Shown here: in pieces, positions 1-64,000 of the stretch
Layout: the number at the start of each line of letters is the position of its first letter
How positions within the stretch are numbered: position 1 is the stretch's first letter
Assembly: GCA_003833135.1 (NCBI GenBank)
Contig: QZLH01000115.1
Span: 11,580 to 75,579 of the forward strand
DNA from: Oehlia diaphana
Lineage: Eukaryota; Glomeromycota; Glomeromycetes; Glomerales; Glomeraceae
DNA: 64,000 nucleotides
Direction: 5' to 3'
Notes under the pieces: model-generated
Told to the model about the DNA's origin: nothing
Databases searched by the model: none
Seen by the model: the letters and a program-made list of their open reading frames with translations, nothing else
Made by a program: the position numbers and the translations under genes

Positions 1-1117
1 ACACGACTGATCTTTTGTTTTTTGTTTACATTACGCCTGATCTTAAATTTTAATTGGATAAAATTGGGAGTTGTTACAAATAAGACGCGTAACAGGATGT
101 TACAATTAGATTTATCCATAATTTATATAAATTTTATTTGCGTATTTTTGCAGGATTTTTAATATCAGGTGTCAGTCAATCATGCGTACTACTCATATAA
201 AAATTTTTCGCCACCTGACCCTTATATATATATTTCTGGGTCCTGCCTTAGTCATATAAAATTTTAAATAAAAATTCATGTTTTTTTTTATATAATTATT
301 AAAAAAAAAAAATCGTTTTGGCTAAGTTTTTTTTTTAAAAAAAAAAAAAATAATAAAATATTTCTTAAGCCAAGTAATAACGCCTTTATTATATTATTAT
401 CATAGATTTTGATATAATTATGAAGATATCATGCATTAATCACACAATGAAAATTTATTTATTTATTAAATTACATCAGGAACCTTAATATAAAAATACA
501 TGAAAGACTATTGGATAAATCATAAAATTATCGTTAATAGTTAAAAAACATTAGTAATGAATGTTATGTGAATTTATTAGCATTTATTTAAAAATAATAT
601 TAAAATAATATATAGATTTAGTTTATTTTATTTTAACATAGTTTATTTTTATATGTATTTTCTTATTTTAGTATATACAGTAGTTTATTTGGCATAAAAC
701 TGGAAGATTAGCTGAAGTGGGTTAATAGGTGTAAATAATTATTTAGTATAAAAACAAATTAAAATAAACCCCAATGTAATAATTATCAATGTTTTGGTAA
801 ATGGCTTCAGTGAAATGGGTTTTAGTGAAATGTCCTGATACCCTTTAATAAGAATAAACATTTAAGGAAAAACAACCATGTAAACTATACTACGATAAAA
901 TAAATTAACAATTACTTATCTACAGATCCGTAATAATTTTTGAAATTTGAAAGCGTTGCAAAATATCATCTGTAATTGATCAATTGTAAAATGGAGAAAA
1001 ATTAGTTAATCTTTGTTCATAATAATTTTAAATTGGCTTTTCCTTATAAAAAATTTTCATTTTATTTCTGTAAATGATAGTCTTTGGAATCATCATATTC
1101 TGCTTTTTCTTATTTAT
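1..1117. other. AT-rich intergenic stretch, no gene seen
   Basis: Very AT-rich, with homopolymer runs (T and A tracts near 290-350). I found no open frame with splice signals, no repeat with clear ends and no RNA gene. Confidence 0.5.
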
Positions 1118-1125
1118 ACAGAGAT

Positions 1126-2133
1126 TAAAGATGGTCATTGGTCCTACCTAGGGATGGCAATGGTCACGGTCATTAACCAGTTATGACCGGTCATGACAGT
1201 AACCGATATCGGTTGGTCAAAGACCTCTAACCGACCGTTTGACCAACTGGTCTGACCGACCATTTAACTGACCATTTGATCAACCATTTAACCGATCCTG
1301 AAAATGTTTGCGAAATATCTTTTAATATAAAATTTAATAAAAAAATGTTTTGCAAACGTTTTTTAATTATTTTAACAGAAAACATTACGAAAACATTTTT
1401 TATTAAGTATTTCATAAAAAAAACATTTTGCAAACGTTTTCAGGATTGGTTAAATGGTCAGTTAAGACTGGTCGGTCAAACGGTCGGTCAAACGGTCAGT
1501 TGGTTGGTCAAAGGTTCTTGACCAGTTATGACCGACCGATGACCGACCATGACCGACTGTTGCCATCCCTAGTCCTACCAGTCCTACTTGGTTCTAGGAC
1601 TGCCAGTCTTAAGACCAAACCGTGGTCTTTCAGTCTTTTCAGTCCTGCTGTTACAGCTGTTTTCATAAGACCTGGGACAAACTAAATTATTGAACCCGGT
1701 CCGCTGATCTGCTGATCTGGTATTTTTAGCTGGGTACGTGATCCAGATTTGATGGTTTGATTTGTAAATTTGTAAAATAAATAACAACTGAACCAGATCG
1801 GTGGGTCAGTGGAGTGTTGGCAGTCAGGTTCAAAAATTTATTTTGTCCCAGGTCTTATGAAAACAGCTGTAATTCAGGCCGAACTTATAGTGCCGGCCAG
1901 AATTACAGGTAAGTGTAACACAAAAAAAATTAGTAAAAAATTTTTTGCCCGGTGTAAAATATTTATCCTGGATCACGTGTTTGTCGTATCTAGTAATTCC
2001 GGCCGACACTATATATCTGGCCAGAATTAGCCCAGGACCGAAAGACCGCGGTCCTACGCGAGACGACCGGTCCGTCTTTTTGGGGTGTAGGACCGGTAAG
2101 ACCGCGGTCTTCTAGGACCGGTGGCCATCCTTA
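1126..2133. mobile_element. Older hAT-like non-autonomous foldback element (interrupted)
   Basis: The left end TAAAGATGGTCATTGGTCC and the reverse complement of the right end (TAAGGATGGCCACCGGTCC) form terminal inverted repeats that begin like hAT elements. Flanking 8-mers ACAGAGAT (1118-1125) and ACAGGGAC (2134-2141) agree at 6 of 8 positions and look like a decayed target-site duplication. An internal inverted repeat of about 29 bp (about 1652-1681 and 1842-1871) gives it a foldback structure. It carries no transposase frame, so it would have to be mobilised in trans. It is interrupted by the younger element at 1149-1571. Confidence 0.6.
1149..1571. mobile_element. hAT-like MITE with 8-bp target-site duplication
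   Basis: Terminal repeats TAGGGATGGCAA and its complement bound a 423-bp foldback element. GTCCTACC is directly repeated on both sides (1141-1148 and 1572-1579), a perfect 8-bp duplication, which is the hAT signature. The arms are full of GACCG/CGGTC and AACGTTTT-like inverted motifs. There is no coding capacity. It is inserted inside the older hAT-like element, so it is the later arrival. Confidence 0.8.
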
Positions 2134-2210
2134 ACAGGGACTGATTAAATAAAACAGAACAAAAGATATTACGGAACAAAAAAAGAAAAATTCGCAAACT
2201 ATATTTTGCA

Positions 2211-2515
2211 ATGAAATATATTTTCTTGTTATCGTTCTTATTTGTATCGTTCTTATTTGTACTTTCCATGGTCTGACAGTTTATGCATCGCCTCTCCATG
2301 AGGGTAGAAGATTAATTATTTTTATTTATAATTTTTTATCTTTCTATTTTCTCATGCATTTAACATTTTCATTTGTATTAGTCTTCTCATGAAACGTTGT
2401 ACACCTGAGCAATCTTGGAGATTGTAATTATGGAGACGACTGTGATAATGATTCAAATTGCGCATCAGGTCTTTATATTGATGGAATATGCTGTCCTAAT
2501 CATGGAGATTGCTAA
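2211..2515 (+). pseudogene. Possible cysteine-rich secreted peptide relic
   Basis: An ATG at 2211 opens a signal-peptide-like run (MKYIFLLSFLFV then a hydrophobic stretch to SMV) that meets a GT at 2271 and then a stop. Downstream, 2417-2515 reads GDCNYGDDCDNDSNC, then a CC pair and a final GDC before a stop, a spacing like small cysteine-rich effectors or knottins. The intervening AG at about 2382 does not bring the two parts into a single open frame, because each frame has a stop, so this is a frameshifted relic or a gene whose splice site I have misjudged. No homologue is recognised. Confidence 0.35.
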
Positions 2516-2701
2516 TAAAGTTTGGTCACTTTGAATTTTTAAGTTAAATTATTTTTTAGTGAATGTATTAGTCATTTTACTTTTTTACTTTTTTTCGCTG
2601 TAAAGAAATTAAATCTATAATTTTTTTTAATTAATAAATATTTCTATAATGTAAATATTGCATTCTTGACCTTATACGATTACATTCTTGGCTCGTGTAT
2701 A

Positions 2702-3660
2702 CAGTGACGGCCAAAAGTAATGCATCGCCGAAATGAAGAAATTTTTTAAATAAATAGTAGAGAATTTGATACAAATATGCATTGCCCTTTATTTAAATTT
2801 TACTCAAGTTATCTCAAAAATAATCCATTGCTTAAAATTTATGTCAAATTATAAAAAAGACATCATGCTCAAGCTTATGATTCTATTGATCTCGTCATTG
2901 AAAGAGATGCTTGAGCAATGAACATGGCCTTAATAAAATATTACAATAAATTTGTGTTTATATGCAAGTAATAAAGTTTAACGTTAAATGTCTGCTGGAA
3001 TTGATAACCTCCTGACATATCAAATATTTGATATTTTCATTTACTCTTTTTTTTTGTATTCATACAATACTTTTGAACTATAATATATTTTGTCGATTTA
3101 GATTGTCATATCGATCCATATTCGAAATTACAGGACGATTGTTTATCACTTGCAAAAAATTTTATCTAAAGATTTTTGTTATATTTCAAAAAATATCAAT
3201 GAATCTGTTCCATGTGATTAAGGCTACTGACTTTTACAGAATAACATGTAATATATATACTGTATAACACGGATCAACTTTTAGGATAGTAAAATTATAT
3301 TTAAACTGGCACATAATTTGTTAAGAATACTTAGTTCCTAACGATGTTCTACTGCTATTGGTATAAATTTAAAAACTTCAGTAATATTCAATATTATATG
3401 GTATTCCGAAAGTAAGTATCAGTATTGTTGGAAAGAGAATGTAAGCAACAATCAGATTAGGATTGTAGTATAATGGTTTACAACGAAAGGAGTTTGCAGC
3501 TGAACTGACTTTCGTTTGATTGAAGGTGATTTAACTTCAACTGAAGAAACAATTTTTGGACACGATATGACCCTAAATATGCTGCAAACTCACCAACCCT
3601 GTAAAATTTTAATGTTTCTACATGATCGGCAAAATCTGTGGTTTTATTATTAATTCCGTG
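2702..3660 (+). mobile_element. Decayed Tc1/mariner-like element
   Basis: At 2702 the sequence CAGTGACGGCCAAAAGTAA follows a TA dinucleotide, the form of a Tc1/mariner terminal repeat. At about 3470-3640 the plus strand reads pieces such as WFTTKGV and DFRLIEGDLTSTE, broken by stops, that resemble the central part of a Tc1-type transposase. No matching right terminus was found, so the element is truncated or heavily mutated. The right boundary given is approximate. Confidence 0.4.
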
Positions 3661-4176
3661 AATATTAGCATAGATTAATATTTAGTGTCAATTGAATTAC
3701 AGTTCTGACTTCTGACTTGCCCACACTGACAATCTCTAAAAATGGACATAGTAAATAATTTTTCGTTTGTTAGAAAGAAATGTATTGTTTAAAGTTAATC
3801 AGCAGTTTATGCTCAAAAGGACACATCAATTCATTGCTTTATGATGATCGGTGTTACACATGCGCTACCTTAATTTTTCTCATAAACAATTGTTCATTAG
3901 AATTATTAATTGGCGAACGACACAATACTGTAAGTAAAGAAACAAAATTTTTGTTAGGCAGATCGTGTATAACATTATATATTAGAAATTTTAATTGGAA
4001 AAATAAAAATTTTAACGACGTCTGCAATTCTGCATTATTATATATATACTGTATATAACATTTATTTAAATAATAATAATTAATTTATTAAGTTGTATTG
4101 ATCAAACAATAAGATTTGTAAGATTGTTTTACAAAATTATTAGTCATCTCAATTCATTATACAGGATTATTGGGTT

Positions 4177-7100
4177 TTACCCGGGTTGTGTCTGAGGATT
4201 TTTTACGTATATGTAGATATACGTGATAAACGTTTTTAGCGAGATGTATAATAGAATTTGCAATAGTGTATATAGGCATGTAACCAAATGACACAACTTG
4301 ATTCAAATAAAAAGACTATTAAAAAATAAAATAAAATTTAATGATTGGTTTAGTAAAAAAAAAAAATGTTAATGCAAAAATAATTTACATACCTGAATAA
4401 ATATTGTAGAAATATCTTCAATGAAAATATTAGTGATCTCACCCAAAAATAAACTATTTTTTGCTGCATCAGATAATACAACATTGAAATTAACAAGCAA
4501 TTCTAAATGTGTGACATCAACTCCTGCTAATATCGTGAATATTATAACAATTTTTTGACTGTATTTATAATCTCTTAACCATCTTGAAAATTTCTGATAT
4601 TTCCGATTTTTTTCTATCTCTTCCATCTTCCCTCCGAGTTTCTCTTGAAGTCTACTAAACATTTTCTTAGCTCCTTCCCATATACTACATTTTCTTCTAT
4701 CATTTTCTTCATTATTTTCTTCTTTCGATTCTTCTTCTAATTCTTCTTTAATGCTTTCAAGTTTTTCTAATTTTTCTAATTCCTTTTTAAAGCTCTCAAG
4801 TTTTTTTAATTCGCTTATAAGTTTAAGTTCTTTTTCGCTCGTCGTGAGTTCATTTTCGCCCGTCGTAGGTTCTTTTTCGCTCGTCGTGAGTTCATTTTCG
4901 CTCGTCAGAAGTTTTTTTATAAGGCCTACAGCATTCTTTAGCTGCTCCTTGAGTTTTTTAACTTCATTTAATTCTTCCATTATAAGATCACGTAATTCAT
5001 TTGCAAATATTTTGTCAATTCCTTCATTAACTTTTGAATCTTTTTCGTTATCTTCTATCGATTTTTTTTCGTCAACGATAATTTCAATTTTATTCAATTC
5101 AAATAATTTCCGAAGTTCACCTAAATGTCTATTAACGTCTACTAATTGTTCTATAAAATCTTCAACTTGCGTTGAATCTTTTATATTTTCGTTAGTCGCT
5201 AATTTTTTCATGGTGGCTTTTACATCAACTGGATCCTCTATTAATATTTTATTAATATCTTTCAATTTTTCCGTGAGATCGCTAACCTCTTCTTTAATTT
5301 TTATTAATTCTTCTCTAGTTTCTCTTGTGAGATTCTTAACATATACTTTGCGATCGTTATCTTCTCCTGTAAAATTGTCTTTTTTTATCAAGTCATTAAG
5401 TTTTTTAATGTTTTCTATTAATTTTTGGATGTCATGTCCCATAAGTTCATTTATTACAACATAAAATGCAAATCCCAAATTTACGATAAACGGAAATGTC
5501 ACAAAGAAAAGACTAGAAGAAAAAAAGTGAGGGAAAGGGAAGAGAATTAATCAGTATTTGGAAAATATATACATATATATAATTATATATAACTTTTTAT
5601 TTTTACTTTTAAGGGTTTTTTTTTACCTTGTGGTGAAAATATTTTCCACGCTACGCGCATCTATGCTTGTAAAAAGAATTGTCGTCACAAATTTTGCAAT
5701 AGCGTTGCCACATGAATAAATTGCAAATGATTTACGCTAAAAACAAAAGAAAAAAGGTAGAGTTTTCATTTGTCAGTATTCAATTAAAAAAATTAAATAA
5801 TAATCTTAATAATATTAATATTAAATGTATATATATTTACCAATAAAGCAAGTATCAATAATATAAAATTCAATGCAATTGTTCCAAGGATATTACCCAA
5901 GTTTTCTTCTAACCACCTGGCTATTTTCATAAAAGAAAAAAAATATTATTTAGTTATTTGAGATGAAATCCTTTATCCGAAAAAAAAAATGGATTATTAC
6001 GTATGGGTTCATATCCATATTCTTCATCTAAATAATTTGTATATACTCCAGAACCAATAACAGTAATTAGTTTATATTTTATTAAAGTATTTAAATCACT
6101 AGCGACCAAATTAACAGATCTGCTGTCATCTGAATTCTTAGCTCTTTTAATATTAATAGATAAAATGTATTGTTCAGGTGAAACGGAAGTATCAATTTCA
6201 TGTCTTTCATTTGTAGTTATTCGTTCCGGACCAACAGGGACTGCTTTGGCCAATTCTTGTGTTAAATTATCAAAAAATTCTTTAACTTTAATTTTATCAT
6301 GTTTGAAACTTTTGAAATAAGTGGTTCCTTCTGCAGTCAATCGAACTTTTCCGTCAATACTGGATTCGTTTAATTTTGTTTTAAAATAATTTGAAATACT
6401 TTTTTGTGTAACTTCTTGTTGAGCTATTATGAAGAAAAAAGGAATTTTATTTTATGTACATGCAACATCATTTTCATTTTAAATAAGATAAACACTTACT
6501 TGTATTAAAATTCCAAGCATTATCTTGTAAACCAATGATAGGTTCTTGAAGATCTTTACTCTCTACAAAACCATCATCAATTAAAACATAGTACTTTGTA
6601 TTAGGCTGATTAAAAGTACTATCAATCACTTTGATTTCAATGGTATAATCATCAATAAGTTTTACGAAATCTCCATTATCGTTGCTTACAGAAGTAATTT
6701 GACGTATAATACCACCATCTTGTAAAATCGTAACGTTACGATAAGGTGACAAACTAACTTTACTATAAAATTGAATTCTAAGGGATTCAATTCCAGATGG
6801 ATCTATAGTATCACCAATGATCGGAGTTGTGTTGAAGATATGTAAATTTCCGTAACCATGATCTAGTAACATTTTAAAAGTTTTTATAAGTTAAAAAAAA
6901 AAATTTTTTTTTACGATAGATATTATTTCTCGTTCATATCACCTTACCACGTGCACCCTCGATCTTATACAAATCAGTGGTAATCAAACCCCAAGTTTGT
7001 CCAGATTCCGGTCGAGGAATGGCGAGAGTATTATTTGGTAAAACTAAAAAATCACCAGCAAAATTTGTTATAGTAGGATATGATATGTTCCAATTATAAT

Positions 7101-8383
7101 GGTTACTATTGTCATCCAAAATATAACCATAAAGATTAAGTTTAGTCATATCATTTGGAAATGGTGCTGTACTATATAAGAGATAACCTCCATAATTTAA
7201 CTGCATAATGCCAAAATCAGTAAGATCAGCAGGGTTTTGAAAAGTAGTAATATTATATACAGTTCCCGTTGAAAGAAAATCAATTTTAATAAACGTATTT
7301 TGATTTATTGCTGGGGCAATGTTTAAAACCAGTATACAAGTTTGACCAAATCCCACTTTAGTAAAATCACAATCAAGTAAAATTATTTTTGATACCGGAT
7401 TTGGAGTTTGATAAAGAACAAATGGACCTTGCGGTTCTGGATTTCCATTTTGTAAAAAAAAGCCATGGATCGATATATATGGAGCAAAGGAGGTTATTGT
7501 TGACGGCGTAAAATCAGGATAAATAATCGCGTATCCTCCGTCCATTGTTGCAACTGTTTCGACTGGTAAAGCCGTATAATTCATATAAGTTTTTGCAAGA
7601 AGTTGAACTTCCCCATTTTCGTTTCTTATAAAAGAAGAAATATTCATATTAAAATTATTAAAATTAATTTTCGTAAATTAAAATATAATACATATAATAC
7701 TTACACTTTGAATTGTTGCAAGATCATAGAATTAGTACCAGGTATGGGCGCAGTACGAAGAAATCCATTATCTCTATGGACATTTAGTCTGATAGAATCT
7801 TGGGCGGGCAACCATTCGTTAGTAATAGTATTAACAAAGGATGCACCTAACCAAATTTTACTATAAAAGAAGTGGAATAATAATCTTTATTATTTATGCT
7901 CAAATGAATAAAAAGGTTAATTTATATTTTACATATATACCTTTTAATTACTCCGTCTAAGTCGATAATCATTCCCCAATCATTATAAGTGTAATTATTG
8001 TTCACATCTTCAGCTTCCGCGTAAGTTAAAAACAAAAAATTTTTTTTTACAGGGTAAAATCTAAGAGGGTTAAATTTTGAAAGAAGACAAAAATTGAAAG
8101 GTTGTATATTTAAAGTATCTGCTGAAAGATCAAATCCTTTAACAGTTCCATTGGGATAAATTGTGCGAATTGATAAGTTTTCCTCCAGACAAAATTTGGG
8201 AGGAGCTGTGTAGTTTAAACGAACTATTCGAACGACTATCGTGCCATCATCATAATAATTTGTATTTAACACGCGAGGAGTTGAAGGGGTTTCAGGTGTT
8301 GGTTCTTCAACTATAATGGATGATTTTATTGGTAATATCGCCAATAAAATAATTGATAAAAAAAAAATAAAATATAACCTCAT
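4177..8383 (-). CDS. Large secretory-pathway membrane protein with coiled coil (copy A)
   Basis: Predicted 1163-residue protein, exons (minus strand) 8383-7941, 7860-7705, 7624-6948, 6862-6500, 6423-6001, 5920-5841, 5736-5627, 5512-4393, 4296-4177. It starts with a clear signal peptide (MRLYFIFFLSIILLAILP), then about 540 residues of beta-rich ectodomain with many N-x-S/T sites. Next is a compact domain at about 547-687 containing EGTTYFKSFKHDKIKV, in a position suggestive of a SEA-like membrane-proximal module. A transmembrane segment follows near 693-714, a second near 752-775 (FVTFPFIVNLGFAFYVV), then about 280 residues of Glu/Lys coiled coil, and a last hydrophobic segment near 1070 (KIVIIFTILAGVDVTH). 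Exon 5 must splice at ATAC|GTAATA, because reading on gives a stop. The paralogue at 20,516-25,229 has identical exon phases. I do not recognise a named family; a cell-surface receptor or adhesion role is only inferred. The secreted-protein gene lies head-to-head 1.4 kb upstream. Confidence 0.8.
4831..4912 (-). repeat. 21-bp coding repeats in coiled-coil exon (copy A)
   Basis: About four 21-bp units encode seven-residue repeats of the type ELTTSEK/EPTTGEN inside exon 8 of copy A. The heptad length keeps a coiled-coil register. Copy B has its own, different 21-bp repeat array in the same exon. Confidence 0.75.
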
Positions 8384-9643
8384 CTTGAAAAAGTTGTATT
8401 TACTTTAGAGAGACGAATTGTTTTTTTTTAAAAAAAAGCTTAAAAGTTAAAGAGAAAAGAAAACAAGACATAAATTTTTAGAAATTTATCGAACATGACT
8501 TTTTTATTTGTCTAAAGATATCACTTTTTTTTATTTCTTTTTTCATTCGTTTATTACACAACTAACTTGTTTTTTTATTATATTGTTGTAGTTTTTTTTT
8601 CAACCAATTACCAAAATTTTCGTATAGAATTTAACCTTGTTCGATTTTTTAATAATTATTATGGTAGCGGAAGAGTAATAAAAAGTGATTTAAAATATTT
8701 AAAAAGAGTTAGACTTTGTTTGATGCATAAAAAAAAATGAAATTGAAAGATATTTTTTCTATTAAAATAAACAAAATAAGGTTAGTGACGTTATTTTATT
8801 TATTATTCGGAGTTTTTCCCGAAAGTTCTTTCAAAGAGATCTTTTTTATTGTGATTATCAATAATGTGATATGAATTTTTTGATTATGCACTCATGTATT
8901 TTCAATGAACGAACAAATTTCACTGTTCAGTAGCGAGGATTTCATTAGCTATCGGTGTATCGTATGTATAACAAGGGCAAAAATAATCAATGACATTTGA
9001 TTGTATTACTTCTTTAAGGAAACATTGTGATTGACATTCCGGGTCAATCTGTGCATATTACATCATTAACATTACCTTTTTAATCGTTGCATTCCTTTTT
9101 TCCTTATATATATAAGATGGGATCTAACTTCTTTTAGGTTTTTAAACAAATCAATGAAACTCTTTATCACGTGTATCTTTTTAATACTAAAATGCTGTAT
9201 ATACATATATAAAATATTTATATTATCATTCGGTGATGTTTATTTCCTTAATTGTTTACTTTTTATACTTTATATGCAAAATAATAAGTATGCATGAATA
9301 AATTCATTTCTGATTTATGTAAACACAATCATACAACATATTCAATAATGATTCTTGTTTTTTTAGCGTTAAATTTATATATAGATTTTACTAATAAACT
9401 TATTACAAAAGATGAAAATGTTAAAATTTTATGGTTCATAACAAACTCCGATAAGGAACTTTAAAATAAAATTGTTTAAAATATCGAAGAAATTAGAAAG
9501 TTTCAATAACTTATGCAATGTAATATATTTATGTAACATTTTTATATTTTTAAATTTTACGTATTTTTAGATCAAGAACAAAAGAAAAGTATTAATCAAA
9601 TTACTTATTATTTGACTAATATAAATTCTTTTCTTGTGAGAAA
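8384..9643. other. Shared divergent intergenic region (unit A)
   Basis: Separates the membrane-protein gene from the secreted-protein gene. Several stretches match the corresponding region of unit B (for example near 9228-9370 against 26,480-26,610). No further gene is seen. It presumably holds both promoters. Confidence 0.55.
8421..8437 (-). promoter_or_regulatory. T/A switch upstream of copy A start
   Basis: T9A8 tract 38 bp upstream of the ATG. A similar tract lies 36 bp upstream of the paralogue's ATG, suggesting a core promoter or 5' UTR element. Confidence 0.4.
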
Positions 9644-9653
9644 TATAAAAAGG
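9644..9653 (+). promoter_or_regulatory. TATA-like box of secreted-protein gene A
   Basis: TATAAAAAGG, 123 bp before the ATG. The same TATAAAAAGGG lies upstream of the paralogue at 27,042, with a shared CACCCTTCC/ACCCTTCTTCC motif just downstream. Confidence 0.6.
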
Positions 9654-9742
9654 GTGGATTTCTACCCTTCTTCCATTCCTCATCGAATACAATATTCGAA
9701 ATAAAAAGAATTAATATCAAAAGAAAACAATTAATTTTTCCC

Positions 9743-9759
9743 TTTTTTTTAAAAAAAAA
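9743..9759 (+). promoter_or_regulatory. T/A switch before secreted-protein gene A
   Basis: T8A9 tract ending 7 bp before the ATG; conserved in the paralogue. Confidence 0.4.
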
Positions 9760-9766
9760 CTAAAAC

Positions 9767-10291
9767 ATGACAATGAAATACTTTACGTTTTTGACCTTGT
9801 TTATTCTTTTATCTTACGTTACTATTTCGTCAGCTTTTCCAAGTAGTAATGAACTATCTAATACGCTTGAAAAACGAAATCAATGCAGTTGCTCTGTCGC
9901 CGCCGCAGATTTCAATTCTGGTCCGGTTATAGGTTACGTATTCTTTGCCCAAGACGAAAATGGTCACACTGAAGTCGCAGGAATCTTTAACAAAGGTTTT
10001 GATGATACAAACGCGTCTTACGGATTTAAAATTATTGATGAGTGCAAAAATACACTTTTCGATCTCACGGATGGATTAAATATAAAACCAAATGGTCGTG
10101 GCGGTACCAAATCTTTCAGACATAAGTTTACAAATATGAGTATTGACTGTGACGACAATGGTATTCTCACCAAAAAAATTCACCATAATAAACGTAATTG
10201 TCATAGCAATAAACTTAGGAAACGTCTTCCTAATGGTGCAATGACCACTCAGGATGGTGAAGGCTCTGGTTACTCTGGAATATCGAAATAA
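9767..10291 (+). CDS. Small secreted protein, Kex2-processed (copy A)
   Basis: Intronless, 174 residues; the second ATG at 9773 aligns better with the paralogue's start and may be the true one. A signal peptide (KYFTFLTLFILLSYVTISSA) is followed by a short propeptide ending in KR, a Kex2-type site. The core (about residues 40-130) has the alternating pattern GYVFFAQDENGHTEVAGIF then YGFKIIDEC. This recalls the Cu/Zn superoxide dismutase beta-barrel, but the metal-binding histidines are absent. Four cysteines in the core are shared with copy B. A second dibasic run (KLRKR) would release a 21-residue C-terminal peptide beginning LPNG and containing GEGSGYSG. It is 53% or so identical to the copy at 27,196 by eye. 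Function unknown; an apoplastic or symbiosis-related role is inference only. Confidence 0.85.
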   Translation: MTMKYFTFLTLFILLSYVTISSAFPSSNELSNTLEKRNQCSCSVAAADFNSGPVIGYVFFAQDENGHTEVAGIFNKGFDDTNASYGFKIIDECKNTLFDLTDGLNIKPNGRGGTKSFRHKFTNMSIDCDDNGILTKKIHHNKRNCHSNKLRKRLPNGAMTTQDGEGSGYSGISK

Positions 10292-12070
10292 TATTACAAA
10301 TATAATTTCAATTTTTTATTAGTTTTATTATTTACATGTTTTTTTCTTTTTTATTCACATGGCTAGTTAGAATAATTCTGCACAAATTTAAATTTAGTTT
10401 TTTTTTTAAATGTAATAAATTGTGAAATTTGTCTCAAATAATAATAAAGTAAAGATAATTTTTAAAAAAAATTTCTCATTATTTATATAATTTTAAGTGA
10501 AATATTATAAATATTATATACTATAAAATACAGATTCTTAAATTGAGCGATAAAATTTAACGGTTCCGTTTACCTAATTAATAATAATATAAACTTGTTG
10601 ATATTTAACACTTTTTTGTTCCTTTCTTATAACAAAAAATAATGAATTTCCGGCTTGGGTATGTACTTTACTCCATTATAAATATAATCAGCGATTCTTT
10701 TCTTTTTTTAGTCCACTCACGAGATTTTTTCTTGCTGGAATGAAAATTATTCTCACCATTAAAAGTTTGTCGAGTAGTGATAATATTGATTCTTTTTGAA
10801 GAATGTTAAAAAAAAAAAAATATTAACTTCCATGTATTTTTTTCGTGTCTCTCTTAAATTTTAGTAGTAAAATATTAAAGAATTAAAGAATGCTTATCAT
10901 TTTCGATCAAATAAAAGATCGATCGATACAATACTTCAATGAGTATTCAATGAACAGTAAAAATTGCGATCATGCGATCGATATTTCAATATTTCAGAAT
11001 TTCACGTGATAATCAACATTAAAAGCCAATAAAATCTAAGCAATAGATATAGCTGTATCACGTGATTAATTTCGAACGAAAAAAAAAAAAAAAGAAAAAA
11101 AAGAAAAAAAAAGTAATTTTCTAAAAGAATAAACAAAGTTTGACCTAATGCTAAAAAATTATTTTAATCTAACATGACTACACATAGTTATGACAATTTA
11201 AATATACATAATACTATTAAGGTGAAATGTCAATAAAACTTAAACAAATAAAAAAAAAAAATAAATTGTTAATAATATCCGTCCTGTATAGCTCTATATT
11301 ATTAAGTAAAGTTTACTTTTGTTTAAAAGTATAACTTTTAAGACAACGCTTGCATAAAAAGGAAATCCATGAAACTTCATAGCTTGAAAACTTCTTATAA
11401 CCTGGTAAATATCTTACTTATAACCTTGCAAGTGTATATCTTGTTTGAGAAATTTTAATAAACTGAAAAAAAAAAAATGAGTTAGATTTACATTTGATTA
11501 CACAATTACATTCATGCAAACCAAAGCAAAATCTAATTATAGAAACTGAATGATAAAAATTAAAAAGGAAGGGATCGGTATATCCTTTTCTTCCAAAAAT
11601 CATCATATAAACGATGCAGTGAATTTTTGATACATGGATTGATTACATGGATTGAAATTTTCCAAAAAAAAAAAAAAAAAAATCTGAATGTCAATCCTAA
11701 TAAAAAAATGATTTTATTAAAGAATATTCCATTTATTATTATTTTAATTAATAAATCACTTGTATGTACAGTAGTAACAGTACGTTCTTTAAAGAAATAA
11801 CATAATCAATTTTATATATTTATCGAACTTAAATAGTAACATAATGGGACTCTGACTGATGAACAGACTTCACATTATAAGAATCTATTAGTTAATTATG
11901 CATTTTTATTGATAACTCCAAAAAATCCATTTTTTGATTATCTCTCTCGTTGCATTCAGTATATCAGTATATCAGTATTAGTCATGTTTTATATTTGCTA
12001 AAATTATACAATAAAATGAATAAGTAAAATTTGATTATCTGAAAGTTTATGTCACGCTATTGCAGCCGAA
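10292..12070. other. Intergenic; 3' flank of unit A then unique AT-rich DNA
   Basis: Up to about 10,830 this matches the 3' flank of the unit B gene, including AATAAAG near 10,443 as a likely polyadenylation signal. Beyond that I see only AT-rich sequence, poly-A runs near 11,081 and 11,665, and two CACGTGAT motifs. No gene supported. Confidence 0.5.
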
Positions 12071-12074
12071 AATC

Positions 12075-13100
12075 AAGGATAACGAAAAAAAAAATTCTTT
12101 ACCATGTAATTATTTTTTCAAAAATTCTCTAAAAACTTCATCCATATAATCTGAATATTGTAGAAAACATTTATCCTTTTACTATTTTTAAAAAAACTGA
12201 GCTTATAAAAGTTGCAAGTATACATTCTTTAGCCTCGTTACTTTTTTTTTGATTGCTGATGACAATACTAAGTCCGTACTCCAAAAAAATTTACCATCTT
12301 TCTTGTGCAACATTGAACTAAACCGTTTTTGAATTATTCAACGATGCTGTGTCTACTATTACAGTGTATCACAGGTAAGTACGACTAAAAATATGCATTA
12401 CATGTCGATCGTAATAACAAATGGGGTATTTCAAAGGAATTGTATTTTTTACCTTTCCGCTTGCTCGTTATCTATTTATTCTAATTTTAAAGTCAGCCCT
12501 TTGTTTTGTGATTATATTAAAAAAAATTTTTTATTTAAATATTATTGGTTTTTTATTAAATTAATTATTTATGGAAATTTTCAATAAAATTTTTTAATGT
12601 TCACTAGAATTTGTAATTGTTTTAGTCTAAATGAATGCAAATATTATTAATATACACTATAATAATTAATAAATTATTAGTAAAAAAAATCAAAACAATT
12701 TGGGGTAGGATCTATTTATTTTTTTGATATTCCAATATTAATGGAAAAAAACTAGATTTTATTATTATTATTATTATATATAACATACAGCAAATTTTCT
12801 ACGCGTATTACCCTTTTTTAATTAAAGAAAAGTCAAAAGTGCCGTCATAAAAATATGATAATTAATATTGTTAAGTTCTTTTGCTAAATTATTCCTAAAA
12901 ATAAAATCATTTATTATTAATTAAAAGCTAAACATCACCATTGCATTCTAAGAATTTTATACTTGTACAGTATATTCGGATGACGCGATTATAAATTTGG
13001 TGTTTTGGCGGCTGTCGAGTTTACAAGTATGTTTTGTTCTCACAGTAGATCAGATTAATGCTGGCCGAACTTATAATAGCGCGGCAAGCTATACTAATTT
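12075..13100. repeat. Local duplication, copy 1 (partner 13,885-15,310)
   Basis: Shared blocks in the same order as the partner: TTCTTTACCATGT, ACATTCTTTAGCCTCG, AATACTAAGTCCGTACTCC, TATGGAA..TTTTCAAT, GATGCGATTATAAA-like and CTGGCCGAACTTAT. No open frame is conserved between the copies, so this looks non-coding or long decayed. Confidence 0.65.
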
Positions 13101-13884
13101 TCGTCTCAAGTTCCCATTGGATCCGATGTGGACCGGTTCACAATTAGTATAGTCATAATTGAATTTCCCAATCACGTGATATTTTCTGTTAAATCGATCA
13201 ATTAGTTCATCGTTCTTACAACTGGCATGTATGCTAATGATGCAACTATTTGAGAATGGTACCTTAAAGAAAAGGTGAGATATTTGGATTAAGAGGTCTA
13301 ACTAGAGTATTAGACAATATCAAAAGTAATACTTGCATTCAATGCTAGTGGATACTCAAAATAATAACAAACGTGAATTACGTGTATTTAAATGATATTT
13401 TCATTGAAATATTTTATATTTAGGAAAGTAGTAATAGTTTAGGGAAATAATATTATCATTACATCCTTTTTTTGAAATACCAACTGAAGCAGAAACTGGT
13501 GAAACTCATTTTACATACACTTTTCAAAAAGTACTTTTAAGTACTTTTCAAATAAATAAGCTAACAATAGATTTTTGGATGTCATAAGAACAACGTGAAA
13601 AGACGCTATGTATAAACGCCTCGCATGTACATGATACTTTTAAGTAAATTTGTATAATACATACTGTACATATTTTGAAGATTTTTGTACTTATTTGATT
13701 TACGACTCTGATAATCTGAAATAATTGATACGGGAAGAAGCGCCATAAAAAAAGCATTAATCAATTTAAGTTGTTTCTTTATCCAATTGGGTACATACAT
13801 TAATTTAGGTTTAAATAATTGTAAATTAGCTTCTCACAGGTTTGGTTTCTGGCAAGTTCATCAAACCAACAATTAGAGGTTAAT

Positions 13885-15310
13885 TACAAAAAAAAAAAAA
13901 AAAAAATTCTTTACCATGTTTATTCATTAATCATTAATCATTTTCCTAAATATTTTCTAAAGATTTCACCCATACCATTCATCTGAATGGTGTAGAACAC
14001 ATTTATTCAAAAATTAGTGCACTCAAAGCATTTCGAGCTTAATACAGTAAATTTGCTTACGGAGAAAAGTATACATTCTTTAGCCTCGCTACATTTTTTT
14101 TCTTTTGGTTTTTTTTTTTTGTCCTTTGATGATAATACTAAGTCCGTACTCCGATTTTCTCTAACCTTATTTTGAATTATTTATTATTTATTTTTTTCTT
14201 TTAAATACTATGTTGTGTCTGCTGTCGATCGTAGTTACATTATCACATTTGAATCTAACCACTTTTGAATTATTAAACGAAGTTGTGTCTACTACACAAT
14301 GCATGTCGATCGTATCATCCTGTGCGACATTGAATCTAACCACAGTAAGTACAATTTTTTGCATCAAATGATTGTGTCATGATTCATTTTTTTATTTTAT
14401 TATTGGTTTTTTAATATTTGGTTATTTACTTAATTATTTATGGAATTTTTCAATGAAATTCTTTTATTGTTCGCTAGACTTAATTATTTATTTATGGAAT
14501 TTTTCAATGAAATTCTTTTATTGTTCGCTAGAATTTGTAATTATTTTAGTCTAAATGAAATAATGCCAAAAAACTTTGCCGAAATCCCAAATCAAATTTT
14601 TAGAGTTGAATTTTGGTAATAATTTGGAATTTTGGCATTAGTTTTAGATTTTCAGCAACAGTTTGGGATTTGGCAACCGTTTGGGATTTTAGCAATAGTT
14701 AAAGGTTTCAGCAATTTGATTTCTAACTATTGTCAAAGTCTCAAACCATTACTGAAATCTAGAATTTAGTTTGGGATTTCGGCAAAGATTTTCGGCACCC
14801 AACTCTAAAATGAATACAATTATATTAATATACAATAATATGATTATTAATTATTAATAAAAAAAAAAAAAACTTGTATCAAACAAATAATTGACAAATT
14901 TTTAATGGGATGAAATGTTTAATGACTGAATTTTGAATTGGGGTAGGGACGTAGGATTACATTTTTTTTTGGTATTCCTATTATATTTTATTATTAAATA
15001 ACATAAAGCATATTTTGTGTAGTACGTGTGTGTACCTTTTTTTAATCAAAGAAAAATCAAATGTATCGTGCCGTTATAAAAATACGATATCATAGTTAAT
15101 AATTATTTTTAATTTCTTTTAAATCCCTTTTAAATAATTTATTATTAATTAAAAGCTAAAAATATGAATATTAAACCACCATTACGTTCTAAGAATTTTT
15201 ATTCTTATATATTATTATTTTGACGAATGATGCGATTATAAAATCGATCGTAGAGTCCACTGTAAATACTGGCCGAACTTATCATAGTGCGGGCTGAAAT
15301 TAATAAATAA
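13885..15310. repeat. Local duplication, copy 2, with insertion
   Basis: Partner of 12,075-13,100. It carries an extra 245-bp insertion at 14,559-14,803 and an internal tandem duplication of about 50 bp at about 14,430-14,531 (GGAATTTTTCAATGAAATTC twice). Confidence 0.65.
14559..14803. mobile_element. Foldback MITE, insertion confirmed by empty paralogous site
   Basis: Inverted ends TGCCAAAAAACTTTGCCG and the complement of CGGCAAAGATTTTCGGCA. Flanked by TCTAAATGA (14,550-14,558) and TCTAAAATGA (14,804-14,813), a near-perfect target duplication. The paralogous site near 12,626-12,640 reads AGTCTAAATGAATGCAA without the insert, so the element arrived after the local duplication. Confidence 0.75.
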
Positions 15311-15850
15311 ATCACGTGATATTGAGTATAGGTTAAAAGTAGAAGTATTTTACAAATCATCATGAAGAATTATTCTCTTTGTGAAATAACAATAAAAATA
15401 AAAAAAACAATTTGCATGAATAATAAAGTAAATAATTAATAAATACACATATTACAAAATTCTTTAATCAAATTTAAACAGTTTTTAAATTGATTCAAGA
15501 ATAAATAATGTACGTCCACGTTCAATTATTACAAAAAATAGCAATAAGGATTGTGAATTTATATGATAATATTGGGTAGATTTTGTTTCATGTACATACT
15601 TATATATAGATAATTGCAAATAATTAAAAACATTTTAACAAACAAATTAATTATCATGTGAACTTATGTGAAAATAATAAGTATTTAGAAATCGTTATAT
15701 AATTTTATTTATTAACTTAGTATTATTTCAAATTGATAGAATATTAATAATAGTAATACAGTAATAATAAATCAAATTTTTGCTAGATAAATATTGTTAA
15801 AAAATTGGCGCATATTTAATGTGTTTGTTGTAACCTCTTGTTCTGTTTTT
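15311..15850. other. AT-rich intergenic, nothing recognised
   Basis: No frame, repeat end or RNA gene that I can support. Contains one CACGTGAT at about 15,312. Confidence 0.5.
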
Positions 15851-15899
15851 TGATATGCACATATTTAATTATAATAAATCCTTTACCAAAGAGATCAAT

Positions 15900-16728
15900 A
15901 CTAGTTTTTGAAATGTTGTATACAGGTGTGTAACTAAGTAACACAACTTGAGTCTTATAAAAACTCAATAAGTCTATAAAAAATAATTACGATTAAAGAA
16001 ATATCTCCGATAAGAGCGTTAAATAATTTTCCTCACATAATTTTACGTTCCGCTGCATGAGATAAAATAAATATTAAAACTTTGAAATCGCTTTAATCCA
16101 AGCAAATTTAATTTACTACTTAGGAATTTGAATTTGTATCTTTGAACAAGAAATTCCAAATGTGTAATGTTAACTCCTGCTAGTATAATGAATATTAATG
16201 TCATTATTTGATTATCTCTATAATCTTTTAACCATTTGAAAACTTTTTATATCCTTTTTTTTTGTGTTGACTGGCGATCATTTTCCTCTTTTATAACCTT
16301 ACTATACCAACTCTTATTTTTTTCCTTGTTTTTTTTAATATCACCAACGTCTTCTACGTCATCTTCAACTCCATTTTATCTTTTAATTTTTTACTTCATT
16401 CAACTTTTCTGTAAATTTGTTAAATTCTTCAGTAAGTTCGTTAACTTTTTCCAATTCAACCTTTAAGTTTTGTATATTCTTCTTTAAGCGCTTTATTCTT
16501 TTAATGAATCTTTTGTAAATTCGTTTACTTTTTCAATATCGACATTAATATTTCTTCTGGGAGTTTCTAAGTTCTTTTAATTCCTGTACAAAATCCTCAA
16601 CTTTTTCAATTCTTTATAAGTTTATTATATCATATTGATACTTCTGTGGGATCAGGATCATCTTCTTTTGTATGATCAGAATCACTGTCTACTTCTATTT
16701 TCAAAATCTTATATATAATCAAGATCGC
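15900..16728 (-). pseudogene. Truncated third copy of the membrane coiled-coil gene
   Basis: Near 15,915-15,955 the sequence matches the start of exon 9 of copies A and B (GTAACTAAGTAACACAACTTG). From 16,140 to 16,250 it matches the C-terminal hydrophobic segment region (CCAAATGTGTAATGTTAACT, TTTGATTATCTCTATAATC). After that it decays into Lys/Glu-coding coiled-coil sequence up to 16,728. Stops and frameshifts break every frame. It ends where ATCCGGATA-rich repeat DNA begins at about 16,735, so exons 1-7 are missing. Confidence 0.7.
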
Positions 16729-16734
16729 CGGCTA

Positions 16735-17450
16735 CTAGTGCTTCGATCCGGGTAGAAACCGTTATCCGGATAAATTAAAAAATTATCCAGGTTTTATCCG
16801 GTTCGGATATAAATACGGATATATCCGGATAGAAACCGAAACCCGGATAAGATTATATATAAAAAATTTTTTTCATTGATCGATCTTAACAAATAAAATC
16901 AGTGGTATTAACTTAATTAAATTTTGACTTAAAATTTTTAATGAAATTAGTGATATTTTATTAATTTTAAATAAAATAAAATTTTAATTTCGGCCAGCAC
17001 TACGAATTTTGCCTGAATTATGTCAATTTTTTGAAAATTTGAGAAACGTAAAATTTTGCAATAAATACATTATTATAATTATAAAAACACATTAAAATCG
17101 TAAAATAATGGAAGATTAGGCATAAACTAATTATTTTTATTATATTTATATACTATTTTGTAATATAAAATTAATCAATTCGACCTAACTATTAGAAAAA
17201 ATCTTTTTTTTTAAAATCATGGATCAACAGTAATTTGGGCCAAACATATAATGGCGGCCAAAATTACAAAAATCCCAAACAAATATCAATTTCGCAAAAT
17301 TCGGGCTGGCATTATAGATGGCCTGAATTACTACCGACCATTGAATATTCTACTAGTAATTTTAGTAATTTTATCCGGATAAAACTGAGGTATCCGGATA
17401 GCTATTTTTTTTTTTTTCGGATATCCGGATACCGCGGTTTTATCTTTGTA
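16735..17450. mobile_element. Probable MITE rich in ATCCGGATA palindromes
   Basis: ATCCGGATA or CCGGATAT occurs repeatedly at both ends (16,745-16,850 and 17,370-17,440), in opposite sense, giving a foldback of about 700 bp. Between them is AT-rich DNA with three GGCC-type hairpins. It abuts the truncated pseudogene. A target duplication was not identified, so the superfamily is uncertain; hAT is a guess. Confidence 0.45.
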
Positions 17451-20249
17451 AGGTCAGTTCTTGTAAATTCATCAATTATAATTACAAATGTGATATTCTC
17501 ATGATTTTTTTAATGGGAGATAGCCAGAAAGTTAGGTTGTAAGTTCAAAATTGTAATAAACCTGTACCAATATATATTTCGGCTATTTCGGCTCCAGATT
17601 ATAAATTTATATATTTATAAAATTTCCCACCAATCATTAATGAAATCTTTCCGTCTATCGCAACTTGCAAATTAATGTTTAATTTATATCTTAATATTAT
17701 GTGACAAGTGCGCGTCAAGTATCTGACGCACATCAGTTATCACATGACGCAAATCGACACCTGAGACACAACAGACTCCCTCTATAGTCACCCTAGATAT
17801 TAAATAGCAAATACGAAATATGCAGGAAAAAATTCAGTTGCAGAATTTAATAAATCTATTTAAATTTGATTAACGAATTCTTTAACACGCGTATTAATTA
17901 TCTTCTTATATTCTTCATAACAGCGAATTAATTTGTAAAGTTCACGTGATTGAACTATTAATTTCAGCCTGCACTATGATAGGTTCGGGCGTTCGGCAGA
18001 CTTGTATAAATTTTTATCGTTTAACTGAAATTAATGACTAAAGTTTGCATAGGTGATCATTTAGTGTAAAATGCAAAAACTGATTTCCTTGATTAATAAT
18101 AAATGCTTCATTATTAGGAATTATATAACAAAAGGAACAAACATATTAAAAAGAAGTTTAAAGAATAACATTAATTACCGTATTTTTATGACGACACACT
18201 TTGAATTTCTTGAAGGTACGCACGATTCTCATTTTATGGAATCAAAATTTTGAGATTGGCGGTCGCTATTTATTTTATACAGTATTTATACAAGTTAAAA
18301 TGGCAGTCCCATAATTTAAGATTTTTTAGATTTTTTAAAATATGTTAGCATGTAAAATTTTTCTATAGATTTTCATAAAATTAGGTCGGAATAAGAACCA
18401 ATTATTTATATTTGTCACGCCTAATAGTGGCAATTAACATTTCTTTTACGAAAAAAAATTAGAAAGGTGTGATTCATTTTGGTAGCTACTAACATACTAA
18501 CCCTAACCTAAACCCGCTGTCAAAGATACAGAAGTTGAGAGTTCATCTCTATTAAAAAAATTAATTATTTGTTTTGTTATAAAAAAAAATTATTATTTTT
18601 AACTTATTATTGCAATTAAAATCAATTACAAATCTAGCGATCATTAAAAAGTCTTTATTGAAAATTCCATAATTAATTAAGTAAATAATAAATATTAAAT
18701 AATCAAATAATATTTTAAATAAAAAGTTTTTTATTAATCAAAAAAGGATTACATGAAGATTATAATAATATAGTTATCAAATATATGTTCTTTAATCAAA
18801 TTTATATAGATTTTGGATAAAATGTAATTTTTTTATGTGTATTTACATTAAGAATCGATCGAGTAATAAAAAAATATAAAAGTACGTACTGTATATAATG
18901 TAAATTTTTTATAATATGCGTTTTGACTGTGATTTAGTTGAATTTAAATGTGCATGTCAACTTTGTGAATATTACCACTACTATCCCTATAAAAGATTTT
19001 ATCCGTTATTTCTGTAAAAACTCCGCAAAAATGAGCCTTTCATGGATTCATTCACGGAAAATATAAATAATTCGATAAATTTCGTGATATAAGATTATTA
19101 ATTCCGGAAAATGAGCCTTTTACGGAAAAAGGTGGAATATAAAAAACGGAATGACTTTTTTTATAGGGAAGACGTTATTTAAAATAATTACTTTAAAATA
19201 ATTTTTAATATTATTCCATAATAATAATATTATTACTTTGTTCACTATAATCAACAGAATTTCTTGGTTTAGGAATATTATTATCGATTTTCAATTGAAA
19301 AATATCAATTCGTATAGAATGAATTTAATTAGTAATTTGCAAATCAGTTTTTTTAAGTAGTAATAAATTTATTAAATAATATCTGAAATTTTTTGCTCTT
19401 TCTGCTTATATTAACAATCATCAGAATTTTTTGGTTCCGGCAAACTAGAGATTGATAATTTTCTCTTATACGATTATCACGCATTCACGCCACTACATCA
19501 ATTTTTCTAGATGGATCTGCACGGGCAGCACTGCTAGTGCTCCTACAACCCGGGTCGGGTTTAGAGAAAATATTCGACCCGACCTAAGACCCGTAGGTGA
19601 TCTGGTCACATATTTTTATAACCCGACCCCCTGAATCAACTCGAGCATAGTAGTTAATTTGTATAAACCCAGGTCCCGGGTCAAGGAAGTATATGACCCG
19701 ACCTATCGGTTGAGTCATGAATAATAAGACCTAACCCGAAGTAGAGATCACACAGTACAGTTCGGTTTTATGCTTTTATGCCAGTTAAACCTAGTCTTTT
19801 ACAAACCGACTATTTATCATTTCAAACTGAAACTAATCGGAAGGTTTTGGGCCTGAATTATGTTCGATTTTGGTCAGCACTATGCTTAATTTAGGTCAAG
19901 ATAATTACCAGGCCCCGAAACATTTTGCTATGAAAAAAAAAAAAAATTTCTTAATACTTTCTTTAAAATGATCAGATAATCTATACTTATTGATTAAGTT
20001 ATATATTTATTAAACCGAATTTTAAATCGTTTCATATTGGTCCCATTTTTTCAAACCGAGATGATCAGTTCGATTTTCGTGATCCCTAACCCGAAGATTT
20101 AACTATAGTACAGAAAAATTATCTCATTATTAAATGTCTAAAAGACTTTCATTGCAATAATATGATTAATTTGGATAATAATTTTATATGAATAGAAATT
20201 TATTCGATTAAAGTTAGTTTGTATATATTAACGTTAACGACATAAACGT
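17451..20249. other. Repeat-laden intergenic region
   Basis: Holds dispersed GGCC hairpins (17,959; 19,847), an ACCCGGGTCGGGT-rich patch at 19,540-19,740 that looks like another decayed MITE, and otherwise AT-rich sequence. No gene model with signal, splice sites or family resemblance could be made. Confidence 0.5.
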
Positions 20250-20515
20250 ATTATTAATCGGCGATACGTAAAGAAACATATGCAGATCGTGTATAACAAT
20301 TTATATATTAGAAAATTTAATTGGAAAAATAAAAAAATTTTAAGGACATTTGTTATTATTATACACTTATATAAAAAACATTTATTTAAATAATTTAAAT
20401 AATAATTATAATAATTAATTTAATAAGTTATATTGATCGAACAATAAGAGATTTAAGATTGAAAGATTAATTTACAAAATTATTAATCAAGTTTTGAGCA
20501 TTTCCATTTATTCTT

Positions 20516-23500
20516 CTACAGTAGAATTGTTGGGATTACACGGGTTGGTGGATTTATTACGTTTATATTGATATATGTGATGTGAGTTAGTACCGAGATG
20601 TATAACAGATTTTGCAATGGTGTATATAGGCGTGTAACCAAATGATACAACTTGAGACAAATAAAAACACTATTAAAAAAATAAAATAAAAATTCATTGA
20701 TTGGTTTAATAAAAGATAAAAAATTAATGCAAAAATTCAAAAATAATTTACATACCTGAATAAATATTGCAGAAAGATCTTCAATGAAAATATTAATGAC
20801 ATCACCCCAAAATAAACCATTTTCTGCTGCATGGGATAATTTGGCGTTAAAATTAATGTCAACATTTCGAGTTTCAAGACCACAATAATTAAGGCCTGGA
20901 ATTCTAATTCGTAATGTTGATCCAAGCAATTCTAAATGTGAAATATCAACTCCTGCTAATATCGTGAATATTACTATAATTGTTTGATTATCTTTATAAT
21001 CTCTTAGCCATTTTGAAATTTTTCGATATTTTTTTTCCGCCGGCTGATCTTTTTCTATCACTTTTGCGAGTGTCTCTTCATAATTGAAGATTTTACTACT
21101 CAATGTCTTAACATAGTCAAACATACTATTCCTATTATTTCCTGTCCCTTTTTCCAATTCTTCTCTTTCTTTTTCCAATTCTTCTCTTTTTCTTTCCAAT
21201 TCCTCTCTTTCTTTTTCCAATTCTTGAATGCTAGGTTTTTCTAATTCTTTTTTAAAGCTGTTAAGTTCTTCTAATTGGCTTATAAGTTCTTTTTGGCTTG
21301 GATCTTTTTCTTTTAATTTATTCATAATGTCTACAGCTATCTTTAATTGTTCCTTTAGTTCTTCAACTTCTTTGAAATCTTTCATAAGATCATTAAGTCT
21401 AGATAATTCTTTTTTAAATTCACTGACAATTCCTTCATTAACTTTTGAATCATCCTTGTTATCTACTTCCGATTCTTTTTCGCTAACGATAACTACTTTC
21501 AATTGTGTATCATTAATTTCATTCAATTCTTTTAATAATTTCTCAAGTTCAACTAAATGGTTACTAACGTCTACCAATTCTTCGGTAAAATCTTCAACTT
21601 GCGTTAAATCTTTTATATGTTCGTTAATTCCCACCAATATTTTCTTGGTGGCGGTGTCTTTTACATCATCAACTGGAATCTTTAATGTTTCATTAACCTC
21701 ATTCAAATTTTCCGAGAGTTCACTAACTTCTGTCTTCTCTTCAATTTTTATCTTTAATGTTTCATTAACCTCATTCAAATTTTCCGAGAGTTCACTAACT
21801 TCTGTCAACTCTTCTTTAATTTTTATCTTTAATGTTTCATTAACCACTTTCAAATTTCCCGAGAGTTCACTAACTTCTGTCAACTCTTCTTTAATTTTTA
21901 TTAATTCGCTTCTAGTTTCTCTTATTATTTTTGTAAGTTTCTTAACTTTTTCTTCGTGACCGTCACCTTTTATTGATCTTTTTATATAGTCTCTAATTGA
22001 ATGATGATGTTTTGTAACATTGACTTTATTTAGGTTAGCCTCTGTTATATCATTGTCTTTATTTGATTTATCTTCTGTATCATTGGCTTTATCTTCCATA
22101 TCATTGACTTTAACTTCCGTATCATTGGCTTTATCTTCCGCATCATTGACTTTATTTTCTGTAACATTGACTTTATTTTCTGCATCATTGACTTTTTTGG
22201 ATTTATTTCTTTCAATAGAATTTAATACGTCATCTTTACATTTTCTACCGTTTTCCACTAATTTTCCTAAGTCATGTCTCAAAAGTTCATCAAATACAAT
22301 TTTAAATGCAAATCCCAAATTGACGATAAACGGAAATGTTACAAAGAAAAGACTAGAAGAAAGAAATAATGAGGGAAAGAAAAGATAATAATAAATTAGT
22401 ATTTTTTTTTTTTAAAAAAAAAAAAATAAAATAAATAAATAAATTTATTTTTATTTCTTTTAATTTTTTTTTTTTTACCTTGCAGTAAAAATATTTTCAA
22501 CGCTCTCCGCATCTACGCTAGTAAAAAGAATTGTCGACACAAATTTTTCAATAGCGTTGCCACATGTATAAATTGCAAATGTTTTGTTCTAAAAAAAAAA
22601 GGGAAAAGTTAAAAAAAAAAATTTTTTTCTAATTTTTTTTTGTCAATATTACATAACATATTAATATTTATATGAATATTTACCCAATAAGCAATGAACA
22701 ATAATCCGATATTTAATGCAATTGTTCCAAGAAGACTACCCAAATTTTCTTCTATCCACCTGGCTATTTTTATAAAAAAAAAAAAAAAAAAATTTTTAAT
22801 TATTTGATATGAAATCCTTTATCCGAAGAAAAAAAAAAAATTGGATTCTTACGTATGGGTTCATATCCATAATCTTTATCTAAATAATTTGAATACTCTC
22901 CGGTACCAATAACAGTAATAAGTTTATTTCTTATTAAAGTATCTAAATCACTAGATATCGAATTAACAGTTCTGTCATCTTTATTCTTAGCTTTTTTAAT
23001 ATTAATAGATAAGATATATTGTTCGGGTGAAGCGGAAGTATCAATTTCATGTCTGTAATTTGTAGTTATTCGTTCCGGACCAATAGGGACTGCTTTGGCC
23101 AATTCATGCGTTAAATTATCAAAAAATTCTCTAACTTTAATTTTGTCATGTTTAAAACTTTTGAAATAAGTGGTTCCTTCCGGACCCAATCGAACTTTTC
23201 CGTCAATGCTAGATGCGTTTACTTTCTTTTTATAATAATTTGTTAAACCACTGTTTTGTGCAACATCTTCTTGAGCTATTATGAAAAAAAAAAATAAGAA
23301 TTTTATTTTAAATATTATATTCATTTTAAATAAGGTAAAGAACTTACCCGTAATAAAACTCCAAGAATCATCTTGTAAACCAATGATAGGTTCTTTAAGA
23401 TCTTTACTCTCTACAAAACCATCATCAATTAAAACATAATACTTTGTATTAGGCTGATTAAAAGTACTATCAATCACTTTGATTTCAATGGTATAATCAT

Positions 23501-25229
23501 CAATAGGTTTTACAAAATCTCCATTATCGTCGCTTACAGAAGTAATTTGACGTACAATACCACCATCTTGTAAGATCGTAACGTTACGATAAGGTGATAA
23601 ATTAACTTTATTATAAAATTTAATTGTAAGGGTTCCGATATTAGATGGGTCTATAATATCATTAATGTTCGGAATTGTGCTGGAGATATGTAAATTTCCA
23701 TAACCATGATCTAATAATAATTTAAAAATTTATACAAACAAGTTAAAAATTTTTTTATACGATATATATTATTTCTCGTTCGATCACCTTACCACGTGCA
23801 CCCTCGATCTTATACAAATCAGTGGTGAGCAATCTCCAAGTTTGTCCAGTTTCCACTTGAGGAATTACGAGAGTATTATTTGGTAAAATTAAAACATCAC
23901 CAGCAAAATTTGTTGGAGTAGGGTATGATATATTCCAATCATAACGTTTACTTTGTTCATCCAAAATATAACCATAAAGATTTTTTAAAGCCCTATTATT
24001 TGGATTTGTTGCTGTACTAAATAAGAAATAACCTCCATAATCTAATGACACAATAGAAAAATCAGTAAGATCTGCAGGGTTTTGAAAAATCGTAACATTA
24101 TATACAGTTCCCGTTGAAAGAAAATCAATTTTAATAAACGTATTTTGATCTACTATTTGACCTATTGCTGGTGCAAGGTTTAAAACCAGTATACAAGTTT
24201 GACCATATCCCACTTTAGTAAAATCACAATCAAGTAATATAATTTTTGACACAGGATTTGAAGTTTGATAAAGAACAAATGGGCCTTGCGGTTCTGGATT
24301 TCCATTTTGTAAAAAAAAGCCACGGATCGACATATATGGAGCTAAAGGGATTGTTGTTACCGGTGAAAAATGAGGATAAATAACCGCGTACCCTCCGTCC
24401 ATTGTTGCAACTATTTCGGTTGGAGTAGCCGTATAATTTATATAAGTTTCTGCAAGAAGTTGAATTTCTCCATTTTCATTTCTTATAAAGGAAATATATA
24501 TATATATTAAATTATACATTAAAATTAATTTTTGTAAAATATAATACTTACACCTTGAATTGTTGCAAGACTATAGAATTAGTACCAGTTACAGGCAAAC
24601 CACGAATAAATCCATTATCACGATGAACATTTAATATAATAGATTCACGGCCGGGTATCCACTCGTTAGTAGTTGAATTAACATAAGATGGACTCAATCT
24701 AGTTTTACTATAAAAAAGCGGAATAAATAATTATTTTTATTATTTATGTACACATATATATTTAAAAAGTTAATTAACATATATACTTTTTAATTATTCC
24801 ATTTAAATCAATAGTCATTCCCCAATCATTATAAGTATAAGGATTGTTTTCATCCTCAGCTATTGTGTAAGTTATTAATAAAAGATTGGCTCTTACAGGA
24901 TAGAATCTAATAGGGTTGGCTCTTGCAAGAAGACAAAAATTGAAAGGCTGTATTCCTAAGGTATTTGCTGAAAGATCAAATCCTTTAACAGTTCCATTTG
25001 GATAAACTGTACGAATTGTTAAGTTTTCTTCCACACAAAGTTTGGGAGGAGCTGTATAGTTTAAACGAACTGTTCGAAGGACTATCGTGCCATCATCAAA
25101 ACAATTTGTATTTAACACGCGAGGAGTTGAAGGAATTACAGGTTGTGGTTCTTCAAATGAAATGGATGATTTTACTGGTAATATCAACAATAAAATAATT
25201 GATAAAAGAAAAATAAAAAGTAACTTCAT
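20516..25229 (-). CDS. Large secretory-pathway membrane protein with coiled coil (copy B)
   Basis: Predicted 1331 residues, exons (minus strand) 25229-24787, 24707-24552, 24481-23793, 23710-23348, 23275-22853, 22763-22684, 22588-22479, 22352-20756, 20650-20516. Six of the nine exons have the same length as in copy A; exons 3, 8 and 9 differ by multiples of three plus the same phase. The order is signal peptide (MKLLFIFLLSIILLLILP), ectodomain with N-glycosylation sites, the EGTTYFKSFKHDKIKV domain, transmembrane segments, long coiled coil and a C-terminal hydrophobic region (TIIVIFTILAGVDISHLELL). The splice ATAC|GTAAGA after exon 5 is stronger than in copy A and avoids an in-frame stop. Exon 8 is 477 nt longer than in A, through two repeat expansions. 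The last intron (105 nt) is in frame and open, so retention would give a variant C-terminus. Function unknown; paired head-to-head with the secreted-protein gene. Confidence 0.8.
21670..21905 (-). repeat. About 25-residue coding repeats, three units
   Basis: Three successive units of the form IKEELTEVSELSENLNEVNE lie in exon 8 of copy B (about 75 bp each). Copy A has only a single, diverged equivalent. They extend the coiled coil. Confidence 0.7.
22070..22195 (-). repeat. Six 21-bp coding repeats (KVNDAEN type)
   Basis: Six tandem 7-residue units, KVNDAEN, KVNVTEN, KVNDAED, KANDTEV, KVNDMED, KANDTED, encoded by exactly 126 bp. They lie just after the second transmembrane segment of copy B. 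Absent from copy A at this position. Confidence 0.85.
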
Positions 25230-25264
25230 TTTGAAAAAGTTGAAATTAATTTTTTAGAGATGAA

Positions 25265-25286
25265 TTTTTTTTTTAAAAAAAAAAAA
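25265..25286 (-). promoter_or_regulatory. T/A switch upstream of copy B start
   Basis: T10A12 tract starting 36 bp from the ATG, in the same place as in copy A. Confidence 0.4.
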
Positions 25287-27041
25287 TTAAAAGAAAAGAA
25301 AAGAAAAGAACTCAATCTTAAAAAAAAAAAAATAAAAAAGGATTATCACTGAAATCTTTTTTGTGTATATCACCAAATTCATTGAACTTATTGAACAGAA
25401 CTTTTTTAGATCTATGTTACAAAAAAAAAATAAAAAAAAAAAAGTTAGTCGTAGTAATATCATTATTTTAGTTAATATTACTGGGGTTGTTTTTTTTTAA
25501 AAAAATCCGGACTCCGAATTTTTTATAAAAAATTTCGGTTAACTTTTTTTAGATTTTTCAATCGTTTTCTTAATTTTAACATTCATTCAAACTTTTTAAT
25601 AAAACATAATATAATAAATAAATAACATCATTAAACTTAATTGTTTATTTTTTCATTTTTACCTCCATAATGACTAATAAGGAACTGAATGACCCAAAAA
25701 ATGCGGCTTTGTGAAATATTTTTTGATTGCTTCTTTCATATGTTTGGCGAAGTTTATTCTATTATGGAATCTATCGAACCTTATTGATGTACAAGGTACA
25801 GTATTTTAATTATTATGCACGATCATGATCATTTCTAATTTGGCTATTCAGTTTAATGTTTTTGGTATCATTGTAAGTATATAATTACTATTATATTTTT
25901 GTTTTACATTGTAAACAAGATTTTTCGATGTTTTTTTTTATGCATTCTTATATTATTAGTTATGTAATGAAAATGAAAATGGAGATATTGATGAGATTTT
26001 ATTTGATGAACGATATTTTTAAAATTTATAAAATCTATTTGTATCTTGGTGTATCGCACGTACTGTAACTATTTTATCTAAAAATGTTTAAATTCACGGA
26101 TCAAAAATCTCGCAAATCCGACAAAGAATCAATGAAATTGATTGTGTTACCATATACAAGTTAAAAATTATTAATTAAAATAACAAAATTGATTGTTTCA
26201 TTTAAAAAACATTTTAGATAAAACCATTTTTATCATTGTGATAGACTTTTAATTAACATGACTATTTCGGTTACAACAAAAAAATATTTTATTCATTCCA
26301 TTTTTTTTTTTTCCTTAAAAAAAAAAAATTAAAATGGGTTCTAACTTCCTTTAGATTTTTTAAAAAAAACCTCCTTTTTTTTTTTTCCTCCGAGGTTATT
26401 CCGTCTTTGATATTTTCATTAAATGACTTTTTTAATTTATACTGCATAAAAAAAAAAAAAAAATTTTGTATATACATTCGGTGATGTTTATTTTCCATTA
26501 TTGTTTATTTTTCATGCAAATTAATTTATATGAATAAAAATCATTTCTAATTTCTCTATTGTATTGTAAACACAACATATTCATCACATTCATCAATGAT
26601 TCTTTTGGTAATACCCCCTGATATTAGAAGCAAATATATTGTTCTTGTCCTGTGCGACGGGACTGACTTGATCCGCATAATATAAATTTTTATAATAAGA
26701 GATCAAATCCTAATATTAAATTCAATTTCTTTTCCTTTCTTTTTTTTTTTTTTAGATGACTGTTTTGGCTGTTTGACTAATTTGATTTAGCGTAAAATTT
26801 ATATATAGATTTTTAATCTTATTACAAAAGATAAAATTGTGAAAATTTTACGGTCCATACAATCCGATAAAAAGAAACCTTAATGAAATTGTAACCTAGA
26901 AAGTTCCAATAACACATATGCAATGTAATAGTTACCCTATTCATGCATATTTTTAAAATTTTTCACGTATTTTTAGATCAAAACAAAAGAAACAATTAAT
27001 TACTATTCGATTAATATAAATTTCTTTCTTGTGAGAAATAA
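25287..27041. other. Shared divergent intergenic region (unit B)
   Basis: Equivalent of 8,384-9,643, about 500 bp longer. Homopolymer runs are frequent. No extra gene supported. Confidence 0.5.
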
Positions 27042-27052
27042 TATAAAAAGGG
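27042..27052 (+). promoter_or_regulatory. TATA-like box of secreted-protein gene B
   Basis: TATAAAAAGGG, 154 bp before the ATG; conserved with 9,644. Confidence 0.6.
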
Positions 27053-27164
27053 TTAATTTTCCACCCTTCCTTCATTCCCCATCGAACTAAACATTCGGTT
27101 AATTTTAACGAAACAAAAAATAATAATAATATTTATAATATTTATCATTAATTTTTTCCCTTTA

Positions 27165-27183
27165 TTTTTTTTTTAAAAAAAAA
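27165..27183 (+). promoter_or_regulatory. T/A switch before secreted-protein gene B
   Basis: T10A9 tract 12 bp before the ATG, as in copy A. Confidence 0.4.
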
Positions 27184-27195
27184 CTAAATTTAAAA

Positions 27196-27705
27196 ATGAA
27201 TTACTTCACAATTTTAAGCATCTTTATTCTTTTATCTCTCATTAATATTTCATCAGCTCTTCGACTTGGGAGAAGAAATGGCGGTTGCGAATGTTCTTTT
27301 GCAATCGCTGATTTCAAATCAGGTTCAGCAAGGGGTATCGTAACCTTTTCACAGAACGAGCTTGGCCATACAGAGGTGGCCGGAATCTTTAGTAAAGGTC
27401 TTAATGATGATAATGCATCTTACGGATTCAGAATCGTTGATGAGTGCAGGAATGTACTCTTTGATCTCACGGACGGTTTGGATATAAAACCAGATGGTGA
27501 TGGTGGTAGCAAATCCTTTAGACATAAGTTCACGGAATTTGATGTTGACTGTACCAGCAATGGTATTCTTACCAAAAAAATTCACAATAGTAAACGTAAT
27601 AATGATAGTAATTGTCATAACAACAAACTTAGGAAGCGTCTTCCTAACGGTGGAGAATTAACTATAAATGGTGAAGGGTCTGATTATGCTGGATTAACTA
27701 AATAA
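27196..27705 (+). CDS. Small secreted protein, Kex2-processed (copy B)
   Basis: Intronless, 169 residues, paralogue of 9,767-10,291. The signal peptide (MNYFTILSIFILLSLINISS) is followed closely by RR. The core keeps GIVTFSQNELGHTEVAGIF, YGFRIVDEC and LFDLTDGLDIKPDG, and all four core cysteines. The C-terminal KLRKR site would free a 21-residue peptide starting LPNG and containing GEGSDYAG. Conservation of both the dibasic site and the tail across copies suggests the tail matters. Resemblance to the SOD beta-barrel without metal ligands is by eye only. Confidence 0.85.
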   Translation: MNYFTILSIFILLSLINISSALRLGRRNGGCECSFAIADFKSGSARGIVTFSQNELGHTEVAGIFSKGLNDDNASYGFRIVDECRNVLFDLTDGLDIKPDGDGGSKSFRHKFTEFDVDCTSNGILTKKIHNSKRNNDSNCHNNKLRKRLPNGGELTINGEGSDYAGLTK

Positions 27706-29083
27706 TTATATTAAAAATTAAAAATATAATTTCAATTTTTATTAGTTTTATTATTATTATTTTATAAATATATATATATGTACATATATATATATATATT
27801 TTTTTTTTTTGTTTACTTTTATGTTAAATGAATAGGTAGAATAATTCTGCACAAATTTTATTTAGTTTATTTTAGATACTAAGATTAATAATAAATTGTA
27901 AAATTTGTCTCAAAAAAATAATAAAGTAGAGAAAAAATTTTTCTCGATATTTCTATAATTTTAAATTTCAATTGAAACGTATGTTAGGTGAAGTAAATAA
28001 GTAAATGATAAAATATCTCATCATCGATCGGAACTTGATACATATAAACTGGGATATCCCATGTATTTTCTTCTAGCTACGTCACTATAAATTTCCTTTT
28101 TTTAATTATACCGCCTGCTTATTTCCTTTTACATCTTTTGTTTTATTTATTTTTCGTAACACTTTAAAAAAAATTCTTGTGTAAATGGCATCATTGTGTA
28201 GTACCTCGTTTAAATTTATTGTTATTAAAGCGACGAAGTTCAGGTTTCCATTTACCTATATATGATACATAACACTTTTTTTTTCCTTTTTTAATATCAG
28301 AACTAAATACAGTAAATGATAGTAATTGAATTTCCTGCTTTGGGTATGTCCATTACAGTACTTTACAAATTAAAATCTTTAAATGCTGTACAAATTACAA
28401 TCTTTAAATGCTATGCAAATTACAATCTTTAAGTGCTATACCAATTTTGTTTAATTAACTCACGAGATTTTCTTCTAACTGGATTGGTTATTATCTAAAA
28501 TGAAAAAATTATCATCATTAAAGTTTGTCGACAGAGCAGTGATAATAATATTTTTTATCTTTGCGTTTTATTTTGATTTCTTTTATATTTTTTGAAGTTG
28601 AGAGGTTTCATATCAGGGGATGTTGATGTCAAGAAAAATTTAAAATATACTTTATTATGATAAAAAAAAAGATTACTAAAATATAACATATTCTTTAAAT
28701 TCATACACATGTTTATTAAGAAAATTATTCAAAAATTTTTTTTTTTTAAAAAAAAAAAAAAAAATGAAATTTTTTTCATTCAAGTATAATAAAATTTAAC
28801 AATATTGAACCGATCAAATCAATATTGAAATTAATAAATGATCCGATTATACAGTAGTACTACTTCAATGAGATGTAATAAAAATATTTACAAAATATAT
28901 GCGATTAAACGTTGGTAACACAAAAATTTTGTGTTATACATTACAATGGCGAAATTAGAAATGTTTTTGTTCATCCATATTTTAATAATTTGTGTGCAAC
29001 AAATATATCGATTATATGATTTCCCAGTTAACTACTACATATTCTTTTCTTCCAATTAATTATTTTTATTTATATAATATATC

Positions 29084-29115
<32 letters not shown>

Positions 29116-30215
29116 TTTATATTTATATAAATGAAATAATAAAAAAAAAAGTTTTTTTTTTCCTATTAAGAAAATATGATGTTATATAATAAATTTTTAA
29201 TAATATAAATGATTTATAATACATGAATGGAAAATTTTCGAATTTCCGTTAATATTATAACAAAATAAACATATAAATAACAGAAAATAAATTTTTAAGG
29301 TAACACTTGACGGAATTATCGGAATTACGGTATATTAATAAACGTGTTTATAATAACTGATAAGGCTGAATGTTCTATTAAAAAAAAAAATGATTTTATT
29401 TATAAAATTTTTTAATTGAATAATCAATTTAGTATTATTCATTCTGTAATTTATTCTTTATCGAATTCAAAAGTAACACAATCCGTTTTATTTATTCTTT
29501 ATCGGATTTTTTATTCAACACTTTTGTTTACTGTAATTTGTTAGCTTTGAACTTTGATATACCGATATTCAGATATACTGATGAACAAGTCATAAACATC
29601 GGTAACATCGGTATATCCGTCCGTATATATGATATTTAATATCAGGTTTATTAATAATAGGACTGTATAAATAACATAATTTTATTCATTAAAAAAAAAA
29701 CAATAGAAATTATTCGACGACGACAATGATAACAGATGATGTGTGACTGCGTCGTGTTTCAATGAAACCAAATATATCCATCAGAATAGAGAAATTAGAA
29801 ATGATTTGATCGTATGATTACATGGGGTCCATCAATTCGTGACGCAATATTAATACACATTTTATGAACCTAAAAAAAAAAACTTTTTCCTACGAACTTG
29901 ACTTGGAGAAAATATTCGGAAATAACTCCCAAATAGAGTATTATATTTCCTATTATGTAATTGAAAGAATAAAAAAAAGAAAAAATGATTTAAAAAATCA
30001 ATAAAGGTTAAGTTTCGGCACTAAATATACATAATAAAGTAAAAGAAAATGAATGTAACGAGAAAAAAAATTTTCATTTCTATATTTTAAATTTCACTTA
30101 AAATAAACAAGCTTGCTTAATTAGTGGCGTTAAAATCTGAGATGATAAAAAAATTGTATCCGGATATCTATAAAAAATCATCCGGTTATAAATCGGTTAA
30201 ATTCAGATACGGGAT
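27706..30215. other. Intergenic; 3' flank of unit B then AT-rich DNA
   Basis: Homology to unit A continues to about 28,600. A 25-bp repeat occurs three times at 28,365-28,439. AT dinucleotide runs lie at 27,765-27,800 and 29,080-29,110. A long T/A homopolymer lies at 28,736-28,764. No gene supported. Confidence 0.5.
28365..28439. repeat. 25-bp tandem repeat, three units
   Basis: Units at 28,365, 28,390 and 28,415, each containing ACAAATTACAATCTTTAAA with one to three changes. Confidence 0.85.
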
Positions 30216-30596
30216 TAGAGTTACAATCCGGATGAATCTGAAAGGGCACATTTTGACAATTATACACGGATTTTAATTAATAAAGATTAAATTTTTTTTT
30301 TTTTATATATTATAAGATTGCATTCCAATGCACAATCTAGTAATTTAAAAAATTACTATTTAATATAAAAAAAAAAAGAGAAAATAAAAACGGAATGATT
30401 TTTCATCCAATCCGGATGAATTTCTACTTTTATTTTTGAGGACAATTTTTTTTTTATTATATTATTTTATTATATTATGTATTGATGTATTGATATATTC
30501 ATAAGATATCAAAAAAAAAAATATTCTTTTTATTGACTTAATATTCATAGAATGGGAGAAATGTGTTTATTTACGGATTGACGGATCGCAACTCTA
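30216..30596. mobile_element. hAT-like MITE
   Basis: Terminal repeats TAGAGTTACAATCCG and the complement of CGGATCGCAACTCTA differ at two positions. Flanks are ATACGGGAT on the left and ATACGGAT on the right, an 8-bp-type duplication with one slipped G. 381 bp, AT-rich interior, no coding frame. Confidence 0.65.
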
Positions 30597-30734
30597 ATAC
30601 GGATCGAAACAATTCTCGTATTATTATTTTTTTCTTTTAAAATACTTCAAATAAATAGAGAATATTCAAATAGACAATATAATTAATTGATAACCGTGAC
30701 TTACACGTGATTTACTCATACATAAATATTTAAT

Positions 30735-31585
30735 TTAATAATGAATACAAGTAGGCTTATGTTTCGGGTGCCGGTGTAAACATCTAATAAAGAAAATTAG
30801 TTAAAAAATAATTGCATTTTGATTGTATTTTTTTTTTTTTTTTTGAAAAAATATAATGATAAATACTCACATAATACAAAATTGATATGAACATATACAA
30901 GTCATATGATCGCATTTGTCAATTTTTTCAATGTACATACCACAACCAGGACATTTCTTTGTCGCTGAAAGATAAGCTTCGGTAGCAAAGTCTTGATTAT
31001 TTTTCTTCTCTTTATATTCTTCGCAAGTTAGATTTTCGTGCCAGATAACTTTACAATTATAGCATGATATCGCGTCACAAGCTTCACAAATAAAAATTGG
31101 ATCTAAATAAAAGAAGTAAATGAATTAAATGTATACTGTATATACTTCGAAATAAAAAACAATTCAAAAACTTTCTCAATATACCATCTCCTTTATGGAC
31201 TTGTCCACTTCCACAAAAAGCTTGACACCATCTAAATTCTGGAATCTTTTGAATCGCAAGTTTGAAAGAAAGATAATCATATCTAAAAAAAAGTTATTCG
31301 TTAAATAAAAACACCAATTTTTTTGATATAAAAAGAAGGTTATTAGTTAAACCTTTTAAAAATTTCTTTTGTTGCAATATTCTTAACATCATCTCTTTCC
31401 ATTGATTTACCACATCCTATTGTAGGACAAGTAATTTGAACCGTATGTTTTTCAATACACATTTTTTTAATACATTTATTTACACATTCTACACAAACAA
31501 CTGCTTTATGTTTACATTTTGAAGTTATTTTACGAAAATCTCTATTTTCTTTTTCATAACAAACAACACATTCATATAATTCCAT
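30735..31585 (-). CDS. RBR-type (RING1-IBR-RING2) E3 ubiquitin ligase-like protein
   Basis: Predicted 203 residues, exons (minus strand) 31585-31353, 31282-31185, 31102-30871, 30783-30735. RING1 begins at once (ECVVCYE, then CKHKAVVCVEC and CPTIGC). An IBR follows (WCQAFCGSG, FICEACDAISCYNCKVIWH), then RING2 (CPGCGMYIEKIDKCDHMTC, CSYQFCIIC). The Cys in KCDHM occupies the position of the catalytic thioester cysteine of Parkin/HHARI-type ligases, so the protein should be active. Splicing the third exon at AT|GTGAGT is needed to complete the final FCxxC; reading through gives a stop one codon later. It is short for the family, being almost only the catalytic module, with no Ariadne or UBL extension. 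It is divergent from the ubiquitin-like gene at 32,312, 726 bp away. Target unknown. Confidence 0.85.
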
Positions 31586-32295
31586 AATTGTAAAAATTTT
31601 AAGAGAAAATCGTCTCTCCTAGTTTTTTTTTAATTTTTCTTGCGAGTATTTTAATGGCGTAATTTTATTAGAAATTTTTGTAATCACAGAATGAAATATT
31701 GGACGCCCCACTTTTAATTATTTATAGTTAGCTTCTTTTTTGTATATAATATATAATGAACAATTCTGCAGCGATCAAAAATTATGTTATCTGATGAAGC
31801 CACAATTTCAATATTTTTACGGTCAAACGTAGTGAATTTTAGGTAAGTGTTTTTTTATAAATTATTGAAAGAATGGGAATTTACTTATTGTGATTATAAA
31901 TATAAATCATATGTTATTTACATCAAATACATGATCCGTATAATTTTAACAAAAATCGATTGTGATTATAATTACTGGTAGAAACCATAGATCATATACC
32001 TTCAGTATTATTTGAATATATAGGACTAAAAAGCATAAGTTCACAAAAATAAAATCATTTTTATGCAGTATATGGAAGGGAAGCTAGAATTCCATTGGAT
32101 ATTGGAAAGAATAAAAGTATTAATAGAAGAATAGTTTATATAAGGTTGGGCCGGTTTGAACCCGGTTTCAAACCTCATAACCAGTTGGAGCACTAAATTT
32201 ATAAATATTATATGTTATTTACATCACATTAACATATGATACGTATAATTTTTAACAAAAAGTCGGATAAAATTTTGATTACCCCTCTGTATTTC
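31586..32295. other. Shared intergenic region of RBR and ubiquitin-like genes
   Basis: Contains two approximate copies of ATATGTTATTTACATCA followed by GATACGTATAATTTT or GATCCGTATAATTTT (31,910-31,945 and 32,207-32,252), a possible shared regulatory repeat. No gene. Confidence 0.4.
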
Positions 32296-32311
32296 TTTTT
32301 TTAAAAAAAAA
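32296..32311 (+). promoter_or_regulatory. T/A switch before ubiquitin-like gene
   Basis: T7 followed by an A run reaching the ATG, as at several other starts in the window. Confidence 0.35.
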
Positions 32312-32773
32312 ATGCGTGTCAAAATTAGAGCTTTTGGGTTCAAATTTAAAATCGATGTCGATTCTCACGATAAAATTAAACAAGTCAAACATAAAATCAA
32401 AGAGGCTCACGGACCTGATGTCGATGAACAAGAATTATATCTTGGAGGTCTAAGACTTGAAAACGAAAAAACCGTGAGCGATTATAAAATTGAAGAAAAT
32501 GGAGAAATTAAACTTCTTCGAATTGTCGTTGGCGGCATTCAAATATGTATTAAGAATATTAGAGGGAAGGAAATTACTCTTCAAGTACGATCTACGTATA
32601 CTATTGAAAAAGTTAAAGAACTAATTTTTGAAAAGGAAGGGATGGAAGTAGATACGCAAAGGCTAATTTTTGGTGGTATTGATCTCTCAAACGATAAACT
32701 TTTGTCAAGTTATGGAATTGTAGAAGGAAACACTTTACATCTTGTTAGTAGATTACACGGCGGTTTCATTTAA
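32312..32773 (+). CDS. Tandem ubiquitin-like protein with two diGly ends
   Basis: Intronless, 153 residues, made of two head-to-tail ubiquitin-like domains of 75 and 76 residues plus a two-residue tail (FI), the layout of a polyubiquitin precursor. Domain 1 ends RIVVGG; domain 2 ends SRLHGG. Domain 2 is clearly ubiquitin-like (QRLIFGG, TLHLV). Aligned to ubiquitin it keeps I44, H68, V70, R72, K6, K11, K27 and K33, but lacks K29, K48 (Ile) and K63 (Glu). Domain 1 is more diverged (ELYLGGLRLENEKTVSDY) and could be NEDD8- or UBL-domain-like. If cut after each GG by a deubiquitinase it would yield two conjugatable modifiers; alternatively it acts uncut as a scaffold. It sits divergent to an RBR ligase. 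Confidence 0.88.
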   Translation: MRVKIRAFGFKFKIDVDSHDKIKQVKHKIKEAHGPDVDEQELYLGGLRLENEKTVSDYKIEENGEIKLLRIVVGGIQICIKNIRGKEITLQVRSTYTIEKVKELIFEKEGMEVDTQRLIFGGIDLSNDKLLSSYGIVEGNTLHLVSRLHGGFI

Positions 32774-34425
32774 GTGTTTGAATATTCTTGTATATTATTA
32801 GTTTTCATCATATTTTTTTATATCAACTATATTGTAGTGATGATGGTTGTGTTATAATAAATTCCTAAACATGTAATAAATTTATATTAACATTGCTTAT
32901 CGATTTTCACCAAATAAAACTATTACAATATTGTAGGTAATGGAAATCGTGTTAAGTCCGTATCAAATAATATTATTACCTATGTTAATTAGCAATTCAT
33001 AAAACTTTGGCTGTAAATCAAAATTGGTTTCTTTAGAAATTGATGATTTATGGTTCGATTTCATAAGCTTCAAAACGACGCGATGTGAAATCGAAAGATC
33101 AAAATTATATTTAGAAAACTTGTAATTATGTTCATCATCAGTCTTTATTTATGGTTATTTAAGAATCCGTTTATTTAAAAAACAACCGTTTATCATTTAT
33201 TCTCTTAATATTATTATTGAGAGAAATTAATAGCGCGTGCTAAGCGACTTATATAGATTTCTTTATGCGTTTTAAACAAAGTGAACGCCTCGCCTAAGAT
33301 GTTCAGAAAATATACACACAAAATTAATTAATTTCTTCTTTAGCTGCTACTTATTCATAAAATATTTTGCGTAACTATTCTAAATTTGAAATCTAAAGGT
33401 AATTCTTCATAACCACTCCTATGTCCAATTCGTTAACCATATCAGATATTATTCACCCGTTTTTGTGCGATGTTTCCGCAAATAACTGCCTCAATTCTCC
33501 AAGCATGCTATCGGTCAATTTTTAATTTTTATATAATTCAAGAAGAATATATTTCTACATACATTCATTATCCATTGGAGTGCACGGTCAACTGTATAAA
33601 TCAAAAGTATATCAAGTTACCTAATATTTTACATAGTTAATATTTTTAGAGTTTAAATTAAATTACTATAAAAATGGCCCATTTTTTTTAGATGAATAAC
33701 TTCTTCTTTCTCAAATATTTTCACACTTATTAGTTTCTCCAAACCATATTTACAAAGTTACGAAGCCTTTTTTTTACATTTACTTGTAAGTTATTTTGCA
33801 ATTTGAATTTTAAGTAGTTTTTCTACCTTTGAGGTTTGATTTTTTTTTTTTTTTAGGAATTTTATTATTAATGCAAGAAATAGGCCTCGTATAAACTTTG
33901 TTAATAAAGTCCTATCTTTAATCTTTATAATTATGCTTTTTTCTCAAAATGCTGAATCATTAAAGCCGCACATCTAATTGAACATGAAATATAAATATAT
34001 AATGTGTAGTCATAAATCATATCGCATTAATGCTTTGATAAATTAAAAAAAATCATCTACATTATCATCATTATTACATTATCTGTTATAGAAATTATCG
34101 TTATATATATTTACATGGGGATTGATTGTCGTCTAGGCCAAATATGTCACATGATGTACTGATAGTGATTTTTTTAACTTAGTTAATTTTTGATCGGTTA
34201 AACTTAAAATTTTATTGTGAAGATATTTTTAAAAAAAATTTTTTGCAAACAAAATAATCTTATTTAATGAAATTTTTTTTTTATTTGAAATATAAAAATT
34301 TAAGTCACACATTTTTACGATTTTAAAGAAAAAAATCGCCGTATTTATTTTTAATGAAGCGATACAAATAAAAAAGCAATAACAATAAATAAAAAAGATA
34401 AGTAAATTACAATGATCAAGGAGAA
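32774..34425. other. AT-rich intergenic
   Basis: AATAAA-type sequence near 32,855 may serve the ubiquitin-like gene. No other gene or element with clear ends seen. Confidence 0.45.
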
Positions 34426-34429
34426 AGAT

Positions 34430-34800
34430 GCTAATAAAAAAATGAGACAACAATGGAGTAATGGAAAGTAATAGAAGATGAAAAGAGTAATGAGAAATAA
34501 TAGGAAACAAAAAGGAGAAATAGGCCATGATGGGAGATGAAAAGGAGTGATGGGAGATGAAGAGGAGTGATGAGAGGTAAAAAGGAGTGATGGGAGACGA
34601 AAAGAAGTGATGGGAGAAAAGGAGCGATGGGAGACGAAAAGAAGTTATGAAAAGATGAAGAGGAGTTGATGGGAGACGAAAAGAAGTGATGGGAGACAAA
34701 GGAAATGATGGGAAGTAAACAGGAAAGAAAAAGAGATAATAGAAAAATGAAAAGTTGTAATAGAAAATAATGGGAGACGAAAGGATGGAATAATGAGAAG
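34430..34800. repeat. Degenerate minisatellite, about 20-bp unit
   Basis: About 15 imperfect copies of GAAAAGGAGTGATGGGAGAC and close variants (AAGAAGTGATGGGAGACGA). Purine-rich on the plus strand. Long minus-strand Ser/Phe-rich frames through it are by-products of the repeat, not genes. Confidence 0.8.
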
Positions 34801-34869
34801 TAATACAAAAAAATAAAAAAATGAACATGATAGGAGGTTGGAAACCAAGTAAAAAATAAAACCATAAAG

Positions 34870-35180
34870 TAAAAAAAAATGAAGTTAGTAAGGAACGAAA
34901 TATAAGATAGAAACGAAATAAATAAAAAATAACAAAAACATACCTTTATTAATTGTAGAACTGAAAAAACTAAAATATCTAAAAAAAAAATGAAATAAAA
35001 TTAGTGAAAACCGAAATATGAAACAGAAACAAAATAAATAAAAAATAAAAAAAAAGTAAGAAACAAAACGTAAAGTGAAAAACAATTGAACCTTAATTGC
35101 AAAACCGGAAGGATTAAAGGACCTAAAAATAATGAAATAGAGTAGTAAGAAACAAAGTGTAGGCAGAATGTAAGTTAACA
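34870..35180. repeat. Degenerate direct repeats, about 110 bp unit
   Basis: Segments beginning AAAAAATGAA(A/G)T, then a (G)AAACGAAATA or GAAACAAAATA motif and an AATAAATAAAAAATAA tail recur two to three times. Non-coding. Confidence 0.5.
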
Positions 35181-35929
35181 TGTGGCCAAAATGTTACTTT
35201 TGAACTTTTGCGCTATACAAAATATTGTCCCATTAAATTACATATATTTATAAATTTTCAAATAAATCTGATGTTATATAATCATTAAAGCCAACTACGA
35301 AAATTACTTATACTAGGCCTATGTAATCCACTTTTAATTTTTTTAAAAAAATTATGATTAGCAAAAAATGAACACATTATAATTAATCATTAGTATATAA
35401 ATTAAAACAGATATATCTGGACAATAAGAAAATGAATAAATATTCAGTATTTACATTTTAATATCATTAGGTGGTTTTTTCTTAGCATAGTGACGCGATT
35501 GAGTACTACTCATTAAAAACCCTATTCTTGTGGCTGATAGAAAAATAAATGATTTTTTAATTATTATCAATGCTGGTTAGTCCATGAAACCACCAATGTT
35601 ATTGCTATTTAATCTAAAAAAAGAAAAAAAGTGAGTACTATTGAACCAAACAACATGAATATTTGGCATGGTAACAGAACAAATTTCTTTGCAGGTAATG
35701 CCTATGCCTAGGTTTAGACACTACACTCATCAGGTTTTTCCCATAACAGAAAGTTAATTTCAACCCTGCACCAAGTACTCTTACCCTGATGCCTGTTATC
35801 CATGCAGCAAAACTCAGACACACAACTTATTTGTGATACTAGGAATTTCTGAAATCAGAGAAGGACGTTCACAGTAACTGTGGCCACGATGTGCTTCCAG
35901 TTCTCTGATAATATATATATAAATGTATA

Positions 35930-36083
35930 TATATATTGAAACTCCTAATAAAAATAAATCCATTAAAAGATATCACAATGTTGGAGGTTCATAATTGTTC
36001 CTCCTTCAGAACAAAAGACCTCACATGACCCGTGAGAAAGATACATAATTATTCCTCCTGTAAAGAACAATAGTTCTCACATC
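35930..36083. repeat. Direct repeat left of gap
   Basis: 154 bp, almost identical to 36,572-36,724 (one base inserted near 35,992). It runs straight into the run of Ns. Confidence 0.9.
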
Positions 36084-36476
36084 NNNNNNNNNNNNNNNNN
36101 NNNNNNNNNNNNNNNNNNNNNNNNNNNNNNNNNNNNNNNNNNNNNNNNNNNNNNNNNNNNNNNNNNNNNNNNNNNNNNNNNNNNNNNNNNNNNNNNNNNN
36201 NNNNNNNNNNNNNNNNNNNNNNNNNNNNNNNNNNNNNNNNNNNNNNNNNNNNNNNNNNNNNNNNNNNNNNNNNNNNNNNNNNNNNNNNNNNNNNNNNNNN
36301 NNNNNNNNNNNNNNNNNNNNNNNNNNNNNNNNNNNNNNNNNNNNNNNNNNNNNNNNNNNNNNNNNNNNNNNNNNNNNNNNNNNNNNNNNNNNNNNNNNNN
36401 NNNNNNNNNNNNNNNNNNNNNNNNNNNNNNNNNNNNNNNNNNNNNNNNNNNNNNNNNNNNNNNNNNNNNNNNNNNN
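36084..36476. other. Assembly gap (Ns)
   Basis: 393 undetermined bases, so nothing can be read here. Both the flanking repeat and a transposon terminus meet the gap. Confidence 1.
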
Positions 36477-36571
36477 GGGAATTGTTTTTTTTAAAAAAAA
36501 AATAATACTTTATATATTTAATCTTGAGAAAATCAAGTTGAGCTTGACCGGATACTTTTTGGAGGGTAGTG
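36477..36571. mobile_element. Terminal fragment of a Tc1/mariner-like transposon
   Basis: Ends ATACTTTTTGGAGGGTAGTG just before a TA. Its complement, CACTACCCTCCAAAAAGTAT, has the typical form of a Tc1-type inverted repeat. The rest of the element lies in the gap. The direct repeat resumes exactly at the TA, as expected of an insertion at that dinucleotide. Confidence 0.55.
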
Positions 36572-36724
36572 TATATATTGAAACTCCTAATAAAAATAAA
36601 TCCATTAAAAGATATCACAATGTTGGAGGTTCAAATTGTTCCTCCTTCAGAACAAAAGACCTCACATGACCCGTGAGAAAGATACATAATTATTCCTCCT
36701 GTAAAGAACAATAGTTCTCACATC
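36572..36724. repeat. Direct repeat right of gap
   Basis: Partner of 35,930-36,083; starts at the TA next to the transposon end. Confidence 0.9.
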
Positions 36725-39367
36725 TTTGTCATGCTATGGTGGTCTGGAATTGCCTTCTCAAACAGCATGAAATTTAAAGATAAATAGTACCTTAATAAAA
36801 ACTGATCATTATGGTTCTTCAAGTCCAACAATAAAAAAGATTTTCAAAGCTAAAAGTTGGTGAGATCTTTTGTTCACCACTCTTTACTTCCTCTACTTGT
36901 TCATAATTTCACTGCTTCAACACTTCCTCCCCTCTTTAGTTGTTGGTGCCATATGAAGTTGTCTGAAGTAGAAACCAACATAGTTTGTTTTAAATTTATA
37001 ATTTTAAAGTATTTCAAAAATTTTCATATAATCTACACTAATAATACTATAGATTTAATTAACCTTTTTTCGCGTTTTTCCTAAAGAAATGTGATCCTTT
37101 TATATAAAAAAAAAATATGAAAGTAAGCGAAACGCGCTAATCAAAAAATAAACATCTGAAATTTAACGGAGTCAGCCTGAACACGTGATACATCTAATCA
37201 ATTTCAGACATATAATGAGTCATAGACGTGACTGGATCACGTCATACATAATATGATTATCATATAGGCGACTTACAGTATATTTACAATATTTATTTTT
37301 AATTTTCCAACATTTACTGATTTACTATATAAAAATTCGTTTAGTAAAAAGTCCTTCGGACAATAAGAAGAAAATTATATAAATAAGAAAGAAAACCGAT
37401 CTCACTAATTTTTCACTATAACAATTACATTCAGCGTATAATGAAAGTAAACTTTTTATAGTAATACGATAAGCATGAAAATAGTTTCTGAATGTGATAT
37501 CATAGATTCGCTACCATGCTTGTAAGTAACGACAATTCAGTCACATAGATGATACGATGTTGTACATTGTCTAGAGTGTTATACAATTAACAAAAAATAA
37601 GTTTTCGGCTGGATAATTTCATTTATTTCACATGGTAAGTGCACGAAGTTATGATACTTGTAAACTCACGGCGCCATCCACTGAAATTCTCCGAGTTGTG
37701 GCAAATAGAATGCGTGATGAATAGGCAAAAAAAGTCTCGAGAATCGAAGTAAACAGGAATCAGTATGGAAACTAATCGTAAAGTAGTACAAAAACAAACT
37801 GATAAACCAACCTGCCATATGACAGGAGCAAACCCGTCAGGAATTTAAAAGCCCGCACAAAATAAGGAAACTAATTCTGTAATGAAGTATGAACTAAAAG
37901 CATGATTGTTATATCTATTCCCGTATTGGTCTTTCGTTAAAAAATAAACGTCCTGTAAATACTGTAAGAGATAGAATGGTACGAAAATGAAAAAAAAACA
38001 TTGTATTGGCCTAAAGGCATTTCGCGCAAAAAATGCTACTTTAAGAAGAAAAGAAAAACCACGACTACAAGTCTACAACTATACTAAACGCTTCAACGTC
38101 GCCGAAATTTTCCGCCAACACCTCCTGTTTACGATCGTTGAACTTCTTTCCCTTTTGTTGTTAGTTTGAATTTTCGCGATACTAGAAGCCGTCTCCTCTT
38201 TCTTAGATTCTTATTCTTCTTTTGTTTACGTGATACGTCAGTCGGTGGATGATTCACCGGTTTCTTGCTCTTTCTTGCCGTAAGAGGGTCGACACCTGGA
38301 CAACTCAGAATCGAGCCAAGTTGATGGAGTATATAGCACCTTAAGAAGATTTTCACACTTTTCAAAATATCCAATCAACTTAGAGTAGCTTAAAGCTTTT
38401 CATTCCTGCAGATAAGAATTGATTGGTTTAGAATCCTTCCACAAACTTGCTAGCGTCATCGATTCCGGAACGGTCGATATTGTAGCCTGAAAACGCTCTC
38501 CTTCCTTCCTTTCCCGGAGTGTCCAATTTGCGGGGCATCAGCGAGCCGGTATTGTCCAAGGATGTCGTCCATACATTACTCGTATATTGTTTGAAGCAAA
38601 AATCCGATAATTCAATTCTAATGCGTACCGATTGGTACTTTCGTTGTTTTTTTTTAAACTTAGGAATATCGAGGAGCCCCCTCGGAAAGGTATTGTAAAA
38701 TTGTCTCCGGGATAAATATAAACAACTCGATTTCGTGGTCAGTGACAGTTAAACGTCAAGCGAGCGATCACGTGATATTGGGTGTTCTGTCAACATAGTT
38801 TTACAAAACTATATCAAGTCTGTATTAAACTATGCGGCAGTACCTATAGTTTAAATCAACTTATAAGAAATCTCCCACTAAATAGGTGCGTTTTTTATAC
38901 CCAAATAATATCGAAACTTTCTCTTTATTCTCATTTCAAATTTCATGGTGATTTCACTATCTTTTCTGTATTATATAAATGTAAAATAGTCAACCTACCG
39001 ATAGACGAGTATTTAATCAAAATTAATAATATTATTGTTTTTGTAATACATTACGAAATAAAAGTGAATGAACTTTTGAATGAAAAATTCTACAATTCTT
39101 CAGAGAATTCAATTAAAAAAAAGGTAAAGAAATTCTTATTTATACAAACAATCAGAAAATTTTTCAAAAATCGTAAATAATTTTTTTTTTTTTTTATTAT
39201 GTAAAAGATAAATTCGCTTATAGGAATCTTACAGCATATTTTATTCTATTAATTACTAGTAATTAAATTAAATTAATAAATTCTAATTTTAATTACGTTG
39301 AACTTTAGTATATAATCTTTAAAAGTTAAAAATAAAGTTATTCTTTCTAACATGACTTTCATCTAAT
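36725..39367. other. Intergenic with decayed repeat DNA
   Basis: The part at about 37,600-38,720 is less AT-rich than its surroundings and gives short Lys/Arg-rich fragments on both strands, as expected of an old transposon. No recognisable domain. A plus-strand frame at 38,782-39,180 (132 codons) has no family resemblance or signal and I do not call it a gene. Confidence 0.4.
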
Positions 39368-42300
39368 TCATTTTTGATTATTAGGTTGAACTTCGATTTC
39401 TTTGATTTCATCAATTTTTTCAATTTGAGGTGATTGTTCTTTAGAAAGTTTGGAAACACTAAAGATATTAATAATAAATAGTAAATTAATATTAGCTTTC
39501 TGAATAAAAATCAACAACAACAACAACAACAATAATAATAATTTGAAATATCATAAATTTCATAATTTCATATCCTTACATTATATATATTTCTTCTAAT
39601 TTATCCATGAAAACTTTGTCATTGATAGGATTATGTTGAATATGAAGTTTATCTAATAGTTTTTGTTTCATTTCTGGAAATAACTCAGTTTCCCATTCTC
39701 TTTCATTAAACATTTCTTTAATTCTTTCTCGAACCTTATCAGCAGTTGCAAAATAATTTCTTTTATGATAAATTTTTATTATAAAAAAAAAAAAAATTAA
39801 ATTATTCAGTGAATATGATTTTTGTTTAAAATATAAATAAATAAATAAAAATTTACATACATCATGTAAGGAAACCATGCTTGCCAACGTCTTTGATGTG
39901 GTAATAGATAAAATAATTCAATTTCGGCCAGAATCTGTAATAATAAAAAAAGAAAATTAAAATAACTTTTTAATTAAAAAAAAAAAAAAAAATCCAAACC
40001 ATTTTTATATATACCTCCACTTTTTGCATCAAATATGAAACTCTATTGTTATCCTTTTCGATTGCTATATTAAGTAAACCGATAAGTAAATTCATAAGGT
40101 ATACAACAATCAACAATGAGAATAAGACTATCAATATTGCAAGTGGTGGATTGTTCTTGTATGACCAATTACTTAACGCGCTTGAATCACCTTTTTAAAA
40201 AATGTTTGTTAAATTTTTTTTTTAAAAAAAATGAGTATACTAATATATATATATATACAATACCTGTTAAGAATAAATACATTGCAAAAAGAGAGGTTCT
40301 ATAGTCTATAAACATGTTTGTATTTTCATTAGGTGGTTGAATCATAAATGGTTTAGAATCAATAGTCCCATTATCAAATACTTGATTATAACCAGGGGAC
40401 ATGTTCCAAGGATTATTGGGATCATCATTCTTTGTAATTTCTTCAAGTGAATATTCGAATCTTGGTAATAATAAAATAAAAAATGCATGCGCAAAACTCA
40501 TTATAATAATCAACAAGACTACTAAGAAAGAAATAATTTGTCTTCCAACACTAACTATAATTGCAAAATATACACCAAAAGATTCAAATGCTCTAAAAAA
40601 CAATAAAAATTTTATATCTAAAAATAGGCAAGAAAATGAAAGTAATTGAATTATTTGAAAATTTAATTCTTTTGATTCAAGCCAATATATAGAAGTGTAA
40701 ATTGGAAGAAGGTACGCAATCAAATCTATAAAAAAATAATTGTATTTATATATTAATATATAAATTAAATACTTTTTTTAAAATAATTTTAAATGATACA
40801 TACCAAAAAAATTCCAAAAACTATGTATCCATTTATAAGGATTAAAAATAAGTTGACGAATTTCAAAACTCAAATGAATGAATCCAAGTATAATTGAAGC
40901 AATCAAGAGTCGATTTCGAGTATCTTCATTAAGAGAAATTGATGCAGCAGCAGAAAAGCATATGAATAAAGCCATAAACATAAACCAAATTATTGCGTAA
41001 TAATATTTTCCATAAGCGTTCCATTTAAAATTAATTAATGATTCACCACTCCATGATTTATATATATCTCTATTCATCACTTCAACAAATAAACTAGTTT
41101 TAGGTTTAATTAATTCCTGAAACCAATCATAATCTTGTGGATAATTAAAAAATCCAACAAGAGGAATAACAAATGTAAGTGTTGGTGCTGTATGTTCCTT
41201 AGGTTTTTTAGTTTTGAAATATTTTGTAATTTTACTTTGATGAGTAATATAATAATAAACGTAAGAAAATAATCCTTCATATTTGAAATAGTTGATAAAT
41301 TGAAAATTTGATAATATATAAAATAAAGCATAATAAATAGGTAAAATAGGTAAAATTAAAGGTATCATTAAATATTTAGCAATTTCTAGTAAATAATAAT
41401 TAAATCTTTTTTTACGTAATTTCTGTAATGATGTAGTATATTCGTACCAATAAATGGATCGACTATAGTCGATTAGTTTACGATGTCTTATAAAAGAATT
41501 AAGATGTAAAGATACGTTTCTATGTTTCAAATAATAATTAGGAAAATCTGCAATCATAACTGTATCTAATGAAAATCTTTTAATATATTCTGGATAATAT
41601 TCATTCAATAATGGCATTGCATTAGTAATAATACTTAAAAATTTCAAATGACACATTTTGTCAAATAAATCTTGATTATAATAAGTTAAACATCTTTTAT
41701 ATATATTATCAATTAATTCCGTATTATGTCCTTCGATTGCAAATGATAATAATTTATTACCATATCTTAAAAGATCTAACTTATTATTAATTAAATCTGA
41801 AATCCATTCATCATTTAATTTAAAGCTCTCATAATTTGGAATAGGTAAAGTAGATTTTGTAAATAATTCACGAAAATATTTTGTATTTTTCTTAACATAA
41901 TTATCTCCACCTATAAGTTTCATACGATAAAAATAGTTCAAACTAATAGATTTGTTATATAAATTAAAATGATAAATAAAAAATCCCATTGTTGTTAATA
42001 TAGCAATATCACCATTACTAAATAATGAACTTGAAAGTATTCGATGCATAAAAGGACTAATATATAAATGTTTATCCATCCTTTCGCAAATGAAATTCCA
42101 TTCCCATTCATTTTCAATTTTAACTTTTTTAAAAACTTTTAAAAGAATAGCACCAGGAAAAATTTCTAAATCCCATCTAATAAATTCATTAGAATTCAAA
42201 GATAATTCATTTTGAAAGATCGAATGTATAATATTCATTTCTCGATCAAAAAGGGTAACACTCACATTATCGATCATTTTCATATTTTTCGTATTAAACT

Positions 42301-43531
42301 CTACATCATCAAAAAAAGAATGATCTAATGAAAAATCTGTAAGATCTACTTTAAACTTCCAAATATAATTATCTAGAAGTCCATATCCGTAATTATTTCT
42401 AATTATCATTCTATCAGGTAAACTTTCGGGTTGATATCCTTCTGGTAATTGATTATTCTCTTTTAAACGGTCTATACATTTTTTCCAACAGTGTTCCAAC
42501 ATGGGTTTCCAAATTCCGCTATGTGGTATATAATAGAATATTAAAGTTAATAGACTATTATATGAATTTGTACGTTTCATAAATTGGTATATTTCAATAT
42601 CTAAATTAAGGAAAAAAAGTAATTTATAATTAATGATTAATCATACAAAAAAATTAAAAACTTGAAAAGAAAAATACGATAATTAATACCATTTTCTTTA
42701 TCTAAATTAGCAATAATAACTTCAAATTCGATTGAATAAATCATTATATATTTAAAGGTAATTATATAAATAAAATCTTCGTCTTCTAAAATATTACATA
42801 CTTCATCGTTCATATTGATTCTAAAACTTTTCTCATTATGAAGACTCGTTCCGTAAAGATATTTATCACACACGAAATATAATATATCATTTTTTGTTAC
42901 TTTTACAATATAAATAGGACAACCGACCGTAAGTTCAAGTTCAATATCATCATCTAATCTATCAGGTAAATAGTAAATTGATTTACATATATATTCGTTA
43001 TTTTTAAGTTTTGTAGAATAAATATATATTGTTTTGTCATCTGCGAAATAAATATGATCACTTTTATATAAACAAAAACTTCTCGGAATATTAGGTGGTG
43101 TTCCAATTTCTTGATTAATTTTCATATCGAATGCTTTGACTTTTTCTAATTTTAAAAATATGATAAAAAATAATTTAAAAAAATGTATAAACTATAAATA
43201 CAGCATAGTAATTAAATAATCATTATTTACCATTTTTATTTTTTGTAAAGTAAAAAATTTTCTTATCATCGGTCAAATATATATATTGGAAATTTATTTT
43301 AGTAATAGGTTGAACTGTATCATCTAATTTAAGTCGTCCCTCTTCAATATCTTCAACATTCCAACCGACGATTGATTCATCTTCCTCACTATAAGTACAA
43401 ACATATTTATGATCGGGTGATATAATTATGTGATGAATAAGTTTACCATTATGTGGTTTATATAATTTTTCGATATCAATTTTATTGATATCAGTTTTCT
43501 CGATATCAATTTCTATTGAAACTTCATCCAT
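39368..43531 (-). CDS. TRP-like ion channel with N-terminal WD/propeller-like region
   Basis: Predicted 1178 residues, exons (minus strand) 43531-43231, 43145-42690, 42600-40804, 40725-40264, 40190-40015, 39934-39861, 39759-39580, 39458-39368. Residues 1-250 look like propeller blades (HKYVCTYSEEDESIVGWNVE, KIFYFTKN, IYFADDKTIYIYSTKL). A long helical region follows to about 650. Hydrophobic segments lie near 667-690, 799-820, 822-842, 848-872, 879-898 and 904-938. Then comes a pore-like loop (FAMYLFLTGGDSSAL, about 992-1010) and an S6-like helix with LMNLLIGLLNIAIE, the conserved end of Ion_trans/TRP channels. The cytosolic tail carries WQAWFPYM and an acidic end. The role is probably a plasma-membrane or vacuolar cation channel; selectivity and ligand cannot be read. 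The last exon rests on a GTAAGG donor two codons before an otherwise usable stop. Confidence 0.82.
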
Positions 43532-44404
43532 CAGGAAACTAAGGTTTATAATAATTTAATAAAATAGTAAATTTTTTTATCACTTTTAATATTTTCTCTT
43601 TTTAAAGAAAAATAAATAAAAAAAAAAAAAAATTAAAAAATTTTTTTCTGAAGAAAGAATCATCGATATGCTACATATATATATATTGTTTTTGTGTATA
43701 TATTATTGTTGTGTTTATGCGCGACTCAGTTCTAATTTCTTTAATAGATTAATTTAGATTAGTGCAAAACAATGTATCAATTTCAAAAATAAGGAGTTTT
43801 CTTTGAAGTGATGTGAGACACGGTAGCATTTAATGAACAATCCGGTGTGAGAACACCGTATATGGAAATTTATTGTTTCCATCAAAGTAATTGTAACCAA
43901 ATTAGTATAAGATTCACACAATATTCACACTTCACAATGTTAAAATAAGATAACGACAATGCAAGTGAAACTATTCTTTTGATTATGAAATTTTGAAATC
44001 TAAAATTACTAATACATTTAATTTTTTTTTAAAAAAAAGTAATAATACATATATAGGTTTAAGTTTCTTTATTGCTTCTAAAAGAGTTTTCCGAGTTATC
44101 AAATCCGTAAACTTACGGTACGATAAGGGGTTAACCGCTGATCCCTCGAAAAGTTTCACGAAAGGTCGTACTTAAACATATGCATATTGCGAAAATATAT
44201 ACATAGATACCAATTGTCCTTATATTTTTTGTTTAAATGCTATATAAATAAACAATATATTTCTCAAATAAGTACAATATGTTATACACACTGACACACT
44301 AATAATTCTGTCCACTTTTTTATTTATTTGTGATCTGAAGTATTATTATACTTGTTAGGAAAAATCAATTGATCCAAAAGTATGTAGTGATTAAAAGATA
44401 TACA

Positions 44405-44517
44405 CAGTTAGTCTCGACAAACCGGTTCTTCGATAAACCCTTCTTGGGTTTGGAACAGATTATTATAACATATCGGATTTTCCAAGGAACGGATAGTCCG
44501 GTTGTCGTGCCTCCCTG
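44405..44517. mobile_element. Possible short pogo-like MITE
   Basis: CAGTTAGTCTCGACAAACCGG on the left resembles the complement of CCGGTTGTCGTGCCTCCCTG on the right, with about 110 bp between outer ends and a TA just after the right end. The left end lacks an adjacent TA, so support is weak. Confidence 0.3.
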
Positions 44518-44721
44518 TAAACCTTATCCTTATTACAGACATTGATTATAATAATTAATTTGGATGATTTTCAATTACTCAATAAAAATTGTGTAATTAC
44601 AGTATGAGTTTGTTTTCTTAGAAAGTTTTACTCAATAATCAAATTCTAATTCCCCTCAATAATATCCGTCTATGAATAAAAAAAAAATTAGAGTATTTCC
44701 TGTCTGAATAATTATATTAGC

Positions 44722-44965
44722 TTACAACTTTTTTGAAATTCCATAATCATCAGCTTTTAACATTTTCTTTTTATATTCTAATCTAACTAAATTTTCTGAT
44801 TCCATCATACTAAAACAGAAAAACATTCACCATCATAAAATTTACTATTTCAACATATCACAACGCAAGGGAATATTTGTTGTATAATTCCTCCTAATTG
44901 TTCGTCCTTTTCTTGAATATCAAAGGTTGCTTGTGACGCAGGTGAAGTGGCAAATTAAAATTAGT
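44722..44965 (-). pseudogene. Orphan coding-like fragment
   Basis: On the minus strand 44,965-44,865 reads TSPASQATFDIQEKDEQLG then GIIQQIFP. A TTTTAG acceptor at about 44,813 then precedes a frame reading MESENLVRLEYKKKMLKADD to a stop at about 44,722. I could not find a donor joining them in frame, nor an upstream start. It may be the 3' end of a lost gene. Confidence 0.3.
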
Positions 44966-46173
44966 AAGGATTAAGTGATGAAATTGGATATGATTAACTA
45001 ATTTTGAAAATAATTTAATATCGTATTAAATATATACGCATATATATACTGTATATCAAAGAAATCTAATTGCGGGTTTTTAATCTTGAATCTCAGTTAA
45101 CCACATTTTTAGCCGGATTTTGTTGCCAGGTTACACATACCAGCGCACATGATCCGGATGATCGGTAACTGTTAGTTATGGAAATTGTTATTCTAAAATA
45201 CTGTATACTGTATAAAACATAAGTTGTATAATTAAATCTGAAAAATTTTTTGGTCTGTTAAAAAAAATTTTTGTGAAATTATTTTTGTTAATTTTATTTC
45301 AATCGTGATGTATTTTTTCATTAACAAAAAAAATGTTATAAACTTATTTTATGTACTTTAGTTATTATAATAAACTATTAAGGTACTAACATTTTACTTA
45401 ATTTCGCTATAATAGATTGCGTATTTTATTAGTCAATATTAACATATAATTGTAAATATTAATATAATTGTTAACTTGATTTTCGCTAAATAGTTTGTTC
45501 TTATACATTATAAATATTATTAATACTATTCCTAATACATTGTATTATGGACGTGGATGCAATATTTTTGTGAGAATATTTAATTTTAATATAGTCTAAT
45601 TCTTAAATAAATTTCAATATCTATCGCCCCTCTACAATGGTACCGTTTTGGAGTATCTCTTTATCTATCTAATGATGGATGTTTTGCTAGAACCTAGAAT
45701 TTACAATTAATATTTTTATTGAATATGATCTTGTAATATTATTTTAGCGTTTTGCGACATTTTTTCAAAATAATTCCTTTTTCATTTAAAAATTCCCAAC
45801 TTTCTTTAGTAAATGTCAACCTTTACAAATCTTATTTGTTGTTGGCATGTCGTATTAACAATTTTTTTAGAAAAATATTTCATAAAAGGTGTAAAAAGTT
45901 CAATAATTATCCGGATCATGTGCGCAGATCATATGTGTAACCTGGGTCCTCAAACTAATCACGTGTATAAACGCAAATAGCAGGTACTTTACTTTTCTAG
46001 AATTTTGAATTTTAATTTTTTTTTTATATCCATAATACCGGAAGATTAACGTTGTCAATATCAAAATATTAAAATATTAATAAAGTTCATAGTGATATTT
46101 GCATTATTTAAACATTTTATAAGTATTTGATTAAAAACAAACTTTTATTTAAAAAAAGTATACAATTTATTAA

Positions 46174-47911
46174 TTATTCTGATTGCTTTGGTTGCTCAGA
46201 TGGTATTGATAAGTCATTTATTCCAATAAGTTCAACATCACTATTTTGATTAAGAAAAAAAAATTAATAAACTTGACAATAATATTAAATAAATGTTATA
46301 TATGTATTTTTTACTCACAATACCAAATCTGCATTAGGTGGGATCTAATTAACAGAGGATAAGATTAATTTGTAAAAATAAAAGTTTCAATGTAAATTAA
46401 AAAAATTTTTAAATAATACTCACAACAGTACCAAAGCCAGAACTACCGTATCCGTAATCTGAAGAGACGGCAAGTGTAGCCTTTTGTCCAAGACTGAGCC
46501 TAAGAATACCTTCATCCCAACCTAAATATAATTATTAATATAATTAGTTTATTATTAATAATTAATACCCTAAGTTTTATTTATTATAGCATACCTCTGA
46601 TCAATTGACCAACACCGACTTTGCAATTGAGTGGTTTATTTCGATCAATTGAAGAATCGAACTTTTGTCCCTTAGCTCTTACTTCTCCATATTCTTCTTC
46701 ATAGTTTCTAAAGTATCCATTGTCTTCATTATTAATATTAAAGAGCAAGTTAATTAGTAGAATAAATAACTGTACCACGATTAATTTAATTATTAATTAA
46801 ACTTACAATGAATAAAAATTCGATCACCCTATAAATAACAAAAGAAAAAATTATCAATCACGAAGTGAATTTCAGTGTAAGGCGAATATATATTTGCATA
46901 CCACTTTTGGAAAATTCTATTATTTCAAAAAAGAAAAGAAAAGAAAAGAAAAATTAAATTATGTTAAAAATTTTCGAACAGATCTACTAAAAGATGTCTT
47001 ACTATTCCATCACCGGGCCGAAATTCAAATTGCTTATTAAAAAAAAAAAACATTAATATTAATAGCCAAAAGAAAAGCCTTATTTTCAGAAAAAAATACG
47101 CACAAATTTCTTTTTATCTTTGTCTTTCTAAATATATTAGAAAAAAAATTAAAAAATAAAATTATTTAACAGCCAAAGAAAAACAATATTTACAGAAAGA
47201 TATACATACGGGCTTATCTTTATCGTCTTTCTAATATTTATTTGATTTTTTTTTTTAAAAAAAAAAATTTAAAAAATCAAATTATTTATTAGCCAAAGAA
47301 AAATAGTATTTACAGAAAGATATACGTACGGACTTATCTTTATCGTCTTTCTAATATTTTATTTGTTTTTTTTTTTAAAAAAAAAAAAAAATTAAAAAAT
47401 AAAATTATTTATTAGCCAAAGAAAAACAATATTTACAGAAAAATATACGTACGGGCTTATCTTTATCGTCTTTCTGATATTTCATTTGTTTTTAAATAAA
47501 TAAATAAAATTATTAATTCCATTACTAATAATCGAAACTATTATAAAAATATATACGAACATCTACTATTTTTGGAAATGCCTGAATATTTTTCAAAAAA
47601 ATAAATAAATAAATAAATAAAATTATAAACTTTATAAAAGGAAAACTGTTTCTCAGAGAAAATATATATATACGAACGTATTCAGTGGATTCTCCCTTTA
47701 TCAAAATAAATAAATAAATAAACAATATAAAAATTATTAATTTCATTATTATAAGCCAAAAACCTTTTAAATTATATACTAACGAATATAGGATGGTTTG
47801 GGTCGGATATGACTTCGACTCCCTGAAATTTTTTTTAACAAAACATTACGGTTAACTCAGTTATTCAATATATAACTGATAATACGAGAAAAAAAAAATT
47901 GTCAATACCAT
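46174..47911 (-). CDS. FKBP-type peptidyl-prolyl isomerase with microexon array
   Basis: Predicted 184 residues in 15 exons: 47911-47909 (ATG only), 47822-47784, 47695-47678, 47581-47561, 47473-47453, 47350-47330, 47230-47210, 47127-47104, 47032-47003, 46916-46902, 46828-46807, 46723-46595, 46521-46424, 46344-46319, 46240-46174. The protein begins MGVEV like FKBP12 and resumes at RPGDGI NFPK. It keeps IHY, KFDSS, DRNKP, IRGWDEG, DYGYG and VIPPNADLVFDVEL. Compared with FKBP12 residues, Y26, F36, D37, R42, I56, W59, Y82 and F99 are present, while F46 is Leu and H87 is Phe. The extra N-terminal loop is built from in-phase exons of 18-24 nt, three of them encoding KDDKDKP/S. A further insert (NYEEEYGEVRAKG) replaces the short turn before KFDSS. 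Isomerase activity and FK506 binding are plausible but untested. Every exon join preserves frame. Confidence 0.82.
47104..47473 (-). repeat. Tandem 120-bp exon-plus-intron repeats in the FKBP gene
   Basis: Units start at 47,473, 47,350 and 47,230 (spacing 123 and 120 bp), with a more diverged one at 47,127. Each contains one 21- or 24-nt exon and a full intron (AGCCAAAGAAAAA, TTTACAGAAA and a T/A tract are shared). Exons 5 and 7 are identical; exon 6 has one change (Pro to Ser). Confidence 0.85.
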
Positions 47912-48434
47912 CGTGAGTAATCGTGAGTGAGTGATGCGAGTGTAACTGATGATTATTTAAATTACGCAAAGTGTCGTACGAAAGATCATAGGACTGACCT
48001 CATAATAGAGGTCACATCCGCAGTACTAATTAAAAATCCTGATACAGTATTCATTTTATCATATGACCTTTAATATCATAACATTGAAGTTTAGAGTGGC
48101 ATATCAAAATTGCCAAAATTATATAAAACTGTATGCCAAATGATTTTTAATCCAAAAGTATTTTAAATCCTTAAAAAAGCCTACTATCAAATTACCATAT
48201 AGTAAAAATTAAAAAGAAATTTTCTAAAGACATTTTATTTTAAAGAAAAAAAGAAGTAAGTGAATACTAATCATTTTTTTCCATTCAGAAATGACTTCAA
48301 GTTGCTTCTTAGAAATATATAAATGGTAAATCAGTATTTTTGTTTCTTTTTTATTTTTAATTACAAGAATAAAACTAATATTTATTTTCTATAAGGATCT
48401 TTTTTTAGATAGTGAGTGCAGAACTATAAGTATA

Positions 48435-48672
48435 CAGTCAAACCTTGATATAGTGAACCCTTGATATAGTGAATTTTTCAGACAACTATAATAAATTTCC
48501 CCTTGCTATAATGAATTAACCAATCAAATCTCACTATAACCCTATAGCAAAGTTGAGGTCTGGATTCCTCTCCTTCAAATCATTTTCTTCTATGAATTCC
48601 ATTAATCATTTCTTTTAAGATATATAAAGTGTTCTAATATACCTTAGGGTTTGTTATAATAAGAGTTGACTG
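48435..48672. mobile_element. pogo/Tigger-like MITE
   Basis: Left end CAGTCAAACCTTGATATAG and the complement of the right end (CAGTCAACTCTTATTATAA) form inverted repeats about 25 bp long. TA flanks both sides (48,433-48,434; 48,673-48,674). 238 bp, no coding frame. Confidence 0.75.
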
Positions 48673-49510
48673 TATTGGTATGTTGATGATAAATTGAAGA
48701 AATGTCACTAATATTTCTTTTTTCTTTATTGTCTGGAGCGTAGTGAAGGACTATTTATTGTACGGAACTAGATAAATTTGTAGTACCAGTTTAACCCATG
48801 TATTTTTTCTTCCTTCCACCTACGTCATTATAATTTAGCTTCTGCTTATTTCCTTTTATGTTTGTATCACATTTTTTGTAACGCTTTATTTTTAGCAACA
48901 CATTTTGTAACACTTTGTCACATTTTTGTAGCCACTATTTAGCGTTTAAGCGACAGACTCTCAACGGTTTCCGTTTTCCTAGTTTTATAGAAAACAGAAC
49001 TTTTAGACTATATAATAAATTATAATTATTATTATAACTTTAAGATAGGTATTATTATTTCTGAGTATTTTTTTTTTTTTTTTCTTCTTATCTGTTATGT
49101 TTAAATGCTTTTTTAATAGAATTTGGAATTGACCACATTAATGTTAAAAAGTTAAAATGTGTATATATTTTAAAAATAATAAATATATTAAAATTTTGGT
49201 AAATTATTTAAATTTTGGCAATATGAATTTACAAGTATAATATAAGTGAATTTTAGTAAATATTCATTACATTGTATAAATCTGTTTAATGTAAAATTAA
49301 TAATATTTTCCTAAAATATACATTTTATAATAAAGCTTATCTGAAAATTATATACTTTTTTTACTGTAACCTAATTTTATGGTAATAATATAAATTATTG
49401 CATATGAAAACATACACTTTTTTTCATATGACCTTCCATTAAAAATACAAAAAAAAATATACTTTATTTATTTATTACCCACTTCAATAAGATCACGTGA
49501 CTAAGAATGA

Positions 49511-49822
49511 TAGGGATGTTAAAGGTTCGATTTAGGTTCGGTTCCTTAAAGTTCTGGTAAGTAGAATTCGGGAACCGAGTTTTTATAATAAGCCTTGAAT
49601 TTGTTCGAAACTTGGTTCAAACTCTTCATTTAAATACAAATAATTATTTCTTTAATTTTTAATTAACATTAATCAATTAAAACGGTCGTGTCTGCATGTA
49701 TGATTGGTTAAATATTTTGAACTAATTGCGAACTTAGTTCATATGTAGTTCTAAAGATGGAACCGAACCAAGTTTGGAACTTTCAGTTTAAGTTCGTGAA
49801 CCTGGAACCTTTAATATCTCTA
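49511..49822. mobile_element. hAT-like MITE, old
   Basis: Left end TAGGGATGTTAAAGGTTC and complement of right end TAGAGATATTAAAGGTTC agree at 16 of 18 positions. The interior is rich in inverted GGTTC/GAACC motifs. No 8-bp duplication survives at the flanks. Confidence 0.6.
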
Positions 49823-51437
49823 CGAGATCGCATTGCTCATATTTATTTCAGCGACTTTTTTTTTTGAGTGGTCTGACGCCTATTCGTCACGTCCTGTAAG
49901 TGTATGCGAATGCGGTATAGAATAGAGTAATTTTGTGTAACAAAATTTCATACTTAATTTAAAATTAGCATTAGAATGTAAAATCAATAACAGATAATGT
50001 AAATCGTTTATAAATCATTTTTTATTTTGTGCAAAAGATAGCGTATTGTGGACTTCTTCCTAAATGTGATTGGTTCATAATGTGATACGGCAGATTTAAT
50101 CAGCACTGAAATACTACTGAAATCCATTGGACAAGAGTCACAAGACTTATTTTAAATACACGCGTGACAATTATTTTTCGTAGATTTTTCACGCGGTCGC
50201 ATTTTATCGTGCAACATTTAAAATTAATTTTTTTACTGTAGAATTTCACTTGGATGAACATTTTTTATCTTGGAATTTTTTATGACAGAAAAGTGATGTA
50301 AAACGAACTATTAAATCAAATATTTTGACAACTGGGTAACGAATTCACAGATTTTCATTGAATTTGTAAAAAGAGAATATAAAAGACCAAAATGAATGGA
50401 GTAGTACGATTTACTGACGGATCATAATAACCTGTACGGCTGTACCACAACCCCACAAAGCCAGCTCTAGGGAAAATGTATATCACATCTAAGGGTTAAT
50501 ATTAAATTACGTGATTAATCATGGAATTTTCGAAATTGGGAAAATTTTTTTAAATCACTTCTTTTTAAATGAGTAAAGATTAATTTTTTCTTAATTAAAA
50601 TCTATTCATTAGACTAAAAGTTAAAAGTTTTGTTAGATTTGATTATAGAGGTAACGCACTGTAATTGAATTGTTAGTAAAATTTCTGCTCGGAATATTTG
50701 ACTCGGAAGAAACTCCTGAAAAATGTGTAACAACTAATTAAAAAAAATGTTGGTTCTAAGAACCATTTGTAAAATCTAGGCGATTAATTTAATTGTAAAT
50801 CCATGTTTAAAAAAATTTTCCATCAAACGATCAAACGAAGGAGAATGGTGCTTTATTTGATATATGCATTAGTTTAAATATATTTTGAAACAGTAGACGA
50901 AAATATAAATAATCGATTTGCAGCACCATGCATTTGAGATCAGGTGAAAATTAGCGTAAATCATCCATATCAAAATTTTGGCATGATGTTGCGTGGGACA
51001 AATATATAACTATATATAACTGAAAAAAGAGTAAAACTAATAAGTGTATGAATGAATATTAAACGGAAATTCCACTAATAATTCCCATTTTGTAATTTGT
51101 AAAAATTCCGTACCAATAAATAAATTCTTGATTAACGTTCAAACTGGTAGTAATACAAATATTGTAAATACTTACCCTTTCCTTGTTTAGTTTGTAATTT
51201 ACTTTGTTTGGAAATAAACGAGGTTACATAATCCTAATGATATAACTATCAGGTTTTTACCCGAACAAAAAATCACCTTCATTCATTTGCAACTAACACA
51301 ACATACAAACCCTACTCTATTACACTCACTCCTTTTGATAAAAAAAAAAAATAGTTGCATTCTTTACCCGTTGACGGGTTGTTTATTCCTATATCTTATA
51401 TAGATTTTTCATATTCAAAGATAAAGTTTTTAATACT

Positions 51438-54400
51438 ATGGCAAGCCCCATGGAAATTGCCATCACTCACTACGAGGCTTTAAAAAAATATCTTTTCAGA
51501 CATCTTGCCCGGGGTATGTTATCCCTCGAATTATAGATTTACTGAATTTCTTTGATTTGAATTTTTTGTAACACTTAGATTGCAACCCTGCTTTGCGATC
51601 TTGAAATACACAGTGTTTTTATCTTAGTCTAATGTTAGATTTACTTTTTTCACTTGTGACTTCTAATTGAAATCATTTATACTTTTTATAATTTATTATA
51701 TAGAGCAAGCAAATGGCTCAAGAACGAATGCCAGAGAAAAGTTAACAAGACTTACGAAAGTACAATTTCAAGAACTTTCCACAGATGTCTATGACGAATT
51801 AACTAGAAGATTAATGGATACGAATGAAGGTACTATAAAATATTTAATTTCTAATACTTTATTTAAAAATTAATTAATTAAATTCTTTGATCTTACATAT
51901 TTGAAATCCAATTTTATAGTTCCATTTCTTCCCGTACGTGATGAATTCCATCCAAAGAGAAATCAAGCTCGACAAAAATTAGCTACATTACCTCAGAATC
52001 GATTTAAAGATTTAGCAAGTGATGTTTATTATGAATTAGAACGTAGATATCCTGAACTCAAAGATATGGAGGTAAAATTGATGTTTTTATTTTTATTCTT
52101 AGCAAATTTTTTTTTTTTTTTACCTATGTATTTATTTGTTGTTTAACGCAATAATATGCTAGTTCTCATCAACACCAGCATCATCAAGATCGAATACTCA
52201 ACCACAAAATCCTCAACAAAATCCTCAACAAAACAAAATACCATCTGACGGAGTCAAATCTCAAACGTCAAGAGCTAATAACATCGTACCAGAAATTAGT
52301 ACTTTAGTACAAGAAACTATTTCTGTAGATTATCATGTTCAAAAACAACCAGAAATGCAAAAAATCAATAATAATAATAATAATGATTCCGAAGTCACAA
52401 GCCCACAATCTTATTCTTCTTCATCTCCAACAAATAATAACAATACTAATAATTATCCTCCCGTACCTGAGGGTATGCCACCAGAGTATAATTCTCCACG
52501 ATCTCCGCGTAGTCGTACCCAATCTTCTGCTTCATCCGTATCTGATTTTGGACGCCGCTATGCAAATGGAATGAGCGTTAGTAGTATGAGCAGCATGTCA
52601 AGTAAAAATACACAAAATAGAGATACTGTCAACAGTCAAAAAAGTAATAAACCCCCTGATGCTGCTGTCAATTTTGCTTCTCTTGATAGTTTGATGGCTG
52701 ATTTGGGTGATATGATTGATAAAAAGGCAAGCGGAAGTGCAAGCTCCTCTCCAAAACAACCTCAAGTACAGACTTTTGTAAGTTTAATTATTATGTTTTT
52801 TTTTGCTGATTTTGGGATTTTGGATTTTGCTAATTTTTATATTGAAAATTTTTTTTATGTTTTTGAAATAGCCTTATGCTGAAGTTGAAAAAGTTAAATC
52901 AGATTACGAGTTACGTATTGCTAACCTTCAAAAACGAATAAAAGAATTGGAAAATGAACTTTCGGTAGATATAAATTTATAATTTCAGTTTAAACTTTCC
53001 TTTTTTTTTAAAGTAACTAAATAAATATGATTTTTTTTCTCAAAGACAAAAGAAGCTGGCACTGATGATGATAGTGCTAGAGTAAGAGAACTTGAAAAGC
53101 AACTTGAAGAACAAAAGCAAATTAACAAGAAGCAAACAACAAAGATGACTGAATTAGAACGTGAATTTGATAAATTAACCGAAGACCATCATCAACAGCA
53201 AGAGGTTTGAATTAAGAACTTTCTTTTGGTTCGATATGGTTAATTTTTATTAATTCTATATCGTCCACTTTTAGGTCGCTAATGACGTTCAAAAAGAGGC
53301 AACTGGTTTATTAGAAGAAATTAAAGAAATTTCGAAGCGAAATGAAGAATTGTGTGCTGAAAAGGAAGATGATGCTGAAAAAATCAAGTCTTTGATGGGA
53401 GAAATAAATGATTGGAAAAATAAATATGAAAAGATAAGGACTGAATTAAGGAATTTGAAAGGTAAATAAAAATTTTTTTTGATAAATTAATTTGAAGATA
53501 TTTTTTATCCAACACTAAATATATATGTTTATTATATTGTAGCAACTTCATCTTTTTACAAAGAAGCGCCTAAAGTTGATATTGTGAAGGATAATTCATT
53601 AGCCCCAACACCCGATGGTGGGATCGAGGAATCTAGAATTGTTTCTTATCAAGTTGCAATAGATGACTTGTTAAGATCTGGAAGGTGTGACACACATTCT
53701 TACTGTTGATTTCAATTATTATATCACTTAAGTAATTTTTCTTTTTAGATCCGATGATCCAACAAATGTTCTTATGGCTATGAAGTCAATTGTTATTGCT
53801 TGTAAGAGTATAACTGAAGAGGTTGATAATTACGAGCAACGCAAAAGTGCATATATGAATGCAGAAGATAAATCTAATCTTGATGCTTGTAAAGCGAGGC
53901 TTTCGGTTACACTTAAGAATCTTATGACATCCGCCAAAAATCATGCAACTGGATATGGTATATCACCAGTTAGTTTATTGGATGCCTCAGCAGGTCATCT
54001 GACTGCAACTATTGTCGATTTGGTGAAAGCGGTTAAACTTAGACGTGAGCGTGGTCAGAACAATAATCTTAACCCAGATTCTTATCCTTTTCAAATTCCG
54101 TCAGAACCTTTGCCTACAAATAATTTTAGTTCCGAAATAGCACCTCTTAGAACCAAAAATAGTCAGAATGAAATGAATTCTGGCTCAGATAATCAAATGA
54201 ATGGAGTTAAAACAGTAGATATTGATGAGTTAAAGGTAAATTTATTAATTACAATGGAGTATTTTATTTTAAATTTAACAAATATTCGTTTCTAATTTTT
54301 ATATCGTTAATTTAAAGGATTTCTTGGAACGCCAAACAGAGGCCATCGTACATGCAATTCATACTCTCTTACAGGCTATCCGCGGTGGTGCAACATATAG

Positions 54401-54701
54401 TACAAGTAGCGATCTAACTGACAATATCAACACAATTACATCAATAGTGCTGACGGTTATTAAAGTTTGTCAAGATTCATTTAAATCGTCAGCTGGAGCA
54501 ATATATCGAACAAGGGGTGATATTATACTGAAAGAATTGGAAAATAATGTTGATAAATTAGAAGAAATGAATGATTTAATAGCCAAAGATAGTACGGACT
54601 TTATGTCAAATAAGACTTCAAAACAGCGATTGGCAGGTGCTTCATTTGAAATAGCTAAATTTACAAAGGAACTTGTTGGTTTAGTTAAAAAAGATGATTA
54701 A
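51438..54701 (+). CDS. SPA2: Spa2-like polarisome scaffold
   Basis: Predicted 806 residues, exons 51438-51513, 51704-51829, 51920-52071, 52163-52777, 52872-52964, 53046-53204, 53275-53461, 53543-53684, 53749-54235, 54318-54701. Two N-terminal Spa2-homology (GIT) repeats are visible: AREKLTRLTKVQFQELSTDV and ARQKLATLPQNRFKDLASDV, each followed by YxELxRR. A Gln/Asn/Ser-rich disordered stretch follows (about 120-320), then a coiled coil (about 325-470) and a conserved C-terminal helical domain (LERQTEAIVHAIHTLLQAIR). In yeasts Spa2 organises Bni1, Pea2, Bud6 and MAP-kinase kinases at growth tips; here it should act at hyphal apices. The convergent neighbour is the dehydrogenase gene. All internal frames and phases close. 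Confidence 0.92.
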
Positions 54702-55324
54702 CGATTAAAAAAAAAAAAATTTAATAATAATTCTTAAGGTAAAACTTACCTATAATTGTGTTATTGAGAGCGGTAATTGATAATATGTTTGTAAGTTTTA
54801 TTTATTTATTTATTCATATAGAACATTTTTTCATTTAAATTCTTTTCGGACATTATAAAAGTGAGTTTTAACTGTGTACACATTATACTTACTATATATA
54901 CACAAAAAGATCACTTAATTAGCATTATCAAAATTATATTTGTATACTTTTGGACAAAAAAACTTAAGAATTTACATTCATTTTTTATTATTTAACCTTA
55001 GAACTTTTTTTTTGAATTTTTTTTTTTGAGTTAAATTTTATTAGTGTATATTATTAAACATAAAAAAAAAAAATTTATTTATATAATAAAAAGCTTTATA
55101 CTTTTTTGATATCAAATTTGTGTGTAAAAATTTTCAATAAACAAACTAAATATTTAATTAAGAACACTTAGAATGTACATATAGTAATAAAATTGTGTTA
55201 ATAATAAAATTGTTAATAATAAGAGTTTTATTGTCATATAATTTTACCCAAAAAAGTTTTTTTTTTTTTTTTTTAGCAATAATATTTATAATATTAATAA
55301 TAGTGTATATTTTTTCATATTGAT
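54702..55324. other. 3' intergenic between convergent genes
   Basis: AT-rich with several poly-T and poly-A tracts serving as likely 3' ends for SPA2 and the dehydrogenase gene. No gene. Confidence 0.5.
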
Positions 55325-56506
55325 CTAATATGTGTAAAATCCTGCACCGCTTTTTCTACCAAGTTTGCCTTCTTTAACTAAATCATCCAACTTTTTAATG
55401 GGAGCGACAAGGCCAGCATCAATTTTTCCATCTTTACGCCATCCATCCACAATAGATTTAAGAGTATCTAATCCTACAAACTAAGATATTTTTTTAAAGT
55501 AAGACAAAAAAAAAGAATAAATAATTTGTTTTAATTATTAATTCGAACAAAATTTTCTTACAAACTTAATAATATTAAACTTACATCAGATAATTCAAAT
55601 GGACCCATTGGCATTCCAGCACCTAATTTCATGGCAGTATCAATATCTTCAGTAGTAGCCTCACCACGTTCAGCAAGACGAACAGCTTCCATTAAATAGG
55701 GTACAAGCAATCGGTTTACAATAAATCTAAAAAGTGATAATTTAATTTTTTTTGTTTTATTAAAAATGTATAATCTTTTTTTTTTATTATTAACATACAT
55801 ACCCAGGAGTATCCTTACAAGTTACTGGAGTTTTTTTCATTCTCTTTGTAACATCAACTAATTTTTGATAAGTATCTTCACTAGTTTGATCATTTTTAAT
55901 AATTTCAACCAATTTCATTTGAGGTACAGGATTAAAAAAATGTAAACCAGCAAATTTATCTTGCCTTTCAGTTATTTTAGAAATTTCTGATATAGGTAAA
56001 CTACTTGTATTTGAAGCAAAAATTGTATTAGGTTTAGATATTTTATCTAATTTTTTAAATAAATTTTGTTTTGTTTCTAAATTTTCTACTATAGCTTCAA
56101 TAATTAAATCAGTATTTTCTGCACCTTTTTCACTATTAGTTTCAGTTTTAATATTTGACCAAGTAGTTTCTATAAAAGATTTTTGTGAATTTTCATCATC
56201 TTTAAACTGTTTTTTTGCTATCCTAGATAATGATGCATCAATTATCTTTTTTCCTTTTTCAATAAATACTTGTTCTATATCTACCATAGTTACTTTAAAC
56301 CCATTTTGTGCTGCTACTTGAACTATACCAGCTCCCATAAGTCCTGAACCATAAACTGTAATATTTTGTATAGAATTATTATTTGGTGTGGTTGTTGAAA
56401 AATTATTATTTAATAATAATGGACGTAATAAGGATGTTTTAAATGAAATTTTCGTTGCATTATTTGTTAAATGACCACGAAAAGATGATAGAATGAATTG
56501 TGCCAT
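55325..56506 (-). CDS. HADH: Mitochondrial 3-hydroxyacyl-CoA dehydrogenase
   Basis: Predicted 333 residues, exons (minus strand) 56506-55803, 55726-55585, 55480-55325. It oxidises L-3-hydroxyacyl-CoA to 3-ketoacyl-CoA with NAD+, the third step of beta-oxidation. An N-terminal arginine/serine/threonine-rich presequence (about 1-45, ending near FSTT) suggests mitochondria. The NAD-binding motif [17 protein letters not shown] is at about 53-69. [11 protein letters not shown] and the catalytic HFFNPVP histidine are present. The C-terminal domain ([26 protein letters not shown]) is complete and ends KSGAGFYTY. Full length for the single-domain enzyme. A peroxisomal signal is absent. Confidence 0.93.
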
Positions 56507-56927
56507 TTTTTTTTCTTTTCCTATTTTTTTTTTACGAATAAAATACTTTTTTATAAGATTCGAATAATTTTTTTTTTTTTTTTTTTTGAAACTAATTTAT
56601 GATTAAGTTGGATCGGATCAATCTAAAATTGGTCGATCCGTTATGATTTACTGTTATTTACTGCGGTGTTACGACGCACTTTTACACCGCTTAATCCACC
56701 TTCTTCGATTATGCAAGATGATAAAATGTCAAAGATTAGTTTATTCAATCTCGGTAAAAGCATAAATCGTGATATTGCAACTCAATTTAAAGAACGATTC
56801 ATGTGAATAATCACATGAATAAAAATCGAAAAACTCTATATTTGCATGTTTAAAAAATTATTTTTTTTTTTTTTCGATGTGATATTTCTTAGATTTTTTT
56901 TCTCTCTTTTTTTAAAGATCTTGAAAC

Positions 56928-56958
<31 letters not shown>

Positions 56959-57585
56959 AAAAATAAAAAAAAAAAAAAAAAAAATTTTTTTTTTAAGCCC
57001 CAATTTTTTTCGTCGTTCCTTCAAAATTTCCTTTTTTTTTTTTTTTCTATTTTTTTTTTTTTTGATTTTTTTTTTTTTTTTTTTAAAAAAACATAAAAAA
57101 AAAAAAAAAAAAAAACAAAAAAAAATATTTAAAAATAAACAATATATGATTGATGTACGAACAAAAATGATGGTTATGAGGAAGGAAGTCGGACTGCAAT
57201 AAAATACAAGCTAAAAAATATATAAAAAAGTTTGGTTGTGATATAAATGTGTTATGAAAAAATGTTAAAAAGGAACGATGCTCATCTAATAAAGAAAATT
57301 TTCAAAATATATAAAATGTTGAAATCACCAAATCCACGTATCATGAAGAATGAGTAATATATATATATAAACACAAATTGAAAGAAATGGGCTATCATAT
57401 ATAAAAAGAGAAAAAGCATATATATACGCACATAGTACATATACATATACGTAAGAACGTAACACATTGATCCCTTCTGATATTTTACTTAATTGGAATC
57501 ACAACCTTTTTTGTGTTTGACCTTAAATAGAAATCAAACAAGCCGTAGAATGTCCTGCTGACTTCTTTTGTCGCCTTGTGAAGAT
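56507..57585. other. Intergenic with long homopolymer tracts
   Basis: 56,860-57,125 is almost entirely alternating runs of T and A, up to about 27 in a row, a likely sequencing and assembly weak point. The Lys/Phe frames across it are artefacts. No gene seen. Confidence 0.6.
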
Positions 57586-59858
57586 TTACATATCTTGCAC
57601 CGAGCTTGATATGCTTCCGCTCATTACCCGGTCTTCATTATACGTGAAGCCGGCAAATTGTCGTTGTACAGTTTCTGATAGATGTGGTTCATTTACATAA
57701 GAATCTTGAGGAGTTTCTGAGGTAAATTCCTCATCAAAATTTGAAGTATCAATAGCAGATTCCTTATTTTTTTTAAAAAAAAAGTTAATATTAATCTGAA
57801 TTCATAAGTCTCCAAAATGAGAATTTCATTAATTACATACCACACTAGGTTTAAATGGTGGCTGTACTTTCTTTTGCATCAATCTTCTCCAATCAATTGA
57901 AGCAAAGAAAGGATGATCTTTTATTTCTTGTGCACCATTATTTCCAAGGCGTTGAGTGGGTTCCCGAGTTAATAACTATTTATATTAAAATATACTGGTT
58001 TAATGAAAGTTATCATTATATCGATAATTGATCAATAAAAAGAATACAAACCCCCGATAATAAACTTCTTGCATCGTTCCCAACTTCTTCTGGAAATCTT
58101 AACTCGTCCTGTAAAATTTTTCTATACATTTCATTTGTATTTTCATCGTAAAACGGTGGCAAACCCGTCAACATTTCGAACAATAAAACTCCTAGAGTCC
58201 ACCAATCTACTGTTTTTGTATAACCATGACCTAACAATAATTCGGGAGCAAGGTATTCCGGCGTCCCACAAAAAGTATGGGTTGTTTCTGATTCAGTCAT
58301 ATTTAATTTACAGAGACCGAAATCGCATAAAGCGATATGACCTGAATAGTCTAGCAGAATATTTTCTGGTTTTAAATCCCTTTGAATATCGAAAATATAT
58401 TAAATGCGAAAAAAAAGGCAAAAAGAAATTGTCAATACGATTTTGATTTAAAACAATGTTTTGTTCAGAAACTCATTTTCAAAGAATTTTCATTATTTTT
58501 TTACTAACCGGTAAACCACATTGAAATCATGTAAACATTCCAATGCGCAAAGTAATTCAGCGGCATAAAACCTTGATCTCTCTTCATCAAATCGTCCTTC
58601 CCTTTGCAAATGATGAAACAATTCACCACCATTAACAAAAGCAAGCACCAAATACAATTTCTCTGGACTTTGGAAAGAGAATTTTAGCGGTACAATGAAA
58701 GGATTGTTGATTTGTGCTAAAACTGTACGCTCCGCTAATGTATGATTAACCTCTGATCGGGAAACGATATGAGCTTTACGAATGGTTTTTAGCGCATAAA
58801 TTCGAGAAGTGTCCTTTTTTCGTACTTGCATGACCTAACATATCGATATACGCATATTAATACATTAAATAAATCTTTTTTCTTTAAATGACTGAAAACG
58901 TAAAAATAACTGCGGATTTCAACATCACTTTCTATTATCAAAATGTGATAGGTACCTTGCCAAAACTGCCCTTGCCAATGACTTTTAATAAATCAAATGC
59001 ATCGATTGTTAAGGGGATATTTGCCTAATAAATAGCATTGATGGTTTCGAAATGTCAAAATTTGAAAAAAAATGAAATGAACTACCAAATGAAAATAAAA
59101 AATGCTTATATACATGATCCTTCTTGTAACAAATGTGAACATGTACACTACCCGTTCCACCTGCTAGATTGAACCAATTTTCATGCAATTTCTAAATATA
59201 AAAAAAGAAACAACAAGAAAATTAGAGACTATAATAAAATTGGCATTAAGTCACTATTAAATTTTAATTCTACTTACGTTTGGATCATTAAAACTAGGTG
59301 CAATTTTTACGCCACCAAGGAAAACGTCATTTCCCATATCATTAGTATGTTGGCCAGTCTGAGTAGATTTACGTAAATAAATTTGTATCGATACATCAGA
59401 CTCTCTTGAGACATCGCTATAAAATATACAACAAAAAAAAATCAGATCAAAGAATTAAAACTAGAAACTAGATCAAAATCAAAATTATTGATGATAATAT
59501 AACTAACTTTCCATACTCACAAATGCGCTCGATACTGCCAAGTGGGGTTTTGAACTTCACCGCCCAAAGCATCGATCAAGACTTCGTTTTTGTCAAACTC
59601 TAGAACTACATAAGGAAGCCACCAACATTGTTTCCTTTGCATGCTGTCTCTATTACCCCTTGTATTCGTTGGGACTGATGAAAAATGCTGTGGAATTTGT
59701 GGAGGTCTTATGCCAGGAGGTAAAGTGATTCCACGAGCTTCAACTACACGGATGAGCAAAAGTCCAGAAGCTGGTATAGGTGTAGGGGAAGTAGGCGTTG
59801 AAGGAACACCATCAGTTCCCACAGAAGGATTTTGAGGTCTTTGATTCCAAAGACGCAT
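57586..59858 (-). CDS. SCH9: Sch9-like AGC kinase with N-terminal C2-like region
   Basis: Predicted 529 residues, exons (minus strand) 59858-59521, 59416-59278, 59191-59114, 59024-58956, 58834-58509, 58379-58052, 57975-57841, 57762-57586. The C2-like region (about 30-185: [44 protein letters not shown]) precedes the kinase. This is the arrangement of fungal Sch9. Kinase landmarks are [30 protein letters not shown], activation loop [12 protein letters not shown], and [13 protein letters not shown]. The tail has the turn motif SETPQD and the hydrophobic motif FAGFTY, the site that TORC1 phosphorylates in Sch9. Somewhat short for Sch9 because the N-terminal disordered part is small. The gene is divergent from the RCC1-repeat gene. 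I chose the ATG at 59,858, the first in frame. Confidence 0.9.
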
Positions 59859-60526
59859 TATGGACAAAAATCGTTTTTATTTAGTTTAATTTAGTTTTAA
59901 GAAACCGTATAAAGAAAGAGAGATTTTTTTTTTTTATTTTTGTGATAAAAGTAGAAATGATTTTTAAAATGAAGTTTTTTTTTTCTGACTAATAAACGTA
60001 AAATAACAAAAAAAAAAATAACGGAGAAAATTATTCGTGGAAGTCAAAATAGATATTCTTTTAATATCTTACTTTAAAACCCAAACCAGTTACTTTGATG
60101 GACAATATTATACTTTTACTAAATATTAAATTGTTATAATATGTATTCTTTGTCATGATATAATTGGTTCAATGTAAACCATTTTTAATTACAATCAATA
60201 AAATCAATAAGATAAAATTTTTATAAATAGTTTTTATATCTTATAATAATAGGTTCGGAGAATTGAAATTCTATATTTATCAAAATTAGCTTAATTGCAA
60301 AATTGATGTTTTATTATGCAAATAGTAACGTTTTACAATCAGATATGTAAATAATAAATGAAAATCTTAAATTTACCTATCAGATTTAGATTTTAAACAT
60401 CATTTTTTTTTTAAAAAAAAAAAAATCTATGCTTAATAATCATTAATGTAATTTTACGCTAGGTTTGACGCTCTACATAGCATTTTTTATTTTATCATTC
60501 TGTACTTTTTGCTTCGTACATTTATT
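59859..60526. other. Divergent promoter region
   Basis: 668 bp between SCH9 and the RCC1-repeat gene. A T/A switch tract lies at about 60,403-60,425. Nothing else recognised. Confidence 0.5.
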
Positions 60527-61819
60527 ATGCCAATTATTCAATCCAATAAATTGTTTGCATGTGGATCTAATGGTAATGGACAACTTGGAATAGGATCATT
60601 TGAAGATACTAATATTCCCACTGCTTGTAAATTCTTTATAACGAAACAAACAGAACAGCAACTTGAGTCGCAAGAATTCCAGCTATCACAAGAAACTTTT
60701 AACTCGGTTTTAGAAAATTTAGACTCTAAACCAAAAGTTATATCTGGCGGAGGAAATCATTCTGCTATCATAACATCATTTGGAGAATTATGGATGAGCG
60801 GACTAAATAATGATGGACAATGTGGTATCGCATCTGATTCTCTAAGAGAGTCCAAGTTTAATAAAGTAGAAATTATTGATGAACATGAGGTAAGACGATG
60901 GAAATATGTAACTTGTGGTTGGAATTTTAGTTTAGCCGTAGAAGAAGAAAATGGATACATTTATTCATTCGGTAAAGGAGTTTATGGAGAGTTAGGATGT
61001 GGTGAGAATGTGAAAGTGACGGGTGGGAGAGGAATGAGAATAAAAAGTGTTGAGGGAGTGGAGAAAGTTGTCTGTGGTTTAAGACATGTTGTATGCTTGA
61101 ATAAGGAGGGGAAGTGTTTCGGTTGGGGGAGTAACAAATATGGACAATTAACAAAATTTGATAAAGACAATAATGAACAATCACATAAAAAGAAGAAAGA
61201 AACATTATATTTTGAACCTGCTAGAATATTTCATGATTTGGATCTTAGAGTGATAGATGTGGCCTGTGGACAATATCATACAGTGGTACTGACAAGTGAT
61301 GGAGAACTTTATACATTTGGATTGAATAAATATGGGCAATTGGGATATGATTTTCCAAATAAAATAAAATTTTCAGATATACCTAAAAAAATTGATCATG
61401 AATCAATTGGAAAAGTTAAGAATATATATTGTGGATGGAATAATACTATAATAATACGTGATGATGATAAATTATTAGTATGGGGGAGAAATGATCATGG
61501 ACAGTGTGGAAAGAATAATCCTGAAGATGAGAATGATGTGGATGGATGGATGGATAAGCCTGTTCCTTTATATTATTTGCCACAGAATTTGATATTAAAT
61601 GAAGAATTTGAAATTGAGGAATGTGCATGTGGATCAGAACACACTTTAATCATTTCTAAAAAAGGGGAATGTTTAAGTTGGGGATGGAATGAACATGGAA
61701 ATTGTGGAATTGGAGATAACGAAAACAGATGGCAACCCGTAAAAGTAAGGAAAGCAGGGAATATTAAGAAGGTTGGGGGAGGATGCGGAAATTCTTGGAT
61801 TTGGGTGCAAGACGGATAA
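60527..61819 (+). CDS. RCC1-repeat protein (possibly Ats1/Kti13-like)
   Basis: Intronless, 430 residues from the ATG at 60,527 (upstream in-frame codons lack an ATG). At least five RCC1/propeller repeats: LFACGSNGNGQLGIG, LWMSGLNNDGQCGI, YIYSFGKGVYGELGCG, CFGWGSNKYGQL, LYTFGLNKYGQLG, LLVWGRNDHGQCG, CLSWGWNEHGNCGIGDN, with ACGxxHT-type ends. Seven blades would form a closed propeller with no extra domain. The opening resembles yeast Ats1/Kti13, which works with the diphthamide and Elongator tRNA-modification pathways, but a RanGEF or other RCC1-family role cannot be excluded. Confidence 0.88.
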   Translation: MPIIQSNKLFACGSNGNGQLGIGSFEDTNIPTACKFFITKQTEQQLESQEFQLSQETFNSVLENLDSKPKVISGGGNHSAIITSFGELWMSGLNNDGQCGIASDSLRESKFNKVEIIDEHEVRRWKYVTCGWNFSLAVEEENGYIYSFGKGVYGELGCGENVKVTGGRGMRIKSVEGVEKVVCGLRHVVCLNKEGKCFGWGSNKYGQLTKFDKDNNEQSHKKKKETLYFEPARIFHDLDLRVIDVACGQYHTVVLTSDGELYTFGLNKYGQLGYDFPNKIKFSDIPKKIDHESIGKVKNIYCGWNNTIIIRDDDKLLVWGRNDHGQCGKNNPEDENDVDGWMDKPVPLYYLPQNLILNEEFEIEECACGSEHTLIISKKGECLSWGWNEHGNCGIGDNENRWQPVKVRKAGNIKKVGGGCGNSWIWVQDG

Positions 61820-62449
61820 TAAGAGCTGCGGCAAAAAAAAAATATAATTTAGATGACAGATTAATTTATTATTAATTATAATTTTAATTTAAATGTTCAC
61901 ATTTGTGATCTTATTGATCTTATCCGATTAGGTTTACTATTAATAATTTCATCATTACATATTGTAAATAGAGTTTTTAGCCGCAACCAAAATAATCCAA
62001 ATTAATTTTGTTTCTCATCGGAAACGATGGAAGATGACGTAATACAAAATTACAATTAATATATGTGGGAATAAAATACGTTGTCCAATTAAATGGTATA
62101 TTATCAAAAAAGCCATATTCCAAAGAAGGGATATCTGATTTTCTCTATGATCTATTTTTTTCGGTGATACGCAACGTAATCTACGTAATCTATCCATCTC
62201 TAATCTAGATGGTCTCGAATGTGATCACAAATTTAAAAAAGACATGCATTGTGCTATTTTTTCACGTGAGACTACAAATAATTATATAAATTGCCTATCT
62301 GTTGAAACTATCAATAACTACAATTAATATCCAAATATCTAAAATAACAAAACCATAACAAGCAATTCCAAATAAAAGAATACTTTCCCTTATTTTCTAT
62401 TTTAATATTTATTTTAGTGTTCAATTCTAAAGAACCCTATTTCATAAAA
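61820..62449. other. Intergenic
   Basis: AT-rich, no gene or element recognised. Presumably the 3' end of the RCC1-repeat gene and the LAMTOR1 promoter. Confidence 0.5.
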
Positions 62450-63445
62450 ATGGGATGTTGTGGAAGTAAAGATGACGATAGTAAGGTTTGATTCGTTTTT
62501 TTCGGGTTCTTTCATTTTTTTTTTTTTTTGGTATTGACTAACTCTTTGGTAATAGACAAACGAAAGTACTCGTCTAATACCTCGTGACGGCTCCTCGGCA
62601 TATGAAACGTCGGTTGAGAATAATTTTTAATATTCTACATATCGATTTTTTTTTTAATATTTACAAAAATTAATTTTATTTTTAATGTAAATATTTATAT
62701 TAGACCGAGGATGTCTTACCCACGTTATGATGCCACTGCCGAGCAGGATGCACTGCAAAAGATTGTTCAGCGAACATCAGAGTTAGTTTTAATTAATTTT
62801 ATATCAAATTGTACCAATCATATAAATAAATTGTGTTTAAATAATTTATTTTATATTTTAGGAATTTTATTGATATATCAAATACATATGCCACTGAACG
62901 TTTACAACAACAAGATGCAATAGATCGTGCAAATGAATACATGTATTATTTAATTTTTTTTATTAAAAGTTTTTGGTTTTTTCAAAGGTTTTGAGCTTGA
63001 AAGTTAACTATCAATTTTTCTTTTAGAGACTTGATAGGTTCAATCAAGCTTGATTCAAAGACTCTTCAAAAGATACAAGAGAAGAGTAGCACATTACCAA
63101 AGATGCATCAACGTAAAAAATCTCGAACATCACTGCAATCTCAACAGGCTGCTTCACCTGATAAACAGGGAGTTGCAATGGATTTACCTCCACACGTGGT
63201 ATTGGGTGGTGGGTGTGTTACAGAAGATGATCAGAAATGGGTATGTACTTTACAGTTGTTATTTTTCTATTTAATGAAAATTTTACTTATTGACTTTGTT
63301 CCTTCTTTGCTTGTTTACAAAGCTAACGAAAGTTATGGAAGAAATACATGAAGCTATTGAACATATTGAAGTTGAATATATTGGTGATTTAGTAGTTCCC
63401 TTGACGTGGGCTAATTCTGCACCAATTCATGCTGTTCATGGTTGA
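62450..63445 (+). CDS. LAMTOR1: Ragulator subunit LAMTOR1/p18-like lipid-anchored protein
   Basis: Predicted 194 residues, exons 62450-62485, 62556-62608, 62704-62781, 62862-62942, 63027-63240, 63323-63445. The N-terminus MGCCGS provides Gly2 for myristoylation and Cys3/Cys4 for palmitoylation, as in p18, which anchors Ragulator to the lysosome or vacuole. The conserved core EQDALQKIVQRTSENFIDIS, then QQQDAIDRANEY, matches LAMTOR1; the C-terminus (HEAIEHIEVEYIGDLVVPL) corresponds to the VQFGIP end region. In animals Ragulator recruits Rag GTPases and activates TORC1; the yeast equivalent is Ego1. The second intron uses a weak donor (GTCGGT), chosen because it alone keeps the frame. Confidence 0.85.
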
Positions 63446-64000
63446 AATCTTTTAAATTAATAATTTATAAACATTTTATTTTATATGGGAGTGGTGGATT
63501 CTCCTTCCTCCCCTTTAATTATTTTATTAATTATGATCTTTATAATCTTTATGATTGATTTTACATTTTTTTTTGTATTTTTCATTGTTATTCTTAATTA
63601 ACTTTTGAAAGCAAAGAAAATATTTAAGGAAAAACTATATTTGTATATTATATTAATATCATTAGGGAAGAAGTATATATGGAACGATATATTGCAATAT
63701 ATGTTAGAGTTTTCTTGGGATATTTATTTGTTTGGTATATAATTTATTTTATAATCATGTAAATATTGATGACATATGATTTATTAAGTATCATCAAGAA
63801 TTTATAAATAAACTATCGTTTAATATCACTTTTTTTTTATTTGATTACATATTCAAATTATCAAATTGTAACTAATTGTGGACATGGAAAAATTTGATAT
63901 TTGGTCCATCCTCCTCGATGTGTATGATCATACGAGAATGAATAAATTGTTCTTTTTTTTCAAGCTCTAATGATATTTGTTACATCATCGTTAATAAAAT
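63446..64000. other. 3' flank, no gene seen
   Basis: AT-rich. AATAAA occurrences near 63,806 could end the LAMTOR1 transcript. Confidence 0.5.

Follow-up and report, generated by a model that had tools for sequence, protein, structure and literature searches.

A tandem array of phase-0 microexons with duplicated exon-intron units in a predicted FKBP12-like gene of Oehlia diaphana

Introduction

Tandem small symmetric exons are already known. Troponin T has a charged and variable N-terminus. In its gene TNNT3, same-phase 5' exons have been attributed to exon shuffling, and exons 4-8 are alternatively spliced (PMC2447309, available portion). The micro-exon genes (MEG) of schistosomes, as characterized in the accessible text of PMC10526429, possess many successive short exons, mostly multiples of three, with a short-exon limit of 81 nt; their products are secreted, and their introns span 0.1-5 kb. 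Fungal microexons are found in the P450 genes of Phanerochaete, where they span 2-10 codons next to small introns, and the accessible part of that source (PMC1184071) describes no tandem exon-intron array. The repeats of the SP7 effector of Rhizophagus irregularis were considered as a further parallel and set aside, as the available text of PMC11333574 describes a conserved intron that precedes the first repeat rather than microexons. A literature search covering few subscription papers yielded no description of microexons in genes of arbuscular mycorrhizal fungi.

Here we describe a gene in a window of 64,000 nucleotides from the genome of Oehlia diaphana, probably an arbuscular mycorrhizal, root-symbiotic fungus. 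The predicted product resembles the FKBP12/Fpr1 class in having one FKBP_C domain, an MGV start and the PGDG and FPK motifs; however, it has 184 residues, compared to 108-116 for most aligned FKBP12s, and carries a 42-residue charged extension encoded by microexons in addition to an 11-residue longer loop. Successive short exons are common to this gene and the MEG, whereas the product here is an FKBP12-like enzyme, the introns measure 71-102 nt (a single one of the 14 exceeds 100 nt) against the 0.1-5 kb given in the accessible MEG text, and three near-identical exon-plus-intron repeats are present. The same-phase 5' exons are shared with troponin T, which is an alternatively spliced muscle protein, and fungal microexons are shared with the Phanerochaete P450 genes. 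The enzyme, the lineage, the intron size and the near-identical exon-plus-intron repeat are what differ here.

Overall structure of the gene

Scripted exon location yielded a model of 15 exons on the minus strand, joined by GT-AG introns (14 of 14) into one frame of 555 nt that encodes an FKBP-type isomerase. Following the start exon, the exons measure 39, 18, 21, 21, 21, 21, 24, 30, 15, 22, 129, 98, 26 and 67 nt. The eight successive exons of 18, 21, 21, 21, 21, 24, 30 and 15 nt (termed m1-m8) are every one of phase 0-0, which agrees in size, phase and position with the microexons proposed in the initial annotation. Exon 2 is likewise of phase 0, so that any subset of exon 2 and m1-m8 stays in frame. 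Of the coding sequence, 171 nt reside in m1-m8, 210 nt in symmetric exons of up to 81 nt and 325 nt in all exons of up to 81 nt.

The start codon (47909..47911, minus strand, as all features of the gene) forms the end of exon 1, where ATG is followed by gtattg; it was placed by sequence and in-frame joining, and the R. irregularis paralog P0002 begins with MGVQI. Exon 2 (47784..47822, 39 nt, GVEVISDPNHPIF) joins in frame and is matched by MGVQIITDPNDSIF in P0002 and P0003. The exons m1 (47678..47695, 18 nt, GESTEY, with an AAAG acceptor) and m2 (47561..47581, 21 nt, AFPKIVD) are predicted from splice sites, phase and the chain test described below, all within the window sequence. Then follow three exons of 21 nt, placed by the gene model together with Tandem Repeats Finder (TRF): m3 (47453..47473, KDDKDKP, repeat copy 1), m4 (47330..47350, KDDKDKS, copy 2) and m5 (47210..47230, KDDKDKP, copy 3). 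The last array exon, m6 (47104..47127, 24 nt, KDKDKKKF), is an older, diverged copy of the same unit.

The FKBP core begins with m7 (47003..47032, 30 nt, QFEFRPGDGI), which is identical in the R. irregularis protein P0001 and corresponds to FEFQPGD in P0002, and continues with m8 (46902..46916, 15 nt, NFPKV), identical in P0001, P0002 and P0003. Exon 11 (46807..46828, 22 nt, GDRIFIH(Y)) is supported by alignment with relatives, and exon 12 (46595..46723, 129 nt), which holds the 11-residue longer loop after HYNGYFRN, by the FKBP12 alignment, each in addition to the gene model. The rest of the core is encoded by exon 13 (46424..46521, 98 nt; gene model and protein search of the genome) and exon 14 (46319..46344, 26 nt; gene model), and exon 15 (46174..46240, 67 nt; gene model and protein search of the genome) provides the C terminus and the stop codon, ending at 46174.

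Of the eight introns following exon 2 and m1-m7, the one after m1 is stop-free in frame, and retention of any of the other seven would introduce a stop codon within the first 16 codons. In the coding phase, a stop-free frame of 106 aa (47525-47845) covers m1, its following intron and m2, so that a retained m1-m2 intron would leave the frame unbroken.

Tandem repeats and splice sites of the array

The exon starts lie 123 bp (m3 to m4) and 120 bp (m4 to m5) from one another. Entire exon-intron units recur in tandem with a period of 120-123 bp, and TRF placed this repeat on the minus strand at 47141..47493, with a period of 123, 2.9 copies and 90% match. The three units have the exon, donor, intron body and acceptor in common, with 90-93% identity across the first 60 intron bases; in the third copy the intron is shortened to 82 nt. 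The array thus contains tandem duplicates of whole units, in which exon, splice sites and intron were copied together, with m3-m5 as three clear duplicates. Both the earlier placement of three KDDKDKP/S exons in ~120-bp repeats that include the whole intron and the proposal of growth by exon-unit duplication held up. To judge from the sequence, these units have an older relative in m6 and its intron; the signs of kinship are weaker for the introns following exon 2, m1 and m2. Comparison within the array did not show the exon copies to be better conserved than the intron copies.

The donor pattern GTNNGT, proposed earlier for the whole array, occurs in all seven introns after exon 2 and m1-m6, but not after m7 (GTAAGA) or m8 (GTATGC). 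The initial annotation had also suggested that units could be gained or lost without touching the isomerase core. This applies to m1-m6, but not to m7 and m8, which carry conserved FKBP sequence; as these two exons encode the conserved FKBP start, the variable part comprises the six exons m1-m6, with 42 residues. The array donors matched the donor consensus at a mean of 5.29 of 9 positions, compared to 5.43 for the other donors of the gene (p = 0.57); they are not weaker than those, and donor strength gives no hint of regulated skipping.

Significance of the exon chain

Candidate microexons were defined as HAG, followed by a stop-free stretch of 12-36 nt in multiples of 3, followed by GTNNGT. 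Between the donor of exon 2 and the acceptor of m7 (751 nt, GC 18%) exactly six candidates occur, all of them in one full phase-0 chain, and none of 1000 dinucleotide shuffles of the 751 nt gave a full six-exon phase-0 chain. Because three of the exons are copies, the test was rerun with a single repeat copy left in place: all four remaining candidates still chained, and no full chain of any kind appeared in 5000 shuffles.

A control sample, made up of the window plus twenty 10-kb pieces of the same assembly with N excluded (228,948 bases, both strands), contained 198 candidates. Counted by chain end, 176 of the chains held one exon, nine held two, and just one, m1-m6, held six. The GTNNGT rule was derived from the array itself and therefore favours this locus; when the donor was tightened to GTRNGT, the longest chain in this control (four) again came from the array. 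Under a looser rule (GT/NAG), the array region yielded 29 candidates, which gives single microexons there little meaning and leaves the chain as the signal; a full chain of at least four occurred in none of 1000 shuffles. The m1-m6 chain is not a product of chance.

The FKBP core and its probable N-terminal extension

Pfam search detected one FKBP_C domain (PF00254) with 93.2 bits, compared to a gathering score of 21.1, and 93.8 bits when the array was left out. The array corresponds to residues 15-56 and contains 15 Lys and 12 Asp among its 42 residues. Alignment with a vertebrate FKBP12 pairs KKFQFE with the MGVEVET start of that protein, which places m1-m6 upstream of the core; the usual first strand and the PGDG turn would then come from m7. 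Among the 60 solved-structure matches listed of 153, the best stretch starts at residues 52-62, at the array end or beyond. The array is therefore probably an N-terminal extension, the simpler reading of these alignments, rather than the loop inside the core that had been suggested before. A loop keeps some plausibility, because MGVEVIS itself resembles an FKBP12 start. The whole start, MGVEVISDPNH, resembles that of cytosolic FKBP12, with no signal peptide evident by eye.

Compared to vertebrate FKBP12, exon 12 contains a second insertion, of 11 residues, before KFDSS. At the positions regarded here as FKBP12 ligand-pocket sites, Y26, F36, D37, I56, W59, Y82, I91 and F99 are kept, and four are changed (F46L, F48C, V55L and A81G). 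The enzyme is probably active, because most of the pocket positions looked at are kept. The extension is probably disordered, and we speculate that it serves as a charged spacer or a partner-binding tail.

Relatives in Rhizophagus irregularis

Protein search returned 370 matches, the top three from R. irregularis (P0001, P0002 and P0003). P0001 (RhiirB3_433719, a predicted protein of 145 aa) shares 95% identity across 74% of the query and is an apparent ortholog. Its KGKDGKKF is the counterpart of m6 (24 nt), its QFEFRPGDGI that of m7 (30 nt) and its NFPKV that of m8 (15 nt); two of eight residues differ in m6, and from QFEFR onward 5 of 128 residues differ, none in the last 73. Its annotated start lies within the array: P0001 begins with MISPYVYLS, and frame +1 of the KDDKDKP exon m5 together with its intron (47217-47194) reads ISPYVYLS. 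As m4 reads ISPYVYLS likewise, the start matches either copy. Such an out-of-frame read of a KDDKDKP unit suggests that the R. irregularis gene has at least one such unit, and that the annotated start of RhiirB3_433719 is probably misplaced.

P0002 (161 aa) and P0003 (157 aa) begin with MGVQIITDPNDSIFG, which matches exon 2, with the start pattern MGVxxIxDPNxxIF in common; after a linker they continue with FEFQPGD or EFQPGD. P0002 is thus similar to the array protein in the exon 2 start and the core, whereas its linker, with 15 residues, three Lys and no Asp/Glu, is shorter and takes the place of the Lys/Asp array. P0002 and P0003 are separated by an exact gap of five residues (GPTKF) at the linker edge and differ at other places too; they may represent separate genes or reflect annotation choices. 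Search of the contigs of the present genome revealed no P0002-like paralog. Apart from P0001-P0003, the named fungal proteins among the best 120 of the 370 matches are 50-59% identical, the matches just below P0003 are longer, unnamed proteins, and no further named Rhizophagus relative occurs among the 120 matches listed for each search (of 370, 7897 and 4376), many of which carry a shortened name or none.

FKBP genes and array-like sequences elsewhere in the genome

A Mortierella FKBP12 query against the assembly (a draft of 1672 contigs) matched only the array gene and one other gene, and Pfam search of the assembly returned the same two loci. The second FKBP gene (C55; L017 1634-2493) has six exons and a signal-like start, MKMRQNIIILFFIAIVCLTCYFVDA; it was set aside as a candidate for a canonical FKBP12, since its spliced product reads, by eye, as a secretory-type FKBP. 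With only these two loci, the array gene may be the only FKBP12-like gene of the assembly, a draft with gaps in which genes were searched exon by exon. A table in the accessible portion of PMC8401276 lists an Fpr1 counterpart in R. irregularis and other such fungi, which counts against a sole gene.

Protein search of the genome for other copies of the array (E up to 10) gave three exon matches, all at the array locus. Search with the array DNA gave 149 matches, the best of which is the locus itself; the remainder lie mostly at query positions ~190-253 and 310-370, where, judged by position, the introns have their T/A runs. Genome-wide, the intron-start motif has three perfect matches, all within the array, and a single one-mismatch match outside it. 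With up to three mismatches it occurs at 137 places, compared to 86 for the reversed pattern, and this excess takes in a different repeated word, ATATGTATAGTTTTCTGTAAATT, at six or more places. No dispersed family of array-like introns was seen in the genome-wide motif and DNA searches, and the microexon with its donor matched nothing in viral or prokaryotic contigs. One locus with two motif matches 130 bp apart (C78) proved to be an AT-rich tandem repeat and was ruled out as an array copy. In the same genome, L027 1331-1802 holds 3.7 tandem copies of an AT-rich 130-bp repeat.

Other features of the window were recorded in passing. A 75-bp repeat (21678-21901; three copies, 94% match) lies inside a 631-aa frame without Pfam match and represents intronless growth of a coding repeat in the same window as the array. 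Two blocks (4369-10291 and 20516-27705), ~16-17 kb apart, look by eye like a segmental duplication, with open frames that resemble each other and follow in matching order; both hold a coiled-coil-like protein, frames of the DHGYGNLHI/YRNVTILQDGG type and others related to them, and a small protein of secreted appearance that carries CSCSVAAADF or CECSFAIADF. A frame of 164 aa at 32279-32773 contains two ubiquitin-like stretches (PF00240).

Discussion

We consider it likely that the locus is a live gene of the FKBP12 class, whose Lys/Asp-rich N-terminal extension has grown by tandem duplication of exon plus intron and whose microexons are mainly constitutive. The N-terminal part would be split into very small phase-0 exons, and the duplicated unit would comprise an acceptor, a 21-nt exon, a donor and a short intron. 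Because such a unit is symmetric (phase 0-0), each copy would add seven residues without a frameshift. The units of m3-m5 would be recent copies and m6 an older one, with m1 and m2 perhaps older still or related through their introns only. The introns of 71-102 nt would most likely be recognised singly, across the intron, which would explain the tolerance of exons of 15-24 nt. Exon skipping is comparatively low in fungi, according to the available portion of PMC6142364; together with the short introns, this favours constitutive inclusion of the microexons in vivo, and the length of the extension would change through mutation, not through regulated splicing.

Alternatively, the array could generate isoforms, with microexons included or skipped in combinations to give FKBP tails of different length, after the manner of schistosome MEG or the 5' exons of troponin T. 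Exon 2 and all eight microexons are of phase 0, with every subset in frame, and the accessible text of PMC1184071 suggests that microexons of fungal P450 genes promote alternative splicing; the precise GPTKF gap between P0002 and P0003 would also fit, but these proteins differ elsewhere too and are perhaps separate genes or annotation choices. With array donors no weaker than the other donors of the gene, and with comparatively little exon skipping in fungi as described in that portion of PMC6142364, we regard an isoform generator as unlikely. It seems very unlikely that the 120-bp unit is instead an AT-rich minisatellite in a long intron, with an mRNA that skips m1-m6 or starts downstream. 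The m6 exon does have an intron-like GC content (17%), the annotated P0001 start does fall inside the array, and the 130-bp repeat at L027 shows that AT-rich tandem repeats of similar period occur elsewhere in this genome. However, m1-m5 have 29-44% GC, compared to 12-26% in the introns, P0001 carries an m6 counterpart, P0002 and P0003 match exon 2, an intron skipping the whole array would measure 751 nt, and the results of the chain test are unlikely under such a view.

A mobile, introner-like intron could also have inserted repeatedly and cut one exon into microexons, leaving introns that are kin and exons that are not copies. The successive introns are indeed alike, while the m1, m2 and m3 exons are dissimilar by eye, and introner-like elements exist in fungi (PMC4457414, available portion). 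Against this, m3-m5, and partly m6, are copies as exons too, the perfect matches of the intron-start motif all lie in the array, with a single one-mismatch match elsewhere, the other DNA matches fall mostly on intron T/A runs as judged by position, and the genome-wide motif search gave no near-identical introns in many unrelated genes. We hold such an origin to be highly improbable. A bolder version of the duplication reading combines several steps: in a draft that yielded no canonical FKBP12, the only FKBP12-like protein found would have a modular charged tail derived from, and perhaps varied through, symmetric microexons, this tail would differ in length from isolate to isolate through unequal exchange of 120-bp units, and splicing would select unit combinations that tune the partners of the enzyme, e.g. 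the TOR or calcineurin pathways. We consider this combination distinctly unlikely.

Under the favoured reading, a live FKBP12-class gene extended by unit duplication, the locus presents the duplication of whole exon-plus-intron units caught early, at the front of a conserved enzyme. The order of duplication events can be studied here, because identity among the three copies remains at 90-93% across the first 60 bases of the intron. The array also points to a gene model in R. irregularis whose start is probably misplaced, and it raises the question of which FKBP acts as the rapamycin receptor in arbuscular mycorrhizal fungi. If the number of units varies between isolates, the locus would be a ready test of how a disordered tail is lengthened.
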